A stretch of DNA of 64,000 nucleotides from assembly GCF_000505665.1 (NCBI RefSeq), contig NC_023033.1:434001-498000 (forward strand), given 5' to 3'. Shown piece by piece: positions 1 through 64,000 of this stretch (position 1 is its first letter; each line of letters begins with the position of its first letter). Below the pieces are notes generated by a model that made no database searches, was not told the origin of the DNA, and saw nothing but the letters and a program-made list of their open reading frames with translations. Position numbers and translations under genes: made by a program. The stretch is from Thermosynechococcus sp. NK55a. GTDB taxonomy: Bacteria; Cyanobacteriota; Cyanobacteriia; Thermosynechococcales; Thermosynechococcaceae.

Positions 1-2
1 CG

Positions 3-410
3 CTGGGGCTACCCGAAGAAATTGTGCGGCGGCATCCCTTTCCCGGTCCTGGTTTAGCAATTCGGATTCTGGGGGAAGTGACCCCGGAACGCCTAGAGAT
101 TCTGCGGGATGCGGATCTGATTGTGCGGCAGGAAATTAACCGCGCTGAGATGTATCACGACTTTTGGCAAGCCTTTGCGGTGCTACTGCCGATTCGTACC
201 GTGGGAGTCATGGGGGATCAGCGCACCTATGCCTATCCGGTGGTGCTGCGATTTGTCACTAGCGAAGATGGCATGACCGCCGACTGGGCACGGGTCCCCT
301 ACGACCTCCTGGAGCGAATTTCTAACCGCATTGTCAACGAAGTGCCGGGGGTGAATCGGGTGGTCTATGACATTACCTCCAAGCCGCCGGGAACCATTGA
401 GTGGGAGTAA
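3..410 (+). CDS. guaA: GMP synthase (glutamine-hydrolysing), C-terminal part
   Basis: This is the 3' end of guaA; the gene begins before the window and is open from base 3. GMP synthase aminates XMP to GMP in purine synthesis, using glutamine and ATP. What is visible is the C-terminal dimerisation domain: the conserved [13 protein letters not shown] motif lies at the very start, followed by the typical ending with [15 protein letters not shown], which is the family's usual C-terminus. The amidotransferase and ATP-pyrophosphatase domains lie outside the window. The stop is TAA at 408-410. The next gene starts about 60 bp downstream on the same strand. Confidence 0.96.
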
Positions 411-471
411 ATTTGCTGGCAGGGGGAGCGATCAGTTTCCCTGGGAGAGATGGTGGTGTGAGGGATGTGGC

Positions 472-2337
472 ATGAATAGTAAATGGACGCTGGCCCTTAG
501 CTTCGGTGCAGGTGTGTGGCTGCCCCTAGGGGCAACGGCGCAATCTGGTCCACCCCAGTGGCAAATTGAGGCTCGGCCGACAACTCCCCCAACCTTTGAA
601 GTGGTACCAACGCCGGAAACTCCCCCCCAGTGGCAAGCTGGTCCTGAACCCAGTGGCGATCGCCCGTGGCAGCCAGCGACCTCAGAGGAATTGGCGCAAC
701 CGGTTTTACCTCCCGTCGCTGAGCAGGCACCGAGACCGGTCATTGCCGAAGAACCCCAGTATCGCATTCCCCCCTTAATGCGTCCGCCTACCCGTCTCTT
801 TAACTTGGAGACGGCCAATATCCTGCCCGAGCAAACCCTTGAACTGCGGGGGGGAATTCGCAACTATGATCCCGAAGTGGCTGGCGGCGGCGGCGGTCTA
901 CAAATTTTCTATGGCTCCATTGACTATGCCATCAATCATCGTTTGCAAGTGAGCTTTAGTGGCAATTACTACGACGACCCCTTGGGACGCTTGGTGAATG
1001 GGCTACAACCTGACCTTCAGTTTGGGGCGATCGCCGGTGGTTTCAAATATCAAGTGCATCGTGGCAAAAACCTCTCTGTAGCCGTGGCTGGCTCCCTAGA
1101 GGCGGTGCGGCTGCGATCGAGCAATTTTCTCTTTACGCCTGCTGCGGCGCCAACAGGGACATGGACGGTGGCTGCTTCACTCCAAGTTCCCCTTACCTAC
1201 ACCTTCAATCCCCAGTTACAGTGGCACTTTACACCAAACCTCACCTACTTTCCCGCCACCATTAACGGCGGGGCAAACTTCTACGACACCAACGTCAACT
1301 TTGGCACCGGCATCAGTTGGCAACCCCATCCTCGGTTTAACCTCTTTGCCGATGTGAATATGCCGGTGGGGCCTGGGGGCAATGCGGTGCGCAGTAGTGA
1401 TGGCGCGATCGTCAACCTGCCCGTGTGGAGTGCTGGTGTGCGTTTCCTCGTGAACCCCTCGGTGAGTATTGATCTGGCAGCAACCAACGCCTTTGGAATC
1501 ACCCCTGCAAGTCGTACCTTGGCTTTTTTGCCCGGTGCCGATCAAGTGGGCATCATGGCGGGATTAAGCTATACCCCCAATATGGGACCTGATTTTGCTC
1601 CCCCTTTTCTGCCCAGTTTTCGCAGCGGGCCGCGGCAACCCCTCACAGATCGCGATCGCCAGCTGCTCCTTAATGGTCTGACTCTTACTTCCCCCAGTAC
1701 CCTCGATCCAGGTATGCTGTACCTGCGGGGCAATAGCGGCACCACAGGAACCGGTTTTCAGGTGGGCTTTGGGCTGGCCTACGATGCCCAATTGACTGTT
1801 GCCATTGAACAGTGGGAGCGCGGCAGAACCCTCATCGAAAACATCAACTACAGTGGCAACCTGCAGTTGGGGCTGGCAGCCAAGTTGCGCTTCCTCGATC
1901 AGGCTCAAGGAGATCCCTTTTCTTTCGCCTTTCAAGGCTCATTTAATCGTGGCATTGAGCAGGGAGGGGGTGCGAGTCGTTCCCTAGGGGGTTTGGAACT
2001 CGCCTTTATGTATGAGCCAACCAAGAATGTGGCACTGCTGCTGAATCCGAAGTTGGGGATTTTGACGCCGGCTCAAAAAGTGGTGGGTGGCGTTGGGATC
2101 GGCCTCAATGTTGAAGTTGTCCGCAACCTCCAATTTATTGCCGAAGCCACACCTGTCTTTGGGCAAACAGGTGTTTACAGTGCAGGATTGCGCTATGTCG
2201 TGCCCCAGTGGGGTCTGGGAATTGATCTCTATGGCTCAACGGCAGTTGGCAGCAGTATTCCCAATTCAGGTCTCATCGGTCAAGAGTCCCCAGGGGTAGG
2301 GGTTAATCTCCATTGGTTATTTGGCGGATCGCGGTAG
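472..2337 (+). CDS. exported, probably outer-membrane beta-barrel protein of unknown function
   Basis: I do not recognise a named family. The frame is open from 367, inside guaA, but the first codon giving a sensible protein is ATG 472 (621 aa). It begins MNSKWTLALSFGAGVW and continues with a signal peptide likely cut after ATAQ. Residues about 25-110 are rich in Pro, Gln and Glu, a likely unstructured periplasmic linker. From about residue 125 to the end the sequence alternates hydrophobic and polar residues with many Gly, Asn, Tyr and Phe, as in beta-barrels. Two repeated-looking barrel segments (about 130-370 and 430-621) are separated by a Pro-rich stretch. It ends LHWLFGGSR. An outer-membrane location is inferred from composition only. 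Confidence 0.75.
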   Translation: MNSKWTLALSFGAGVWLPLGATAQSGPPQWQIEARPTTPPTFEVVPTPETPPQWQAGPEPSGDRPWQPATSEELAQPVLPPVAEQAPRPVIAEEPQYRIPPLMRPPTRLFNLETANILPEQTLELRGGIRNYDPEVAGGGGGLQIFYGSIDYAINHRLQVSFSGNYYDDPLGRLVNGLQPDLQFGAIAGGFKYQVHRGKNLSVAVAGSLEAVRLRSSNFLFTPAAAPTGTWTVAASLQVPLTYTFNPQLQWHFTPNLTYFPATINGGANFYDTNVNFGTGISWQPHPRFNLFADVNMPVGPGGNAVRSSDGAIVNLPVWSAGVRFLVNPSVSIDLAATNAFGITPASRTLAFLPGADQVGIMAGLSYTPNMGPDFAPPFLPSFRSGPRQPLTDRDRQLLLNGLTLTSPSTLDPGMLYLRGNSGTTGTGFQVGFGLAYDAQLTVAIEQWERGRTLIENINYSGNLQLGLAAKLRFLDQAQGDPFSFAFQGSFNRGIEQGGGASRSLGGLELAFMYEPTKNVALLLNPKLGILTPAQKVVGGVGIGLNVEVVRNLQFIAEATPVFGQTGVYSAGLRYVVPQWGLGIDLYGSTAVGSSIPNSGLIGQESPGVGVNLHWLFGGSR

Positions 2338-2510
2338 TAAGATCACTGGAACCAGCGCCCTTCTGGGTTCCCCGTCTGAGCACTGATGACTCAGCGGCTC
2401 ATCAACACCAGCCTCCAAGAGAATCCTACACTGGCTTAGACGTCTACCCAGAGAGCATTCTCCTCCTCTTAGGTCTGCTTAGGTCTGCAAAAAAACGCAG
2501 ACCCTAGGAT
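2338..2510. other. intergenic stretch between barrel-protein gene and RM relics
   Basis: No convincing gene. It holds two head-to-tail copies of the decamer TTAGGTCTGC (2469-2478 and 2479-2488). The second copy forms a hairpin with GCAGACCCT at 2497-2505 around an A-rich loop (2489-2496). There is no T tract directly after the stem on either strand, so I do not call a terminator, although the hairpin lies between the 3' ends of two convergent units and could slow transcription from both sides. Confidence 0.4.
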
Positions 2511-3106
2511 CTAGCTATAGATGCCCTTCTCATTGCATTGGAAGAGGGCTTTGATGTGCTCCCAAGGTTTCATCAGGGTATTCTCTTCATCATTCGACTC
2601 CTTTAGCACCTCATTAGAGGCTGTGATGAACTGAGACTGTGCTGCCTCCGAGAGATCTGCGCGCACCTCTGGGGAAATGTCCTCTGGACTGGACAACTCC
2701 CCCTCCGGTTGACGATCTGTCGGGGATCAGATGAGCGATGCCATATTCTCCTGCAAGCATTTTTCCAGCAGCTTCTTGATGTAGGTGGCCTGGTCCTCCT
2801 GCTGGAAAAGAACGTTCCGTGCCTCGAAATCATCTCTGGTCATACCCCCATTCCACCAATGAATCTGATTCAAGGGCGTCCTGGAAATGTCGTCTGGTAG
2901 TTTATCCACTTTCTGCCTTATGGGCTTCGACGACAAAGGGTCGGCGCACAAGCAAAAATACACATCGGCGATGTGACTCCTCAAGATGCTTTGATCAATT
3001 TCTCTTACTTCTCAAAAGCTGCTGATATGTCCTCCGGTTTCCAATGACCCAGTTCAGCAGCGGGCTGCGCAGCGGACTGTCCGTTGGAAGTGGTTGTTAG
3101 ATACCC
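2511..3106 (-). pseudogene. broken gene of unknown family downstream of hsdR relic (frameshift plus in-frame stop)
   Basis: Three minus-strand pieces line up as one protein of roughly 195 residues. Piece one (about 3100 down to 3012) continues in the frame of the hsdR stop and reads SAAQPAAELGHWKPEDIS before ending at a TAA next to FEK. Piece two (3011-2730) begins VREIDQSILRSHIADVYF in another frame; insertion of one base near 3008 would join the two. A TGA at 2727-2729 then interrupts it, and the same frame carries on to GIYS and a stop at 2511. The central motifs (FEARNVLFQQEDQATYIKKL) look like real protein rather than noise. I see no valid start codon. I cannot name the family. The gene is probably inactive, unless the lesions are sequencing errors. 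Confidence 0.55.
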
Positions 3107-3109
3107 CGT

Positions 3110-3628
3110 TCAGGCGATCGCCCATTCTGCAGACAGAAGCTCTGTCTGTTCTAACACCGTCTGCGTCGCCTTTTCCTGCTTGTCCGGCGGGTAACCGTAT
3201 TTGCGCAAGATGCGCTTGACCAGGCGCCGCAGGTTGGCGCGAACGTTTTCGCGCACCGTCCAGTCTATGGTCACGCTTTGCCGCACGATCTGCACAAGCT
3301 CCCGGGCAATCTGCCTGAGCGTGGGCTCGCCGAGCACTTTCACCGCGCTGTCGTTGGTCTCAAGCGCGTCGTAGAAGGCCAGCTCCTCTTCTGACAATTT
3401 CAGCTCTTCGCTACGGCGGTCCGCCTCGCGCATCTCTCTTGCCAGCGCAATGAGTTCTTCGATCACCTGCGCTGCTTCGATCGCCCGATTCTGATAGCGA
3501 CGGAGTGCCTGTTCGAGCAACTCCGCAAAGGAACGCGCCTGGACGAGATTCTTCTTGCGGCGCAGGCAGCAGCGCGAGCCACTCCTCAGGCCTGCCGGTC
3601 TTTCAGGCCATTCAGGCGAAGCGAACAC
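3110..3628 (-). pseudogene. hsdR: type I restriction enzyme HsdR, C-terminal fragment (DUF3387-like)
   Basis: The 172 codons match the C-terminal helical domain of type I restriction subunit R. Visible are the segment [20 protein letters not shown], the [19 protein letters not shown] region, and the end [20 protein letters not shown] to EWAIA. Intact HsdR proteins are about 1000 aa; here the nuclease and both helicase domains are gone. The first 25 or so codons of the open frame are Arg/Pro-rich and do not resemble HsdR, so homology starts near RRKKNLVQ, just inside 3560. No start codon with a ribosome site is evident. It follows the hsdM relic on the same strand with no hsdS between them. 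It is a remnant and should have no restriction activity. Confidence 0.85.
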
Positions 3629-3682
3629 ACCCTACAGACTCGACAACAGCCCATCCACTCCCATTCAATCGGCAGCCCCTGT

Positions 3683-4660
3683 CTAGGGCAGTTCCGGAAG
3701 TCCGAGCTCTTTTAGAAACACATTATGCCGATCGCGAGCCTCCTCGATCTTACGAGTCAACTCGACAAGCTCTTTATGAACCTGTTGTAAATCTATTTCC
3801 GGCTCTTCTTTAGCCGTGCTGACATACCGGGGGATGTTGAGATTGAAGTCGTTTTCCTCAATCTCCTTCATGCTCACCCGACGGGAGGCGAACAAGGCGC
3901 CGTTGTCGAGTTCTTCCTTCACCTCGCGGCGAAACTGGTAGGTCTCGACGATCTTGTCAACGTGCTCGGAAAGAAGCCGGTTCTGGCGCTTGTCCTTCTC
4001 GTAAAGCTCGGCGGCGTTGATAAAGAGCACATCGTCAAACTTCTTGGACTTCTTGAGTACTAAGATGCACACCGGGATGCCGGTGGAGTAGAAAAGATTG
4101 GGCGCCAGCCCGATCACCGTGTCGATGTTGCCGTCGAGCAGCAGCTTCTTGCGGATCTTCTCCTCCGCTTTGCCGCGAAAGAGCACCCCGTGCGGCAGAA
4201 TGATGGCCATGGTCCCTTCACGGTGTAGGAAGTGAAACCCATGCAAGAGGAACGCAAAATCCGCCGCTGATTTGGGGGCTAGCCCGTACCCCTTGAAGCG
4301 AAAATCATCCGCCATGGTTTCGGCAGGTTCCCAGCGGTAGCTAAAGGGAGGATTGGCCACCACCGCGTCGAATTCGATCTTCTTGGCCGGGTTCTCCTCG
4401 CGCAGAATCGGCCATTCGTTCAGCAGCGAGTCGCCATGTTCGTTATCACTGAACTGCTTAAACAGCTCGGAGTCATCTTGGAGCAGCGCGAGTATCACCC
4501 GCTGAAGCGCCCTGTCGTGCTCGATGCGGGCGTTCTGCTTGTCGGAATTCTTGCGGGCATTTTGGTAAGCGGCGTCAGCCGCCATGCGGGCAGGAATCTC
4601 CTCGGTGATGAGCTGGCGCAATCGGGACTTGCCCCCAGCATAGATAGGCGTCAATCCCAT
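3683..4660 (-). pseudogene. hsdM: chimeric hsdR/hsdM remnant of a type I restriction-modification locus
   Basis: The 325-codon frame is a fusion. Residues about 15-73 (LITEEIPARMAADAAYQNAR to LFKQFSDN) resemble the C-terminal part of an HsdR. From about residue 74 the frame is the second half of the N6-adenine methylase subunit HsdM: HGDSLLNEWP, catalytic NPPF at 103-106, GLAPKSAADFAFLLHGFHF, ILPHGVLFRG and the usual tail DFNLNIPRYVSTA. The HsdM N-terminal helical domain and most of the SAM-binding half are missing, so methylation is unlikely even though NPPF survives. No hsdS target-recognition gene is present. The frame is open and in phase across the junction, which argues for a deletion-fusion. 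dnaB ends 48 bp upstream. Confidence 0.8.
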
Positions 4661-4708
4661 TGATCCCGAACCTCGGTGAGGAAAAAGCAGAACACTGTGC
4701 CCCCTTGA

Positions 4709-6058
4709 CTAATCGCGGGCAAGGTTTTCAAAGCGGGTGTATTGAGGGTCAAACAGCAGCTTCACTGTGCCCACAGGGCCATTGCGGTGTTTGGCAATCA
4801 ACAGCTCACAAATCCCGCGATCGGGGGTGTCGGGATTGTAATAATCATCGCGGTACAGCAAAATGACGAGGTCAGCATCCTGTTCAATCGATCCCGATTC
4901 CCGCAGGTCCGACATCAGGGGACGCTTGTTTTGCCGCGATTCAACGCTGCGGCTGAGTTGAGAAAGGGCAATGACGGGAACATTGAGTTCCCGCGCCAGG
5001 GCCTTGAGGGAGCGGGTAATTTTGGAGAGTTCTTGGACGCGGCCTTCACTGGTTTCTTCGCCGCCCATGAGTTGCAGGTAGTCAATCAAAATGAGGCCGA
5101 GACCATTGGGATGCTCGGCATGGAGTCGGCGGGCAGTGGAGCGAATTTCCCCAAGGGTGGGATTTGGGGTGTCGTCAATGTAGATGGGCAGTTGCGAGAG
5201 AATCCCGATCGCCCGACTCAGGGGTTCCCACTGGTGTTGGCTGATGCGCCCCGCCCGTAAATAGTTGCTGTCAATGCGGGCTTCACTGGCCAGGAGCCGT
5301 TGCACCAGTTGTTCCTTAGACATTTCAAGGCTGTAGATGGCCACCCCCAGATTGTGAATTTCAGCAATGCGGCGGGCAATTTGCAGGGCGATCGCCGTCT
5401 TGCCCATAGAAGGGCGCCCCGCAATGATAATCAAGTCCGATCGCTGGAAGCCTTGGGTCAGGTTGTCCAGGTCATAAAAATTGCAGAATAAACCCGGCTG
5501 AATATTGCCGATCGCCCGCTGCTCCAATTCCGCGAAGGTACGGGTAAGAATCTCATCGGTGCGTGTCAATCCCTGCTGAATACGATCCTGGGTAACGCTA
5601 AAGATTTGCTGTTCAGCGCGATCCAAAATGGTATTCAACGAAAGGCTGGTATCGTAGCCTAGCTTGACCACTTGGTTGCCCGCTTCAATGAGTTTGCGGC
5701 GCAGATACTTTTCTTTGACCAAGAGGGCGTAACGATCAATGTTAATGGCACTGACCGTCCGTTCTACTAATTCTGCCAGTTTGGCCTGTCCACCCACTTT
5801 CTCTAATAGCTCTTGATCCTGTAGCCAAGCAGTGACACACAGCAGATCCGTAGGGCTGCCGCGGCTGTGGAGAGAAACCATCGCCCGATAGATCTCGCGG
5901 TGGGCCCTGAGGTAAAAAGCCTCAACCGGCAAAATATCCACCACCCGGTTGATGGCTTCCGGATCTAAGAGAATACCCCCCAAAATCCACTCTTCGGCTT
6001 CGAGGTTCTGGGGGGGAATCAGTTCACTATCAAGCTGAAAACTCGGCTCCTGAACCAT
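4709..6058 (-). CDS. dnaB: replicative DNA helicase DnaB
   Basis: This is the hexameric helicase that unwinds DNA at the replication fork and partners with DnaG primase. The 449 residues are full length and carry no intein, unlike some cyanobacterial DnaB genes. The N-terminal helical domain spans about 18-120 (PPQNLEAEEWILGGILLDPE), then a linker helix. The RecA-type ATPase domain starts near 195, with Walker A GRPSMGKT at 214-221, Walker B ending in IDYLQL near 325-330, and the DnaB motif SDLRESGSIEQDADLV at about 383-398. It follows rplI by 14 bp on the same strand, so the two are probably co-transcribed, an arrangement common in bacteria. Confidence 0.98.
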   Translation of the reverse strand: MVQEPSFQLDSELIPPQNLEAEEWILGGILLDPEAINRVVDILPVEAFYLRAHREIYRAMVSLHSRGSPTDLLCVTAWLQDQELLEKVGGQAKLAELVERTVSAINIDRYALLVKEKYLRRKLIEAGNQVVKLGYDTSLSLNTILDRAEQQIFSVTQDRIQQGLTRTDEILTRTFAELEQRAIGNIQPGLFCNFYDLDNLTQGFQRSDLIIIAGRPSMGKTAIALQIARRIAEIHNLGVAIYSLEMSKEQLVQRLLASEARIDSNYLRAGRISQHQWEPLSRAIGILSQLPIYIDDTPNPTLGEIRSTARRLHAEHPNGLGLILIDYLQLMGGEETSEGRVQELSKITRSLKALARELNVPVIALSQLSRSVESRQNKRPLMSDLRESGSIEQDADLVILLYRDDYYNPDTPDRGICELLIAKHRNGPVGTVKLLFDPQYTRFENLARD

Positions 6059-6072
6059 TAGATAGGTTCGCC

Positions 6073-6531
6073 CTAGTCGGGAACAACTTGAATATTGAGT
6101 TTGACACTCACTTCGGGATGGAGCTTGATTTCAGCGGCATAGGTGCCCAATTTACGAATTTCCGGCAGAACTATGTCACGACGGTCAACGGTTTCGCCCG
6201 TGATGGCCTGGATTGCCTCGGCCACATCCTTGGGCGTGACACTGCCAAAGAGCATATCTTTTTCACCCGCAGGCATGGAGATGGTAATAGTGGCCAGTTT
6301 TTCCAGGGTGGCTTTTTGTTTTTCAGCAACGACCTTGAGTTCAGCAAGGCGCTGCCGTTCCTTTTCTTGGAGCCGCTCTACCCGCCGTAGGGCACTGGGG
6401 GTTGCTGGCTCGGCAATCCCCCTCGGAAATAGGTAGTTACGGGCATAGCCGGGGGCGACTTCGACGACTTGACCCATTCGCCCGAGTTTATTGACGGTTT
6501 CATTCAAGACAACTTGCACCCGCTTTGCCAT
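6073..6531 (-). CDS. rplI: 50S ribosomal protein L9
   Basis: The 152-residue protein binds 23S rRNA and bridges out from the large subunit. The N-terminal RNA-binding domain shows the L9 signature: the Gly-rich segment [20 protein letters not shown] at about 17-36. A long connecting helix rich in Lys, Glu and Gln follows (about 45-75), then the C-terminal domain with [13 protein letters not shown]. Length and architecture are normal. It is the first gene of the rplI-dnaB pair. An AT-rich stretch at 6580-6640 upstream, with TATAAA- and TAAAAT-like hexamers on the minus strand, is the likely promoter region. Confidence 0.97.
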
Positions 6532-6663
6532 GGGGATCCTCTTTCAGTGTATACGGATTAACAGCAAGCGTCAGCGCTAGTGGCTACGGCTGCTATTTTA
6601 GGACAAACAACTATTTTATAGTCTTCGGGGGCGAACACCTAGGGTGCACTGCGCGATCGCGAC

Positions 6664-6691
6664 AAAAAAAGGGCAGAACACTGTTCCACCC
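6664..6691 (-). terminator. intrinsic terminator after psaF-psaJ
   Basis: On the minus strand, 35 bp after the psaJ stop, a 9-bp stem (two G-U pairs) with a 3-nt loop at 6671-6691 is followed directly by seven Ts (6664-6670). This is a textbook rho-independent terminator for the psaFJ transcript. It separates it from rplI, which lies downstream on the same strand. Confidence 0.8.
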
Positions 6692-6725
6692 TTAGACCGA
6701 GTTTGTTCAAAAGTTAAGGGTTCAC

Positions 6726-6851
6726 TTAGAGGGGATGGAAGAGCAAGTCGGGATAGAAGCGATTAAATTCAATCAAAATCCCAGCGGTAATCGTCATCCA
6801 AATGGCGGCCAGCACGGGCGCAGTAGAAAGATAGGTCAAAAAATGTTTCAT
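6726..6851 (-). CDS. psaJ: photosystem I subunit IX (PsaJ)
   Basis: A 41-residue single-helix membrane protein. It begins [19 protein letters not shown], passes through one hydrophobic helix (about 8-30) and ends in [13 protein letters not shown], the PsaJ pattern. PsaJ sits at the edge of photosystem I next to PsaF and helps bind carotenoid and chlorophyll. It lies 37 bp downstream of psaF on the same strand, the standard cyanobacterial psaFJ operon, and is followed by a strong terminator. The identification rests on direct translation of the strand. Confidence 0.96.
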
Positions 6852-6888
6852 GGTACGTTGTCCTTAATCACAGTCAACGGCAGTGAAG

Positions 6889-7383
6889 TTAGCGAGGAGA
6901 AACAGTGATTTCATTGTCTTTGGCGGTGAGTTCACCCGCTGCCAGCTCCTTGAGGGCGGCCAAAGGCCAGGCAAACCCCGTAAGCATAAATTTAATGGCA
7001 AGGGGGACATCAATAATGATTTCTTTTTCGTTGGCCTCACCGCTGTTGCGCACGGCAATTAAGTAGGCGCGACCCACCCAGCCAATCCAGCCGGCAATAT
7101 ACAGGAACAGCGCACTGGGAATCAGAAAATCACCGGCGCGGCTGAGGCGACCATCCACAACAAGGTGGGGCAAGCCATCTTGGCCACAGAGGGCCTGGCT
7201 GTAGCGCTCAAACCGTTTTTGGCCGGAGGCGGGATCAGCGGTGGTATTGACGGCAGCAGCGGCCCGCTTTTGAAATGCCGGGGAATCTTTGCAAGGAACG
7301 AGTCCGGCCACGTCAGCAGAAGCTAGGGGGGTAAAGCCTAGCCACAGGGTCAAAACAAGGAGTAGGGCTAACAATCGACGCAT
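6889..7383 (-). CDS. psaF: photosystem I reaction centre subunit III (PsaF)
   Basis: The 164-residue precursor starts with a signal sequence, [17 protein letters not shown], cut near ASA-DVAGL. It exposes a lumenal domain with two Cys ([12 protein letters not shown] and [10 protein letters not shown]) that form a disulphide, then a membrane helix around [20 protein letters not shown]. It ends at NEITVSPR. PsaF helps dock the lumenal electron donors (cytochrome c6 or plastocyanin) on photosystem I. The sequence is very close to T. elongatus PsaF as I remember it. It is first in the psaF-psaJ operon; its promoter should lie in 7384-7540. Confidence 0.98.
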
Positions 7384-7747
7384 GGAGTGTTGTCCTCAAA
7401 TGCAGACAGGTCAAAGTGCATTCGCGGAGAGAGCAATCCCTCCCAAAGCTGCCATCATTTTAGCGGATGGGCCTCAACCCAACCCTAGGGGAAAGGTTAA
7501 TAATTTTTACGAGGGCAAATAGTGACTAATGCTTCCTCTGGCGATCGCTCTATCAATGCCAGCGATCCCACAGTAATCTCAGGCAGCAGCGTCAAGGCTT
7601 ATTCCTATTGAGATAACCCCAGCCCCTTTGCTAAATTGGATCCATGCCTTATAAGCTAAAGCTTTCAAGCATTTGCGCGTCGGTCTAGTCGGGGAAAAGC
7701 AACCCAAGATGAGCGGCTTTTGGTTTTAGCACCTATGAAGAATTGGT
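7384..7747. other. divergent intergenic region psaF / FHA-cyclase
   Basis: This 364-bp gap separates the minus-strand psaF from the plus-strand cyclase gene and must hold both promoters. On the minus strand, TAAAAT at 7457-7462 is a possible -10 for psaF, but I see no good -35. On the plus strand a candidate promoter is listed separately. One HIP1 octamer lies near 7541. No small protein or RNA gene is convincing here. Confidence 0.5.
7628..7655 (+). promoter_or_regulatory. candidate promoter of the FHA-adenylate cyclase gene
   Basis: TTGCTA (7628-7633) and TATAAG (7650-7655) are separated by 16 bp and would start transcription near 7662, giving a leader of about 85 nt. The match to the sigma-70 consensus is 4/6 and 5/6, so this is only a candidate. 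Confidence 0.35.
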
Positions 7748-8947
7748 ATGCAACATTTTTCTCCTGCCTTGCCCCCCATGGATGCTGACCCGACGTTTGA
7801 CTTGCCTGAGAAGAAGATTCTAGAGACCTTACCTCCCCAACAATTAGTGGCGATTATTTTGCGTCAGCAGCAAATTATTAATCAACTGCGCCATGCCCTC
7901 TTGCAAATTCCCGGGGTCCCTGAGGTCCTTCATCCGGGAGCGCCGGCCCCTCCAGAACCTCATCTAGCGCTGGTGAGCGAGGACACGGTTTGTTATTTTC
8001 CCTTAACGGGGGGGAACTGCTGGACAATTGGCCGCAGTGAAGACAATTCCATTGTCCTCAGCGATCGCTGGATGTCACGGAACCATGCCATGATTCAGCG
8101 CCTCGGACAGGGGGAGTTTTATCTCATTGATCTCGGCAGTCGCAATGGCACGTTTGTCAACGGTCGCCGCGTCAGCATTCCCGTTGCCCTGCACAATGGC
8201 GATCGCATTACCTTTGGCCAAACGGAACTCGACTTTTTTAATGAACCCTTTGCCCCCCTGTTTGCCGACAATGCCGCTTTGTCTTTGCTGCAATCCGAAG
8301 GCTCCTCCACGGCCCTTCTCCATGTCCGCCGCCTATTGACGGTTCTGGTCGTGGATATTCGTGACTTTACGAAACTCACACGGCAGTTAGAAGAGGAGCT
8401 GCTGTCGGAACTCATTGGCACGTGGTTTCATCGGGCAGGGGAAATTATTCGGCAATATGGTAGCTGGGTGGACAAGTACATCGGGGATGCGGTAATGGCA
8501 GTTTGGATCCACGAAAGCGAGGAGATTGGCTGTCAAGAAATTTGCCACACCCTCTCTGCCTTAGAGGATTTACGGCTCATGACGGGAGAACTGCACCAGC
8601 AATATCCCTTGCCGTGGCCATTGCGCATTGGTTCTGGCTTGAATACGGGCTATGCAATGGTGGGCAATACAGGAAGTGGCGATCGCCCAGATTACACTGC
8701 TTTGGGAGATACCGTTAATGCTGCTTTTCGCCTTGAGAGTGCCACCAAAACCATTGCCGCTGATTTGGCCATGGGAGCAACCACCTACCACTACCTTGTG
8801 CAATCTTGTCCAACCCCTGTGCCATTTCAACTTCAAGTCCTGAATCTGAAGGGCTATGAAGCCCCTGTGCCTGCCTATGTAGGCACCTTTGATGACCTGC
8901 ATTCCTTCCTTGACCAAGCCCTCAAAAGCAGAGACACCCTACATTAA
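7748..8947 (+). CDS. FHA-domain class III adenylate cyclase
   Basis: A predicted soluble 399-residue protein with the architecture of Synechocystis Cya1: an N-terminal helix (about 20-55), an FHA phosphothreonine-binding domain (about 85-165; GRS at 95-97, SRNH, GSRNGTFVNG at 130-139) and a class III nucleotidyl cyclase domain (about 195-380). Catalytic residues are present: metal-binding Asp203 and Asp247, base-selecting Lys243 and Thr317 (the Lys/Thr pair indicates ATP, class IIIb), and transition-state Asn324 and Arg328. It should make cAMP, the second messenger for CRP-type regulators such as SyCRP1. The FHA domain suggests activity gated by a Ser/Thr kinase. There is no membrane segment. 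It is divergent from psaFJ. Confidence 0.92.
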   Translation: MQHFSPALPPMDADPTFDLPEKKILETLPPQQLVAIILRQQQIINQLRHALLQIPGVPEVLHPGAPAPPEPHLALVSEDTVCYFPLTGGNCWTIGRSEDNSIVLSDRWMSRNHAMIQRLGQGEFYLIDLGSRNGTFVNGRRVSIPVALHNGDRITFGQTELDFFNEPFAPLFADNAALSLLQSEGSSTALLHVRRLLTVLVVDIRDFTKLTRQLEEELLSELIGTWFHRAGEIIRQYGSWVDKYIGDAVMAVWIHESEEIGCQEICHTLSALEDLRLMTGELHQQYPLPWPLRIGSGLNTGYAMVGNTGSGDRPDYTALGDTVNAAFRLESATKTIAADLAMGATTYHYLVQSCPTPVPFQLQVLNLKGYEAPVPAYVGTFDDLHSFLDQALKSRDTLH

Positions 8948-8998
8948 ACACCTTGAAAAAGGCGATGAAGGGACGGCTTCTGTCTGGTATGATTGAAT

Positions 8999-9040
8999 CA
9001 CCTGTAGGGGGCAGCCTAGACAGTGGTCTATATGTAGGTG
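8999..9040 (+). other. nested inverted repeat between cyclase gene and psbU
   Basis: Two nested stems are visible: inner TAGAC (9017-9021) with GTCTA (9026-9030) around AGTG, and outer CACCT (8999-9003) with AGGTG (9036-9040). No T tract follows. It could be an RNA structure in the cyclase 3' region or in a long psbU leader, or a protein-binding dyad. The function is unknown. Confidence 0.3.
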
Positions 9041-9186
9041 TAATGCCTCAGGTGCCTCTGTCATCCTGCTGGCGATCGGTGACTGCCGCCTGCGCTGGCT
9101 GTGCGATGTGGTCAGTTCTTTGCTTTCATTCTTAATGAACCGCTGTTTTTGGTAATGACCTGTGAGATTTGGGAGGTAAAGGAATT

Positions 9187-9591
9187 ATGCAACGTTTGGG
9201 CCGCTGGCTAGCATTGGCTTACTTTGTGGGCGTTAGCCTGTTGGGCTGGATCAACTGGAGTGCCCCAACCTTGGCGGCAACTGCATCCACCGCGGAAGAA
9301 CTGGTCAATGTGGTCGATGAGAAACTCGGCACTGCCTATGGCGAAAAAATTGACCTCAACAATACCAACATTGCCGCCTTCATCCAGTACCGCGGCCTCT
9401 ATCCAACTCTGGCTAAATTAATTGTTAAAAATGCACCCTATCAATCCGTTGAAGATGTCCTCAACATCCCCGGTCTAACAGAACGGCAAAAGGAAATTCT
9501 GCGCCAAAACCTGGATCACTTCACCGTCACCGAGGTGGAAACGGCTCTCGTTGAGGGGGGCGATCGCTACAATAATGGACTATACAAGTAG
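9187..9591 (+). CDS. psbU: photosystem II 12 kDa extrinsic protein PsbU
   Basis: A lumenal extrinsic subunit that stabilises the oxygen-evolving Mn cluster of photosystem II together with PsbO and PsbV. The frame is open from 9169, but ATG 9187 follows a good GGGAGGTAAAGG ribosome site and gives 134 residues. A signal peptide ends at LAA; the mature protein starts [18 protein letters not shown] and contains the two helix-hairpin-helix-like repeats ([28 protein letters not shown]). It ends [11 protein letters not shown]. Length and sequence are nearly those of the crystallised thermophilic PsbU, with a few substitutions. Confidence 0.98.
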
Positions 9592-9637
9592 TCAGCCTCG
9601 TTAGCTATATTGGCAATAACATGCTTTTGGGTTAGCG

Positions 9638-11278
9638 TTGACTCCCGCAACTTCTGGATTTGATGTCTTAATCATTGGCAGTGGTGCTGCGGGTCTCAGT
9701 GCTGCCCTTGCCCTTCCTGCCACCTATCGCGTTGGCCTGATCACAAAAACCGATCTCCAGCAATCGGCCAGCGGCTGGGCCCAGGGCGGTATGGCTGCGG
9801 CCATTGATCCTACGGATTCTCCCTCGCTCCATGCCCAAGATACCCTTGCTGCGGGGGCTGGTCTCTGTGATCCAGTGAGTGTCCAGTTTTTGGTTGAGCA
9901 GGCACCGACACAGGTGGAGCGCCTGTTGGCAATGGGGGTCGCCTTTGATCGTGCGGGCGATCGCCCGGCTTTGACCCTCGAAGCTGCCCATTCTCGTCCT
10001 CGAGTACTCCATGCCGCTGATACCACCGGACAAGCCCTAATTACGACACTGCTCAAACAGGTGACTGCTGCACCCCATATCACGCTTTTGCCCAATAGCT
10101 TTGTCTTTGATCTGTGGCTAGAGTCGGGGCGATGCTGTGGGGTGTGTCTGTTGCATCAGGGACAGCTCCAGTGGCTGCGCTCGGGGGCGGTCATTCTCGC
10201 TACGGGGGGTGGCGGTCAAGTGTTTGCCCAAACTACTAATCCCCCCCTCAGTACTGGCGATGGTGTGGCAATGGCCTGGCGAGCCGGCGCCCACATTCGC
10301 GATGTCGAGTTTTTTCAGTTTCATCCCACTGCCCTAGCCGTCGAGGGGGCACCGCGATTTCTCATCAGTGAAGCAGTACGGGGTGAAGGGGCGCATTTAA
10401 TTGACAACACAGGTCATCGCTTTGTAGCGGATTACCATCCTGCTGGCGAGCTGGCCCCCCGGGATATTGTCAGTCGTGCCATTTACCGTCACCTTCAGCA
10501 CACCCATGCCCCCCATGTCTGGCTAGACTTACGACCCCTTCCCCGCGATCGCCTGCACCACCGCTTTCCGAAAATCATTGCTGTCTGTCGGCAGTGGGGC
10601 ATTGATGTTGAGCAGCAACCCATTCCGGTGTCTCCGGCAGCCCATTACTGGATGGGGGGAGTCGTCACCGACTTACAGGCCAAAACCAGCCTTCCCGGCC
10701 TCTATGCCGTTGGCGAAGTAGCTAGTACTGGTGTCCATGGTGCCAATCGCCTAGCCAGTAACTCCCTTTTGGAATGTTTTGTCTTTTCGGCTCAACTTGC
10801 CCACCTGGATCCTCAGCCCCTTCCCTTGGCAGTGTTCCCTGTTGGCCAGAAATCCCTTGAAATTGAGCCAGTGAGCTTTCGTCAGTGGCGCCAAGAGTTG
10901 CGGGAACTCCTGTGGCAAAGTGCAGGGATTTGTCGCGATGCTCCCCCATTGATGGCCGCTCTTTCCCAAGTGAAGGAATGGCGCCAACAATTGCTGGCTC
11001 ATCCAGTTGCGATCGCCTTTCATGAACTAGACCCCAATTACTCCTACACCCTCAGCAATCAAGCCGGGCAGGACACCCTTTGGGAATGGGGCGAGCTACG
11101 CAATCTCTTGGATATTGCCTATTTAATTCTCAAAAGTGCCCTCTTTCGTGAGGAAAGTCGCGGTGGTCACTACCGCCAAGACTACCCCCAACCCGATCCC
11201 AACTGGCAAATGCACACCCTGATTTGGGGAGAACACTGGCAAAAAGCAGCAATTCAAGGCCTTCAGAGTAAACTATAG
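9638..11278 (+). CDS. nadB: L-aspartate oxidase
   Basis: The first enzyme of de novo NAD synthesis: a flavoprotein oxidising L-aspartate to iminoaspartate, used by quinolinate synthase NadA. The 546 residues show the FAD dinucleotide-binding motif GSGAAG at about 14-19, SGWAQGGMAAAI near 45-56, an active-site segment EFFQFHPTAL, the succinate-dehydrogenase-like HGANRLASNSLLE near 365-380 and the NadB C-terminal domain. The only available start is TTG 9638: the frame is closed by TAA at 9617 with no ATG or GTG between. No other NAD gene is adjacent. The next gene follows 41 bp downstream on the same strand. Confidence 0.95.
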   Translation: MTPATSGFDVLIIGSGAAGLSAALALPATYRVGLITKTDLQQSASGWAQGGMAAAIDPTDSPSLHAQDTLAAGAGLCDPVSVQFLVEQAPTQVERLLAMGVAFDRAGDRPALTLEAAHSRPRVLHAADTTGQALITTLLKQVTAAPHITLLPNSFVFDLWLESGRCCGVCLLHQGQLQWLRSGAVILATGGGGQVFAQTTNPPLSTGDGVAMAWRAGAHIRDVEFFQFHPTALAVEGAPRFLISEAVRGEGAHLIDNTGHRFVADYHPAGELAPRDIVSRAIYRHLQHTHAPHVWLDLRPLPRDRLHHRFPKIIAVCRQWGIDVEQQPIPVSPAAHYWMGGVVTDLQAKTSLPGLYAVGEVASTGVHGANRLASNSLLECFVFSAQLAHLDPQPLPLAVFPVGQKSLEIEPVSFRQWRQELRELLWQSAGICRDAPPLMAALSQVKEWRQQLLAHPVAIAFHELDPNYSYTLSNQAGQDTLWEWGELRNLLDIAYLILKSALFREESRGGHYRQDYPQPDPNWQMHTLIWGEHWQKAAIQGLQSKL

Positions 11279-11319
11279 TTGCTATAGATTCCAAAAATTT
11301 TTTGCGGTGATCTATCCCT

Positions 11320-12534
11320 ATGATGCAGTCACGGCGTGTGCAGGAAAGTTTGGTGGGCCTGGTTATCCTTGCGGGCTTAGCAACATTGGGGGTCGGCCTC
11401 CTCTGGTTGCGGGGCCACCTTGCCGGTGCCAATAGCTACACCCTTGAGGTGGAATTGGACACAGCACCGGGCTTAGCAGTGGGAACACAGGTGCGCTATC
11501 GGGGTGTCCAGGTGGGACGAGTCACGGCCATTGGTTTTGATGCCAATGGTGTCCAAGTGAGTGTGCGCATCAATAATGTGTTGATTCCGCGGAGTGCTGT
11601 ACCGGAGATTCGCCAGTCGGGCTTTCTTGGTCAGGCCTTCTTGGACTTTACTCCCAAGGAGCGGGTACCGGAGATTCCCAAGGAGGTCACCGCCTTTGCC
11701 CCCAAGTGCCAACCAGCGGTGGTTTACTGCAATGGCGATCGCGTGACCGGGGTGCGCACTGCCAGCCTAGAAGATTTGGTGCGAGCCGCAACTCGTTTTA
11801 CCACTGCCCTTGAAGAATCAGGCCTTATCAACAACGCCAATACCCTCATTTTGGGGGCAACCCGCGTTGTGAACCGTGCTGATCAATCCCTGACAAAGGT
11901 CACCACTGCCCTCGATAGCTTCAACGCCCTCAGTAATGAAGCCCGTGTTGAACTACGGAACTTTGGCACGGCCTCGCAAGCAGTGACTCGTGCAGCCAAC
12001 CAAATCAGTGAAATCGTTGAAGTGAACCGCGATACAATTAACTCTACTTTGCGCAACATTGACGGTGCTGCCCGAGAGTTGAGAACCACACTCAAAGCAC
12101 TGCGCCCCCTGACAAATCAACTGGAGCAGGGGGAATTGCTAGCGAATTTGGATGCCCTAATTAAAAATGGTGCCCAAGCAGCCGCCAATCTCAATAAAGT
12201 CTCTGGGGCGTTAAGTAGTCCTATCGTTATGCTGTCGATCGCCCAAACCTTAGATGCCGCGCGGGCCACATTCATCAATGCCCAGAAACTCACCAATGAC
12301 CTCCTTAAACTAACCAGCAATCCATCCTTTCAGTCCGATTTACGGCGCTTAATTCAAATCCTCAGGCGCCTGCTGGCCTCAAGCCAAGACCTTGAGCAGC
12401 AATTATTAGCTCTTCATGCCACCTCCCTAAGGGCAACTGAAGCTGCGCCGCCAACGCTTGTACCCATTCCCACTGTGGCTGCAACACCTCCTAAAGAAAA
12501 CGAAGAGGAAGCAGCTATCTCCAGAGATCCCTAA
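11320..12534 (+). CDS. MlaD/MCE-family lipid-transport protein
   Basis: A 404-residue protein with one N-terminal membrane helix (ESLVGLVILAGLATLGVGLLW, about 9-29) followed by an MCE domain (about 38-115; YTLEVELDTAPGLAVGTQVRYRGVQVG is typical). A long alpha-helical, Asn/Ala/Leu-rich coiled region runs from 140 to 370, with a Pro-rich tail. It is the cyanobacterial counterpart of E. coli MlaD and plant TGD2, the periplasm-facing substrate-binding part of an ABC system moving lipids between envelope and inner membranes. The permease (MlaE-like) and ATPase (MlaF-like) genes are not nearby. There are two possible ATGs, 11320 and 11323. Confidence 0.88.
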   Translation: MMQSRRVQESLVGLVILAGLATLGVGLLWLRGHLAGANSYTLEVELDTAPGLAVGTQVRYRGVQVGRVTAIGFDANGVQVSVRINNVLIPRSAVPEIRQSGFLGQAFLDFTPKERVPEIPKEVTAFAPKCQPAVVYCNGDRVTGVRTASLEDLVRAATRFTTALEESGLINNANTLILGATRVVNRADQSLTKVTTALDSFNALSNEARVELRNFGTASQAVTRAANQISEIVEVNRDTINSTLRNIDGAARELRTTLKALRPLTNQLEQGELLANLDALIKNGAQAAANLNKVSGALSSPIVMLSIAQTLDAARATFINAQKLTNDLLKLTSNPSFQSDLRRLIQILRRLLASSQDLEQQLLALHATSLRATEAAPPTLVPIPTVAATPPKENEEEAAISRDP

Positions 12535-12659
12535 CGTCCTCCCTAACTGGCAATGGGAAGATTGCTAGGCGGAACTGGGTCAGCGCTGTTTATCATAGAC
12601 CTAGGAATAAATGCATAAAGTCGAAATTTGCAAGGAATTGATTGAGGATAAAACCAATC

Positions 12660-13193
12660 ATGGAGAATGCCTTACCTGCGGTTTATTTAAGTGTGTTGAT
12701 TATTCTACTGGGCGTCTCAGCTTGGTTTGTGGTCAAACAAATTCTTAAAACCCGCCGTATTGAGTCTAGCTTGGCACGCCTCCAACGGAAACTCAAGCAA
12801 GAACCGGGCACTACCCAAGAATACTTTGAGCTAGGCAGCATTTACCTCACTAAGAAACTCGCTAGCCAGGCAATTCCCCTGTTTCAAAAGGCCCTGAAGG
12901 CGGCTGAAAGCGAAGGCGAAACCTGTCTTGCCCCCATCTACAATGCCCTTGGCTATGCCTACTTCATGCAAGAGCAGTATGACTTGGCGATTCGCCAGTA
13001 CAAAGAAGCCCTCAAAAATCAACCGGCGTATGTGACTGCAGCCAACAACCTAGGTCACGCCTATGAGAAGAAGAACCTCCCCCAGCCAGCCCTTGAGGCC
13101 TATCAGCACACGCTGAAATACGACCCCAACAACGCGATCGCCCAACGGCGGGTGAATTCTCTGAAAAAACGACTCAGTGGTGCGGCAGCTTGA
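12660..13193 (+). CDS. ycf37: TPR protein, Ycf37-like photosystem I assembly factor
   Basis: 177 residues from ATG 12660; the frame is open from a TTG at 12642, but the ATG is preceded by GAGG and gives the expected N-terminus. One membrane helix (about 5-25, AVYLSVLIILLGVSAWFVV) is followed by a basic linker (KTRRIESSLARLQRKL) and three tetratricopeptide repeats (about 53-165; TQEYFELGSIYL, YNALGYAYFMQEQYDLAIRQ, ANNLGHAYEKKNLPQPAL). This layout and sequence match cyanobacterial and algal Ycf37, which supports photosystem I stability or assembly. It is convergent with psaL-psaI, consistent with a photosystem I role. Assignment within the large TPR family is by resemblance. Confidence 0.82.
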   Translation: MENALPAVYLSVLIILLGVSAWFVVKQILKTRRIESSLARLQRKLKQEPGTTQEYFELGSIYLTKKLASQAIPLFQKALKAAESEGETCLAPIYNALGYAYFMQEQYDLAIRQYKEALKNQPAYVTAANNLGHAYEKKNLPQPALEAYQHTLKYDPNNAIAQRRVNSLKKRLSGAAA

Positions 13194-13223
13194 GGATACC
13201 TAGTCAAGCAAAAACTAGTTAGC

Positions 13224-13256
13224 AAAAAAACTGGCCAGGACATTTCCCAACCAGTT
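13224..13256 (-). terminator. intrinsic terminator after psaL-psaI
   Basis: On the minus strand, about 42 bp after the psaI stop, a 12-bp stem (several G-U pairs in its inner half) with a 4-nt loop, at 13229-13256, runs into seven Ts (13224-13230). It ends the psaLI transcript, and the convergent ycf37-like gene ends just beyond it. Confidence 0.78.
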
Positions 13257-13297
13257 CTCAATTCTTTGGTATTTATCTGGGTAAGTTAGCCCTCGGC

Positions 13298-13414
13298 TTA
13301 GGCTTCTCCTTCAATGTAAAGAAACAGCAGCCCCATCACCACCGTGGGCATTAGCCAACAGACCACGGGAATAAAAATCCAAGGCAAAAAGGATGCAGCA
13401 TAAGATCCCATCAT
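13298..13414 (-). CDS. psaI: photosystem I subunit VIII (PsaI)
   Basis: A 38-residue single-helix protein reading [18 protein letters not shown] and ending [10 protein letters not shown]. It agrees with thermophilic cyanobacterial PsaI as I remember it. PsaI lies at the trimer-facing side of photosystem I next to PsaL and PsaM. The gene lies 50 bp downstream of psaL on the same strand, a psaL-psaI operon, and is followed by a terminator. Two adjacent ATGs (13414 and 13411) are possible; the first is used here. Confidence 0.97.
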
Positions 13415-13464
13415 AATCAGCGGTTCTCCTTCTGGGTAATCAAAAGCAAAGTGTGACCAAGGCT

Positions 13465-13932
13465 CTAGTTAAAGAGGCCAGTCATGATGCCATCAACAAC
13501 AGCAAAGTTTTCAAGGAGGAAAAAGGCAACAAAGGCACCCCCCATGGCACCCACAAAGAAGCCAGCCGTGAACTGACTCCAACCTTCACCGCTTTTCAGG
13601 GAATCGCTGCTACTGCCCCCCTTTTGAAAACTGACCAGACCATAGGCCGCTAAGCAAGCCGTGGCAATTAAAATGAGGGCGATCCCCGAAATTAAGCCGC
13701 CTAGGTTGGCTACATCAGAGTCCCGCAGCGGACCAAGCTTGACCCAAGGGCCAATGAGGAAGTAACCATGGGCCATACCCACTTCCAAGCCCCGCAGAAT
13801 TGGGGAGAGGCCTTGACGATAAGCGGGTAGGTTGCCAATAAACGTCTTCACGAGGCCAGAGTCAGAAACGGGTGTTGAGAGGTGACCCACAAAGGGATCG
13901 CCATTGTATGGCTTAATCAGTTCTTCTGCCAT
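13465..13932 (-). CDS. psaL: photosystem I reaction centre subunit XI (PsaL)
   Basis: A 155-residue membrane protein needed for photosystem I trimers. It starts [20 protein letters not shown] and has the conserved region [19 protein letters not shown]. Membrane helices lie around 78-98 ([20 protein letters not shown]) and 120-142 ([20 protein letters not shown]), with a less hydrophobic segment near 55-72. It ends MTGLFN. It is followed by psaI on the same strand. The sequence is a near match to T. elongatus PsaL. Confidence 0.98.
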
Positions 13933-14094
13933 GATTTTTATTTCCCTAGCATTCCGTCATGTCCGCGCACAGGCACAGACCTAAGTGGTTATTCTAGGCA
14001 AGGGCGGGCGATCGCGCGAGAGACAGCCTGCTTCTCTTCAAGAAAGTTCATGTATCGCAACATCCCCTTACGCTGCCCTGCCCCCGAGCTTGGG

Positions 14095-15267
14095 TTAGTA
14101 GGTGGGTACGCTGGGATCGACTTCCTGACTCCAAGCGTTGATGCCCCCTTTGATATTGATTCCCTCAATGCCAGCCTGTTTGAGGATGCCCAAGGCTTTG
14201 GCAGAGCGCCCCCCCATCTTGCAGTGCACCAAAAGGCGATGGCCATTCACCAAACTGCGGATTTTTTCCACACCCGAGCCATTTTCAATTTCCGATAGGG
14301 GAACAAGAACAGAGCCGGGAATCCTAGCAATTTCGTACTCATTGGGGTTGCGCACATCCACAAGAACGTAATCTTGGGCGCCACTGTCCATCAAGGCTTT
14401 GAGTTCCTGCACTGTCATTTCGGGAATGTCTGCCATTTGGGCGGCCTCCTGAGCTTTCGCTTGGCGAATACCACAGAATTCTTCGTAGTCAATCAGCTTG
14501 TCAATGACTGGTCGCTCGGGGTTGGGACGCAGTTTGAGTTCACGGAATTTCATGTCTAAGGCATTGAAGAGCAAAAGGCGACCACTGAGGGTTGTGCCTT
14601 TACCAAGAATGATTTTAATGGTCTCCGTGGCTTGGATGACCCCAATAATTCCCGGTAGGATGCCCAAAACGCCCCCTTCGGCACAGGAGGGTACCAGACC
14701 CGGCGGCGGGGGTTCCGGGTAGAGATCGCGGTAGTTGGGGCCGCCTTCATAGTTAAAGACTGTGGCCTGGCCTTCAAAGCGAAAGATGGAGCCATAGACA
14801 TTGGGCTTATTCAGAAGCACACAGGCATCGTTCACCAAATAGCGGGTGGGGAAGTTATCGGTGCCATCCACCACAATGTCATAATCCGCCATAATCTCAA
14901 GGGCATTGGCGGCGCTCAAGCGAGTTTCGTACAGATCAACTTGGCAGTAGGGATTGATTTCAAGGATGCGGTGCTTGGCCGATTCAATTTTGGGCTTGCC
15001 CACCCAGGAGGTGCCGTGGATGATTTGCCGTTGCAAATTGGAATTATCGACAACATCAAAATCTACAATGCCAAGGCGGCCAATACCCGCAGCGGCGAGA
15101 TAGAGCAGCAGGGGCGATCCCAATCCACCGGTGCCAATGCAAAGCACGCTGGCAGCTTTGAGGCGTTTTTGACCCTCGACACCCACCTCCGGCAAAATCA
15201 GATGGCGGGAATAGCGTTCATAGTCCTCTTTCGTTAGTTCAATCGTAGAAAGGTCTGGATTTAGCAT
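14095..15267 (-). CDS. moeB: MoeB/ThiF-family adenylyltransferase with C-terminal rhodanese domain
   Basis: A 390-residue E1-like enzyme. The N-terminal ThiF/MoeB domain (about 1-250) has the ATP-binding loop GTGGLGSPLLLYLAAAGIG (about 46-64) and SCAEGGVLG near 195-203. The rhodanese domain (about 275-390) carries the likely persulphide Cys in HCKMGGRS. Such fusions adenylate the C-terminal Gly-Gly of MoaD or ThiS and pass sulphur to it, serving molybdopterin or thiazole synthesis and, in some organisms, tRNA thiolation. moaD is in this window but 27 kb away. The precise carrier partner cannot be told from sequence. Confidence 0.9.
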   Translation of the reverse strand: MLNPDLSTIELTKEDYERYSRHLILPEVGVEGQKRLKAASVLCIGTGGLGSPLLLYLAAAGIGRLGIVDFDVVDNSNLQRQIIHGTSWVGKPKIESAKHRILEINPYCQVDLYETRLSAANALEIMADYDIVVDGTDNFPTRYLVNDACVLLNKPNVYGSIFRFEGQATVFNYEGGPNYRDLYPEPPPPGLVPSCAEGGVLGILPGIIGVIQATETIKIILGKGTTLSGRLLLFNALDMKFRELKLRPNPERPVIDKLIDYEEFCGIRQAKAQEAAQMADIPEMTVQELKALMDSGAQDYVLVDVRNPNEYEIARIPGSVLVPLSEIENGSGVEKIRSLVNGHRLLVHCKMGGRSAKALGILKQAGIEGINIKGGINAWSQEVDPSVPTY

Positions 15268-15280
15268 GGTAGCCCTTCAT

Positions 15281-15309
15281 AAAAAATGCGGCTGATCTAA
15301 CCCGATCAG
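15281..15309 (-). terminator. possible terminator after the DUF3370 gene
   Basis: On the minus strand, in the gap between the DUF3370 stop and the moeB start region, CTGATC and GATCAG (15292-15309) form a perfect 6-bp stem with a 6-nt loop, with a T6 run (15281-15286) five bases further on. The spacer weakens the call, and because moeB itself begins at 15267 on the same strand this could instead be a moeB leader element. Confidence 0.3.
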
Positions 15310-15338
15310 TAAGGGTGAGGGGATGATTTCCATTTTAC

Positions 15339-16694
15339 TTAGGGGCGCGACAGGGGATCTGCCAAAGTTTCAATTGTCAACACTTGGGGTGGTGTCGCAT
15401 CTGGCGGATAGAGCATGGTGAACTGTACCCAGCGGATTTCTTGGGGCTGTAGGGTGAGCCGCACAAGATCGTCCCCCTGCTGTCCTTGGCGTTGGACAAG
15501 GTGAATGATTCGACTTTGGGGGGTGCTTTGATCATCGCGGAAGCGCAATCGGACACTGCCTCGGAAGAAGATACGGTTGGGCGGCTCAGCAAAAAACTGC
15601 AATCCAGGGGCGGGGGCATCGAACTTGATGGGGGTTTGGAGGGCAAGGCGAACGGTCTGGGGGCGATCGCTGGTGTTTTGGAGGGGCAGCACTAAATCAT
15701 ATTCAACCCCATAGTTGCCGTGGGCAGCATAGGCCGTATCCGGATAGCGCACCACGAGGGGAGCCGTTTGCACTTGTCCTGTGCCCAAGCGCCCTGCCAC
15801 TAACGAACTAATAGGATAGGACAAGGCGGTACCCCCTGTGGGAATGGGAATTGGTTGCTGTTGGGGATTGTGCCAGCGGGAGCCGAGGGCAACGCCGGCG
15901 ACTCGGCCATAGATGATCTGGCCCCCCTGATTGGGGGAGGTGGGGGCGCGATCGCGGGGAGTGACGAGTTCCCCTGTCATTAGGGTCTGCTGCCATTGCT
16001 CTAGGGTCGGCGGTTCATTGCCAAAGCGGGCTAAACTGGCGAGGTAAATGTTGCCACTGCTGCGGGCACGAATCAGCAGCGAACGGCCATTGAGGGGTGG
16101 GTCTAGCCCCTTCACAGGAATCGGTAAATTGGCAATCAGGGCATAACTGCGTGGGGGAATTCGGATTTGTGCTGGCCAGCCCGATTGCCGCCGTTGTCGC
16201 AAAATATCCAGCATGACGCGATCGCCCGGACCCGCAAAAATTTGGCCTAGATCATTGGCCTGCTGACTGGGCAGGGAGCGGAAGGGAGCATCGGGTTGAC
16301 TCAGGTAACTGGCGGCATAGATCAGGTTCACCGTTACCGCTTCAGAACTGGGGTTGTAGGCGAGAATCCCTAGGTAGAGGGTGGTGAGATTCTGCGGGTC
16401 AAGGGGCTTAGCAATATGGTGGACAAAGATATCAAAGCGATCGCGAAAGGCAAAGTTCAAGTGGGCCTTGGGAGTCCCTTTGCCCTCTGGTGGAAAGGTA
16501 GAAAGAAGGATGCCCGGTCGCTGTACCACCTCTGGGCTATTGCTATTAAACACAGGCACCTGATCGAGGGCCCCCGGTAAAGGGAGGACTTTTTGGGGTT
16601 TTTCAATCGTTGCCGGCCCCTGAGCCAACCCTGGAGACATAGCAACCAGTGCCGCGCAGCTCCCCAACCACCAGCGGAAATCAATCGCCATCAC
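15339..16694 (-). CDS. exported DUF3370-family protein
   Basis: A 451-residue cyanobacterial protein of the DUF3370 family, recognised from its conserved opening after the signal peptide: LPLPGALDQVPVFNSNSPEV, followed by GILLSTFPPEG, and FDIFVHHIAKP and AASYLSQPDAPF further on. The signal peptide is short (about 1-25, cut near GLAQ). The remainder is beta-rich with no catalytic motif that I can identify. The family is known in cyanobacteria without an established function. The frame starts GTG 16694 followed by ATG 16691; either may be used. It is 6 bp after the SIMPL-domain gene on the same strand, so probably co-transcribed with it. Confidence 0.85.
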   Translation of the reverse strand: MMAIDFRWWLGSCAALVAMSPGLAQGPATIEKPQKVLPLPGALDQVPVFNSNSPEVVQRPGILLSTFPPEGKGTPKAHLNFAFRDRFDIFVHHIAKPLDPQNLTTLYLGILAYNPSSEAVTVNLIYAASYLSQPDAPFRSLPSQQANDLGQIFAGPGDRVMLDILRQRRQSGWPAQIRIPPRSYALIANLPIPVKGLDPPLNGRSLLIRARSSGNIYLASLARFGNEPPTLEQWQQTLMTGELVTPRDRAPTSPNQGGQIIYGRVAGVALGSRWHNPQQQPIPIPTGGTALSYPISSLVAGRLGTGQVQTAPLVVRYPDTAYAAHGNYGVEYDLVLPLQNTSDRPQTVRLALQTPIKFDAPAPGLQFFAEPPNRIFFRGSVRLRFRDDQSTPQSRIIHLVQRQGQQGDDLVRLTLQPQEIRWVQFTMLYPPDATPPQVLTIETLADPLSRP

Positions 16695-16700
16695 CGAGAC

Positions 16701-17408
16701 CTAGTAGCTAATTTGCAGCGTTACACTCGCCTCCACCTGCAATTCCCCAGAGACGACAGGGGTGCTATCGGCCATCGTTGCTGCACGAACGGTGAAGAGT
16801 TTTGGGGGAGGTGCCGCCTGACTAATTTGAATGCTCAACACTTGGCGCGGTTGGAGATTGAGGGCACTCAGCACTGCTTGGGCTTGGCTTTGGGCATCTT
16901 GGGTCGCCCGCTGCAGGGCAGTGCGTTGGGCAGCGGCAATAGTGGCCTCTGGTGCCGTAAAGCTAATATTGTCAATCGTGGTTGCGCCAGCTTGCACGGC
17001 AGCGTCAAGGAGTGGCCCCACGCGATCGCTAGCAATGCGAAAACTCACGGTATTGCGCCCGATATATCCCACCAGTATCCGCTGATTGTCGGTGTATTGA
17101 TAATTTGGATTGAGACTCAGCCCTGTGGTTTGCAGTTGAGTGACCTCCCGTGCCCGCAAAACCGCCAAAACTGCATTGGCTCGCCGCGCCACCTCCTGCT
17201 GTACCTCCTGAGCCGTGCGACCTTGAACCTCAACCCCAAGGCTGACTTGGGCCAGGGTTGCTGAAATGGCTTCTGTCCCTCGACCTGTGACCGTCAGGAT
17301 ACGTTGGGCTTCTTGACTCACAGCAGGTTGCTCAGCAATCACCATAGCTCCCCCAACCAGCAGAGTAGCAAGACCGAGGGTATAAAAAGGTGTCAACGGA
17401 TGTTTCAC
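16701..17408 (-). CDS. exported SIMPL-domain (DUF541) protein
   Basis: A SIMPL-domain protein, the family of E. coli YggE. The open frame runs from 17546, overlapping pyk, but the first 45 codons are not like a signal peptide. GTG 17408 gives MKHPLTPFYTLGLATLLVGG, a normal export signal, after a GGTGAG sequence (235 aa). GTGs at 17423 and 17420 are alternatives. The mature domain begins ILTVTGRGTEAISATLAQVS and includes RRANAVLAVL and TIDNISFTAPEATIAAAQRT, the family hallmarks. The function is unclear; YggE has been linked to oxidative stress. It lies between pyk and the DUF3370 gene on the same strand. Confidence 0.85.
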   Translation of the reverse strand: MKHPLTPFYTLGLATLLVGGAMVIAEQPAVSQEAQRILTVTGRGTEAISATLAQVSLGVEVQGRTAQEVQQEVARRANAVLAVLRAREVTQLQTTGLSLNPNYQYTDNQRILVGYIGRNTVSFRIASDRVGPLLDAAVQAGATTIDNISFTAPEATIAAAQRTALQRATQDAQSQAQAVLSALNLQPRQVLSIQISQAAPPPKLFTVRAATMADSTPVVSGELQVEASVTLQISY

Positions 17409-17460
17409 AGCGGCACTCACCACAAACTCTCGTGGACCTTGTTTCTCTCCAGACCGCCTC

Positions 17461-18894
17461 TCACTGGGATTCTGTTCCCCTTTGGGCGCCAATGGTATGA
17501 ATTTTAATAAAATTCGTTCCTTGGGGGGTTTGGGCAGGAATGCCACCTAGAATCAAAATTTTATCGCCCTCGCTGACCACCTGGCGCTTTTTGAGCTGGT
17601 TTTCGGCCACGGCAATCATCCCTTCAAAGCTCATAGGGAGCGTTTCCAAAAGAATTGGCTTCACACCCCAGAGCAAATTCATCCAATGATAAACCCGCGG
17701 GCGATCGGTAAAGGCGACAATCATCGGTTTCACCCGTTCCCCAGCGGCAATGGTTGCGGTGTAACCCGTTTCTGTAAAACAGGCGATCGCCCGCAGATCG
17801 AGGATTTGGGTAATGGCGGTTAAGGCTTCACCCAGTGCATGGGTCTCATCATTGCGGTAGGCGGGCATATTGTCAAACGTAAGGTGCGCCTCCACGTCTA
17901 CTGCAATTCGCCCTAGCATCTTCACCGCCTGCACAGGAAAGGCACCCACCGCAGATTCGCCCGACAACATCACTGCATCTGTACCATCGAGAATGGCATT
18001 GGCAACATCACTGACCTCTGCCCGTGTCGGTCGGGGATTGTGGATCATACTCTCCAACATTTGGGTCGCTGTGATCACAGGAATAGAGCGGTAGTTGCAC
18101 TCGCGAATAATTTGCTTTTGCAGCAGCGGCACCTTTTCGACCCGCATCTCCACACCGAGATCGCCTCGGGCAACCATAATCGCATCGGCTACCCCCAAAA
18201 TGGCTGCGAGATTTTCCACCGCTTGGGGTTTCTCAATTTTTGCCAGTACGGGCATATCACCGGCACCATGAGCCGCTAAGTACTGCCGCAACTCCCAGAG
18301 ATCCTCAGCTCGGCGCACAAAACTCAAGGCGATAATATCAACCCCCTGGGCAATACCAAATTGAATATCCTGCTTATCTTTGTCTGTGAGGGAAGGCAAC
18401 CGCAGATTGAGATCCGGTAGGTTCACCCCCTTCCGGCTTTTGAGGGTGCCCCCCTGCACCACCCGGCAAGTGACCCGATCTCCCTCAATGGCCTCGACCA
18501 CTAATTCCAAAAGACCATCATCCAAAAGCACCTGCATTCCCGGCTGCGCCTCTTCGGCAAGGTAAGGATAATCAATGCCAATGCCCTGCGTCTTTTCCTT
18601 AGTCAGCGGCACGAGGTGGACTTGCTCCCCTTCCACTAATTCAATCTTCCCTTTAGGAAGCTGGCCGACACGAATCTTAGGACCTTGCAAATCTTGCAGT
18701 AGCGTCAGGGGGGTTGCTTCTTCATTGGCCACTTGTCGCAGCAGAGCAATAGTTTCGGCATGATCTTTGTAGTCACCGTGGGAGAAATTTAACCGTGCCA
18801 CATTCATGCCACCGGCCAGCATCTGCTGAATCACTTTCCGCGATCGACTGGCAGGGCCAATGGTAGCGACAATTTTGGTGCGACGCAAAAGCAT
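17461..18894 (-). CDS. pyk: pyruvate kinase
   Basis: Converts phosphoenolpyruvate and ADP to pyruvate and ATP in glycolysis. The 477 residues begin MLLRRTKIVATIGPASRSRK and show the substrate-binding NFSHG, the signature IIALSFVR, the catalytic-Lys segment MPVLAKIEKPQAVEN with the acidic MVARGDLGVEM after it, and GTDAVMLSGESAVGAFPVQA. It ends after a normal C-terminal allosteric domain (ILILGGIPAQTPQGTNFIKIH) and lacks the extra PEP-utiliser-like domain of the longer (about 590 aa) cyanobacterial isozyme. It is likely first in a pyk-SIMPL-DUF3370 run. Confidence 0.97.
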   Translation of the reverse strand: MLLRRTKIVATIGPASRSRKVIQQMLAGGMNVARLNFSHGDYKDHAETIALLRQVANEEATPLTLLQDLQGPKIRVGQLPKGKIELVEGEQVHLVPLTKEKTQGIGIDYPYLAEEAQPGMQVLLDDGLLELVVEAIEGDRVTCRVVQGGTLKSRKGVNLPDLNLRLPSLTDKDKQDIQFGIAQGVDIIALSFVRRAEDLWELRQYLAAHGAGDMPVLAKIEKPQAVENLAAILGVADAIMVARGDLGVEMRVEKVPLLQKQIIRECNYRSIPVITATQMLESMIHNPRPTRAEVSDVANAILDGTDAVMLSGESAVGAFPVQAVKMLGRIAVDVEAHLTFDNMPAYRNDETHALGEALTAITQILDLRAIACFTETGYTATIAAGERVKPMIVAFTDRPRVYHWMNLLWGVKPILLETLPMSFEGMIAVAENQLKKRQVVSEGDKILILGGIPAQTPQGTNFIKIHTIGAQRGTESQ

Positions 18895-18982
18895 AGGAGC
18901 GGGGGGTAGCTTAATGCTCTCCTAAATCTTAGACATAGGTCAGGGAATTCAGTGGTGTCCTGGCTTGCATTCACTATTAACT

Positions 18983-19010
18983 TTTACGGCTACAGGGATG
19001 TGGCTATAAT
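18983..19010 (+). promoter_or_regulatory. candidate promoter of the duplicated ABC permease gene
   Basis: TTTACG (18983-18988), a 16-bp spacer and a perfect TATAAT (19005-19010) lie 33 bp before the permease ATG. A GGAGG ribosome site follows at about 19031-19035. Transcription should start near 19017, giving a very short leader. Confidence 0.6.
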
Positions 19011-19042
19011 TTGCCTCGTGGAGATAACCGCTGGAGGCCGCG

Positions 19043-20767
19043 ATGACACGCCCCCTTACCCCCGATAATCAAACACTGAATCGTGCTTGGACCTGGCAAG
19101 ATGGCCTGATTATTTTGGCCTTGATTGCCCTGATCTTTTGGATTGTCAGCACAGCGGCTCAGTTTACAGGACGCTATGACCCCACAATCACCATTGAGCT
19201 GAGTCCGGCGGTCTTGCCAAGTTATACTGCTCAAACGCTGCTGCGGATGCTCATTGCCTACATTATTTCCTTGGTCTTTAGCATCCTCTATTCCTATATC
19301 GCCTACTATAACCGCACTGCTGAAAAAATCCTGCTACCCCTGCTGGATATTCTGCAATCGATTCCCGTGCTGTCATTTTTGCCGGGGGTGGTGCTGGCCC
19401 TCATTGCTCTCTTTCCGGGGAGCCGTATGGGCGTAGAACTGGCAGCTATTATCCTCATCTACACGGGGATGGCTTGGAACATGACGTTTAGCTTTTACCA
19501 GTCTTTGACTAGCGTGCCCCAGGAGCTGCGGGAGGTAGCAAAAATTTATCGCTTGGGGTGGTGGCAGCAGGTGTGGACGCTAGATTTACCGGCGGGCGCC
19601 ATTGGCCTGATCTGGAATAGTGTGATGTCGGTGGCTGGCGGCTGGTTTTTCCTGATGGCGATCGAGTCCTTTACTATTGGCGAGAAAACCTTTACGTTGC
19701 CAGGGTTAGGCTCCTATCTGGCGGAAGCAGCCAACCAACAGGATTATGCCGCTTTGATCTACGGCTTGGCAGTTCTGATTGGAGTCATCATCATTGTTGA
19801 TATTTTGGTGTGGCGCCCTCTGATTGCCTGGGGCGAAAAATTCAAGATCGAAATAGTCGAGGCGGAGAATGTTCCTAAATCCTTCGTTCTTGATTTTCTG
19901 CGGCGATCGCCAACGTTGCGAGCCTTCCACCAAAACCTCTTTGCCCCCCTCTGGGAACAACTAGATGAGCAGTTGCGCCCCAAACACCCCCGTCAATCCT
20001 TCACACCCCAGAATCGCCAAGGTAACTGGCCGATCACCCTCATCATTTTGCTGATTTTTGTTGTGTTCGTGGGTTGGGGGGCGATCGCCTTTCTGCAGCA
20101 AATGTTCAAGGTGAGTTGGCAACAATGGCAGCAAATTACTCTGGGGGCAGTACTGACAACCCTGAGGGTAATGACGTCACTCATTCTCTCGCTACTGTGG
20201 ACGGTGCCTGTGGGGGTGGCGATCGGTCGCAATCCGCGTGCTGCTCAAATCTTGCAACCCATTGTTCAAATTGCAGCATCGGTGCCGGCCACGGCTTTGT
20301 TTCCAGTTCTGCTGTTGGTCCTGGCCAATGTAGGCGGGGGCTTGGAGATTGGGTCTGTGGCGCTGATGATGCTGGGCACGATGTGGTACATCCTCTTTAA
20401 TGTGATTGCCGGTGCCCAAGCGATTCCCACAGAATTATTCGAAGCAGCGGTGGTCTATCAACTCCCTTGGTGGCAGCGGTGGCGCACGCTAATCTTACCC
20501 GGAATTTTTCCCTATTTGATTACGGGCATCATTACCGCTGTGGGGGGAGCTTGGAATTCCAGCATCGTCAGTGAATATGTGGAATTTCAAAATCAAACGG
20601 CGCAAACCCTTGGCTTGGGGGCCACCATTTCCGAGGCTAGCGTTCGGGGAGATTTTCCGCTACTGATGGCAGCAACGGCGGTGATGTCGTTATTGGTGGT
20701 TTTGACCAACCGCCTGGTTTGGCGCCCCCTCTACCGCTTGGCGGAAACAAAATATCAACTGTTGTAA
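19043..20767 (+). CDS. ABC transporter permease with two fused permease domains (COG4986-like)
   Basis: A 574-residue membrane protein made of two homologous BPD_transp_1 permease halves, about 65-265 and 365-565. Each carries the EAA-type loop that docks the ATPase: [20 protein letters not shown] in the first half and [20 protein letters not shown] in the second. The halves are joined by a hydrophilic linker (about 275-330). This is the 'ABC-type anion transport system, duplicated permease component' layout, related to nitrate/sulphonate/bicarbonate permeases. No ATPase or binding-protein gene lies next to it; anmK follows 19 bp downstream. The substrate cannot be read from the sequence. It has its own good promoter. 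Confidence 0.85.
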
Positions 20768-20786
20768 TCAACTGCTGGGGGGGCAG

Positions 20787-21926
20787 ATGATGCGTGTCAT
20801 TGGCCTGATGAGCGGAACCTCTGTCGATGGCATTGACGCGGTGTTAGTGGAGCTACAGGGGGGCGATCGCGACCTTCAGGTAACGGTGCTAAATTTTTGT
20901 ACGGTGCCCTATCCAGACGCCCTGCGGCAACGTATTCTTGAGGTTTGTGGTGCGAAATCCTTGACCCTGGCTGAGTTGGCGGCGTTGGATGAGGCGATCG
21001 CCGCGGCCTTCGCCCATGCGGCGCAAACGGTTCAACAGGGCTATCCACGGGCAGAGCTTATTGGCTCCCACGGTCAAACGGTCTTTCATCGCCCCCCCGC
21101 GGGCGATCGCCTAGGCTACAGCCTGCAACTGGGACGGGGGGATTGGATTGCTTGGAGTACAGGCATGACCACCATTGCCAACTTTCGCGCCCAGGATATT
21201 GCCTTGGGTGGTCAGGGGGCGCCCCTTGTGCCGCGGGTGGATTGGTGTCTGCTGGGTCATCCCACGGAAGTCCGTTGTGTGCAAAACATCGGTGGGATCG
21301 GCAATGTCACCTACTTGCCCTCTCAGCTTGAGGATCCTGAGGGGAAAGGGGTCATGGGCTGGGATACCGGTCCCGGCAATATGCTGCTTGATCTGGCCGT
21401 AACGGAGTTATCGGGCGGTGAATTGACCTATGATGCTGATGGCACATGGGCACGGCAGGGCAAAATTATCGAGCCCCTGGTGGAGCAGTGGCTGCAGGAT
21501 CCCTTTTTTCAGCAGTCGCCTCCGAAGTCCACTGGCCGCGAATACTTTGGTCTGCCCTTTTGGCAACGGTGCCGCGCCGATGCCACGGGTTTGGCACCTG
21601 CGGATATTCTAGCGACGCTAACGGAATTTACAGCTCGCAGTATGGTTGAAAGCTATGGCCAATTTTTGCCCCAAAAACCACAGCGGATCTTGCTCTGTGG
21701 CGGCGGTGCCCACAATGGATTCCTCAGGGAGCGCCTTCAAGTACATTTAGGAGAAATTCCCCTGGAAACCACGGCGACGGCTGGCCTACCGGTGGATGCA
21801 AAGGAGGCGATCGCCTTCGCCATTTTGGCCTACTGGCATGAGTTGGGCCTGCCGGGCAATTTGCCCCAGGTCACGGGGGCGCGCCAAGCAGTTCCCTTGG
21901 GTCAACGTTGGCTGGGACAGCGATGA
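20787..21926 (+). CDS. anmK: anhydro-N-acetylmuramic acid kinase
   Basis: Phosphorylates and opens 1,6-anhydro-MurNAc released during peptidoglycan turnover so it can be recycled. The 379-residue protein starts [20 protein letters not shown], the family signature. It also shows [36 protein letters not shown] and a late [16 protein letters not shown] segment, the ATP-binding fold of the ASKHA superfamily. The gene has a two-codon ATGATG start. Its stop overlaps the start of the next gene (ATGA), so translation is probably coupled. I see no murQ or other recycling gene nearby. Confidence 0.95.
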
Positions 21927-23467
21927 AACCGACATTTCCAGCGATTGTCACCACTGCGGAAATGCAGGCAATTGAGGGGGCAATGTTCGATGCCGGCTTC
22001 CCCATTCCTGCCCTAATGGAAAAGGTGGGGCAGCGATTGAGTCACTATCTGCGGGAGCATTTTCCAACCTCCCAGTATCCCTGCGTGGCGGTCTTGGCAG
22101 GGCCTGGTCACAATGGCGGTGATGCCCTGGTGGTGGCGCGGGAACTCTGGCACCGCGGCTATCGGGTCAAACTCTGGCAGCCCTTTGAGCGGCTCAAGCC
22201 CCTGACGGCGGATCATGCCCGCTATGCTCGCTTTCTGGGTCTGCCCTTTGTGGAGAGAGTGGAGGCGTTGCAGGAAGTTGACCTGGTTGTGGATGGTCTC
22301 TTTGGTTTTGGCCTAGAGCGGGAACTGACAGGTGAACTGGCCTATGCCATTGATCAGATCAACACTTGGGGGCAACCGCGGGTGAGCATTGATGTCCCCT
22401 CGGGGCTACACAGTGATACGGGGGTAGTGTTGGGCACCGCAATTCAGGCCGATCGCACCCTCTGTTTAGGACTCTGGAAGCGGGGGCTACTGGTGGAGGA
22501 GGCACAACCTTGGGTGGGACAGGGTGTCTTAATCCCCTTTGATATTCCCTCAGTAGTGATTGAAACAGCCTTGGCTACTGCGCCTCGGCGATATTGCCTG
22601 GATGCTTCCTGTTGGCAAGCATTGCCCCTGTCGCGATCGCCTATTACCCACAAGTATCAGCAGGGTCAGCTTTTACTCATTGGCGGCTCTGCCCACTTTG
22701 GTGGCAGTATTCTCCTCAGTGCCCTAGCCGCCCGCTGTACGGGTGTGGGAATGCTCGTGGTGGCCGTGCCCCAATCCCTGAAGTCCCTTGTGCTATCACG
22801 AGTCCCCGATGCCATTGTTGTCGGCTGTCCCGAAACAGCTAGGGGGGCGATCGCCCGCTTGTCCGAGAGCCTAGAGTTAGGGAAATTTTCCGCCATTGCC
22901 TGTGGGCCGGGGCTAACCCCTGAGGCAGGCTCAGTGGTGGAAACAGTGCTCAGGGCAGGGAAATCCCTCCTCCTGGATGCAGATGCTCTGAACATCTTAG
23001 CGACCCTCTCCCCATGGCCGCTGCCCAGGGGCACAATCTTGACCCCCCATTATGGTGAATTTCGACGGCTCTTTCCTGACCTTGTCAGCGCCGGGGGCGA
23101 TCGCCTTGATCAAGTGATTGCAGCCGCTAGTCGTAGCAACGCCATTGTGCTTCTCAAGGGGGCACGGACGGCCATTGCCTCTTCGAGCGGTGACCTCTGG
23201 ATCAACCCCCACAGTACTCCTGCCCTTGCCCGGGGCGGCAGTGGCGATGTGCTCACTGGACTCATTGGCGGCCTTTTGGCACAGCAGGAGGCGCTTAGAG
23301 CAACCTATGGGGGTGTTTGGTGGCATGCCCAAGCAGCCCTTGCAGCGGAACAACAGGCGACCTCCCTAGGGGTTTATCCCGAACAGTTGATTGCTCACCT
23401 GTTGCCGACACTGCGCCGCGCCCTAGCTGCCAGGGTTGAGCTTTTTAGCCAAGAGTTGATTTGCTAG
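21923..23467 (+). CDS. nnrD: bifunctional NAD(P)H-hydrate epimerase / ADP-dependent NAD(P)H-hydrate dehydratase
   Basis: Repairs NADHX and NADPHX, damaged hydrated cofactors that form faster at high temperature. 514 residues from ATG 21923, which overlaps the anmK stop; a TTG at 21908 is possible but unneeded. The N-terminal epimerase domain (about 1-215) has [20 protein letters not shown] and the Asp-containing [15 protein letters not shown]. The C-terminal dehydratase domain (about 235-500) has [35 protein letters not shown] and the nucleotide-binding GGSGDVLTG. The fused arrangement is the usual bacterial form. Its last 45 bp overlap the convergent gatB 3' end. Confidence 0.95.
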
Positions 23468-25009
23468 CTTCGGATCGGCACGCCCGCCACTTTTTTTCAT
23501 CAGTTGGCCAACAAAGAAGCCTTGAAGTTTGGTCTTGCCAGCGCGGTATTGCTCCAGTTCATTGGGATGTGCTGCCAGTACCTCATCAATCATTGCCTCT
23601 AGGGTGGCAACATCAGAAATTTGGCTGAGGCCTTTGCGCTCCACAAGGGCTTTTGGAGAACCCCCTTGGGAAAGTAATTCGGGCAAGATCTCCTTGGCAA
23701 TTTTGCCACTAATGGTGCCCGCCTCAATGAGTTGGATCAACTCCGCCAATGCCGCCGGTTGCAGGGGTAGTGCCTCGATCGCCAGTTTTTGTTCCTTGAG
23801 ATAGGCGGTAATATCCCCCATGATCCAGTTGGCCGCTAATTTTGGGGGTGCCCCTGCGACAACGGTCGCCTCAAAGTATTCAGCAACGGCTCGCTCATCG
23901 GTGAGAACGCGGGCATCCTGCGGCGGTAATCCCCACTCAGATTCATAGCGGTGGCGTTTTTGGGCAGGGAGTTCGGGCAGCTCAGCGCGCCATGCCGCCA
24001 GTTGCTCAGCACTGACCTCAATAGGTCCGAGATCGGGTTCAGGAAAGTAGCGATAGTCACTGGAGCCTTCCTTGACCCGCATGGTTCGCGTTTCTTGCGT
24101 GGCCTCATCCCAGAGCCGGGTTTCTTGAACGATGGGTTCCCCCGCTTTGAGGGCAGCCACTTGTCGCTCAATTTCATAGTCAATGGCGCGTTGGATGGCA
24201 CTAAAGGAGTTCATGTTTTTAATCTCCACCTTTGTGCCAAAGGTCTTGCTGCCCACTGGCCGCACGGAGATATTGACATCACAGCGCAGCGAGCCCTCCT
24301 GCATATTGCCATCACAAACCCCCAAGTAACGAAGAATGCGCCGCAGTTCTTGGGCATATTCTGCCGCCTCTTGACCGGTGCGCAGATCTGGCTCGGAGAC
24401 AATCTCCACAAGGGGCACCCCTGCTCGATTCAAGTCCACTAGGGAGTAAGTGGAGCCAGACAGGCGATCGCTCCCCGCATGCACCAACTTGCCGGCATCT
24501 TCCTCCATGTGCAGGCGAGTAATGCCAATTTTTTTACGGCGGGCCGTCCCCTTGTCGTCCACCAGTTCAATCTCCAGATAGCCATGCTGGGCAATGGGCA
24601 GATCGTACTGCGAGATTTGATAGTTCTTCGGCAAGTCGGGATAAAAATACTGCTTGCGATCGAACTTGCTGTAGGGGGCAATCTGACAATTGAGGGCTAA
24701 ACCTGCCTTTACGGCATACTCGAGAACCTTTTCATTCAACACAGGGAGCGTCCCCGGCAAACCCAAACACACTGGATCAATGTTGGTATTTGGGGGTGCT
24801 CCAAACTGGGTCGAGCTAGAGGAGAAAATTTTTGTTTGGGTACTTAGTTGGCAGTGAATCTCTAGGCCAATCACCGCCTCGTAGGTGAGACTAGCGGCAT
24901 CTACAGGGGTGGGTTCAGGGGCAGCGGTTGCTGCCTGCTGCATCGGGGTTGATTGAGTGGCTTGCGACGCTTTTGATGCTTGCCGTTGATTTGATTTTGC
25001 CTTTGCCAT
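23423..25009 (-). CDS. gatB: aspartyl/glutamyl-tRNA(Asn/Gln) amidotransferase subunit B
   Basis: The tRNA-binding and kinase subunit of GatCAB, which converts Glu-tRNA(Gln) to Gln-tRNA(Gln). ATG 25009 follows GGAG at the right distance, giving 528 residues; the frame also opens at 25021. Residues 1-40 are an unusual Gln/Ala/Thr/Pro-rich extension. The GatB core then starts [15 protein letters not shown], with [38 protein letters not shown] and the C-terminal YqeY-like domain ending in [20 protein letters not shown]. The other subunits (gatA, gatC) are not in the window. It overlaps the convergent nnrD gene by 45 bp. Confidence 0.96.
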
Positions 25010-25078
25010 CAGAAACTCCACAGGGGTACCGTCACTATAAAGCAGCTTAGTCAGGAATTGCAGATCAAGAGTTAAGAG

Positions 25079-26227
25079 TTAGGGGCGATGATTGCGTTCC
25101 TCCATGGGCACATAGGGCCGATTGTGGGCACCCGTATAGACTTGGGTGGGGCGATAGATACGGTTGGCCTCCAGTTGTTCCTTCCAGTGGGCTAGCCAAC
25201 CGGCGACGCGGGCGATCGCAAACACCGGCGTAAACAAATCACTGGGAATTCCCAACCGCCGATAGACAAGACCAGAGTAAAAGTCTACATTGGGATAAAT
25301 TCCCTTGTAGCTGAGGTATTCGCCCACCACTTCCTCCAGTTTCAGGGCAATGTCGTAGTAGCGATCGCCGCCGAACTTATCAAACAACTGCTCCGCCAAC
25401 TTTTGCAAAATCGTGGCGCGGGGATCTTTGACCTTATACACACGGTGGCCAAACCCAGCAATTTTGATCTTATTTTGGATACACTTTTCCACATAGGGAC
25501 GAACATTCTCGACACTGCCGATTTCTTCGAGCATATTGATCACATCTTCATTGGCGCCCCCGTGGAGTGGCCCTGCCAGCGTACCCACCGCTGAAGCAAC
25601 CACGGCGTAAGGGTCTGTCAACGTCGAGGCCGTCACCCGCGCCGAGAAGGTAGAGGCATTCATCGTGTGCTCCGCGTGGAGAATCAAGCAAATATCAAAT
25701 ACCCGCGCTGCAAAGGGATCCGGCCGCCGCTCATTCAGCATATAGAGAAAATTGGCCGCATAGTCCAGTTCATCACAGGGCATGACTGGATCATTTCCCT
25801 TGCGGATCAGTTGAAAGGCCGCCACCATCGTTGGAATTTTTGCCAGAAGGCGAATCACCGCTGCCCGAATGTACTCTGGATCGTCGAGTGCCCGCCGTGA
25901 ATAGAACAATCCCAAGGCTCCCGCCGAGGCCTGCAGCGCATCCATGGGGTGGCCACTTTCGGGAAAGCATTTCATCATGTCGCGAATGCGATATTTAACG
26001 CGGCGGTGGTAGGTAATATCGTGCTCAAAGGCCGCCAACTCCTCCTTGTTCGGCCAGTAGCCCCAAATCAAGAGAAAGGCGGTTTCCAAAAACGTGCTTT
26101 TCTCCGCTAGTTCCTGAATCGGGACACCGCGATACTCAAGAATGCCTGCTTGGCCATCCACATAGCTAATGGCCGATTGAGCAACGGGAATACCGTCAAG
26201 ACCGGGGCTAAATTCGCAAGCAACCAT
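25079..26227 (-). CDS. gltA: citrate synthase
   Basis: Condenses oxaloacetate and acetyl-CoA to citrate and supplies 2-oxoglutarate carbon for nitrogen assimilation. The 382-residue length fits the shorter type II group. Catalytic regions are present: HAEHTMNASTFSARV, GPLHGGANEDV, and GFGHRVYKVKDPRA, followed by FYSGLVYRRLGIP with the active-site region and a normal C-terminus with WLAHWKEQL. It starts MVACEFSPGLDGIPVAQSAI and ends ERNHRP. It is divergent from chlB across a 198-bp gap and lies 69 bp upstream of gatB on the same strand. Confidence 0.96.
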   Translation of the reverse strand: MVACEFSPGLDGIPVAQSAISYVDGQAGILEYRGVPIQELAEKSTFLETAFLLIWGYWPNKEELAAFEHDITYHRRVKYRIRDMMKCFPESGHPMDALQASAGALGLFYSRRALDDPEYIRAAVIRLLAKIPTMVAAFQLIRKGNDPVMPCDELDYAANFLYMLNERRPDPFAARVFDICLILHAEHTMNASTFSARVTASTLTDPYAVVASAVGTLAGPLHGGANEDVINMLEEIGSVENVRPYVEKCIQNKIKIAGFGHRVYKVKDPRATILQKLAEQLFDKFGGDRYYDIALKLEEVVGEYLSYKGIYPNVDFYSGLVYRRLGIPSDLFTPVFAIARVAGWLAHWKEQLEANRIYRPTQVYTGAHNRPYVPMEERNHRP

Positions 26228-26425
26228 GCGTGGGTGTCCTTAAAAGGGGCAAACTAAGTTGGAATTGCAGTATTTATCAATTTTACGGGAGAGAGGAAAG
26301 ATGTTGGTATGTTAAGCGGCTTTCCCACTTCCTTCAAGTTTTGCAACGTGTTGGTGAGCTAGGGAAAGAGCCTCGCTACGATCGCGATCGGACATCAAAA
26401 CACCTTTGCCCCAGGAGTTGACGCG

Positions 26426-27952
26426 ATGAAACTTGCCTACTGGATGTATGCAGGGCCTGCCCACATTGGTACTCTGCGGATTGCCAGTTCCTTCAAAAAT
26501 GTTCACAGCATTATGCACGCGCCCCTTGGGGATGACTACTTCAACGTCATGCGATCAATGCTCGAACGAGAGCGCGACTTTACACCTGTCACCGCCAGTA
26601 TTGTGGACCGCCATGTCTTAGCACGCGGCTCCCAAGAAAAAGTCGTGGACAATATCACCCGCAAAGACACTGAAGAGCACCCTGATTTAATTGTGCTCAC
26701 CCCCACTTGTACCTCCAGCATTCTGCAAGAAGACTTGCAAAACTTTGTCCAGCGCGCCAGCCTCAGCACGACTGCCGATGTTCTCTTAGCAGATGTCAAT
26801 CACTATCGCGTCAACGAATTGCAGGCCGCCGATCGCACCCTTGAGCAAATCGTTCAGTTTTATATTGACAAAGCCCGCCGCCAAAGCACCTTAGTGACAA
26901 GCAAAACCCCCACCCCTAGCGTCAACATCATCGGCATCACCACCCTCGGCTTCCACAACCAGCACGATTGCCGCGAACTAAAGCAACTGATGGCCGAGCT
27001 TGGCATTCAGGTGAATTTGGTGATTCCTGCGGCGGCCAGCGTCCAGGATCTGGCGCGACTCCCCCAAGCGTGGTTTAACCTTGTCCCCTATCGGGAAATT
27101 GGTGGCCTCACCGCCCAATACCTAGAAAGGGAATTTGGCCAGCCGAGCGTCCGCATTACGCCAATGGGTGTGGTAGAAACCGCCCGTTGTATCCGTGCCA
27201 TTCAAAGGGTGCTCAATGCTCAGGGGGCAAATGTGAACTATGAAGCCTTTATCCAGCAGCAAACACAGGAGGTGTCCCAAGCCGCTTGGTTCTCCCGCTC
27301 CATTGATTGCCAAAACCTCACTGGTAAAAAGGCGGTTGTTTTTGGGGACAATACCCATGCAGCAGCGATGACAAAAATTCTCAGTCGGGAAATGGGTATC
27401 CACGTTGTTTGGGCAGGCACCTACTGTAAATACGACGCCGATTGGTTCCGGGCAGAGGTGGCGGGCTTTTGTGACGAGGTACTGATTACCGATGACCACA
27501 CAGTGGTTGGGGACGCGATCGCCCGCGTTGAACCTGCTGCTATCTTTGGCACGCAAATGGAACGCCATGTGGGCAAACGCCTCAACATTCCCTGTGGTGT
27601 CATTGCTGCCCCCATCCACATCCAAGACTTTCCCGTGGGCTATCGGCCCTTCTTGGGCTACGAGGGCACCAATCAACTGGTAGACTTAATCTACAACTCC
27701 TTCACTTTGGGCATGGAAGACCACCTGCTAGAGATTTTTGGTGGCCATGATACCAAGGAAGTGATCCACAAAGGACTCTCCGCCGACTCGGATTTGACAT
27801 GGACAGCGGATGGGCTAGCGGAATTGAACAAGATTCCGGGCTTTGTGCGCGGCAAGGTAAAGCGCAACACTGAAAAATTTGCTCGCGAACGGGGGATTAG
27901 CGAGATTACTGTGGACGTCCTCTATGCCGCCAAAGAAGCCGTGGGGGCTTAA
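26426..27952 (+). CDS. chlB: light-independent protochlorophyllide reductase subunit B
   Basis: The catalytic NB subunit of the nitrogenase-like dark-operative protochlorophyllide reductase (ChlL with ChlNB), which makes chlorophyllide in darkness. The 508 residues start [20 protein letters not shown]; Asp36 in LGDDYFN is the unusual fourth 4Fe-4S ligand known from this family, and [13 protein letters not shown] holds a Cys ligand. The ChlB-only C-terminal domain (about 440-508) ends [14 protein letters not shown] upstream supports the start. chlL and chlN are not in the window. The enzyme is oxygen-sensitive, so this points to use under low oxygen or darkness. Confidence 0.97.
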
Positions 27953-28035
27953 GTCCATCCTCAACCCTGTATGAACCTGACCGTTGCAGCGTATAACAGT
28001 TGGCATCTAACCACCAATTGTTATCACCAATTGCT

Positions 28036-28416
28036 ATGGTATTGCTCAAACGCATCATTGCCCTTGCTTTACTGGCAGCAGGGGTGGGCTTTGCGCCGAG
28101 TGCCCTTGCCCAGCGGGTACCGCGTTTACGCCAAGGCATGAGTTATGCCGATGTCCGTCAACGTCTCATTGAGCGTGGTTGGCAACCCGTGGTCAATCCA
28201 GCAATGGCGAATCCAACAATGACAACACCAACTGTGGCCTATCTGCTCAGTCAGGGCTATAGCGAACTGATGGCCTGCCAACGGGTGGGGGTGGATATCT
28301 GCACCTTTCAGTTTCGCAATCGCAAAGGGTATCTTTTGGAAATTGCCACCGTGAATTTGCCCATTGTTCCCGGTGGTACGGTTACCAGTTGGGCCTTGCG
28401 GAAGAATTCCCCCTAG
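28036..28416 (+). CDS. small exported protein of unknown function
   Basis: I do not recognise a family. The frame is open from 28000, but ATG 28036 gives a clean signal peptide (MVLLKRIIALALLAAGVGF, cut near ALA-QRVP), for 126 residues in all. The mature part starts with a segment like SmpA/BamE-type or PASTA-adjacent motifs (LRQGMSYADVRQRLIERGWQ), a pattern frequent in small secreted cyanobacterial proteins. An inserted run of Asn-Pro-Thr-Met repeats near 55-70 follows. Cys residues in MACQRVGVDICTFQF may form a disulphide. It is 83 bp after chlB and 50 bp before ahcY on the same strand. Confidence 0.7.
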   Translation: MVLLKRIIALALLAAGVGFAPSALAQRVPRLRQGMSYADVRQRLIERGWQPVVNPAMANPTMTTPTVAYLLSQGYSELMACQRVGVDICTFQFRNRKGYLLEIATVNLPIVPGGTVTSWALRKNSP

Positions 28417-28433
28417 GCAATTCTTGCGTATAA

Positions 28434-29756
<1,323 letters not shown>

Positions 29757-29769
29757 ACACACCGGCCGA

Positions 29770-29789
29770 TCCGTAATAATCCGTAATAA
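29770..29789 (+). repeat. tandem decamer TCCGTAATAA x2
   Basis: Two perfect head-to-tail copies of a 10-bp unit lie between the ahcY stop and its terminator. A slippage duplication is the simplest reading, and no function is evident. Confidence 0.6.
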
Positions 29790-29799
29790 AGCATTTTCT

Positions 29800-29844
29800 G
29801 CTGCATCCTCGCTGAATCTATAAGGATGCAGCTTTTTATTTTTT
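29800..29844 (+). terminator. intrinsic terminator of ahcY
   Basis: GCTGCATCCT (29800-29809) pairs perfectly with AGGATGCAGC (29823-29832) around a 13-nt loop and runs straight into a T-rich tract (29833-29844). It is a strong rho-independent terminator that isolates ahcY from the nitrate operon. Confidence 0.92.
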
Positions 29845-29993
29845 CTTGAATGATTGTCAATTTATGATCAGCAATAGCCTGTTTCTAAAAACGGGCTACC
29901 TCAACCAATTCAACCAATCTAGTCTTGTCATACATTGATTTTGACTGTTTTAGTTTTTGAGCAGATTTAGCCCCCGCCCTGAATTTAGCGCTA

Positions 29994-30020
29994 GATACAC
30001 CCTGAGTATCTTGATGATAC
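29994..30020 (+). promoter_or_regulatory. LysR-type (NtcB-like) operator candidate upstream of nirA
   Basis: GATAC (29994-29998), seven bases, GTATC (30006-30010), five bases, GATAC (30016-30020). The first two half-sites form a perfect dyad of the T-N11-A type bound by LysR regulators. A LysR regulator gene, ntcB, lies in the same cluster, and NtcB is known to activate nirA operons in other cyanobacteria. The dyad is centred about 51 bp upstream of the NtcA box, close to five helical turns. Confidence 0.45.
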
Positions 30021-30046
30021 GAAAAATGCATATTGAAAAAACAAGT

Positions 30047-30088
30047 GTAGCAATATTTACAAATATTCACGATTGATGTGGCTAAAGT
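30047..30088 (+). promoter_or_regulatory. NtcA-activated promoter of the nirA operon
   Basis: GTAGCAATATTTAC (30047-30060) is a perfect NtcA box (GTA-N8-TAC). TAAAGT (30083-30088) fits the TAN3T -10 of NtcA-dependent promoters. The centre-to-centre distance is 32 bp, which places the box near -41 relative to a start around 30095. NtcA, the cyanobacterial CRP-type nitrogen regulator, should turn the operon on when ammonium is scarce. Confidence 0.85.
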
Positions 30089-30127
30089 TAGCTTTCAAAG
30101 AACCTATTAAAGACAAGGGCAACAATC

Positions 30128-31687
30128 GTGAGCAACAAAATCGAAGCCATTAAAAAAGAAAAAGATGGCTTGGCGGTTAAACAGGAGTTAGAAAAGTTTG
30201 CAGCCATCGGTTGGGAAAACATTCCTGAAGCCGATCGCGATGTCCGTCTCAAGTGGTTAGGGATTTTCTTTCGTCCCGTCACCCCTGGCAAGTTCATGAT
30301 GCGGCTGCGGGTGCCCAACGGTATTCTCACCAGTCAGCAACTGCGAACCCTCGGCGAAATTGTGGATCGCTACGGCGAGAACGGCAGCGGTGACATTACC
30401 ACCCGCCAAAATATTCAGATTCGCGGCCTACCCATTGAGGATATCCCGCAAGTCCTCGAGCAACTCCGCGCCTGTGGCCTCACCTCAGTTCAGTCGGGGA
30501 TGGACAATGTGCGCAATCTAACTGGCTCCCCCGTGGCGGGCATTGATGCGGCCGAACTCATTGACACCCGCCCCCTACTGATGAAGTTGCAGGCCATGAT
30601 TACCAACAATGGTCAGGGAAACCCTGAATTTAGCAACTTGCCGCGCAAATTTAACATTGCCATTGAGGGCGGTCGGGATAACTCCGTCCACGCCGAGATT
30701 AACGACATTGCCTTTGTACCTGCCTATCGGCAAGGGCGTTTGGGCTTCAACGTCTTGGTGGGGGGTCTCCTCTCTGCCCGCCGGTGCACGGCTGCTGTAC
30801 CCCTGGATGCATGGGTGCCTCCCGATGAGGCTGTGGTGTACCTCTGCCGTGCCATCCTGGAAATTTTTCGTGACCATGGCCTGCGGGGAAATCGCCAAAA
30901 GGCGCGGCTCAGATGGCTCATTGACGAGTGGGGCATGGAAAAATTCCGGGCCGCCGTTGCCGCCAAGCTTCCCTTTGCACTTCTAAGTGCCGCCCCCAAG
31001 GATGAAATCGCCTGGGACAAGCAGGATCATTTGGGGGTCCATCGCCAAAAGCAGCGGCGCTTAAACTATGTGGGATTGCACGTTCCCGTGGGGCGGCTCT
31101 ATGCCCCTGACTTCTGCGAACTAGCCCGGATTGCCCAAGTGTATGGTCAGTCAGAAGTGCGCCTCACGGTGGAGCAAAACGTGATCATTCCCCATGTGAC
31201 TGATGCCGTTTTGCCGAGCTTGCTGCGGGAACCCCTCCTTGGCAAGTTTCGGCCGGAACCCCCCTCCCTAGAGCGAGCCCTTGTTTCCTGTACTGGCGCA
31301 CAATTCTGCAACTTCGCCCTCATTGAAACCAAAAATCGTGCCCTTGCCCTTGCCCGCTGGTTAGATCAACAACTGGTACTTGCCCAACCAGTGCGTATTC
31401 ATTGGACCGGCTGTCCCAACTCCTGTGGTCAACCCCAAGTGGCCGACATTGGCCTCATGGGCACGAAAACCCGCCGCAATGGCGAAACTGTGGATGCCGT
31501 GGATTTGTACATGGGCGGCAAGGTTGGTAAGGATGCCAAGCTGGGCACCTGTATCAAAAAAGGGATTCCTTGTGATGAACTGCCTGAAGTACTGCGGCAA
31601 CTGCTAATTGAGCAATTTGGGGCAAAACCAAGGGGGTTGGAAGTGCCTCCCGTACCCACCCTGGCGGTGGCCATGATGGTTTCCTAA
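30128..31687 (+). CDS. nirA: ferredoxin-nitrite reductase
   Basis: Reduces nitrite to ammonium with six electrons from ferredoxin, using siroheme and a 4Fe-4S cluster. 519 residues from GTG 30128, with AAGGG eight bases before. Cluster/siroheme ligands are Cys388, Cys394, Cys429 and Cys433 (CTGAQFC and CPNSC). Conserved segments include RLRVPNGILTSQQLRTLGEI and GSGDITTRQNIQIRGL. The length is that of classical cyanobacterial NirA; I see no extra ferredoxin domain, which some filamentous strains carry. It is the first gene of nirA-nrtABCD-narB-narM, with the NtcA promoter directly upstream. Confidence 0.98.
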   Translation: MSNKIEAIKKEKDGLAVKQELEKFAAIGWENIPEADRDVRLKWLGIFFRPVTPGKFMMRLRVPNGILTSQQLRTLGEIVDRYGENGSGDITTRQNIQIRGLPIEDIPQVLEQLRACGLTSVQSGMDNVRNLTGSPVAGIDAAELIDTRPLLMKLQAMITNNGQGNPEFSNLPRKFNIAIEGGRDNSVHAEINDIAFVPAYRQGRLGFNVLVGGLLSARRCTAAVPLDAWVPPDEAVVYLCRAILEIFRDHGLRGNRQKARLRWLIDEWGMEKFRAAVAAKLPFALLSAAPKDEIAWDKQDHLGVHRQKQRRLNYVGLHVPVGRLYAPDFCELARIAQVYGQSEVRLTVEQNVIIPHVTDAVLPSLLREPLLGKFRPEPPSLERALVSCTGAQFCNFALIETKNRALALARWLDQQLVLAQPVRIHWTGCPNSCGQPQVADIGLMGTKTRRNGETVDAVDLYMGGKVGKDAKLGTCIKKGIPCDELPEVLRQLLIEQFGAKPRGLEVPPVPTLAVAMMVS

Positions 31688-31760
31688 CACTGTCTGCATT
31701 CTCCGCTATTGACTGCATTGACTCTATTGATTCCCTAAGAACTGAAGGAGTTGTAAATCG

Positions 31761-33080
31761 ATGGCAAATTTTTCGCGGCGTCGCTTTCTGATAACCACTG
31801 CCGCCACAGCAGCTGCAACATTAATTTCCCACGCCTGTAGCAACAGCCAGCAAAGTGGTGACGTTGCCCAACCCACCACCGTAGCAGAAACCCCAGAGGT
31901 GACGGGTGCAAAACTTGGCTTTATTGCCCTCACGGACGCGGCTCCTCTAATTATTGCCAAGGAAAAGGGCTTTTTTGCCAAGTACGGGATGCCCGATGTG
32001 GAGGTAATTAAGCAGGCCTCCTGGGGCGTGACCCGCGACAACTTGGTCTTGGGTTCTGGCGGGGGTGGCATTGACGGTGCCCATATCCTCACACCGATGC
32101 CCTACCTGATGACGGCTGGAACCATTACCGGTGGCAAAAAAGTACCCATGTACATTCTGGCACGGTTAAACACCAATGGTCAGGGGATTCTCTTGGCCAA
32201 TACTTACAAAGGGCTCGATGTTAGCACCGATAGCAGTCCCCTCAAAGAAGCCTTTGCTAAAGCCCGAGCTGAACGCCGCACCCGCAACCAAGAGGAGAAC
32301 ATCAAAGTTGCGGTAACCTTTCCGGGGGGCACTCACGACCTGTGGATGCGCTACTGGTTGGCTGCCGGTGGCATTGATCCTGAAAAAGACGTGTCTGTAA
32401 TTGTGGTCCCCCCACCGCAAATGGTAGCCAATCTCAAAACAGGGACGATGGAGGCCTTTTGTGTCGGTGAGCCGTGGCCCTTGCAAACCGTCAATCAGAA
32501 GGTGGGTTGGGGGGCCGTTACCACCGGGGAGTTGTGGAAAGACCACCCTGAAAAATCCTTGGCATTGCGCGCGGATTGGGTCGATAAACATCCAAAGGCT
32601 ACCAAAGCCCTGCTCATGGCGGTTATGGAAGCCCAGCGGTGGTGTGATCAGGATGCAAACAAACCGGAAATGGCACAAATTCTCTCGAAGCGGGAGTGGT
32701 TTAAGGTGCCCGTGGAAGACATTTTGGATCGCTCCCTCGGCAAGTTTGATTTTGGCAATGGTCGCACCCTAGAGGATAAGAACCTGATGCAAAAATACTG
32801 GCGGGACAATGCTTCCTATCCCTACCAAAGTCATGAGTTGTGGTTCTTGACGGAGGATATACGCTGGGGCTATTTACCGGCGCAGACGGATACCAAAGCC
32901 CTAATTCAGCAGGTGAACCGGGAGGACCTATGGCGGGAGGCCGCTAAGGCCATCGGGGTACCGGCAGCGGAAATTCCGACCACCACTTCCCGCGGAGTAG
33001 AAACCTTTTTTGATGGGGTCGCCTTTGACCCCCAAAATCCCCAAGCCTATTTGAGTAGTTTGAGTCTGAAGAAAGTTTAG
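31761..33080 (+). CDS. nrtA: nitrate/nitrite ABC transporter substrate-binding protein NrtA
   Basis: The periplasmic, membrane-anchored nitrate receptor of the NrtABCD importer. The 439-residue precursor starts MANFSRRRFLITTAATAAAT, a twin-arginine export motif, and continues to SHACSNS, a likely lipobox whose Cys near 26 would be lipidated. The mature NMT1/THI5-like domain shows KLGFIALTDAAPLIIAKEKG, SWGVTRDNLVLGSGGGGIDG, TFPGGTHDLWMRYWL and FCVGEPWPLQTV, matching the nitrate-binding family. It is followed by nrtB after 25 bp. Its relatedness to the C-terminal half of NrtC is obvious. Confidence 0.96.
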   Translation: MANFSRRRFLITTAATAAATLISHACSNSQQSGDVAQPTTVAETPEVTGAKLGFIALTDAAPLIIAKEKGFFAKYGMPDVEVIKQASWGVTRDNLVLGSGGGGIDGAHILTPMPYLMTAGTITGGKKVPMYILARLNTNGQGILLANTYKGLDVSTDSSPLKEAFAKARAERRTRNQEENIKVAVTFPGGTHDLWMRYWLAAGGIDPEKDVSVIVVPPPQMVANLKTGTMEAFCVGEPWPLQTVNQKVGWGAVTTGELWKDHPEKSLALRADWVDKHPKATKALLMAVMEAQRWCDQDANKPEMAQILSKREWFKVPVEDILDRSLGKFDFGNGRTLEDKNLMQKYWRDNASYPYQSHELWFLTEDIRWGYLPAQTDTKALIQQVNREDLWREAAKAIGVPAAEIPTTTSRGVETFFDGVAFDPQNPQAYLSSLSLKKV

Positions 33081-33105
33081 ATCTACAGCAGCAGGGTAGA
33101 CGACA

Positions 33106-33951
33106 ATGGCAATTCGTTCTCTAGGTTTAGGTCAATCTGGGCAACGGCGCTGGGTTAAAAAACTGCAACGATCGCCAGTATTACGCAAGGTAGTGCTGGG
33201 CAGTTTGGGGGTGCTGTGTTTTCTAGTCATTTGGCAGTTTGTCTGTATGACGGGGCTACTGCGCTTACCCAGCCCCCTCAACGTCATTGCCGAAACTTGG
33301 GAGCTCATTGTTGATCCCTTCTACAAAGGTAGCGGCACGGATGTAGGGTTGGGGTGGCAAATTCTCTCGAGTCTGCGGCGAGTGGCGATTGGCTTTTCCT
33401 TGGCGGCAATCACGGGTGTGGGTCTGGGAATGTTGATTGGCTCTAGCCGGGTGCTCTACGATGCTGTGGATCCCATTTTGCAGGTGTTGCGTCCGGTGCC
33501 GCCCCTGGCGTGGTTGCCCATCTCCTTGGCGGCTTTACGGGACAATGAACCGGCAGCAATTTTTGTGATTTTCATTACCGCCATTTGGCCAATTATTATC
33601 AACACAATTGTCGGTGTGCAGCAAGTTCCCAAGGATTACAAAAATGTAGCGCGGGTCTTGCGGCTGTCTCGCAAGGAATATTTCCTAAATATTCTGGTGC
33701 CCGCAACGGTGCCCTATGTGTTTACGGGGCTGCGGATTGGCATCGGGCTATCCTGGTTGGCCATTGTGGCAGCGGAGATGCTCATTGGCGGTGTCGGTAT
33801 TGGCTTCTTTATTTGGGATGCCTGGAACAGTTCTCTGGTTAGTGAAATTATCGTTGCTGTGATTTATGTCGGCATTGTCGGCTTGGTGCTGGATCGCTCA
33901 GTGGCCTTTGTGGGCCGCCTGCTTAGCCACGGTGAAGAGCCGCATTCCTAG
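33106..33951 (+). CDS. nrtB: nitrate/nitrite ABC transporter permease NrtB
   Basis: The integral membrane part of the nitrate importer, 281 residues with about six hydrophobic helices (first about 30-50, LGSLGVLCFLVIWQFVCMT). The EAA loop that contacts the ATPases is near 170-190: VQQVPKDYKNVARVLRLSRK followed by FLNILVPATVPYVFTGLRIG. The basic, Gln-rich N-terminus (about 1-25) is cytoplasmic. As in other NrtABCD systems, two copies would combine with one NrtC and one NrtD. It lies 25 bp after nrtA and 63 bp before nrtC. Confidence 0.96.
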   Translation: MAIRSLGLGQSGQRRWVKKLQRSPVLRKVVLGSLGVLCFLVIWQFVCMTGLLRLPSPLNVIAETWELIVDPFYKGSGTDVGLGWQILSSLRRVAIGFSLAAITGVGLGMLIGSSRVLYDAVDPILQVLRPVPPLAWLPISLAALRDNEPAAIFVIFITAIWPIIINTIVGVQQVPKDYKNVARVLRLSRKEYFLNILVPATVPYVFTGLRIGIGLSWLAIVAAEMLIGGVGIGFFIWDAWNSSLVSEIIVAVIYVGIVGLVLDRSVAFVGRLLSHGEEPHS

Positions 33952-34014
33952 CCTCCTCATCTAACTCATCCTCTCCCCTTTTCTCCTACTGTCAAGCATT
34001 AGGTTTTTAGCCCT

Positions 34015-36009
34015 ATGGCCAAGTCTTTACCGTTTCTTGAAATTGACCATGTGGATCAGGTCTTTGAACTGCCCGGGGGCGATCGCTACATTGCCCTTAA
34101 AAATATCCAACTGGAGGTCCAAAAAGGGGAATTTATCTCCTTGGTGGGGCACTCTGGTTGTGGCAAATCGACACTTCTAAACATTATTGCTGGGTTTCAG
34201 CGGGCCACCAGTGGTGGTGTGGTGATGGCCGGGCGGCAGGTGACGGAACCCGGTCCAGATCGCATGGTGGTGTTTCAAAACTATTCCCTGCTGCCTTGGA
34301 AAACCGTGTACCAAAATGTGGCCCTGGCAGTGGCGGCGGTGCTGGGGCATTTGAGCAAGGCAGAGCAACGACAGCGGGTAGAGGCGGCCCTAGAACAGGT
34401 GCACCTTAGTAAAGCTCGCGAGAAATTCCCCGCCCAACTGTCGGGGGGGATGAAGCAACGGGTGGCGATCGCCCGCGCCTTGGCGATTCAACCGGAGGTA
34501 CTGCTGCTAGACGAGCCCTTTGGTGCCCTCGATGCTTTGACTCGAGGCTCCTTGCAGGATGAGTTAATGCAGGTGTGCCAAAGCAGCGAAACCACTTGCA
34601 TTATGGTGACCCATGATGTGGATGAGGCATTGCTCCTCTCAGATCGGGTGGTGCTGCTCACCAATGGCCCTGAAGCCCACATCGGCCAAATTCTGAAAAT
34701 TCCTTTTGCCCGCCCCCGCAATCGCCATGATGTTTTGAATCATCCCAGCTATTATGGCCTGCGCAATGAGATGATTGCCTTTCTCAATCAGCAGAAACGC
34801 CGCCGTTCTTCCTTGGCGGTACCGGCCATTGGGCCAACTACCCCTGGAGAACTGACCCTTGGCTTTATTCCCCTCATGGACAGCGCCCCCCTCATTGTTG
34901 CCAAGGAAATGGGCTTTTTTGCCAAGTACAACCTTGACCATGTGACGCTGCACCGTGAAGAAAGCTGGCAAGACTTGGTGATGGGGGTGATCACGGGTCG
35001 CTTGACGGGGGGGCAAATGTTGGCGGCAATGCCCTTAGCCATGACCTTGGGGCTAAACGGTCAGCCTTCACAACCGCTGATGACCTCTTTAGTCCTGAGT
35101 CGCAATGGCAATGCCATCACCTTTAGTCGCAAGCTCTGGGCACAGGGAGTAAAAACCGCTGAGGACTTGCGAGCCTACATTCAGCGCACCGGCGATCGCC
35201 CCTGTTTCGGGGTTGTCCATGCCGCCTCAATGCACAACCTCCTGCTGCGGTACTGGCTTGCCGCCGCAGGCATTGACCCTGACCAAGACGTGGAATTGCT
35301 GGTACTGCCCCCGCCGCAAATGGTTTATCACCTCAAGGCCGGTCACATCAGTGGCTTTTGTGTTGGTCAGCCCTGGAACTCCCATGCAGTGCGCGAGGGG
35401 ATTGGGGTGATTGTTGCTACGGATTTGGATATTTGGCCGGGGCACCCGGAAAAAGTTTTGGGTCTGCGTCCCGACTGGGTGCAGGCCAACCCACAGCAAC
35501 ACCAAGCACTGATCAAAGCATTGATAGAGGCCTGTGAATATTGCGATACAATCAAGCGTCGCCCTGAAATTGCCCAACTGCTTTGTCGGCCAGAGTATGT
35601 GGGCTGTACAGCGGCGGATGCCTATGCGGGTTTTGTTCAGCCCCTGGAGCGGGGGGAGGGCATAGCTACTGCCTTTCAACCCCGGTTTCACCAGTTCTAT
35701 GTAGATCGCTCCCCCTTTCCTGGGCGCTTGGAAGCCCTGTGGATCATCACCCAGTTAGCTCGCTGGCAACTCACTCCCTTCCCGAAGAACTGGCTGGAAA
35801 TCGTCGAACAGGTCTGGCGGGTGGATCTCTTTGGGGCGGCAGCGCGAGCGCTAAGGATGCTAGATAATGAACCGGATTGTTGCCCCTTTGCCCTCTTTGA
35901 TGGTCTGTTTTTTGATCCCAATGACCCTCTCAGCTACATTGAAGCGACGACCCTCCGCCGTGCCCTCAATATTCAGACGATTGACCTCCAAGCGGTTGTT
36001 GCCGTTTAA
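34015..36009 (+). CDS. nrtC: nitrate ABC transporter ATP-binding protein NrtC with NrtA-like regulatory domain
   Basis: A 664-residue fusion. The ABC ATPase (about 1-255) has Walker A GHSGCGKS at 45-52, signature LSGGMKQRVAIARAL and Walker B LLLDEPFGALD. A linker leads to a domain about 280-655 that is homologous to NrtA (LTLGFIPLMDSAPLIVAKEM, LLRYWLAAAGIDPDQDVELL, FCVGQPW). In Synechococcus this C-terminal domain mediates ammonium-triggered inhibition of nitrate uptake; that role is carried over by family. A tract of about 107 bp in the ATPase part is almost identical to nrtD. Confidence 0.97.
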   Translation: MAKSLPFLEIDHVDQVFELPGGDRYIALKNIQLEVQKGEFISLVGHSGCGKSTLLNIIAGFQRATSGGVVMAGRQVTEPGPDRMVVFQNYSLLPWKTVYQNVALAVAAVLGHLSKAEQRQRVEAALEQVHLSKAREKFPAQLSGGMKQRVAIARALAIQPEVLLLDEPFGALDALTRGSLQDELMQVCQSSETTCIMVTHDVDEALLLSDRVVLLTNGPEAHIGQILKIPFARPRNRHDVLNHPSYYGLRNEMIAFLNQQKRRRSSLAVPAIGPTTPGELTLGFIPLMDSAPLIVAKEMGFFAKYNLDHVTLHREESWQDLVMGVITGRLTGGQMLAAMPLAMTLGLNGQPSQPLMTSLVLSRNGNAITFSRKLWAQGVKTAEDLRAYIQRTGDRPCFGVVHAASMHNLLLRYWLAAAGIDPDQDVELLVLPPPQMVYHLKAGHISGFCVGQPWNSHAVREGIGVIVATDLDIWPGHPEKVLGLRPDWVQANPQQHQALIKALIEACEYCDTIKRRPEIAQLLCRPEYVGCTAADAYAGFVQPLERGEGIATAFQPRFHQFYVDRSPFPGRLEALWIITQLARWQLTPFPKNWLEIVEQVWRVDLFGAAARALRMLDNEPDCCPFALFDGLFFDPNDPLSYIEATTLRRALNIQTIDLQAVVAV

Positions 36010-36037
36010 GTTTTGTTGTCCTTGACGCCGAGAACCT

Positions 36038-36853
36038 ATGGAAACTCTCTATCGCCTTGATCCAAAGCTGACTGCTACCCAACACCTGCGCATTGAAGGG
36101 GTGAGCAAGTCTTACCCTAGTGCCAATGGTACCCATGTGGTGCTGGAGGATATTCACCTTGAGGTGCGCAGTGGTGAGTTTGTCTGTTTTATTGGCCATT
36201 CTGGCTGTGGCAAAACCACCCTCTTGAACATAGTTGCTGGTTTTACAACCCCCACCCAGGGAGAAGTGAGCCTCAATGGGGTGCCTGTGGGCCGTCCGGG
36301 GCCGGATCGCATGATGGTGTTTCAAAATTATGCGCTGCTGCCTTGGTTGACAGCCTACGAAAACGTTGAACTGGCGGTGAAGTCGGTCTATCCCCAGAAG
36401 ACGCGCCAACACCGTCGCCAAATTGTCGAGGAATATTTGGAACTGGTGGGTCTGACGCCGGCGGCCCACAAACGCCCCGCTCAACTGTCGGGGGGGATGA
36501 AGCAACGGGTGGCGATTGCCCGTGCCTTGGCGATTCAACCGGAGGTACTGCTGCTAGACGAGCCCTTTGGTGCCCTCGATGCCATCACGAAGGAAGAGTT
36601 GCAGGATGAACTCCTAAAAATTTGGCGCAGCCACCGGCTGACGGTACTCATGATTACCCACGACATTGATGAGGCACTCTACCTTGCGGATCGGGTGGTG
36701 ATGATGACCAATGGCCCTGCTGCCCACATCGGTGAGATTGTCGAGGTTCCCTTTCCACGCCCCCGCCGGCGATCGCGGCTTCTTGAAAACCCGCAGTACT
36801 ACGATCTGCGTAACCAGGTGCTTGACTTTCTGTATACTCGCTTTGGGCAATAA
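36038..36853 (+). CDS. nrtD: nitrate ABC transporter ATP-binding protein NrtD
   Basis: The second, single-domain ATPase of the nitrate importer, 271 residues. Walker A GHSGCGKT lies at 53-60, the signature LSGGMKQRVAIARAL near 150-164, Walker B LLLDEPFGALD just after, and the switch His in MITHDIDEALYLAD. It ends DFLYTRFGQ. It lacks the NrtA-like extension of NrtC. It lies 28 bp after nrtC and 7 bp before narB, fully embedded in the operon. Confidence 0.97.
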   Translation: METLYRLDPKLTATQHLRIEGVSKSYPSANGTHVVLEDIHLEVRSGEFVCFIGHSGCGKTTLLNIVAGFTTPTQGEVSLNGVPVGRPGPDRMMVFQNYALLPWLTAYENVELAVKSVYPQKTRQHRRQIVEEYLELVGLTPAAHKRPAQLSGGMKQRVAIARALAIQPEVLLLDEPFGALDAITKEELQDELLKIWRSHRLTVLMITHDIDEALYLADRVVMMTNGPAAHIGEIVEVPFPRPRRRSRLLENPQYYDLRNQVLDFLYTRFGQ

Positions 36854-36860
36854 GTAAAGT

Positions 36861-39032
36861 ATGCTTACCCCAGTGTCCTCGCTATGTCCTTACTGTGGTG
36901 TAGGCTGTGGCCTAGAGGCTGTGCCCCAAGGCAAGGGAGCCTACAAAATTCGTGGCGATCGCCAGCATCCCTCGTCCCAGGGCATGGTCTGTGTGAAGGG
37001 GGCAACTATTATGGAAGCCCTTGATCGCGATCGCTTGGCCTATCCCCTCTGGCGGGAGCGACTCGATCACCCCTTTACGGTGATTTCTTGGGATGAAGCC
37101 CTGACTCGCCTTGTGAAACGCCTCCAGGGGGTGCGCTGTGAACAGGGAGCCGATGCGATTTGTATGTACGGTTCGGGGCAATTTCAAACCGAGGACTACT
37201 ACGTGGCACAAAAACTCCTGAAGGGGTGCCTCGGCACCAACAACTTCGATGCTAACTCCCGACTGTGTATGTCCTCGGCGGTCTCAGCCTACACAGCCAG
37301 CTTCGGCGCAGATGGTCCCCCCTGCTGCTACGACGATTTGGAGGCCACCGACTGTGCCTTTCTCATTGGCACCAATACCGCTGAGTGCCACCCCATCGTC
37401 TTTAACCGCCTGCGCAATCACCACAAGCGAGATGCGGGCGTCAAGCTGATTGTGGTCGACCCACGGCGGACCCCCACAGCGGAAGTCGCGGATCTCCACC
37501 TGGCCATCCGCCCAGGCACAGATATTGATTTGCTCCACGGCATTGGTCATCTGCTGCTGGAATGGGGACACGTAGATGCCCAGTTCATTGAAGAGTGTAC
37601 CGAAGGTTTTGCCGACTATGTGAAGCTCCTGGCGGCCTACCCGCCGCACTGGGTGGCAGAACGCTGTGGCATTGCTCAAGGCGATCTAGAGCAGGCGGCT
37701 CGCTATTGGGGTCACGCCCAAGCGGTGCTTTCCCTTTGGTCAATGGGCATTAACCAATCCGCTGAAGGAACAGCTAAAGCTCGCTGTCTGATTAACCTGC
37801 ACCTGCTGACGGGGCAAATGGGTCGCCCGGGGAGCGGACCCTTTTCACTGACAGGGCAACCCAACGCCATGGGGGGACGCGAAGCCGGCGGTTTGAGCCA
37901 TTTGTTGCCCGGCTATCGCCAAGTCACCAATCCCCAGCATCGCCAAGAGGTGGAGGATTTTTGGGGACTACCGCGGGGGCAACTTAGCGATCGCCCTGGT
38001 CGCACCGCATGGCAAATTGTGGAAGGCTTAGAACGAGGAGAGGTTGGCTTATTGTGGATTGCTGCCACGAATCCTGCGGTCAGTTTTCCCCATTTAGAGC
38101 GCGCCAAGGCAGCCTTTCTCAAATCTCCCTTTACTGTCTATCAGGATGCCTACTTTCCCACTGAAACGGCGGCCTATGCGCATCTGATTTTGCCTGCAGC
38201 TCAATGGAGCGAGAAAACGGGTGTCATGACCAACTCCGAACGTCGCGTTACCCTTTCCCCCGCCTTTCGCTCGCCCCCCGCTCTTGCTCGACCCGACTGG
38301 GAAATTTTTGCTGAGGTGGGTCGCCGCTTGGGGTACGAACGTCTCTTTCCCTTTGCCACTGCCGCTGACGTCTATGCTGAATTTGTCCAACTTACTGCCG
38401 GTCGTCCCTGCGATCAATCGGGTCTGAGCCACGAGCGCCTCGCCCGTTTAGGGCCCTTGCAGTGGCCCTGTCCTGTGGGGATGAGCGATGAAGAAGCTCG
38501 CAAACCCAAGCGCCTCTATACAGACCGGCGATTTCACACCGCCAATCAACGGGCAGTCTTTTGCCTTGCCCACAGTCAAGGCGTAGCTGAACCCACCGAC
38601 AAAGTCTATAGATTTACCCTGACCACTGGTCGTCTTTATGGCCACTGGCACACCCAAACCCGCACCGGTCGCATCCCCAAAATTCAAAAAATGCACCCCA
38701 ATCCCTTTGTGGAAATGCACCCCGAAGATGCCGCCACCTTAGACCTCAAGGAGGGGGATTGGGTAGAAGTGCGATCGCGCCGCGGTCAAGTATGCCTACC
38801 CGTAACCATAACCGAAGCCATTCGTCCGGGGACGCTTTTTGTGCCCATGCACTGGGGCTTTCTCTTTGCCAAGAGTGGTGAGGTCAACCAACTTACTCAC
38901 CCAATTGCCTGTCCAGTCTCACAGCAGCCAGAACTCAAAGCCTGTGCCGTGCAGGTGTTGCCCGTAAAATTGCAGCAGAGCCCCCATATCTCCCTGGTGC
39001 AGGAAAATGGAATTGCCCTTGAGCAGTCGTAG
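36861..39032 (+). CDS. narB: ferredoxin-dependent assimilatory nitrate reductase NarB
   Basis: Reduces nitrate to nitrite with ferredoxin electrons; carries a 4Fe-4S cluster and a bis-molybdopterin-guanine-dinucleotide Mo centre. The 723-residue protein has the cluster ligands Cys9, Cys12, Cys16 and Cys44 (CPYCGVGC and GMVCVKG). It also has [13 protein letters not shown] with the probable Mo-ligand Cys, [19 protein letters not shown] and a C-terminal molydopterin-dinucleotide-binding domain ([20 protein letters not shown]). There are no FAD or NAD domains and no signal peptide, so it is cytoplasmic. The Mo cofactor genes needed to fill it lie 3 kb away on the other strand. Confidence 0.97.
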
Positions 39033-39065
39033 AATCTAATTCTTTGTGGAGAGCTGTGGTTATCG

Positions 39066-39521
39066 ATGTCTTACTTCTTTGATTTTGAAGCTGAATTTGC
39101 ATCTTCATTGCGCTGTATACCCATGATTGTCCGCTACAAACTGGATATGTGTGGGGTTAAGCTCAAGTTGCTCCACTGGTTGCAACTCTCCCACAAGCAG
39201 CGACAATGGCTAGTGGTGACCCCCTGCGATACCCCTGAAGATCAGGCAAACTATCGCCAGCAACTGCGAGATTGGGTGACCAAAAATCATGGCAGTCCCC
39301 CCAGTGACTTAGAAATTTCTCAGCCCTACCCTTGGAATATCACCACTAAACTGCCAGAGGTAATTCAACAACAACTGACGAAGGTACCCCACCATGGCCT
39401 GACGGTAGAAAAATGGGCGGCCTTGACGCCTCTGCAACGCTTTGCTCTCCTTAAACTCAGCCAGCCGGGTCATGAAAATCGCAATTTTTGGCCAGCGTTA
39501 CAGGAATTTGGTCTGGTCTGA
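39066..39521 (+). CDS. narM: nitrate reductase-associated protein NarM
   Basis: A 151-residue protein matching cyanobacterial NarM, which is required for NarB activity though its biochemical step is unsettled. It begins MSYFFDFEAEFASSLRCIPM and continues with VRYKLDMCGVKLKLLHWLQL, the characteristic opening, then a conserved C-terminal helix pair (LQRFALLKLSQPGHENRNFW). Conserved Cys lie in SLRCIPM and LDMCGVKL. It is 33 bp after narB and probably ends the nirA operon. No intrinsic terminator is obvious in the 117 bp before the convergent TrpD-like gene. Confidence 0.9.
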   Translation: MSYFFDFEAEFASSLRCIPMIVRYKLDMCGVKLKLLHWLQLSHKQRQWLVVTPCDTPEDQANYRQQLRDWVTKNHGSPPSDLEISQPYPWNITTKLPEVIQQQLTKVPHHGLTVEKWAALTPLQRFALLKLSQPGHENRNFWPALQEFGLV

Positions 39522-39638
39522 GGTCTTGGCAAAGTTGCAGTCAGACTGTTTCAGGAAACTATCGGAGCACAGGAGTAAGTCAGGACCCAAGGATGACGCT
39601 GATGAGTTGGAGTTCAAGCATCGTCAATTGGCGGATCC

Positions 39639-40691
39639 CTAGAATTTTTCCAAGGTAGTTTGCAACCGATGCAACTGTTGAGCTACAGCACCACTGCAGA
39701 GCAATTCACTGCTTAGCGCTATTCCCTCATCCAGACTATTGGCTTTGCCCCCCTGCCACAGGTAAAAGCCACTATTCCAGAGGACAGAGGTGGTCAGGGG
39801 CTGCTCCTCTGGCTCTAAAACAGCAGCCATCATCTGGGCAGCGGTTGTTGTGTTCTTTGGCCATGGGACATTCCTGCCGGCCATCCTGTAGTCTTGGGGA
39901 TGTAGATGCAAGCGCTGCCAAGGGTTATCGCCCTTACGAGCAAGGCCAATAATTGCGGTCCGTTCACGGGGCAAATCACAACTGCCTTCAAGGCCTTTGA
40001 CGGTGGTAAATTCCTGAATGCCGTGGAGGTGGAGGGCATCGCGCATGATTGTTTCAGTTGGTGGATGGACAAACCCTGCCACGAGGTGGCTTTGACCTTG
40101 GTAGGGATTCCAGATTAATTCCAGTGTGGCAATCGGGGGGCGTTTACCAATTTGCTCACGGTAGGGGACTAGTCCTTGGGCAGCAGGAAAGTGTCGCGGC
40201 AGGTAGACAAAGCCTAAGTTGGTTTGCGCTAGGCAATGGGCAACTTGCCCTAGGGTAAGTGTCGACCAGTCCACCCCTAGGCATTGCCATAGCGTCAGCA
40301 GGGGAGTTCCCTCCTTCGTGGGCATGCGATCGCCCCCATGTTGGAGTACTGGTATTCCAGCGGCGGCCAGAACCAGTGCTGTCAAGGGGCTGAGCGGAAA
40401 GGTGCGATCGCGACCATCATAGGGCTGACTCAGGATCATGACAGGGCTACTGGTCTCAACGGCAGGAATCTTGGGACCCAGCTTGTTGTATGTGTCGAGC
40501 ATTCCCGCCATCTCTTCTGGGGTGGGTCGCTTAATCCGATGGGCAATGAGAAACGCCCCAATTTGGGCAGGGGTTGCCACTTGCTCCAGCATCAGTTGCA
40601 AAGCTAAGGCTGCCTCAGTGCGGGTTAGGTCTTTATGGGTATGGGCGCCACTGCCAACTTTTTTTAGCAAATCACGAAAGACAAGACTCAT
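39639..40691 (-). CDS. TrpD-like (anthranilate phosphoribosyltransferase family) protein with altered active site
   Basis: A 350-residue protein with the TrpD/TrpD2 fold: N-terminal helical domain (about 1-75; ALQLMLEQVATPAQIGAFLIAHRIK without its tail is typical) and a phosphoribosyltransferase-like domain. The PRPP loop GTGGD of TrpD is replaced by SQPYDGRDR (88-96), the KHGNR/SSKSG segment by HGGDRMPTKEG (118-128), and the acidic metal motif is missing near VKGLEGSCD (231-239). It is therefore unlikely to make phosphoribosyl-anthranilate. It overlaps the 3' end of ntcB by 20 bp, so translation is coupled to a nitrogen regulator. E. coli YbiB, a TrpD2 protein, binds nucleic acid, one possible analogy. 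Confidence 0.85.
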   Translation of the reverse strand: MSLVFRDLLKKVGSGAHTHKDLTRTEAALALQLMLEQVATPAQIGAFLIAHRIKRPTPEEMAGMLDTYNKLGPKIPAVETSSPVMILSQPYDGRDRTFPLSPLTALVLAAAGIPVLQHGGDRMPTKEGTPLLTLWQCLGVDWSTLTLGQVAHCLAQTNLGFVYLPRHFPAAQGLVPYREQIGKRPPIATLELIWNPYQGQSHLVAGFVHPPTETIMRDALHLHGIQEFTTVKGLEGSCDLPRERTAIIGLARKGDNPWQRLHLHPQDYRMAGRNVPWPKNTTTAAQMMAAVLEPEEQPLTTSVLWNSGFYLWQGGKANSLDEGIALSSELLCSGAVAQQLHRLQTTLEKF

Positions 40692-41583
40692 GGGCAGCCT
40701 GCTCGCGGATCAATTTGAGCAATTGGGCAACAGGGGGTAAGGTCAGGCGATCGCGGGTGGTAATGGCCAACACTTGCCGCGGCGGTGGGGGTGCCGCCAA
40801 ATCACGAATCACTAGGGTGGGATCCTCGAGAGCTTCCTGGAGAGCTGAGCGCGGTAGCAAAGCCACCATTTCACTTTCGCGAATCACTGCAATAAAAGCC
40901 TCAGGAGTGTTGAGTTCTAGGGCAGGTTGCCAAGACAGGCCTCGACGGCTAAATTCTTCGTTCACTAAGCGGCGCATGCCATAGCCGTCTTTGAACACTA
41001 CATGGGGAAAAGTGGCCAATAGTTGCCATGGCAAGGTTTCGTTAACCGCGAGGGGGTGTTCAGCAGCCATTAGCACTTGCACTGGCTCACTGTAGAGGAG
41101 TTCAACTACCCACTCAGACTGTTTTAAAAGGTGGCGATCGCCCATGACAATGGCTAAATCCACTAGTCCGTCTTGGAGAACCTTGAGGGCGCGATCGCTC
41201 CCCAGGGCTGTTACTCGCAACTGCATTTTGGGAAACGCTTGGCAAAACGCTGGTAACAGTCCGGGCAAAAAGTAGCGGCAAATGGAGTGAATAGCAGCAA
41301 TGCAGAGTTCCTGCTGCTGGCCATTTTGCATGGCTTTGAGTTCAGCATTGGCTGCCCGCCACTCTTGGCAAATGCGCTGAGCGCGGTGCAAAAAGAGATC
41401 TCCTGCCACTGTCAATTTGACTGGGTTCGAGCGGTGCAAGAGTTGCATCCCAAAACATTGTTCTAAGGCCTGAATTTGCCGACTAATTGTTGGCTGTGTC
41501 ACTCCACACCGTCGCGCTGCCGCCTGAAAGCTTCCTGTTTCAGCAATAGCCAAAAAGGATTGCAACTGATCCAGTCGCAACAT
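40672..41583 (-). CDS. ntcB: LysR-family nitrogen assimilation regulator NtcB
   Basis: A 303-residue LysR-type activator. The winged helix-turn-helix occupies about 1-60 (MLRLDQLQSFLAIAETGSF, GVTQPTISRQIQALEQ) and the effector-binding domain about 90-300. Its place between the nitrate operon and the Mo-cofactor genes, and its sequence, identify it as NtcB, which boosts nirA-operon expression when nitrite is present. Its own promoter carries an NtcA box (41645-41658) at the same spacing as that of nirA. The TrpD-like gene overlaps its 3' end. The LysR dyad near 29994 is its likely target. Confidence 0.88.
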   Translation of the reverse strand: MLRLDQLQSFLAIAETGSFQAAARRCGVTQPTISRQIQALEQCFGMQLLHRSNPVKLTVAGDLFLHRAQRICQEWRAANAELKAMQNGQQQELCIAAIHSICRYFLPGLLPAFCQAFPKMQLRVTALGSDRALKVLQDGLVDLAIVMGDRHLLKQSEWVVELLYSEPVQVLMAAEHPLAVNETLPWQLLATFPHVVFKDGYGMRRLVNEEFSRRGLSWQPALELNTPEAFIAVIRESEMVALLPRSALQEALEDPTLVIRDLAAPPPPRQVLAITTRDRLTLPPVAQLLKLIREQAAHESCLS

Positions 41584-41616
41584 TCCCTCTGTGCCTCAAT
41601 GGTTTAACCGCTCCCA

Positions 41617-41658
41617 ATGCTATGCGATTCCTACATAGCAAAGGGTATTCAGTGATAC
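41617..41658 (-). promoter_or_regulatory. NtcA-activated promoter of ntcB
   Basis: GTATTCAGTGATAC (41645-41658) is a perfect GTA-N8-TAC box. On the minus strand TAGCAT (41617-41622) fits the TAN3T -10. The centre-to-centre distance is 32 bp, identical to the nirA promoter, so the start should be near 41610, about 27 nt before the ntcB ATG. The box also contains the GATAC half-site seen in the LysR dyad at nirA, so NtcB autocontrol is conceivable. Confidence 0.75.
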
Positions 41659-41735
41659 AGCTTTGGAAAATTCTCGATTCTGTGTGGCACATCAACCTTC
41701 GGACGGGATAAGGATAACCTGAGATTTCCTCACTG

Positions 41736-41755
41736 TTTATGTTTATTTATGTTTA
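41736..41755 (+). repeat. tandem decamer TTTATGTTTA x2
   Basis: Two perfect 10-bp copies followed by a partial third (TTT) lie in the AT-rich gap between moaE and the ntcB promoter. Probably slippage; no function is evident. Confidence 0.55.
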
Positions 41756-41797
41756 TTTGCTGCTGCCATGGGAATGACTTTTCCCGTTAAAGAGGAT

Positions 41798-42244
41798 TTA
41801 AAGAGCACTGGAATGGCAATGGTTACGACAAGATACCCAAACCGCTGGCTCATCTAAATAGTATTCCTTTTTCCAAATGGGCAGGCGGTGTTTGATTTCA
41901 TCAATGATGTAGGCCGCACCAGCAAAGGCTTGTTTGCGATGAGGTGCCGTTACCCCTACCCAGACAGCAATCTCGCCAAGAGTAAGTCTTCCATAGCGAT
42001 GGCAGGCGATCGCCCCCAGCAAGTCAAATTTCTCAATGGCTTCTGCTAGAACTTGGTCCCCTTCCTTGAGGGCCAAGGCGGGATAGACCTCATATTCTAG
42101 GGCAGTGACGATCTTGCCGTGATTGTGATTGCGTACCCAGCCCTCAAAGCTAACAAAGGCACCGGCCCTCAAGCTGGCAAGGGGCTGCCACAGCTGGGCT
42201 GGCTCTAGGGGTGTATTAGTTAGAGAAAACTGCTGAATCACCAT
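41798..42244 (-). CDS. moaE: molybdopterin synthase catalytic subunit MoaE
   Basis: The large subunit of molybdopterin synthase, which uses the MoaD thiocarboxylate to insert the dithiolene sulphurs into precursor Z (cPMP). The 148 residues show GAFVSFEGWVRNHNHGKIV, LEYEVYPALA, CHRYGRLTLGEIAVWVGVTA, HRKQAFAGAAYIIDEIK and the active-site Lys region LPIWKKEYY. It is the last gene of the Mo-cofactor array, 7 bp after moaD. It has a somewhat Cys/His-rich tail (SCRNHCHSSAL). The product serves NarB. Confidence 0.95.
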   Translation of the reverse strand: MVIQQFSLTNTPLEPAQLWQPLASLRAGAFVSFEGWVRNHNHGKIVTALEYEVYPALALKEGDQVLAEAIEKFDLLGAIACHRYGRLTLGEIAVWVGVTAPHRKQAFAGAAYIIDEIKHRLPIWKKEYYLDEPAVWVSCRNHCHSSAL

Positions 42245-42251
42245 CGGTTAG

Positions 42252-42515
42252 TTAACCCCCAGCAACGGGGGGAATAAAGACGACCTCATCTCCAGCTCGT
42301 AGGGGTTGATCCAGTGCCACAAACGTATCATTAGCCGCAACCTTAATCTGAGCCAGATCAAGGGTAAACCCGTACTGGGTCTTTAGTTCTTGGTATAGCT
42401 CACCATAGGTTTGGGCAGTGGTCACTCGCTCCTCCTGTTCCCGTGCGCTTTGCTCCCGCAGCTGGGCAAAGTAGCGCAAGTAAATTGTTCTAGGTGTTTT
42501 AGGGGCGTCGGACAT
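42252..42515 (-). CDS. moaD: molybdopterin synthase sulphur carrier subunit MoaD
   Basis: An 87-residue ubiquitin-fold sulphur carrier. The frame opens at 42530 (TTG), but ATG 42515 gives MSDAPKTPRTIYLRYFAQLR and normal length; it overlaps the moaC/mobA stop by 17 bp. The core ends DEVVFIPPVAGG, whose terminal Gly-Gly is adenylated by a MoeB-type enzyme and then thiocarboxylated. The middle segment (SAREQEERVTTAQTYGELYQ) is typical of MoaD. The only MoeB-like enzyme in the window is at 14-15 kb. Confidence 0.93.
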   Translation of the reverse strand: MSDAPKTPRTIYLRYFAQLREQSAREQEERVTTAQTYGELYQELKTQYGFTLDLAQIKVAANDTFVALDQPLRAGDEVVFIPPVAGG

Positions 42516-43557
42516 GGTGTAGAGCTTCAAGATACTCTTCGGGGGTGTTGATGTTGGCAGTAATCGTCGGCTGAGGTGGGGTGATGCACTGGCAGGGCGA
42601 TCGCTGGAGAATTTTCACAGGGCAGTAGATCTCCTCTGCATAGGCAGCTTCAAACACTGGCAGAGCTTGGGGGGTATAAATCGCACACAGTGGCTCTGGG
42701 AAGCCCTCTTGGGGATGGTGATAGCAAGTGGCCACCACATCTTCGCGGTAGTGGTGCAGTAGGGGAGCAAGGGTTTCCGCGGTCAAATAGGGTAAGTCAC
42801 AGGCCACCACGAACCAGTTCACTTCGGGATAGGCGCGCAAGGCAGTTAAGAGACCGGCAATTGGCCCAATCTGGGGAAGGGTGTCTGGGAGAGTGGGCAG
42901 ATCAGCAAGGGGCGTTCCCTGCCATTGATTGGTTCGGGCTGAAAGAAAAACCTGTTCACAGTATTGTGCCAACAAGTTGTAGAGGTATTGGGCATGGGGT
43001 TGGCCGTAATAGTCAAGAAGAGCTTTATCCTGTCCCATGCGCTGACTTTGGCCGCCGGTGAGCACAAGACCAAAGAGGGGATATTGACCTAGGGTTTTCT
43101 TGCCACCACTTTTGGCCAGAAGGCGCACCTCCCGAATCCCAATTTGGGGACTGAGGGCTTTGCACATGTCATAAATTGTTAGGGCTGCAATCGTCACTCC
43201 ATGCAGACTTTCCATTTCCACCCCGGTGCGATCGCGGGTTTTGACTTCACAGCGCAGGCGAATCCGAAGGCCACTCTCCAGGGAGTCAATGTGGGTTTCA
43301 AAACGACAGCTGGTAATGGGTAGCGGGTGGCAAAAGGGAATGGCTGCGGCGGTACGTTTCACCGCCATTGTGCCGGCAATAATTGCCGTTTGCAGCACCG
43401 GCCCTTTTTTCAGGAAGAGCTCCTCCCCTTCCCTATAGGCCTGAAAGACAGGCGGCAATTCAACGAGGGCTTCTGCCACCGCCCGGCGATCGCTTACCGA
43501 TTTCTCGCTAATATCCACCATCTGAGGTTGCTGGTTCTCATTGATGTGGGAGAGCAT
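42499..43557 (-). CDS. moaC-mobA: MoaC-MobA fusion: cPMP synthase and Mo-cofactor guanylyltransferase
   Basis: One 352-residue frame carries two Mo-cofactor enzymes. Residues 1-157 are MoaC, which with MoaA makes cyclic pyranopterin phosphate from GTP: MVDISEKSVSDRRAVAEA, FCHPLPI (75-81), MESLHGVTIAALTIYDMCKA. Residues about 160-352 are MobA, which attaches GMP to form the guanine dinucleotide cofactor used by NarB: LTGGQSQRMGQDKA at 166-179, GPIAGLLTAL, ACDLPYLT. ATG 43557 is preceded by GGAGG. It lies 4 bp after moaA. The two steps are not consecutive, so the fusion may serve expression balance rather than channelling. Confidence 0.93.
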   Translation of the reverse strand: MLSHINENQQPQMVDISEKSVSDRRAVAEALVELPPVFQAYREGEELFLKKGPVLQTAIIAGTMAVKRTAAAIPFCHPLPITSCRFETHIDSLESGLRIRLRCEVKTRDRTGVEMESLHGVTIAALTIYDMCKALSPQIGIREVRLLAKSGGKKTLGQYPLFGLVLTGGQSQRMGQDKALLDYYGQPHAQYLYNLLAQYCEQVFLSARTNQWQGTPLADLPTLPDTLPQIGPIAGLLTALRAYPEVNWFVVACDLPYLTAETLAPLLHHYREDVVATCYHHPQEGFPEPLCAIYTPQALPVFEAAYAEEIYCPVKILQRSPCQCITPPQPTITANINTPEEYLEALHHVRRP

Positions 43558-43561
43558 TCTC

Positions 43562-44527
43562 TTAGCCTCCAATTTGGTGCATCGCATGGTGAACTTCTGC
43601 GCTGCGCAGGCTGGGTTTCATTCCTAACACTTGCCCATAGGCAGCATAGCGTTCAGCTTTGCTCAAGCCCCGCAGGGAAACCCCCGCTTCTTTAAATAGA
43701 CACGCCCTTAAGACACCATCTGCCGACAATCGCCAGCGAGAGCAGTGGCCACAAAAGGGCTGCGATTCTGAAGCAATGAAGCCAATCTGAGCCCCACAGG
43801 CGGTCTCAAAGTTAAACGAGGTGGAATCTTGAGGACGAGGGACAGGACGCAAATCGTAGTACTGGCGCAGGTGCTCAATCATGGTGGCGGCACTAACAAA
43901 GCGATCACTCCCCAAGTGGCAGGCATGGCCAATGCGCATCAGTTCCAAAAAACGCACCTCAACCCCTAAGGCTTTGGCGTACTCCACCATTGGCACCAAC
44001 TCGTGATCATTGACGCCCGCCATCACAACCATGTTTAGCTTGACTTGAAACCCTTGGTCAGCAGCGGTGGCAATTGCTTCCTTGACTGCTTCCAAATGGT
44101 GGCCATGGCTAATTGCTGCAAAGGTCTGGGGGTCTAAGCTATCAAGGCTAATATTTAAACGTCGTACACCATAGCGATCAAGCAGGGGCAAAAAGGGAAT
44201 AAGGCGAATGCCATTGGTGGTTAAGCGCAGTTCCGGTACACCCACTGCTACCAAAGCGGCCACAATCTCAGGAAACTCCGCTCGCAACAGTGGCTCGCCG
44301 CCTGTCAGCCGCACCGATTCAATCCCCAGTTCCACCAGTTCAGCTACAATCGTGGCATACTCAATTGGGGTGAGGTAGGTCTGGGTAGGCATGAAGGCTG
44401 CATCTAGGGGCATGCAGTAGGTACACCGCAAATTACAGCGATCCGTAACTGAGAGGCGTAACTTGCGAATTGAGCGCCCTTGGGTATCCCGCAGATGTTG
44501 TCTAGGAATGGCCCCGGTTACAACCAT
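43562..44527 (-). CDS. moaA: GTP 3',8-cyclase MoaA
   Basis: A radical SAM enzyme starting molybdopterin synthesis from GTP. ATG 44527 gives 321 residues; the frame is open to 44560 inside moeA. The N-terminal cluster is Cys31, Cys35, Cys38 (CNLRCTYC), the SAM-binding LTGGEPLLR is near 81-89, and the second, substrate-binding cluster is in the C-terminal CGHCSRWRLSADGVLRACLF. The protein ends MHQIGG, and the terminal Gly-Gly is a conserved MoaA feature that enters the active site. It lies 5 bp after moeA and 4 bp before moaC/mobA. The clusters need low oxygen or protection. Confidence 0.95.
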   Translation of the reverse strand: MVVTGAIPRQHLRDTQGRSIRKLRLSVTDRCNLRCTYCMPLDAAFMPTQTYLTPIEYATIVAELVELGIESVRLTGGEPLLRAEFPEIVAALVAVGVPELRLTTNGIRLIPFLPLLDRYGVRRLNISLDSLDPQTFAAISHGHHLEAVKEAIATAADQGFQVKLNMVVMAGVNDHELVPMVEYAKALGVEVRFLELMRIGHACHLGSDRFVSAATMIEHLRQYYDLRPVPRPQDSTSFNFETACGAQIGFIASESQPFCGHCSRWRLSADGVLRACLFKEAGVSLRGLSKAERYAAYGQVLGMKPSLRSAEVHHAMHQIGG

Positions 44528-44532
44528 GACTC

Positions 44533-45708
44533 CTAACTCCACGGAAAATAGCGATAGCACTCGCCCGCGGCAAAGGCTTCTTGAGAGGCAGGCAGTTCTA
44601 AAAATCCATCGCTATCAGCCAAAACCAAAAAATCACCAGAATTTTGCATCGGCCGAGGGTGGGCAATCAGCTCAGCGGTTTTTGTAGTTTCTAGTTTAAC
44701 GGGTAAAAAGTAGGTTAAGGGTTTCTCAAAGTAGAAGGGAGCAGCCAAGCGGGCATAGAGGGGCGGAATGTCCAATAGATAGCGGTGTAAACATACCAAA
44801 CTGGAAACCGGGTTCCCCGGCAAACCAAATACGGCCGTTTGCTGGCGGTGATCCACGCCAAACCAGAGAGGCTTTCCAGGACGCTGGGCAACACCGTGGA
44901 TATACTGCTGGACACCTTGATTGCGCCAGAGTTGTGGCAGATAGTCAAACTTACCCTTGGAAACGCCACCGCAGTAAATCAGAAGGTCGTAGTCTTGGCT
45001 CGCTTGGCAATAGTGGGTTGCCAGTTGTACTGGATCATCGGGCAAATGGGTGATGCTGACTTGGGTATAGCCTTGGTGCTTGAGGGCGGCCATCAGAGCA
45101 TAGGCATTGGAGAGTCGCAGCTGATGGGGCTGGGGTGTTTCGTGGGGCGCAATCAGTTCATTGCCTGTAGCAATGATTTGGGTGCGGGGGGTGCGCTGAA
45201 CACACACTTCGGTCTGTCCCACAGAGGCAAGAATGCCCCACGCCGGACTGTGCAAAGGGGTACCAGCGGCCAAAACGGGTTGACCGGCAGCAGCATCACT
45301 GCCACAGCGGTGGACAAATTGATAGGACGACCACGCTGCCGCACGTAGGATATGGGCAACACCGTCGCGAATCTCTAGGGCTTCATAGGGAATCACCAGA
45401 TCACAGCCTTGGGGCAAGGCCGCACCGGTCATAACTTCAAAACAGGCTTGCGTATCCGTGAGTGTTGGCGGTACTTCACCCGCGGGAACCACCCCCAGAA
45501 TCGGAAAAGCACGCTGACCAGACTGATAGGCTGCCCAGTTAAGGGCAATGCCATCCACCATGATGCGGTCAATGGGCGGGTAGGGGCGATCGCTGGTAAT
45601 CGCTACCGCCAGTCTGCTGTACCAAGGCTCAGTCAAGGAAATGATCTCTGTGCCCCAAGCGGGCAAATGCTGCTGAATAAGGTCAACGGCTGTTTCAACG
45701 GAAATCAT
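44533..45708 (-). CDS. moeA: molybdopterin molybdotransferase MoeA
   Basis: Inserts molybdate into adenylated molybdopterin to give active Mo cofactor. 391 residues: domains I and II around about 60-140 (RIMVDGIALNWAAYQSG, EVMTGAALPQGCDLVIPYE), domain III with TGNELIAP (about 190) and CGGVSKGKFDYLPQL (about 240), FGLPGNPVSSLVCLHRYLL, and domain IV ending ECYRYFPWS. It lies 11 bp after ureF and 5 bp before moaA, within a single run of minus-strand genes. Confidence 0.94.
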   Translation of the reverse strand: MISVETAVDLIQQHLPAWGTEIISLTEPWYSRLAVAITSDRPYPPIDRIMVDGIALNWAAYQSGQRAFPILGVVPAGEVPPTLTDTQACFEVMTGAALPQGCDLVIPYEALEIRDGVAHILRAAAWSSYQFVHRCGSDAAAGQPVLAAGTPLHSPAWGILASVGQTEVCVQRTPRTQIIATGNELIAPHETPQPHQLRLSNAYALMAALKHQGYTQVSITHLPDDPVQLATHYCQASQDYDLLIYCGGVSKGKFDYLPQLWRNQGVQQYIHGVAQRPGKPLWFGVDHRQQTAVFGLPGNPVSSLVCLHRYLLDIPPLYARLAAPFYFEKPLTYFLPVKLETTKTAELIAHPRPMQNSGDFLVLADSDGFLELPASQEAFAAGECYRYFPWS

Positions 45709-45719
45709 GGGCTAGACAA

Positions 45720-46415
45720 TTAACTCCGAAATAGGCGGCAGTAGAGCGTTTCGTGCTGCATACTGGCGAGGGCTAAGCCCAACGTACAGCTTTCTAAGTT
45801 TAAGTTATCGTCTAAGTGATGGTCAGTCACATTTAAGCTTTGCTGTACCGTCTGCTGAATTTGCGGCTGAAGTTGGCACAGGAGTACTTGCCCTGCTGTC
45901 TGACCAAGGGGAATCAGTTTCACCGTTGCATTGATCAGGGTGGTGACCCAACTGTGGAGATAGCCTAAAAGTGCGTTTTCTAGGGGAATGTCTGCAAGGG
46001 CAGCGGCAATACAAAAGGCAACACTGGTATTCCAAGGGTAGGGCTGGCCAGTCTGAAGTTCGGGGGGTAAGCGACCGAGGGCAGCGACAAGGTTGATCAA
46101 TGCTGTTCCCATTTGCCAATTTTGGGCGCGCAGTTCGGCACTTTCGCGGGCAGCCGAGAGCCATGCATTCCACTGGTGAACGGCGTCAAAATCACCCTTG
46201 GCGATCGCTCGATAGACCCGCACCATGACTACTGTTTCCAAGTGGGCACTGCCAAAGGCCAGTTCAAAGCTTAGCCAGTCCTGTAGGGCTGCTGCTGAGG
46301 TGATCTTGCCTTGGGCAATGAGAGTCTCCAAGCCCTCGGAGTAGTTAAAGCCGCCAATCGGTAGAGCCGGACTCGCCCACTGAAGCAAGGCTAAAAGCGC
46401 TGAATCAGTGAGCAT
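45720..46415 (-). CDS. ureF: urease accessory protein UreF
   Basis: Forms the UreF-UreG-UreD chaperone complex that delivers nickel to apo-urease. ATG 46415 gives 231 residues (the frame opens at 46454), overlapping the ureE stop by 11 bp. It starts MLTDSALLALLQWASPALPI and runs into GGFNYSEGLE, a hallmark of UreF, then a largely helical protein with AFGSAHLETVVMVRVYRA and the end SMQHETLYCRLFRS. The urease structural genes and ureD, ureG are not in the window; in cyanobacteria urease genes are often scattered. Confidence 0.93.
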   Translation of the reverse strand: MLTDSALLALLQWASPALPIGGFNYSEGLETLIAQGKITSAAALQDWLSFELAFGSAHLETVVMVRVYRAIAKGDFDAVHQWNAWLSAARESAELRAQNWQMGTALINLVAALGRLPPELQTGQPYPWNTSVAFCIAAALADIPLENALLGYLHSWVTTLINATVKLIPLGQTAGQVLLCQLQPQIQQTVQQSLNVTDHHLDDNLNLESCTLGLALASMQHETLYCRLFRS

Positions 46416-46839
46416 GGTAGGCACCGCGTTCGGGACAAAAGGGAGCGACTTCAAACGTCACCGTCAAGCCCCGCTGTTCAAGCATGGTTTGCAACACGGA
46501 ATCTGCGCCCAAGCGAAGATAATCGGCGTGAATTTCCAAGGGGACGTGGCGATTCCCGAGATGGTAAGCGGCCTGTAGAAGGTCAAGGGGAGTGGTAGCC
46601 ATCACCTTTAGCGTGGGTTCGGGTTTGGCGTGAACTGTGACTACCACCGTGCCGTCCTCGTCCCGAAGGCGATCGCCCGGCTGTAGGGTGATTTGACGGG
46701 GCAGCTTCAGATACAGTGACTCCCCCTCATCACTGTGGCAATGGAGACGACTGCGACACCGTTCCTCTGCGGTCAATGAGAGGTGCAACTGACGGGCATT
46801 TTCCAATGGTGTAGGGCAAAGTTGCGTCAGTGTGAACAT
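46405..46839 (-). CDS. ureE: urease nickel metallochaperone UreE
   Basis: A 144-residue nickel-binding dimer. The N-terminal peptide-binding domain (about 1-72) includes RSRLHCHSDEGESLYLKLPR. The C-terminal metal-binding domain (about 75-140) has AYHLGNRHVPLEI with His93 and His98, typical metal-site residues. It ends GAYHAH, a short His-bearing tail rather than the long His-rich tail of some UreE proteins. ATG 46839 shares one base with the histidine-kinase stop (TAATG), and ureF overlaps its own end by 11 bp, so all three should be translated together. Confidence 0.94.
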   Translation of the reverse strand: MFTLTQLCPTPLENARQLHLSLTAEERCRSRLHCHSDEGESLYLKLPRQITLQPGDRLRDEDGTVVVTVHAKPEPTLKVMATTPLDLLQAAYHLGNRHVPLEIHADYLRLGADSVLQTMLEQRGLTVTFEVAPFCPERGAYHAH

Positions 46840-49800
46840 TAAATCAGCGTTAATTCAACAATCTTATCAAAGCGAAATGTTTTCACTAGTTGCTGCAGAC
46901 CGGCAATCAAGGCGGCTTCTTCGGGTGGGATCTCAGCAATCAGTTCGCGAATACGTTTGGCATTGAGCTTTTTGGCGGCGGCTTGGAGTTCAGCAATCCA
47001 AGGGCGAGGCATCACCATTAAGGCGGCTGGATCAAGTCCCTGAGGAGGGGGGGCACTTGGGGGGGATAGGGCATCCTCGTAGGCATACTCTAGGTGCAAC
47101 TGGGCGGCGAGTTGTTCAAAAATCGTTTGCGGACGGAAGGGCTTGGCAATATAGTCATCACAACCAAGATTCAGCAGTTCCTGTTTGTCCTGCTCAAAGC
47201 TACTGGCGGTAACGGCAAGAATTTTCGGGGAGCAGACGACTTCGCCGCGCCGCAGGCGATCGCCCACTTCTTTCTTGATCTGTCGCGTGGCCGTTTTACC
47301 GTCCATGACGGGCATCCGAATATCCATGAGAATGGCATGGGGCTGCCATGCTCGCCAGATCTCCACTGCCTCTTGACCATTGCTAGCTTCGCGACAACGA
47401 AATCCGACCGGTTCTAGGAGTTGAGTGAGGAGTTGGCGATTTTCAGGAATATCATCCACCACCAGAATGCGGACTTCTGAGGTGGGCGATCGCAGGCCAA
47501 CAATAGCTTGTGCCTTTTCCTGCTGTAGCGATCGGGGATCTCCAAGGTCAATTGGCACTTCGAAGTAGAAGTGGCTGCCTTTCCCCTTGGTGCTACGCAC
47601 CTGAATATTCCCCCCCATCAATTGCACAAACTGGCGGCTAATGGCCAACCCCAGACCGGTACCTTCGCTGACTTTTTTACTGCTATCGGTTTGGACAAAG
47701 GGCTGAAAAAGCATCTTCAACTCCTGCGGAGTCATGCCAATACCTGTATCACTGACTTCAAAGGCAAGGCGAGGGGGATCTGGGGCTGGATAGCTGACCT
47801 TGAGGCAGACGCTCCCCTCCTTGGTGAATTTAATGCCATTTCCCAGGAGGTTGACTAACACCTGGCGGAGCTTCATTTCATCGGTCGTCACCGCCACAGG
47901 CAGATTAGCAGGCAAATCAAAGACCAGACGTAACCCCTTGGCTTCAGCTCGCACCTTCAGCATCTCTTCCAGATCCCGCAGCATCCGCCGCAAATCAAAG
48001 GTGGTTTTCTGAAGTATCATCCGTCCAGCCTCAATTTTGGCCATGTCTAGGACATCGTTAATCAAACCCAGCAGGTGTTCGCCACTGCGATTAATCTTTT
48101 CAAGGGTTTGGCGATGCTGCGGTGCAAGGGTGCGATCGCTGAGCAAAATTTGACTAAAGCCGAGAATGGCATTGAGGGGGGTGCGCAGTTCATGGCTCAT
48201 ATTGGCCAGGAAAATACTTTTGGCTTTATTGGCGGCCTCCGCGGCTTCCTTAGCCTTGAGCAGCTCCCGCTCCGCTTGATGGCGTTGATGAGCAGCAAGG
48301 GCAATGGTCACAATATCAGCGACATTGGAGACAAAACTGCGTTCCTCCACTAGCCAAACCCGATGCTCACCAATACTCTCAACACAGATCACTCCCAATA
48401 ATTGGCCATTGAAGATGATCGGGGCATCAATGCGGGAATACACCCGTTGCACTCTGGCATACTCCCGCAGTTCGTGGGTGCGCGGATCCGTGAGTAAATC
48501 ATTGACGACAAGGGGTTCACCCGTACGCAGCAGTTTTAGGTACTCCGGATAGGGGGAATGGGTGAGGTACGTGGGTTGAGAATGGTTATTGGCGGCGGGG
48601 TCATACTGCACAACACACTTCAGGCGATCGCCCTGGAGTTCCCATGCCGAAGCCCGCTGGACGCGCAGTGTTGTTGCTGTGACCTGAATAATCTCCTGCA
48701 AGGCCATGCGAAAGTGCCCCTGCTGTACATGGGGAGATTGGCTGAGCTGAACAAGGGCAACATTGTGGTCATGGAGCACCCGTTCTTTTTCGCTCAGTTG
48801 TTGGTTGGCGGCCTCAAGGGCAGCAGTACGCTGTTTCACCTTTTCTTCAAGCCGCTGATTAAAGTGGTGGAGTTCATCAAAACTCTCCTGGAGTTGTGCC
48901 GCCATATCCACAAAGGTGCGACCGAGGTTCCCCAACTCGTCTTGGCTGTGGGTATCTACCTCCTCTGCAATGTCCAGATTGCCGAGGGCAATTTTGTGAG
49001 CAGCGGCAGCCAACCTCTGAATTGGGCGCACCATATAGCCGGTAACCCCCAAAGTCACCAGACTAATCAAACCAAAAGAGACGACGAGTATCAGCAGACC
49101 TGCCCATGTTTCTTGATGAATAAAATCCAGCAGCGCCTCTTCCCTCACCCGGATGGCCAGGCTCCAACCAACTTCGGGAATTGGGGTGTAAAAAAACCAT
49201 TGCTGCTCATTGGAGACCCAATCAGTCATCCAAAGATGGCCACTGTGGCCACTGATCATCGCTTTAGCCAAAGCCGCCAGATCACTGCGGTTGTACTCCT
49301 TGGCAATGTAGAGGATTGACTGGCCAATGAGCTGAGGATCCCCGTGGAAGATAATCCGTCCCTTGCGATCCAGAACAAAAAACTGCGCCTGCCGTAGCCC
49401 TTGGATATCGATTTCCTGTTGCAGCGTTGGCAGTGCCACATCCACCGTGGCAACACCGCGAATTTGCCCCTGGCGGTAAAAGGGAACGGCATAGGTCACC
49501 ATCCAGGCATTACCTGCCCCTGCATCGAAGTAGGGATCACTCCATTGCGGTTGGCCAGTGCGGATAGCTTCCCTGTACCAGTCCCATCTGACCTGGGTGT
49601 AGTCGTAGATGCGCCCAGTGTCCTTTTGTACCAGTCTGTTGCGATGTATGTCTCTGTAGACGTAGGGGGCAAATAAGCGTTTGCGAGGGGAGAAGCTGTA
49701 GGGGGTGAAAGCGATTGCTGTCCCATAGGCTAAACGGCTGATTTTGAGATTGCGACGCAGAAATGAATACAGCTCCTCCTCACGGACGGCAGGAAACGCT

Positions 49801-50027
49801 TCTAAGGCATTGGCACTGGTGGTTGCCAGCCCCGTGATTTCCTGTAGAGCATTGCTAAATTGCTGGGCATAGAGTGACGCTAATTCCCGCTGCCACGCTT
49901 CATAGTCAGCGGTACTGCGGCGGATGACCCGCGAGCGAATGTAGAGAAAGAGGCCAGTGTAGATGACCACAATGGGCAATAGCGTTCCCAGCAAGAGCTT
50001 ATGGCGAAAGGATAGCTTGCTGAGCAT
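46839..50027 (-). CDS. hybrid sensor histidine kinase (Cache-HAMP-GAF-HisKA-HATPase-REC)
   Basis: A 1062-residue membrane sensor. Helix 1 is at about 10-30, a Cache-type periplasmic sensor domain at about 40-300 ([20 protein letters not shown]), helix 2 about 308-330, HAMP about 331-385, coiled coil to 420, GAF about 430-580, HisKA with His612 (SHELRTP), HATPase with NLLGNGIKF and GTGLGLAI, and a receiver with Asp902 ([10 protein letters not shown]). A final helical domain (about 1003-1062) follows. The stop shares one base with the ureE start. GGGGGG precedes the ATG. No separate response regulator lies nearby. The signal is unknown; the operon suggests nitrogen source or metal. Confidence 0.93.
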
Positions 50028-50083
50028 GGCGATCGCCCCCCTATGTTTTTTTTATTTTAGGCTAGCTAGAAAAGAGCAAGGCT

Positions 50084-53000
50084 TTAGGAAAGGGGACTCA
50101 GGACTTTACTATCCGTCTGGGGTGCTGCCTCCCCCACCACCTCCGGTGTATTGGCTTCCGAGGGCGGCACCACCTGCCAAAAGAGGGGCAAATACTGCTC
50201 CCATCGCTCGAGAATCATGGCCGCCTTGGCACTGCCCGTGCGCTCGTGGTGGGCAATAATGAGTTGCTTGAGTTGAGCGGCGCCAATGGCAGAGGTGACC
50301 CGCTGCAGCTTGACAATTTCAGGGTTGACCTTGGCGGGGAAGTTACCGGCTTCATCCAAAACGTAGGCCAAGCCCCCCGTCATACCGGCAGCCACATTGC
50401 GACCCGTGGTACCCAAGACCACAACCACCCCACCGGTCATGTATTCACAACAGTGATCCCCTGTGCCCTCCACAACCGCATAGGCCTTGGAGTTGCGAAC
50501 AGCAAAGCGCTCACCAGCACGGCCATTGGCAAAGAGGAACCCACCCGTGGCGCCATAGAGGCAGGTATTGCCAATAATGACGTTGTCCGCAGCTGCGTAA
50601 GGGGCATTGGCAGGGGGCTTGATAATGATTTCACCCCCGTGCATTCCCTTGCCCACGTAATCGTTGGCCTCGCCGGTGAGGTTCAGAATCATCCCCGGCA
50701 AATTGAAGGCCCCAAAGCTCTGGCCAGCACTGCCTCGGAAGTTGAGGGTAATCTGACCTTCAAAACCAGTGTTGCCGTACTTTTTGGCAATGACACCGGC
50801 AATGCGTGCCCCCACGGTGCGATCGGTGTTGACAATGGGCAGCTCTAGTTCAACGGTTTGCTGCTTCTCAATGGCGGCTTGCACCTCTGGGCGTGCCAAA
50901 ATTTCATCATCGAGCACGGCACCGTTACTGTGCACGGTTTCGTGCTGCAACCAGCGGCGATCGCTCCGCGTATCGGGCAGCTTTGTCAGGCAAGCCAAAT
51001 TCAGGGGGCCAGTCTTGGTCAGGGTGACATCCTGCCGCGGCACCAGTAAATCGGCGCGGCCAATGATCTCATTGAGGGTGCGGTAGCCCAGTTTTGCCAG
51101 AATGGAGCGCACCTCTTCAGCAATAAAGAGGAAAAAGTTCACCACATGCTCAGGGAGGCCGGGGAAACGCTTGCGCAGGTCCTCTTTTTGAGTAGCCACC
51201 CCCACGGGGCAGTTATTGGTGTGGCAAATCCGCGCCATGATACAGCCCTCAGCAATCATGGCCACCGAACCAAACCCAAATTCCTCGGCACCCATCAGGG
51301 CTCCCATGACCACATCCCAGCCACACTTGAGGCCACCATCCACCCGCAGAATCACGCGATCGCGCAGTTGGTTTTCTAGGAGAACGCGGTGCACCTCCGT
51401 TAGGCCCAGTTCCCAGGGACTGCCGGCATGCTTAATCGAACTTAGGGGTGACGCGCCAGTGCCACCATCGTGACCGGAAATTTGAATCACATCGGCGTTG
51501 GCCTTGGCGACTCCAGCAGCAATCGTACCAATACCAATTTCGGCCACCAGCTTCACAGAGACTTGCGCTTGGGGGTTGATCTGATGCAGATCAAAGATGA
51601 GTTGCGCCAAATCCTCAATGGAGTAAATGTCGTGGTGGGGCGGCGGTGAGATCAAAGACACCCCCGGCTTGGAGCGCCGCAGCATGGCAATGTAGGGGCT
51701 GACTTTGCTGCCCGGCAGTTGCCCCCCTTCCCCCGGTTTCGCCCCCTGGGCAATCTTAATTTCAATTTGCTGGGCATTGATCAAATACTCGGGGGTGACG
51801 CCAAAGCGACCGGAGGCTACCTGTTTAATTGCTGAGCTAGCGGTATCGCCATTGCGCAAGCCCCGCAGATGGGGAAATTGGGGAGAGTGCCCCTGGGCAT
51901 CCACATCCGTGAGCACTTGAAAACGAATGGGATCTTCACCGCCCTCGCCGGAGTTGGATTTGGCGCCGAGGCGGTTCATGGCGATCGCTAGCACCTCATG
52001 CGCTTCCCGCGAGAGGGCCCCCAAAGACATCCCCCCCGTACAGAAGCGTTTGACAATTTCACTGGCGGGTTCAACCTCCTCTAGGGGAATACTGGGGCGA
52101 TCGCTTTGGAAGTCTAATAGATCCCGCAGTGCTGTGGGTACCCGACCGGTGAGTTGGCGACGATAGACCTCGTAATGGTCATAGCTATTGCTACTCACCG
52201 CCTTGTGGAGTGCCTTGGCCATCTCCGGATTATTCATGTGGTACTCGCCACCAGGACGGAATTGGACAAAGCCAAAGTTCTCCAGTTTCTTGGCGGTGAG
52301 TTCGGGGAAGGCCTTGTGGTGAAAGGCAATTGTTTCTTGAGCCAAGTCTTGGAGGGTAAGACCCCCCACCCGCGACGTGGTGCCAACGAAGGCCTTCTTG
52401 AGCAGGTCATCGCCAATGCCAATGGCCTCAAAAATTTGGGCACCGCGGTAACTAGCAATCAAAGAGATGCCCATCTTGGAGAGGATTTTTAGGAGTCCCT
52501 CCTCGACTGCTTTGCGATAGTTGGCCTGCACCTGTTGCAGCGTCAGCTGCGGTAGTTTGCCCTTGGCCATCAAGCTTTGGGTGCGATCGCTATGCCACCA
52601 CTGGCGAATCGTTTCCCAGCTCAGGTAGGGACACACTGCCCCCGCCCCATAGCCAATCAGACAGGCAAAGTGATGGGTACTCCAGCATTGAGCGGTTTCC
52701 ACCACCAGGGAGACCCGCCGGCGAATGCCCTGGGCAATCAAGTGGTGGTGCACTGCACCGACGGCCAATAGGGGCGGAATGTAGGAGGTGTCCGCATCCA
52801 AAAGATGGGGTTCGCCGGCAAGGTTGTGGCGATCGCTGAGCACCAGGATTTCGGCACCTGCTGCCACTGCAGCGGCGGCCTGTGCGCAGAGCCGATCCAC
52901 AGCAGCCTCAAGCGCCGCAGGCCCCCCGGCGATCGCAAACTGCGTTGAAAGGCGAGTGGCGCCAAAGGGGGCCTTGAGAATTTCCTCTAGCTCCGCCTCG

Positions 53001-54709
53001 TTGATCAGGGGTGAATTGAGTTGCAGGAGGCGAGCATGTTCCGGCCTTTCAACGAGCAGATTCCCTCGCTTACCAAGGCGAGTCACCAGTGACATCACCA
53101 GTTTTTCCCGCAGCGGATCAATGGCGGGATTGGTCACTTGGGCAAAGCGCTGTTTGAAGTAGTCGTAGAGCAAGTGGGGTTGCTGAGACAGCACCGCCAA
53201 GGGAATGTCGTCCCCCATGCAGAAGGTGGGTTCCTTGCCGTCCTTCGCCATGGCCTCAATGATCATTTCCACATCTTCGGCACTGAAGCCAAAGGCCATT
53301 TGCTGTTGCAGGCAGGTTTGCGGATCAAGTGTGGGGGCTTCGCCGTAGGGTTGGGGAGTAAGCTCTTGGCGATAGGTTTTCAGCCATTCACCGTAGGGCT
53401 GCTGCTGCGCCACCCGCTGCTTGATTTGCCAGTTGGTGAGCAGTTCTTGGTGCTCCAAGTCAACGGCAATCATCTGCCCGGGGCCTAGACGGCCTTTTTC
53501 AATCACCGTTGCTTCGTCAATTTGAATACTGCCCGCCTCCGAAGCCACAATCACTAGGTCATCACTGGTGAGGGTGTAGCGGGCGGGTCGCAGGCCATTG
53601 CGATCGAGGGTGGCGCCGACAATTTTGCCATCGGAAAAGGCCACCAAGGCAGGACCATCCCAAGCCTCTTGAAGGCCGCCGTAGTATTCATAAAAGTCCA
53701 CCACCTCTGGGTGATCCGCCAAATCGGGCTGATTTTGATAGGCCTCGGGAACCAGCATCATCATTGCCTGCAAGGGCTGTCGTCCCGATTGCACCAGCAG
53801 TTCAAGAACGTTGTCGAGGTTCGCGGAGTCGCTGTTTTCGGCATTAACAATGGGCAGCAGGTCGGCAAAGGCATCTCCCCAGTAGGGATGGCTCAATTGA
53901 GCAGAGCGCGCCCGCATCCAGTTAATATTCCCTAGGAGGGTATTGATTTCGCCATTGTGCCCCAGCATCCGCATTGGTTGCGCCAAGGCCCACTTGGGCA
54001 TTGTGTTGGTACTAAAGCGCCGGTGATACAAAGCAAAGGGGGTAATGTACTTCGGGTTGCGTAGATCGTCGTAAAACTGGGCCAGCACCACCGATCGCAC
54101 CATGCCCTTATAGACAATCGTGCGGGTCGAAAAGGAACAAATATAAAAGTCCCGTTGCCAGTCGGCTTTTGTTTGGGCGATCGCGCGCTCAATGCGCTTG
54201 CGGGTCAAATAGAGTTGCCGCTCCAGTTCATCGCCACTGGCTTTGCTCGAAGCCACAAAAAGCTGCTCAATCTGAGGCTGAGTTTGTTTTGCTTGCACCC
54301 CCAACACACTGGGGTTCACGGGCACAGGTCGCCAGCCCAACAGGCGCAGCTCATTTTCACCGAGGACTTTTTCAACAATGGCTTTGGCCACTGCTGTTGC
54401 CGCCCCTTGGGGTAAAAAGATCATCGCCACCCCAATCCGCTGTCGCGGCACACCAAACTCCGGCAACAATTCCCACGGAATCGCCGTCATGATGCCAGCG
54501 CCATCCCCGGAATCGCGATCGGCACTGCAGCCCCCCCGGTGTTCAAGGCAGGTCAATCCCTCAAGGGCTTGGGTCAAGATGCGGTGACTGGCCACCCCCT
54601 TGCGATGGGCAACAAAACCCACACCACAGGCATCTCGCTCGGCCACAAGCCAAGGCTGTCCATGGTAACCAACTTGATGCACGGAGGAAGCAAAGGTGGA
54701 TTGTTGCAT
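50084..54709 (-). CDS. glsF: ferredoxin-dependent glutamate synthase (Fd-GOGAT)
   Basis: Makes two glutamates from glutamine and 2-oxoglutarate with ferredoxin electrons, the second step of ammonium assimilation. ATG 54709 gives 1541 residues; the frame also opens at TTG 54727. Cys28 (RDACGVGF) is the amidotransferase nucleophile, exposed after propeptide removal. The [15 protein letters not shown] segment resembles plant plastid Fd-GOGAT rather than the NADH/NADPH type. The FMN/3Fe-4S domain has [15 protein letters not shown], and a GXGXG beta-helix domain completes it. The Fd assignment is by this resemblance and by the absence of an adjacent gltD. It is 56 bp upstream of the kinase gene. 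Confidence 0.92.
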
Positions 54710-55086
54710 GGGTCTGAAAGCGTTCAATCGACTGAGGGATTCAAACGTTGTCTTGGCAACAGCAACCTGCTCTAGGGACTGAAAAACGCCACGACTCCCA
54801 CGGGTGAGCCAAGGCGACAGTTAGGGATTAGAGAGTGCTGGCAATGGAGCAACGTATAGGGTCTTTCGCTATTATAGGGGTTTCTTTTGGATCCAGAAAC
54901 GCCAAAGCAAGAGATTGTTAAGGTTTGGCCATCGGCCCAGCAAAACCAGCGCTCGCCGCGGCGGACTTGAGGGCTAGAATGCCGCAGCAGAGAGGGGTTG
55001 AGGTTGGCTTCGGGGGAGCGTGATATCATTAAATTTTCCACCTGAACAACAAGGCTTCCAGATCAATTGCTTGGTAGAACACGCCC
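54710..55086. other. divergent intergenic region glsF / gyrA
   Basis: A 377-bp gap holding promoters for two divergent genes. A perfect minus-strand TATAAT is noted separately. On the plus strand TATCAT (about 55022) lies 60 bp before gyrA with no well-spaced -35. I searched for GTA-N8-TAC here and found none, so direct NtcA control of glsF is not supported. No RNA gene or ORF is convincing. Confidence 0.5.
54871..54876 (-). promoter_or_regulatory. candidate -10 element of glsF
   Basis: A perfect TATAAT on the minus strand, about 160 bp before the glsF ATG. The hexamer 17 bp upstream (TTTCTG) is a poor -35, which would fit either an activator-dependent promoter or a chance match. Confidence 0.35.
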
Positions 55087-57648
55087 ATGAGCTTTGCTGC
55101 TGATTCTTCTCGGATCATTCCCACTGAGTTACGGGAGGAAATTTCGCGCTCCTACCTTGAATATGCCATGAGCGTCATTGTTGGGCGTGCCCTTCCCGAT
55201 GCCCGCGATGGTCTCAAACCCGTCCACCGCCGGATTCTTTATGCAATGCACGAGTTGGGGCTGACCAGCGATCGCCCCTTTCGCAAATGTGCCCGTGTGG
55301 TGGGGGAAGTGCTAGGGAAATATCACCCCCACGGCGATTCGGCGGTCTATGATGCCCTGGTGCGGATGGCTCAGGACTTCTCCATGCGTCACCCCCTCAT
55401 TGAGGGTCATGGCAACTTTGGCTCCATTGACAACGATCCACCGGCGGCAATGCGGTACACCGAGTGTCGGCTGCAAGCCCTGGCCACGGAAGCCCTGTTG
55501 CAGGACATTGAGCAGGAAACCGTGGACTTTGTGGATAACTTTGATGGCTCCCAGCAGGAACCCCTGGTTTTACCGGCACGCATTCCCCAGTTGCTGCTCA
55601 ATGGGACCTCCGGTATTGCCGTGGGGATGGCCACGAATATCCCGCCCCATAACTTGGGGGAACTGGTGGATGGGCTGGTGGCCCTAATCCATCATCCTCA
55701 GATCAGCGATCGCGAGCTAATGCGCTACATTCCGGGACCTGATTTTCCCACCGGGGGGCATATCCTCGGCCAAGGGGGGATTGAAGAGGCCTACACCACC
55801 GGTCGCGGTTCGATTACGCTGCGGGCAGTGGCCACGATTGAAACCCTTGAAGCGCCGGGTCGCCAACCCCGTGAGGCCATTATCGTTACGGAGTTACCCT
55901 ACCAAACCAACAAGGCAGCACTGATGGAAAAAATTGCCGAGTTGGTCAATGAGAAAAAAATTGAGGGCATTGCCGACCTGCGCGACGAAAGCGATCGCGA
56001 TGGGATTCGGGTGGTGATTGAGCTAAAGCGGGATGCCTACCCCCGCGTGGTGCTGAACAATCTTTACAAGCAAACGCCGCTACAGGTCAATTTTGGGGCC
56101 AATATGCTGGCGATCGTCAACGGCGAGCCGCAACTGCTGACCCTCAAGCGCAGTTTAGAGGTGTTCCTTCGTTTCCGCGAAGAGGCGATCGCCCGCCGTA
56201 CCCGCTATGCCCTGCGCAAGGCCGAAGAACGGGATCACCTGCTCCAAGGATTGCTGGTGGCGCTGGCCAATCTCGATGCCGTGATTCAACTCATTCGCAG
56301 CGCCAGTGACACTGCCCTTGCTCGCCAGCAATTGATGCAAACCTATGCCCTCAGTGAGGCCCAAGCCGATGCCATTTTACAGATGCAACTGCGGCGCCTC
56401 ACCGCCCTAGAGGCGGAAAAAATTGAGCGGGAGCATGCGGAGCTGCAGCGGCAAATTGCCGATTACCGGGATATTTTGGCCCATCGGCAGCGGGTACTGG
56501 AGATTATTGAAAAAGAAGTGACAGAACTCAAGGCCAAGTATGCCACGCCGCGGCGATCGCGAATTGTACAAGCGGATGGGGAGATTAGCGACACCGATTT
56601 AATTGCCAACGATAAATCCGTCATTCTCGTTACCCAGCAGGGCTACATCAAGCGGATGCCGGTGGATACCTTTGAAGCCCAAAGTCGCGATGGCCGGGGA
56701 CGCAAAGGAGCAGAGATTAAGGAAGATGATGCCGTTGAGCACTTCTTTAGCTGTAATGATCACGATCGCATTCTTTTCTTTAGCGATCGCGGTTTAGTCT
56801 ATGCCTTGCCCGCCTACCAAATTCCCAGTGGCTCCCGCCAAGCCCGCGGCACCCCCATTGTTCAACTGCTACCCATTCCCCGCGAGGAAAAAATTACCTC
56901 CGTCATTGCTGTCCAAGAATTTAGTGAAGATGAGTATCTCGTGATGCTCACCCGTAAGGGCTTCATTAAGAAAACACCACTGGCGGCCTTTAGTAATATC
57001 CGCGCCAATGGCCTGATTGCGATTTCCCTTGAAGAGGGAGATCAACTGCGGTGGGTGCGCCGTACCCGCGAAGAGGACACCATTATCATCGGCTCGCGCC
57101 AGGGCATGGCGATTCATTTTCGCGCCAGTCACGATCAACTGCGCCCCCTTGGCCGTGCCACCCGGGGGGTCAAATCCATGAGCCTGCGGCCGGGGGATGA
57201 ACTGGTGGGGATGGATATTCTACCGGCGGCGATCGCCAACCGTTTTGCCGCCACCCCTGAGGATGACCGTGCCGAGAGTGAAGATGCTGAGGAAACAGTC
57301 GTTCACAGTGAAGGCCCTTGGGTACTGGTGATCACCACCAATGGCTACGGCAAGCGGGTACCGGTGCAACAGTTCCGGCTGCAAAACCGCGCTGGCATGG
57401 GCATTACCGCCACCAAGTTCAAAGCCAAAAGCAATGAGGATCAACTGGCGGCGCTGCGGATTGTCAATGCCGAGGATGAACTGATGATTGTTACCAGTCG
57501 CGGTATCATCATTCGCCAAAAGGTGATGGACATTTCCTCACAGTCGCGATCGGCCACGGGCGTCCGTCTGCAACGGCTAGATGAGGAGGATGCAATTGTC
57601 ACGGCAGCGGTCCTGCCCCCCGGTAGCATGGAGGCAGCGGCAGATTGA
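55087..57648 (+). CDS. gyrA: DNA gyrase subunit A
   Basis: The breakage-reunion subunit of gyrase, which introduces negative supercoils. 853 residues: the N-terminal winged-helix and tower domains carry the catalytic Tyr124 (AMRYTE) and the quinolone-region GDSAVYDA (83-90, with Ser85 and Asp89 in the sensitive form). The coiled-coil primary dimer interface lies around 350-490, then the beta-pinwheel C-terminal domain. The GyrA box is degenerate (SRDGRGRKG near 538). An acidic insertion ([11 protein letters not shown], about 728-738) interrupts the pinwheel. The stop overlaps the TTG start of the next gene. Confidence 0.95.
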
Positions 57649-58634
57649 GCACTACCGCCTTTCTCACGGGTGCCAGTGGCTTTGTCGGTACCCATGTGGC
57701 TCAGGTTCTCGCAGAAAGGGGCTATCGCGTCCGTGCCCTGGTGCGACAACCGCAGCGGGCCGATCATCTCAAGCCATGGGATGTGGAGCTGGTGCAAGGG
57801 GATTTATGCACTAGCGACCTCGTCACCTTGATGCAGGGGTGCCAAGTGCTCTTCCATGTTGCAGCCCATTACAGTCTGTGGCGGCGCGATCGCCGCCTTC
57901 TCTATGCCGTTAATGTGGAGGGCACCCGTCGCATCTTGGCCGCTGCCCGTGAGGCTGGTATTGAGCGCACGGTTTACACCAGTTCCGTCGCCGCCATTGG
58001 TGTTGATCCCAGTGGCCAACCCACCACCGAAGCCTACCAAAGCCCCCCCGAAAAGCTAATCAGCGAGTACAAGCGCTCCAAGTACTGGGCAGAGCAGGTG
58101 GCTCACGAGGCAATCTCCCAAGGCCAAGATATTGTGATTGTCAACCCCAGTACCCCCATTGGTGCTGGGGATGCAAAGCCCACCCCCACCGGTGAAATCA
58201 TCCTGCGCTTTTTACGGCGACAGATGCCCTTTTACGTCAACACGGGGTTGAACCTGATCCATGTGCGGGATGTGGCGATCGGTCATCTTTTGGCCTTAGA
58301 AAAAGGCAAAACGGGTGAACGCTACATCCTCGGTCACCAAAACCTAACGCTGGCAGACATTCTGGGACGATTAGCCGCGATGACTGGGCTGCCGCGCCCC
58401 CTTGGCGAAATTCCCATTGGGATTCCCTTAGTGGTGGCTTGGTTGGATGAAGTGGTGCTGGGGGCTTTGGGCAAACCCCCCGCGATTCCTGTGGATGGGG
58501 TGCGCATGGCCCAGCAAAAAATGTTTTACGATGCCCGCAAAGCTGTGGCTGAATTGGGTTTGCCCCAGACGCCGATTGATGAGGCACTGCGGGACGCTGT
58601 GACTTGGTACCGCGAACGGGGGTACTGCCCCTAG
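57645..58634 (+). CDS. hpnA: NAD-dependent epimerase/dehydratase, HpnA-like (hopanoid-associated sugar epimerase)
   Basis: A 329-residue extended short-chain dehydrogenase. The Rossmann motif is [10 protein letters not shown] (about 8-17), TSS precedes the catalytic Tyr, and YKRSK (about 142-146) is the YxxxK pair. The sequence [12 protein letters not shown] and length fit HpnA, the putative epimerase of hopanoid side-chain synthesis; the precise substrate is unproven. The only start without truncating the Rossmann fold is TTG 57645, which overlaps the gyrA stop by 4 bp, so it should be coupled to gyrA translation. Other hpn genes are not in the window. Confidence 0.83.
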
Positions 58635-58683
58635 GGTTTGCGATATAGTGGGGAATGGAAATTATGAAGTTTAGTTAAGAGCT

Positions 58684-59766
58684 ATGTTGGTTGCGCCCTT
58701 TGCCTCTCAGTTGCCCTTTGTGGAAGAGACGCTTCACAGTAGCTATCAAGCCCTGCAATGGGGTAAAAACATTTTTGCGATCGCCCACAAAACCCTGAGT
58801 GCGCGGCTTTTGAATACGGTCTTTCCCACGGAAGAACGGACGCAACCCCTCAGCCCCGAATTGCAAGCCTGGCTCAAGGAACGCTACGAAACTCTACTCC
58901 AGCAAGATTGGCAGGACGCCGCCGCAGGTTTCTATCCTGCTGCCCTGCTCTTTGATGCCCCTTGGGAAGAGTTCCTCCGCTTTTATCCCCTGCTGTTGCT
59001 AGACTTGCCGCAGATGTGGCAGCGGGCGCGATCGCGCCAATTTCAGGAGTTTGCTAAAAACCTGCGCCTTGAGGACTATCCGCAGTACTATCGGCAGAAC
59101 TTCCACTACCAAACCGATGGCTACCTCAGTGAAACCTCCGCCAACCTCTACGATGTCCAAGTGGAACTGCTCTTTGGTGGCACGGCAGATGCAATGCGGC
59201 GGCGGGTGATTGCCCCCATTGCCCAACATTTTGTTGCTCATCCCCCCGCGCCACCCCTGCGCATTCTCGATGTTGCCTGTGGCACCGGTCGCACCCTAAA
59301 ACAACTGCGCTACGCTTTCCCAGCGGCGGTGCTCTTTGGCCTTGATTTGTCCCCCGCCTACCTGCGCAAAGCCAACGCCCTACTGGCGACCCAGGCGGGT
59401 GCGCTGCCGCAACTGATTCAGGGCAACGCTGAAAGCCTGCCCTACGTGGATAGCTATTTTAGCGCCATCACCTGTGTCTTTCTCTTCCATGAACTGCCCG
59501 CCCCCGTGCGCCAAAACGTGATCTATGAATGCGCCCGCGTTCTGCAGCCGGGAGGCATCTTTGTCATCTGTGACTCAATTCAAGCCTTGGATTCCCCAGA
59601 GCAGCGTCCGATGATGGAAAACTTTGCCAACCTTTTCCACGAGCCCTTTTACCGCAACTATATCGAGGATGATCTCAACATTCGCTTAGAAAAAGCGGGT
59701 CTGGTGGTCAAAGAGGTGCAGCACCACTTTATGAGTAAGTATTGGGTAGCGGTTAAGCCTTCTTAG
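58684..59766 (+). CDS. class I SAM-dependent methyltransferase of unknown substrate
   Basis: 360 residues. The N-terminal half (about 1-165) is helical and cyanobacteria-like: PLSPELQAWLKERYETLLQQ, then DYPQYYRQNFHYQTDGYLSE. The C-terminal half is a Rossmann-type methyltransferase with motif I ILDVACGTGRTL (about 193-204), LFGLDLSPAYLRKA, and the post-motif region VFLFHELPAPVRQNVIYECA with LQPGGIFVICDS. The layout resembles ubiquinone/menaquinone-type or sterol-like methyltransferases, but I cannot name a substrate. It has its own short leader with TATAGT at about 58651-58656. Confidence 0.82.
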   Translation: MLVAPFASQLPFVEETLHSSYQALQWGKNIFAIAHKTLSARLLNTVFPTEERTQPLSPELQAWLKERYETLLQQDWQDAAAGFYPAALLFDAPWEEFLRFYPLLLLDLPQMWQRARSRQFQEFAKNLRLEDYPQYYRQNFHYQTDGYLSETSANLYDVQVELLFGGTADAMRRRVIAPIAQHFVAHPPAPPLRILDVACGTGRTLKQLRYAFPAAVLFGLDLSPAYLRKANALLATQAGALPQLIQGNAESLPYVDSYFSAITCVFLFHELPAPVRQNVIYECARVLQPGGIFVICDSIQALDSPEQRPMMENFANLFHEPFYRNYIEDDLNIRLEKAGLVVKEVQHHFMSKYWVAVKPS

Positions 59767-59886
59767 CCCAAAAGCCCTAGTCCAGTACGGTTTGTAACAG
59801 TGCCTACCTGCTGCAATGGGAAGCGGCTAGGCTGAAGGCAATAGGTCAAAATAGTTTTTCCCCGTTGCAATCGGGAGGGTTTATTC

Positions 59887-60336
59887 ATGGATGGGCTGGC
59901 ATGGCAGGCGGCGTTTGTCTCTGGCTTGGCGAAGGTCGATCAGGAGCATCAGGCACTCTTGGAGATGTTACAGCAGCTACGCTCGGCGATCGCCGCCGGG
60001 GCAACCTTTTCCCAGGTCAAGCCGCAGTTACAAGCCTGCGCCAGGGAAACGGAACGCCACTTTCAGCACGAAGAGACCCTGATGGCTACTGCCAACCATC
60101 CCCTCTATCTCTCCCACCGTGCCGCTCACCAAAATTTGCTGCGAGATTTGAGTGGCCGGCTTGAGGAGGTGCACAGGCATCCTGAAAACCTAACGCCGGC
60201 AACGATAGAGGCCATTGGTACTCTGGTGGTCCGCCATATTTGCGAAGAAGATTTGCCGATGCTTTATCTGCTCACCCATCCCGAGGAGCTAGCGCAGCAA
60301 CAAGGGGCTGAATTAACCGCTGAAAACGCGTTCTAG
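59887..60336 (+). CDS. bacteriohemerythrin
   Basis: A 149-residue four-helix oxygen-binding protein. All seven expected diiron ligands are present: His21 (DQEH), His58 and Glu62 (HFQHEE), His77 and His81 (HRAAH), His117 and Asp122 (HICEED). It is a single-domain form with no chemotaxis or kinase module, so it probably binds O2 for transport, sensing or protection. GGGAGGGTTTATTC precedes the ATG. It ends 9 bp before the convergent flv1-like gene, which is also an oxygen-handling protein type. Confidence 0.94.
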   Translation: MDGLAWQAAFVSGLAKVDQEHQALLEMLQQLRSAIAAGATFSQVKPQLQACARETERHFQHEETLMATANHPLYLSHRAAHQNLLRDLSGRLEEVHRHPENLTPATIEAIGTLVVRHICEEDLPMLYLLTHPEELAQQQGAELTAENAF

Positions 60337-60345
60337 ATGCCTGGG

Positions 60346-62082
60346 CTAACTGCTGGTTTTGCGATGTTGGATTGCAGTTAAGCCACTGGTTTGCAGCAAC
60401 TCGCCACTCTCGACCACGGCATAGATGAGCCAGTGATTGCCACAGTTCATGCGGGACTCTACGGTGCACTCCAAATAGGCAAGGGCATCGAGCAAAATGG
60501 GGGCACCACTCTCAGCGCTTTTGAGGCCAAGCGTCGCTAGCTGTTGCTCCCCCAGGCGTTGCGCCTGCTGAAATTGACGTACTAGGGGACTGCCTTCCTT
60601 GAGAATATTCAAGACAAAGCGATCGCCCACTAGGCAGAGGCTTTCCGCCCATTCCTGGGGCAAGGACACCGTGATGCCAGGGGGATGAAAAGAGGCTTGG
60701 GAGACCGACGACACCAAAATAGCCGCCGCTTGGGTAAGGTGAAAACACCCTTCGGGTAGGGTGGTCAGAACACACAGGGAACCGACCACCCGATTCACAG
60801 CCTGTTCGGTGCGATCCACTTGTGCCTCCGCTAGACTGGGAGGGCGAACAGTGCGGCTCTTGCGCAGTTTTTTCAGGGCTTGGGCAAACTCGCTGGCAGC
60901 AATTTGGCATTTTTCCAGATCGCTAGCTGTGGGGGTAAACTTCACCCGCAGCGTTTCAAAGCCAAGGGTATAGCCGGCATCAACGAGCTTTTGCTCAATG
61001 TCATCAATGGCCTCGCCACTCCAACCGTAGGAGCCAAAGACCCCAGCCAGCTTGGTTTGGCTGCCTTCTGCCAAGATAAAGCCCAAGGCGGTCTGCACCT
61101 GGGTCGGCATGTGCCCTCCTAGGGTGGGCGAGCCAATGATAAAGCCGTCGCTACTGTGGATCAAGGCTTGCATTTCCGCTGGGGGAGTGGTTTCACAGTT
61201 AACAGCTTCCACTTGAACGCCGGCGGCGGTTAGCCCCTGGGCAATCGCATTGGCCAGAATTGCCGTATTGCCATAGGCAGAGGCATAGAAAAGCGCTACC
61301 TTGGTGTCCTGTGCCGTTTGGGCTTGGCACCAGTCGCGATAGTCCTGAAAGAGGCGGCTACGGCTAAACTTGACAATCGGGCCGTGGGCGGGGGCATAGA
61401 GGCGCGGGGGCGGTGTCAGTTCTGCCAAGCGATCCAAAATGCTTTCCACTTGGCGGGTTTGTGCTGCATGCAAACATTCAAAGTAGTAGGCACGATCCTC
61501 ATCCAGTTTTTTCCACTGCTCATCGTAGAGACTATCGCCACAGACATGGGCACCAAAGAGCTTGTCGCTGAACACAATTTGATTTTGGGGATCAACGGTC
61601 ATTAGACCATCGGGCCAGCGGGGCGTAGCAGCGGCAATAAACATGAGTTGGCGATCGCCCCCCAACTCCAAGGGGGTTTCCGCCCGCGGAATCCAGAGAT
61701 TCAACTGCTCACCAACCGCAGAGCGCAATGCCACTGCTGCAGCCTTAGAGCAGACAATAGTGATCTGGGGCGCTTTTTCCAGCAAGACCTTGACGGTGGC
61801 AAGGCGATTGGAGTTGACATGACTGAGAATCAGGTACCGCAGTTGACTGAGATCAATGTGCTGCTGGAGTTCTTGTAAATAAATCTGGGTAAAGGATTCC
61901 CCCGGCGGATCTAGAAGCGTGGGTTGGGGGGCCTGAATGAGGTAGGAATTGGAGGTGGTTCCCTGTTGGCGGCCATATTCTACTTCAAACTTCAGCCGAT
62001 CCCAAGTGCGCGATCGCAGAACCAAAATCCCCGGTGCAATTTCCGCCACTTGAACGTCCCGCGGACGCGTTTCCGTTAGCAT
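60346..62082 (-). CDS. flv1: Flv1-type flavodiiron protein with C-terminal flavin reductase domain
   Basis: 578 residues from ATG 62082 (the frame opens at 62166). The N-terminal metallo-beta-lactamase domain (about 1-255) has largely replaced iron ligands: His88-Val-Asn90-Ser-Asn92-Arg93 stands where canonical proteins have HxExDH, and Arg155 replaces a His; Asp173 and His233 remain. This is the pattern of cyanobacterial Flv1, the non-canonical partner of Flv3 in light-dependent O2 reduction. The flavodoxin domain (about 260-405; ALFYASAYGNTAILA) and NAD(P)H:flavin reductase-like domain (about 425-570) follow. An Flv3 gene is not in the window. Confidence 0.92.
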   Translation of the reverse strand: MLTETRPRDVQVAEIAPGILVLRSRTWDRLKFEVEYGRQQGTTSNSYLIQAPQPTLLDPPGESFTQIYLQELQQHIDLSQLRYLILSHVNSNRLATVKVLLEKAPQITIVCSKAAAVALRSAVGEQLNLWIPRAETPLELGGDRQLMFIAAATPRWPDGLMTVDPQNQIVFSDKLFGAHVCGDSLYDEQWKKLDEDRAYYFECLHAAQTRQVESILDRLAELTPPPRLYAPAHGPIVKFSRSRLFQDYRDWCQAQTAQDTKVALFYASAYGNTAILANAIAQGLTAAGVQVEAVNCETTPPAEMQALIHSSDGFIIGSPTLGGHMPTQVQTALGFILAEGSQTKLAGVFGSYGWSGEAIDDIEQKLVDAGYTLGFETLRVKFTPTASDLEKCQIAASEFAQALKKLRKSRTVRPPSLAEAQVDRTEQAVNRVVGSLCVLTTLPEGCFHLTQAAAILVSSVSQASFHPPGITVSLPQEWAESLCLVGDRFVLNILKEGSPLVRQFQQAQRLGEQQLATLGLKSAESGAPILLDALAYLECTVESRMNCGNHWLIYAVVESGELLQTSGLTAIQHRKTSS

Positions 62083-62185
62083 TGGATACCTCCTAAAATT
62101 TACCCCGCCGATTGCCGACAGCCTGAGCACTGCTCGCCAAGATTCGGCACCCCTTTTTGAGAACACTATAACGCAGTTCCCTAGA

Positions 62186-63604
62186 TTACAAATGACGGTG
62201 GAACCCTAGCCCCCAGCGATCGCCCCCAACCTCTGAGGCGCGATCGCAAGCCCGCAATTGGGCGAGCAGAACCACCATCCGATCCAACCCCGCACGCAGG
62301 TGTGCCGTTGTTTCCCCTGCTTGATTGACAACCATGCTAAAGACTAGGGGGCGATCCTCGAGGGGTTCCACATAGCCTGCTAGGGCAGCCACCCCTCGCA
62401 AAGTCCCTGTTTTGGCCCAGACGCGATCCTGAGCTGCCGTATCCCGCAGACGCTGGCGCAGGGTTCCGGATCGCCCCGCAAGGGGGAGCGATCGCCGCCA
62501 CAGCAAGGCATGATCGGTGCGCGCCATTTGTTGCAACAGCGTCACTAAACCATTGGGGGTCAGCCAATCTTGCCGCGACAGTCCGGAACCATCCACTAAC
62601 ACAGCCCCTTGCACCCCAATCTGCGCCAAGTAACGTTGGCGATAACCGGGTTGTGCAGCCTCCAGAGCTGCAAAGAGCATTTCTGCATAGAAATTGTCAC
62701 TCTCTTGGAGAATTGGCAAGATTAACTGGCCTAGGGGGGGTGAGGCATGGCGCACCAATAAATCCGGTAACGGCTCTGCTGTTTCCACAGGGCGAATCTG
62801 CTGCACCTGAATGCCTGCTTGGGCAAAGGCACGCTGCACCTGCTGCTGAAGATAGGGGATGGGCTCCCGCAGGGGAATGCGCATTTCTGCTGGCTCACTG
62901 CCCCTATGGAGTTGACCGCGCACAATGATCTGCTGGCCGCGCACCTCACTTTCCAAAAATTCCGGCTCAGAGGGAGCCACGGTGCGGGTCTCATTGACCA
63001 CTCGAAAATTAGTCTCCGGCTGCCGTAGGGCTAAGGGTTGACCCAACTGTTGCGGTCTCACCTCTAGGTTGAGGGCATTTTGATTGATACTTAAGCGCAG
63101 AATGACGGCCGCATTACCCATCGTGAGGTCTTCGATTGCCCATGTGGGTTCAATCGTCACGGGTGTTACGCCGCCAAGCTCCAAGACTTGAATCTGGCGA
63201 ATCCCCTGCTGAGCAAGGCTAGTGGCCATTTGTTGCAGGGCTTGGCTGCTGAAACTGGGATCAAAACTGCCCTGAAGACGCAGGGTTGTTCGGTCGGGCG
63301 ATCGCGCGCTCAGGGTGGTGACAAAGCGATGACTCGCTCCCCAGTAGTCAAGGGCGGCAGCTACCGTGGTCAGCTTCACATTCGAAGCCACCAAAAAGAG
63401 TTTTTCCCCTTGGTGGTTGTAGAGCACCTCGCCACTGCTCAAATCCCGCACCACAATGCCCCACTGTCCCCGTTGCCATTGGGGGTTTTGGATCTCCTGT
63501 GCAATAGCGCGAGCCAAGTCTTGGCGGCAGAGACCAAAGACGGCAGGGGAAACCAGCAGGAGAATAAGACTAGCAGGGGGCAGAAGCCATCGAAGCCATA
63601 CCAT
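62186..63604 (-). CDS. dacB: D-alanyl-D-alanine carboxypeptidase/endopeptidase, PBP4 (DacB) type
   Basis: A 472-residue penicillin-binding protein that trims peptidoglycan cross-links. A signal peptide runs to about 25. The active-site motifs are SxxK (Ser74-Asn-Val-Lys77), SxN (ESDN, about residue 305) and KTG (WAKTGTLRG, about residue 402). The family's large insertion between SxxK and SxN is present (about 100-280). The start overlaps the stop of the upstream acetyltransferase by 35 bp, so expression is probably coupled. It is 103 bp downstream of nothing else on its strand; flv1 starts at 62082, co-directional. Confidence 0.93.
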   Translation of the reverse strand: MVWLRWLLPPASLILLLVSPAVFGLCRQDLARAIAQEIQNPQWQRGQWGIVVRDLSSGEVLYNHQGEKLFLVASNVKLTTVAAALDYWGASHRFVTTLSARSPDRTTLRLQGSFDPSFSSQALQQMATSLAQQGIRQIQVLELGGVTPVTIEPTWAIEDLTMGNAAVILRLSINQNALNLEVRPQQLGQPLALRQPETNFRVVNETRTVAPSEPEFLESEVRGQQIIVRGQLHRGSEPAEMRIPLREPIPYLQQQVQRAFAQAGIQVQQIRPVETAEPLPDLLVRHASPPLGQLILPILQESDNFYAEMLFAALEAAQPGYRQRYLAQIGVQGAVLVDGSGLSRQDWLTPNGLVTLLQQMARTDHALLWRRSLPLAGRSGTLRQRLRDTAAQDRVWAKTGTLRGVAALAGYVEPLEDRPLVFSMVVNQAGETTAHLRAGLDRMVVLLAQLRACDRASEVGGDRWGLGFHRHL

Positions 63605-64000
63605 GGAGCACTACGTCCTTGACATAGACCCGATCGCAGCGCTGCGTTTCCACACCCGTGGCGGGCCGATAGCCCGCCTTCTCGTACAAATGTACAGCCA
63701 CAGTCATCACTGAGGCGGTTTCAATCCAGATTTTGCGGTAGCCCGCCGCTTGAATTGCTGCTTCCAGATGGTGCAGGAGGAATGTCCCTAGACCTTGGCC
63801 ACGCACCCGCGGATGAAGGTACATCTTGCGAATTTCCACAGCCGCTTCGCCCCGCTGAATGGGATAGAAAGCAATTGTGCCAACGACTTCCGCAGCTTGC
63901 TCCACCACCCAAAATTGTCCACCCCGGCGATGGTAGTAATCTTCAACGTGAACCACATCGGCATCGGCTCCCTCGGGTTGCCAAGAGAGGCCAAACTCAC
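63570..64000 (-). CDS. GNAT-family N-acetyltransferase, N-terminus outside window
   Basis: The frame is open to the window edge and reads upstream of the GTG at 63956 as GLSWQPEGADADVVHVEDYY, so the gene starts beyond 64000. The visible part is a GNAT domain: VVGTIAFYPI, EIRKMYLHPRVRGQGLGTFL with the acetyl-CoA-binding R/Q-x-x-G-x-G/A motif (RGQGLG), a helix LLHHLEAAIQAAGYRKIWIE, and the closing HLYEKAGYRPAT. The substrate is unknown. Its stop lies 35 bp inside dacB, in another frame. Confidence 0.88.
   Translation of the reverse strand, partial: EFGLSWQPEGADADVVHVEDYYHRRGGQFWVVEQAAEVVGTIAFYPIQRGEAAVEIRKMYLHPRVRGQGLGTFLLHHLEAAIQAAGYRKIWIETASVMTVAVHLYEKAGYRPATGVETQRCDRVYVKDVVLHGMASMASAPC

Follow-up and report, generated by a model that had tools for sequence, protein, structure and literature searches.

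A conserved tandem dyad, a candidate NtcB site, at a near-fixed distance from the NtcA box of cyanobacterial nirA promoters

Results

We analyzed a stretch of 64,000 nucleotides of the Thermosynechococcus sp. NK55a genome, referred to here as the window, which contains a nitrate cluster. On its plus strand, nirA (positions 30128 to 31687, with a GTG start) codes for ferredoxin-nitrite reductase (886 bits with NF007125; cut-off, 594) and is the first gene of nirA-nrtABCD-narB-narM. The narM gene scored 216 bits with TIGR02664 (cut-off, 110). The nrtA and narB genes remained below every NCBIfam cut-off; the names nrtA to nrtD and narB rest on our reading of sequence and gene order. The minus strand carries ntcB (40672 to 41583), located within the same cluster as an earlier note on this DNA had claimed. 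It codes for a LysR-type regulator with LysR helix-turn-helix and substrate domains, the presumed binder of the dyads described below. Its protein reached none of the cut-offs of the 25 NCBIfam models listed out of 50; judged from similarity and cluster position, it is taken as the orthologue of NtcB. Three PF00126 LysR genes are present in this genome, ntcB being the one in the nitrate cluster. The end of ntcB overlaps by 20 bp a gene with a TrpD-like glycosyltransferase fold (39639 to 40691, minus strand), which we take to be cnaT-like, and the two genes probably form one operon.

Upstream of nirA, the string GATACACCCTGAGTATCTTGATGATAC (29994 to 30020) reads GATAC-N7-GTATC-N5-GATAC and is the sole exact match to this pattern in the 2.52-Mb genome. 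With up to three mismatches allowed, 0.37 matches were expected by chance in the window and two were found, namely the string itself and an overlapping two-mismatch match on the opposite strand. A sequence scan placed an NtcA box, GTAGCAATATTTAC (GTA-N8-TAC), at 30047 to 30060 and a -10 element, TAAAGT (TAN3T), at 30083 to 30088, exactly 22 bp after the box and likewise on the plus strand. These are the positions given for the string, the box, and the -10 element in the earlier note, which had also put the first dyad about 51 bp upstream of the box, centre to centre; we measured 51.5 bp (30002 to 30053.5). The nirA start site is expected near 30095. The three fixed letters of the -10 element were invariant in all nine nirA promoters of the genus. 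For an NtcA box followed after 22 bp by TAN3T, the expectation over the window was 0.04 occurrences, and three were found: at nirA, at ntcB, and inside nrtD. The last match (36644 to 36685), located within coding sequence, is probably due to chance.

We lined up the nine nirA promoters of the genus on the NtcA box. The earlier note had taken three GATAC half-sites as the unit, and the literal pentamers were kept in only four, one, and two of the nine promoters, respectively. Across nirA promoters, the conserved unit is ATRC-N7-GYAT (mostly ATGCA-N5-TGCAT) and not GATAC. It occurs twice, as tandem LysR-type T-N11-A dyads on the plus strand. Candidate NtcB dyad 1, ATACACCCTGAGTAT (29995 to 30009), begins 52 bp before the start of the NtcA box, with its centre at about -93 relative to the expected start site. 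Candidate NtcB dyad 2, ATACGAAAAATGCAT (30017 to 30031), lies 22 bp downstream of dyad 1 and is centred at about -71. The ATRC/GYAT cores of dyad 1 matched in all eight letters in eight of the nine promoters (seven of eight letters in the remaining one, G005), and those of dyad 2 in all nine. In G007 and G008, dyad 1 reads ATGC...GCAT, both halves having changed together. Conservation of the half-sites in close relatives, the check named in the earlier note, fails for the literal GATAC but holds for the cores. The reading of the first dyad as a T-N11-A LysR-type site also stood, and the site is conserved at a fixed distance upstream of the box.

The core alignment identified the third half-site as the left half of dyad 2, pairing rightward with GCAT (30028 to 30031). 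The combination GTATC-N5-GATAC was considered as a functional dyad and rejected as an accident of this genome, its outer bases varying within the genus. The mean majority fraction in the genus was 0.90 for the dyad 1 core and 0.96 for the dyad 2 core, compared to 0.63 both within the dyad 1 spacer and in the interval separating the two dyads, and to 0.58 in the upstream flank. The dyad 2 spacer (0.84), the interval from dyad 2 to the NtcA box (0.76), and the 22 bp that follow the box (0.83) were conserved as well. The window contained 3 single ATRC-N7-GYAT dyads where 3.82 would be expected by chance, and significance therefore rests on the tandem pair, its spacing, and its conservation rather than on one dyad. 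One single dyad, at 12966, falls within a 183-residue frame of TPR-like appearance.

To cover a wider range of cyanobacteria, NirA was searched in 58 relatives and in 388 genomes of the class, 318 of which gave a match at 1e-150. Upstream regions were taken from 108 genomes of 85 genera, our own choice aimed at different genera from among the matches listed by score; well-scoring NirAs are over-represented in this sample. A second NirA copy in G048 enters the count of 109 loci and is left out of the counts of 108 genomes. NtcB was matched at 1e-50 in 300 of the 388 class genomes and in 105 of the 108 sampled ones (missing in G008, G016, and G272). A perfect NtcA box was present upstream of nirA in 90 of the 108 genomes, giving 106 boxes, 103 of them usable. 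Around these boxes, dyads with at least seven of eight letters were found at offset -52 in 65/103 and at offset -30 in 60/103, compared to a mean of 0.18% and a maximum of 5/103 at background offsets.

We also built a profile anchored on the NtcA box alone, from the 75 promoters, representing 56 genera, in which just one perfect box occurs. It displayed ATGC-N7-GCAT at -52 to -38, ATGC-N8-CAT at -30 to -16, and TAN3T at +36 to +41, so that both dyads and the -10 element were recovered without prior input of either. The second site has no conserved G in its right half in this class profile, the upstream site being the more complete one.

When the box was relaxed to GT-N10-AC and the first dyad was accepted at -51 to -53, it was found in 94 of the 108 genomes and 74 of the 85 genera. 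The same relaxed test at other offsets gave 2.45 genomes on average and 7 at most. The box-dyad pairs with relaxed boxes were concentrated at -52 (84 pairs), with 7 at -53 and 3 at -51. Fourteen of the 108 genomes, G039 among them, had no 7/8 dyad at the first-dyad spacing. Scoring exact dyads only gave 53 positives among the 109 loci; given the rise to 94/108 upon relaxation, many of these misses reflect one-letter departures or imperfect boxes. The nirA gene of same-genus G002 (G002:C1:1958952-1960506) was found in two overlapping pieces, one of them with a stop, and may be broken or carry a sequencing error.

Independently of any gene, we searched the 388 genomes for the pattern dyad-N36..38-box, with the reversed pattern as a control. 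The dyad plus box was present in 166 genomes and the reversed control in 33 (counted from the table). We inspected a subset of the matches, 30 loci taken in the order of the list with a single locus from each genome. In 24 of them, the composite lay in the correct orientation upstream of nirA (18 loci), nrtA (3 loci), or narB (3 loci), within 430 bp in 23 cases and at 874 bp in one. None of these three genes was found downstream in the other 6 of the 30. In the present genome, the exact composite matched at nirA only; at up to two mismatches, it was found at 13 places, versus 12 for the reversed control. As the real and control counts are alike, we claim no further activated target of NtcB in this genome.

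Some inspected genomes showed unusual arrangements of the composite. In G161, a HEAT-repeat gene that may be nirB runs divergently from nirA, and the interval between the two genes holds one dyad with an NtcA box 51 to 52 bp away on each side (positions 2257-2372 and 2810-4162 on L172; the HEAT-repeat gene starts 438 bp further). In G050 and G195 (L062, L173, and L174), a dyad upstream of nrtA is shared with a second NtcA box facing the opposite way. The opposite-facing composite points to a DUF1565/SLH-domain gene at about 110 to 265 bp in G050, depending on the start codon, and at 690 to 810 bp in G195. G215 and G167 carry extra composites upstream of the nirA composite, facing short frames only.

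The dyads broadly accompany ntcB. In family f2, 26 of the 29 nirA-bearing genomes were examined, and none of the 26 had an NtcB match at 1e-25. With relaxed boxes, the first dyad was found in one of these 26 NtcB-less genomes (G273), compared to 0.25 on average and 3 at most at other offsets. A perfect NtcA box was present in only 8 of the 26 nirA upstream regions, and f2 promoters may therefore differ altogether. Moreover, since the NtcB-less group is a single family, the association of dyad and NtcB comes close to one evolutionary event. Three genomes, G016 (99% complete, in 160 contigs) and the fragmented drafts G281 and G320, have a dyad at nirA and no NtcB match at 1e-25. G272, also a fragmented draft, has a dyad at nirA and no NtcB match at 1e-50. 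These four genomes speak against NtcB as the binder.

The same-genus draft G008, in which ntcB was not found, has an intact nirA promoter before a 129-residue nirA stump (at about 4749-5135 of L199, which is G008:C14:14000-20858). Beyond the stump, the contig runs into a match to positions 44391 to 49112 of the window, and the nitrate cluster of G008 seems to have been lost by deletion.

We picked five genomes with low-similarity NtcB, at E values near 1e-50 to 1e-60. In all five, NtcB is 39 to 42% identical, and its gene adjoins and is divergent from nirA. None had a perfect box with a dyad; with relaxed boxes, the first dyad was found in three of the five and the second in none. We had considered these genomes as dyad lacking and dropped this reading once relaxed boxes revealed the first dyad in three. 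Two members of one genus, G041 and G060 (L043 and L142), with a 42% identical NtcB divergent from nirA, are without the dyad. They have in common a palindrome-like GGTTATTGA[CG]TC[AG]ATAACC between ntcB and nirA. In G019 (L010 and L189), ntcB and nirA are divergent neighbours, and the nirA dyads are thus also upstream of ntcB.

The promoter of ntcB is of the canonical NtcA type. On the minus strand, an NtcA box, GTATCACTGAATAC (41645 to 41658), lies 22 bp before the -10 element TAGCAT (TAN3T; 41617 to 41622). Between them is an NtcB-like dyad, ATGTAGGAATCGCAT (41622 to 41636, minus strand; 7/8), centred at about -19 relative to an ntcB start site expected near 41610. A box-like GTATCA-N6-AC followed after 22 bp by TAN3T was found in all eight ntcB promoters of the genus examined. 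At the same place, a dyad with at least seven of eight letters was present in seven of the eight, the exception being the closest relative, G003 (5/8). Outside the genus, 12 ntcB promoters were compared: six match the box pattern and score 1 to 3 of 8 at the dyad place, and in the other six the box pattern was not found. Bound near -19, NtcB would block polymerase at ntcB, and autorepression through the dyad at 41622 to 41636 is possible. The right half of this dyad is better conserved (0.91) than the left (0.78), and conservation also reaches into adjacent sequence (0.84), which leaves the autorepression reading suggestive only.

Discussion

We consider it very probable, from the sequence comparisons, that the conserved pair upstream of nirA is an NtcB tandem site beside the class II NtcA promoter of the nirA-nrtABCD-narB-narM operon. 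The main alternative is that a different LysR protein, encoded at G000:C1:815977 or at 1712280, occupies the dyads and links nitrate use to carbon status; we take both genes to be of the RbcR/NdhR kind. T-N11-A dyads are common to LysR proteins in general, and this genome has these two PF00126 genes besides ntcB. However, the dyad plus box marks nirA, nrtA, or narB in 24 of the 30 inspected loci, and hardly any nirA of the family without NtcB has the dyad. The recognition helices point the same way, seven NtcB-type helices reading S[RK]QI.ALE or S[RK]QI.SLE and those of the other two proteins reading SLQVQNLE and SIQMKQLT. The helix argument is weak, because G041 and G060, both without the dyad, belong to the NtcB-type group. 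Overall, we regard binding by another LysR protein as unlikely.

Two further readings concern the DNA itself. The literal model of three GATAC half-sites, with GTATC-N5-GATAC as the second functional dyad, draws on a string that is exact and unique in this genome. The genus alignment largely refutes it: the pentamers survive in 4, 1, and 2 of nine promoters and the outer bases vary, making this model highly improbable. We think it just as improbable that the conservation reflects shared ancestry or a nonregulatory element, such as the end of the ahcY transcript, rather than protein binding. The region does begin some 240 bp past ahcY, the window holds no more single dyads than chance would give, and within the genus conservation is also seen in the dyad 2 spacer (0.84), the interval before the NtcA box (0.76), and the 22 bp after it (0.83). 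On the other hand, the dyad cores (0.90 and 0.96) exceed the first spacer and inter-dyad stretch (0.63) and the upstream flank (0.58), and in other genomes nrtA and narB are preceded by elements at the same spacing.

A tandem NtcB site can be compared with known systems. In classical LysR promoters, T-N11-A sites are arranged in tandem as a recognition and an activation site. The nirA promoter resembles them in its two tandem sites, the upstream one being more complete in the class profile, and differs in that both (-93 and -71) lie upstream of another activator and do not reach the -35 region. For Synechococcus elongatus PCC 7942, Maeda et al. (1998) reportedly described a nirA promoter with an NtcA box and a -10 element behind it, an NtcB-dependent nitrite response, and a motif, TGCA-N5-TGCA. 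This motif fits inside the class-profile ATGC-N7-GCAT and is compatible with it; the dyads of the present genome read ATAC-N7-GTAT and ATAC-N7-GCAT. In G039, which we take to be close to PCC 7942, nirA is preceded by three perfect NtcA boxes, and only the second site (-30), TTGCAAGATTTGCAT (7/8), is strong. By contrast, the promoter studied here has two strong dyads, their core having drifted to ATAC/GTAT.

The nir operon of Anabaena PCC 7120 is said to need both NtcA and NtcB (Frias et al., 2000). The Anabaena nir promoter has an NtcA box, 22 bp, and TAACCT (PMC3898017), the same layout of box, 22 bp, and -10 element as at nirA here. The same source describes a canonical NtcA promoter for Anabaena ntcB (PMC3898017), and the ntcB promoter here is likewise of the NtcA type.

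According to our model, NtcA would bind GTA-N8-TAC centred near -41.5 and recruit polymerase to the TAN3T -10 element, as in class II activation. Like many LysR proteins, NtcB would probably act as a tetramer, covering the tandem dyads near -93 and -71, which are separated by two turns of the helix. With its effector, nitrite in studied relatives, it would contact polymerase or the NtcA complex and increase transcription. The near-fixed distance between box and dyads leads us to predict a direct contact of NtcB with NtcA or polymerase. A further study states that NtcB and NtcA mediate the effects on nirA of nitrate, which is sensed as nitrite, and of 2-oxoglutarate (PMC4915528). The suggestion of the earlier note that the promoter is an AND gate for nitrogen limitation and nitrite is, by analogy, plausible.

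A more far-reaching proposal is that a fixed-geometry NtcB-NtcA complex has been kept across most of the class, including the first dyad in three of the five genomes with about 40% identical NtcB, and that in this genus NtcB also represses its own gene from the dyad at the -10 element. We offer this proposal tentatively and consider it somewhat doubtful. Coactivation of nitrate genes by NtcA and NtcB is already known. The near-rigid geometry and the genus-level NtcB-like dyad at the ntcB -10 element may be new. In the portions of the literature consulted, neither an NtcB site nor the box-dyad spacing was found; the portion covering a study that clusters nirA upstream regions mentions an NtcA site only (PMC4755962).

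If the tandem dyads are the NtcB site, the known genetic result that nitrate genes need both NtcA and NtcB would become a DNA rule that can be read from sequence in many genomes, and the control of nitrate genes would be predictable in strains without genetics.
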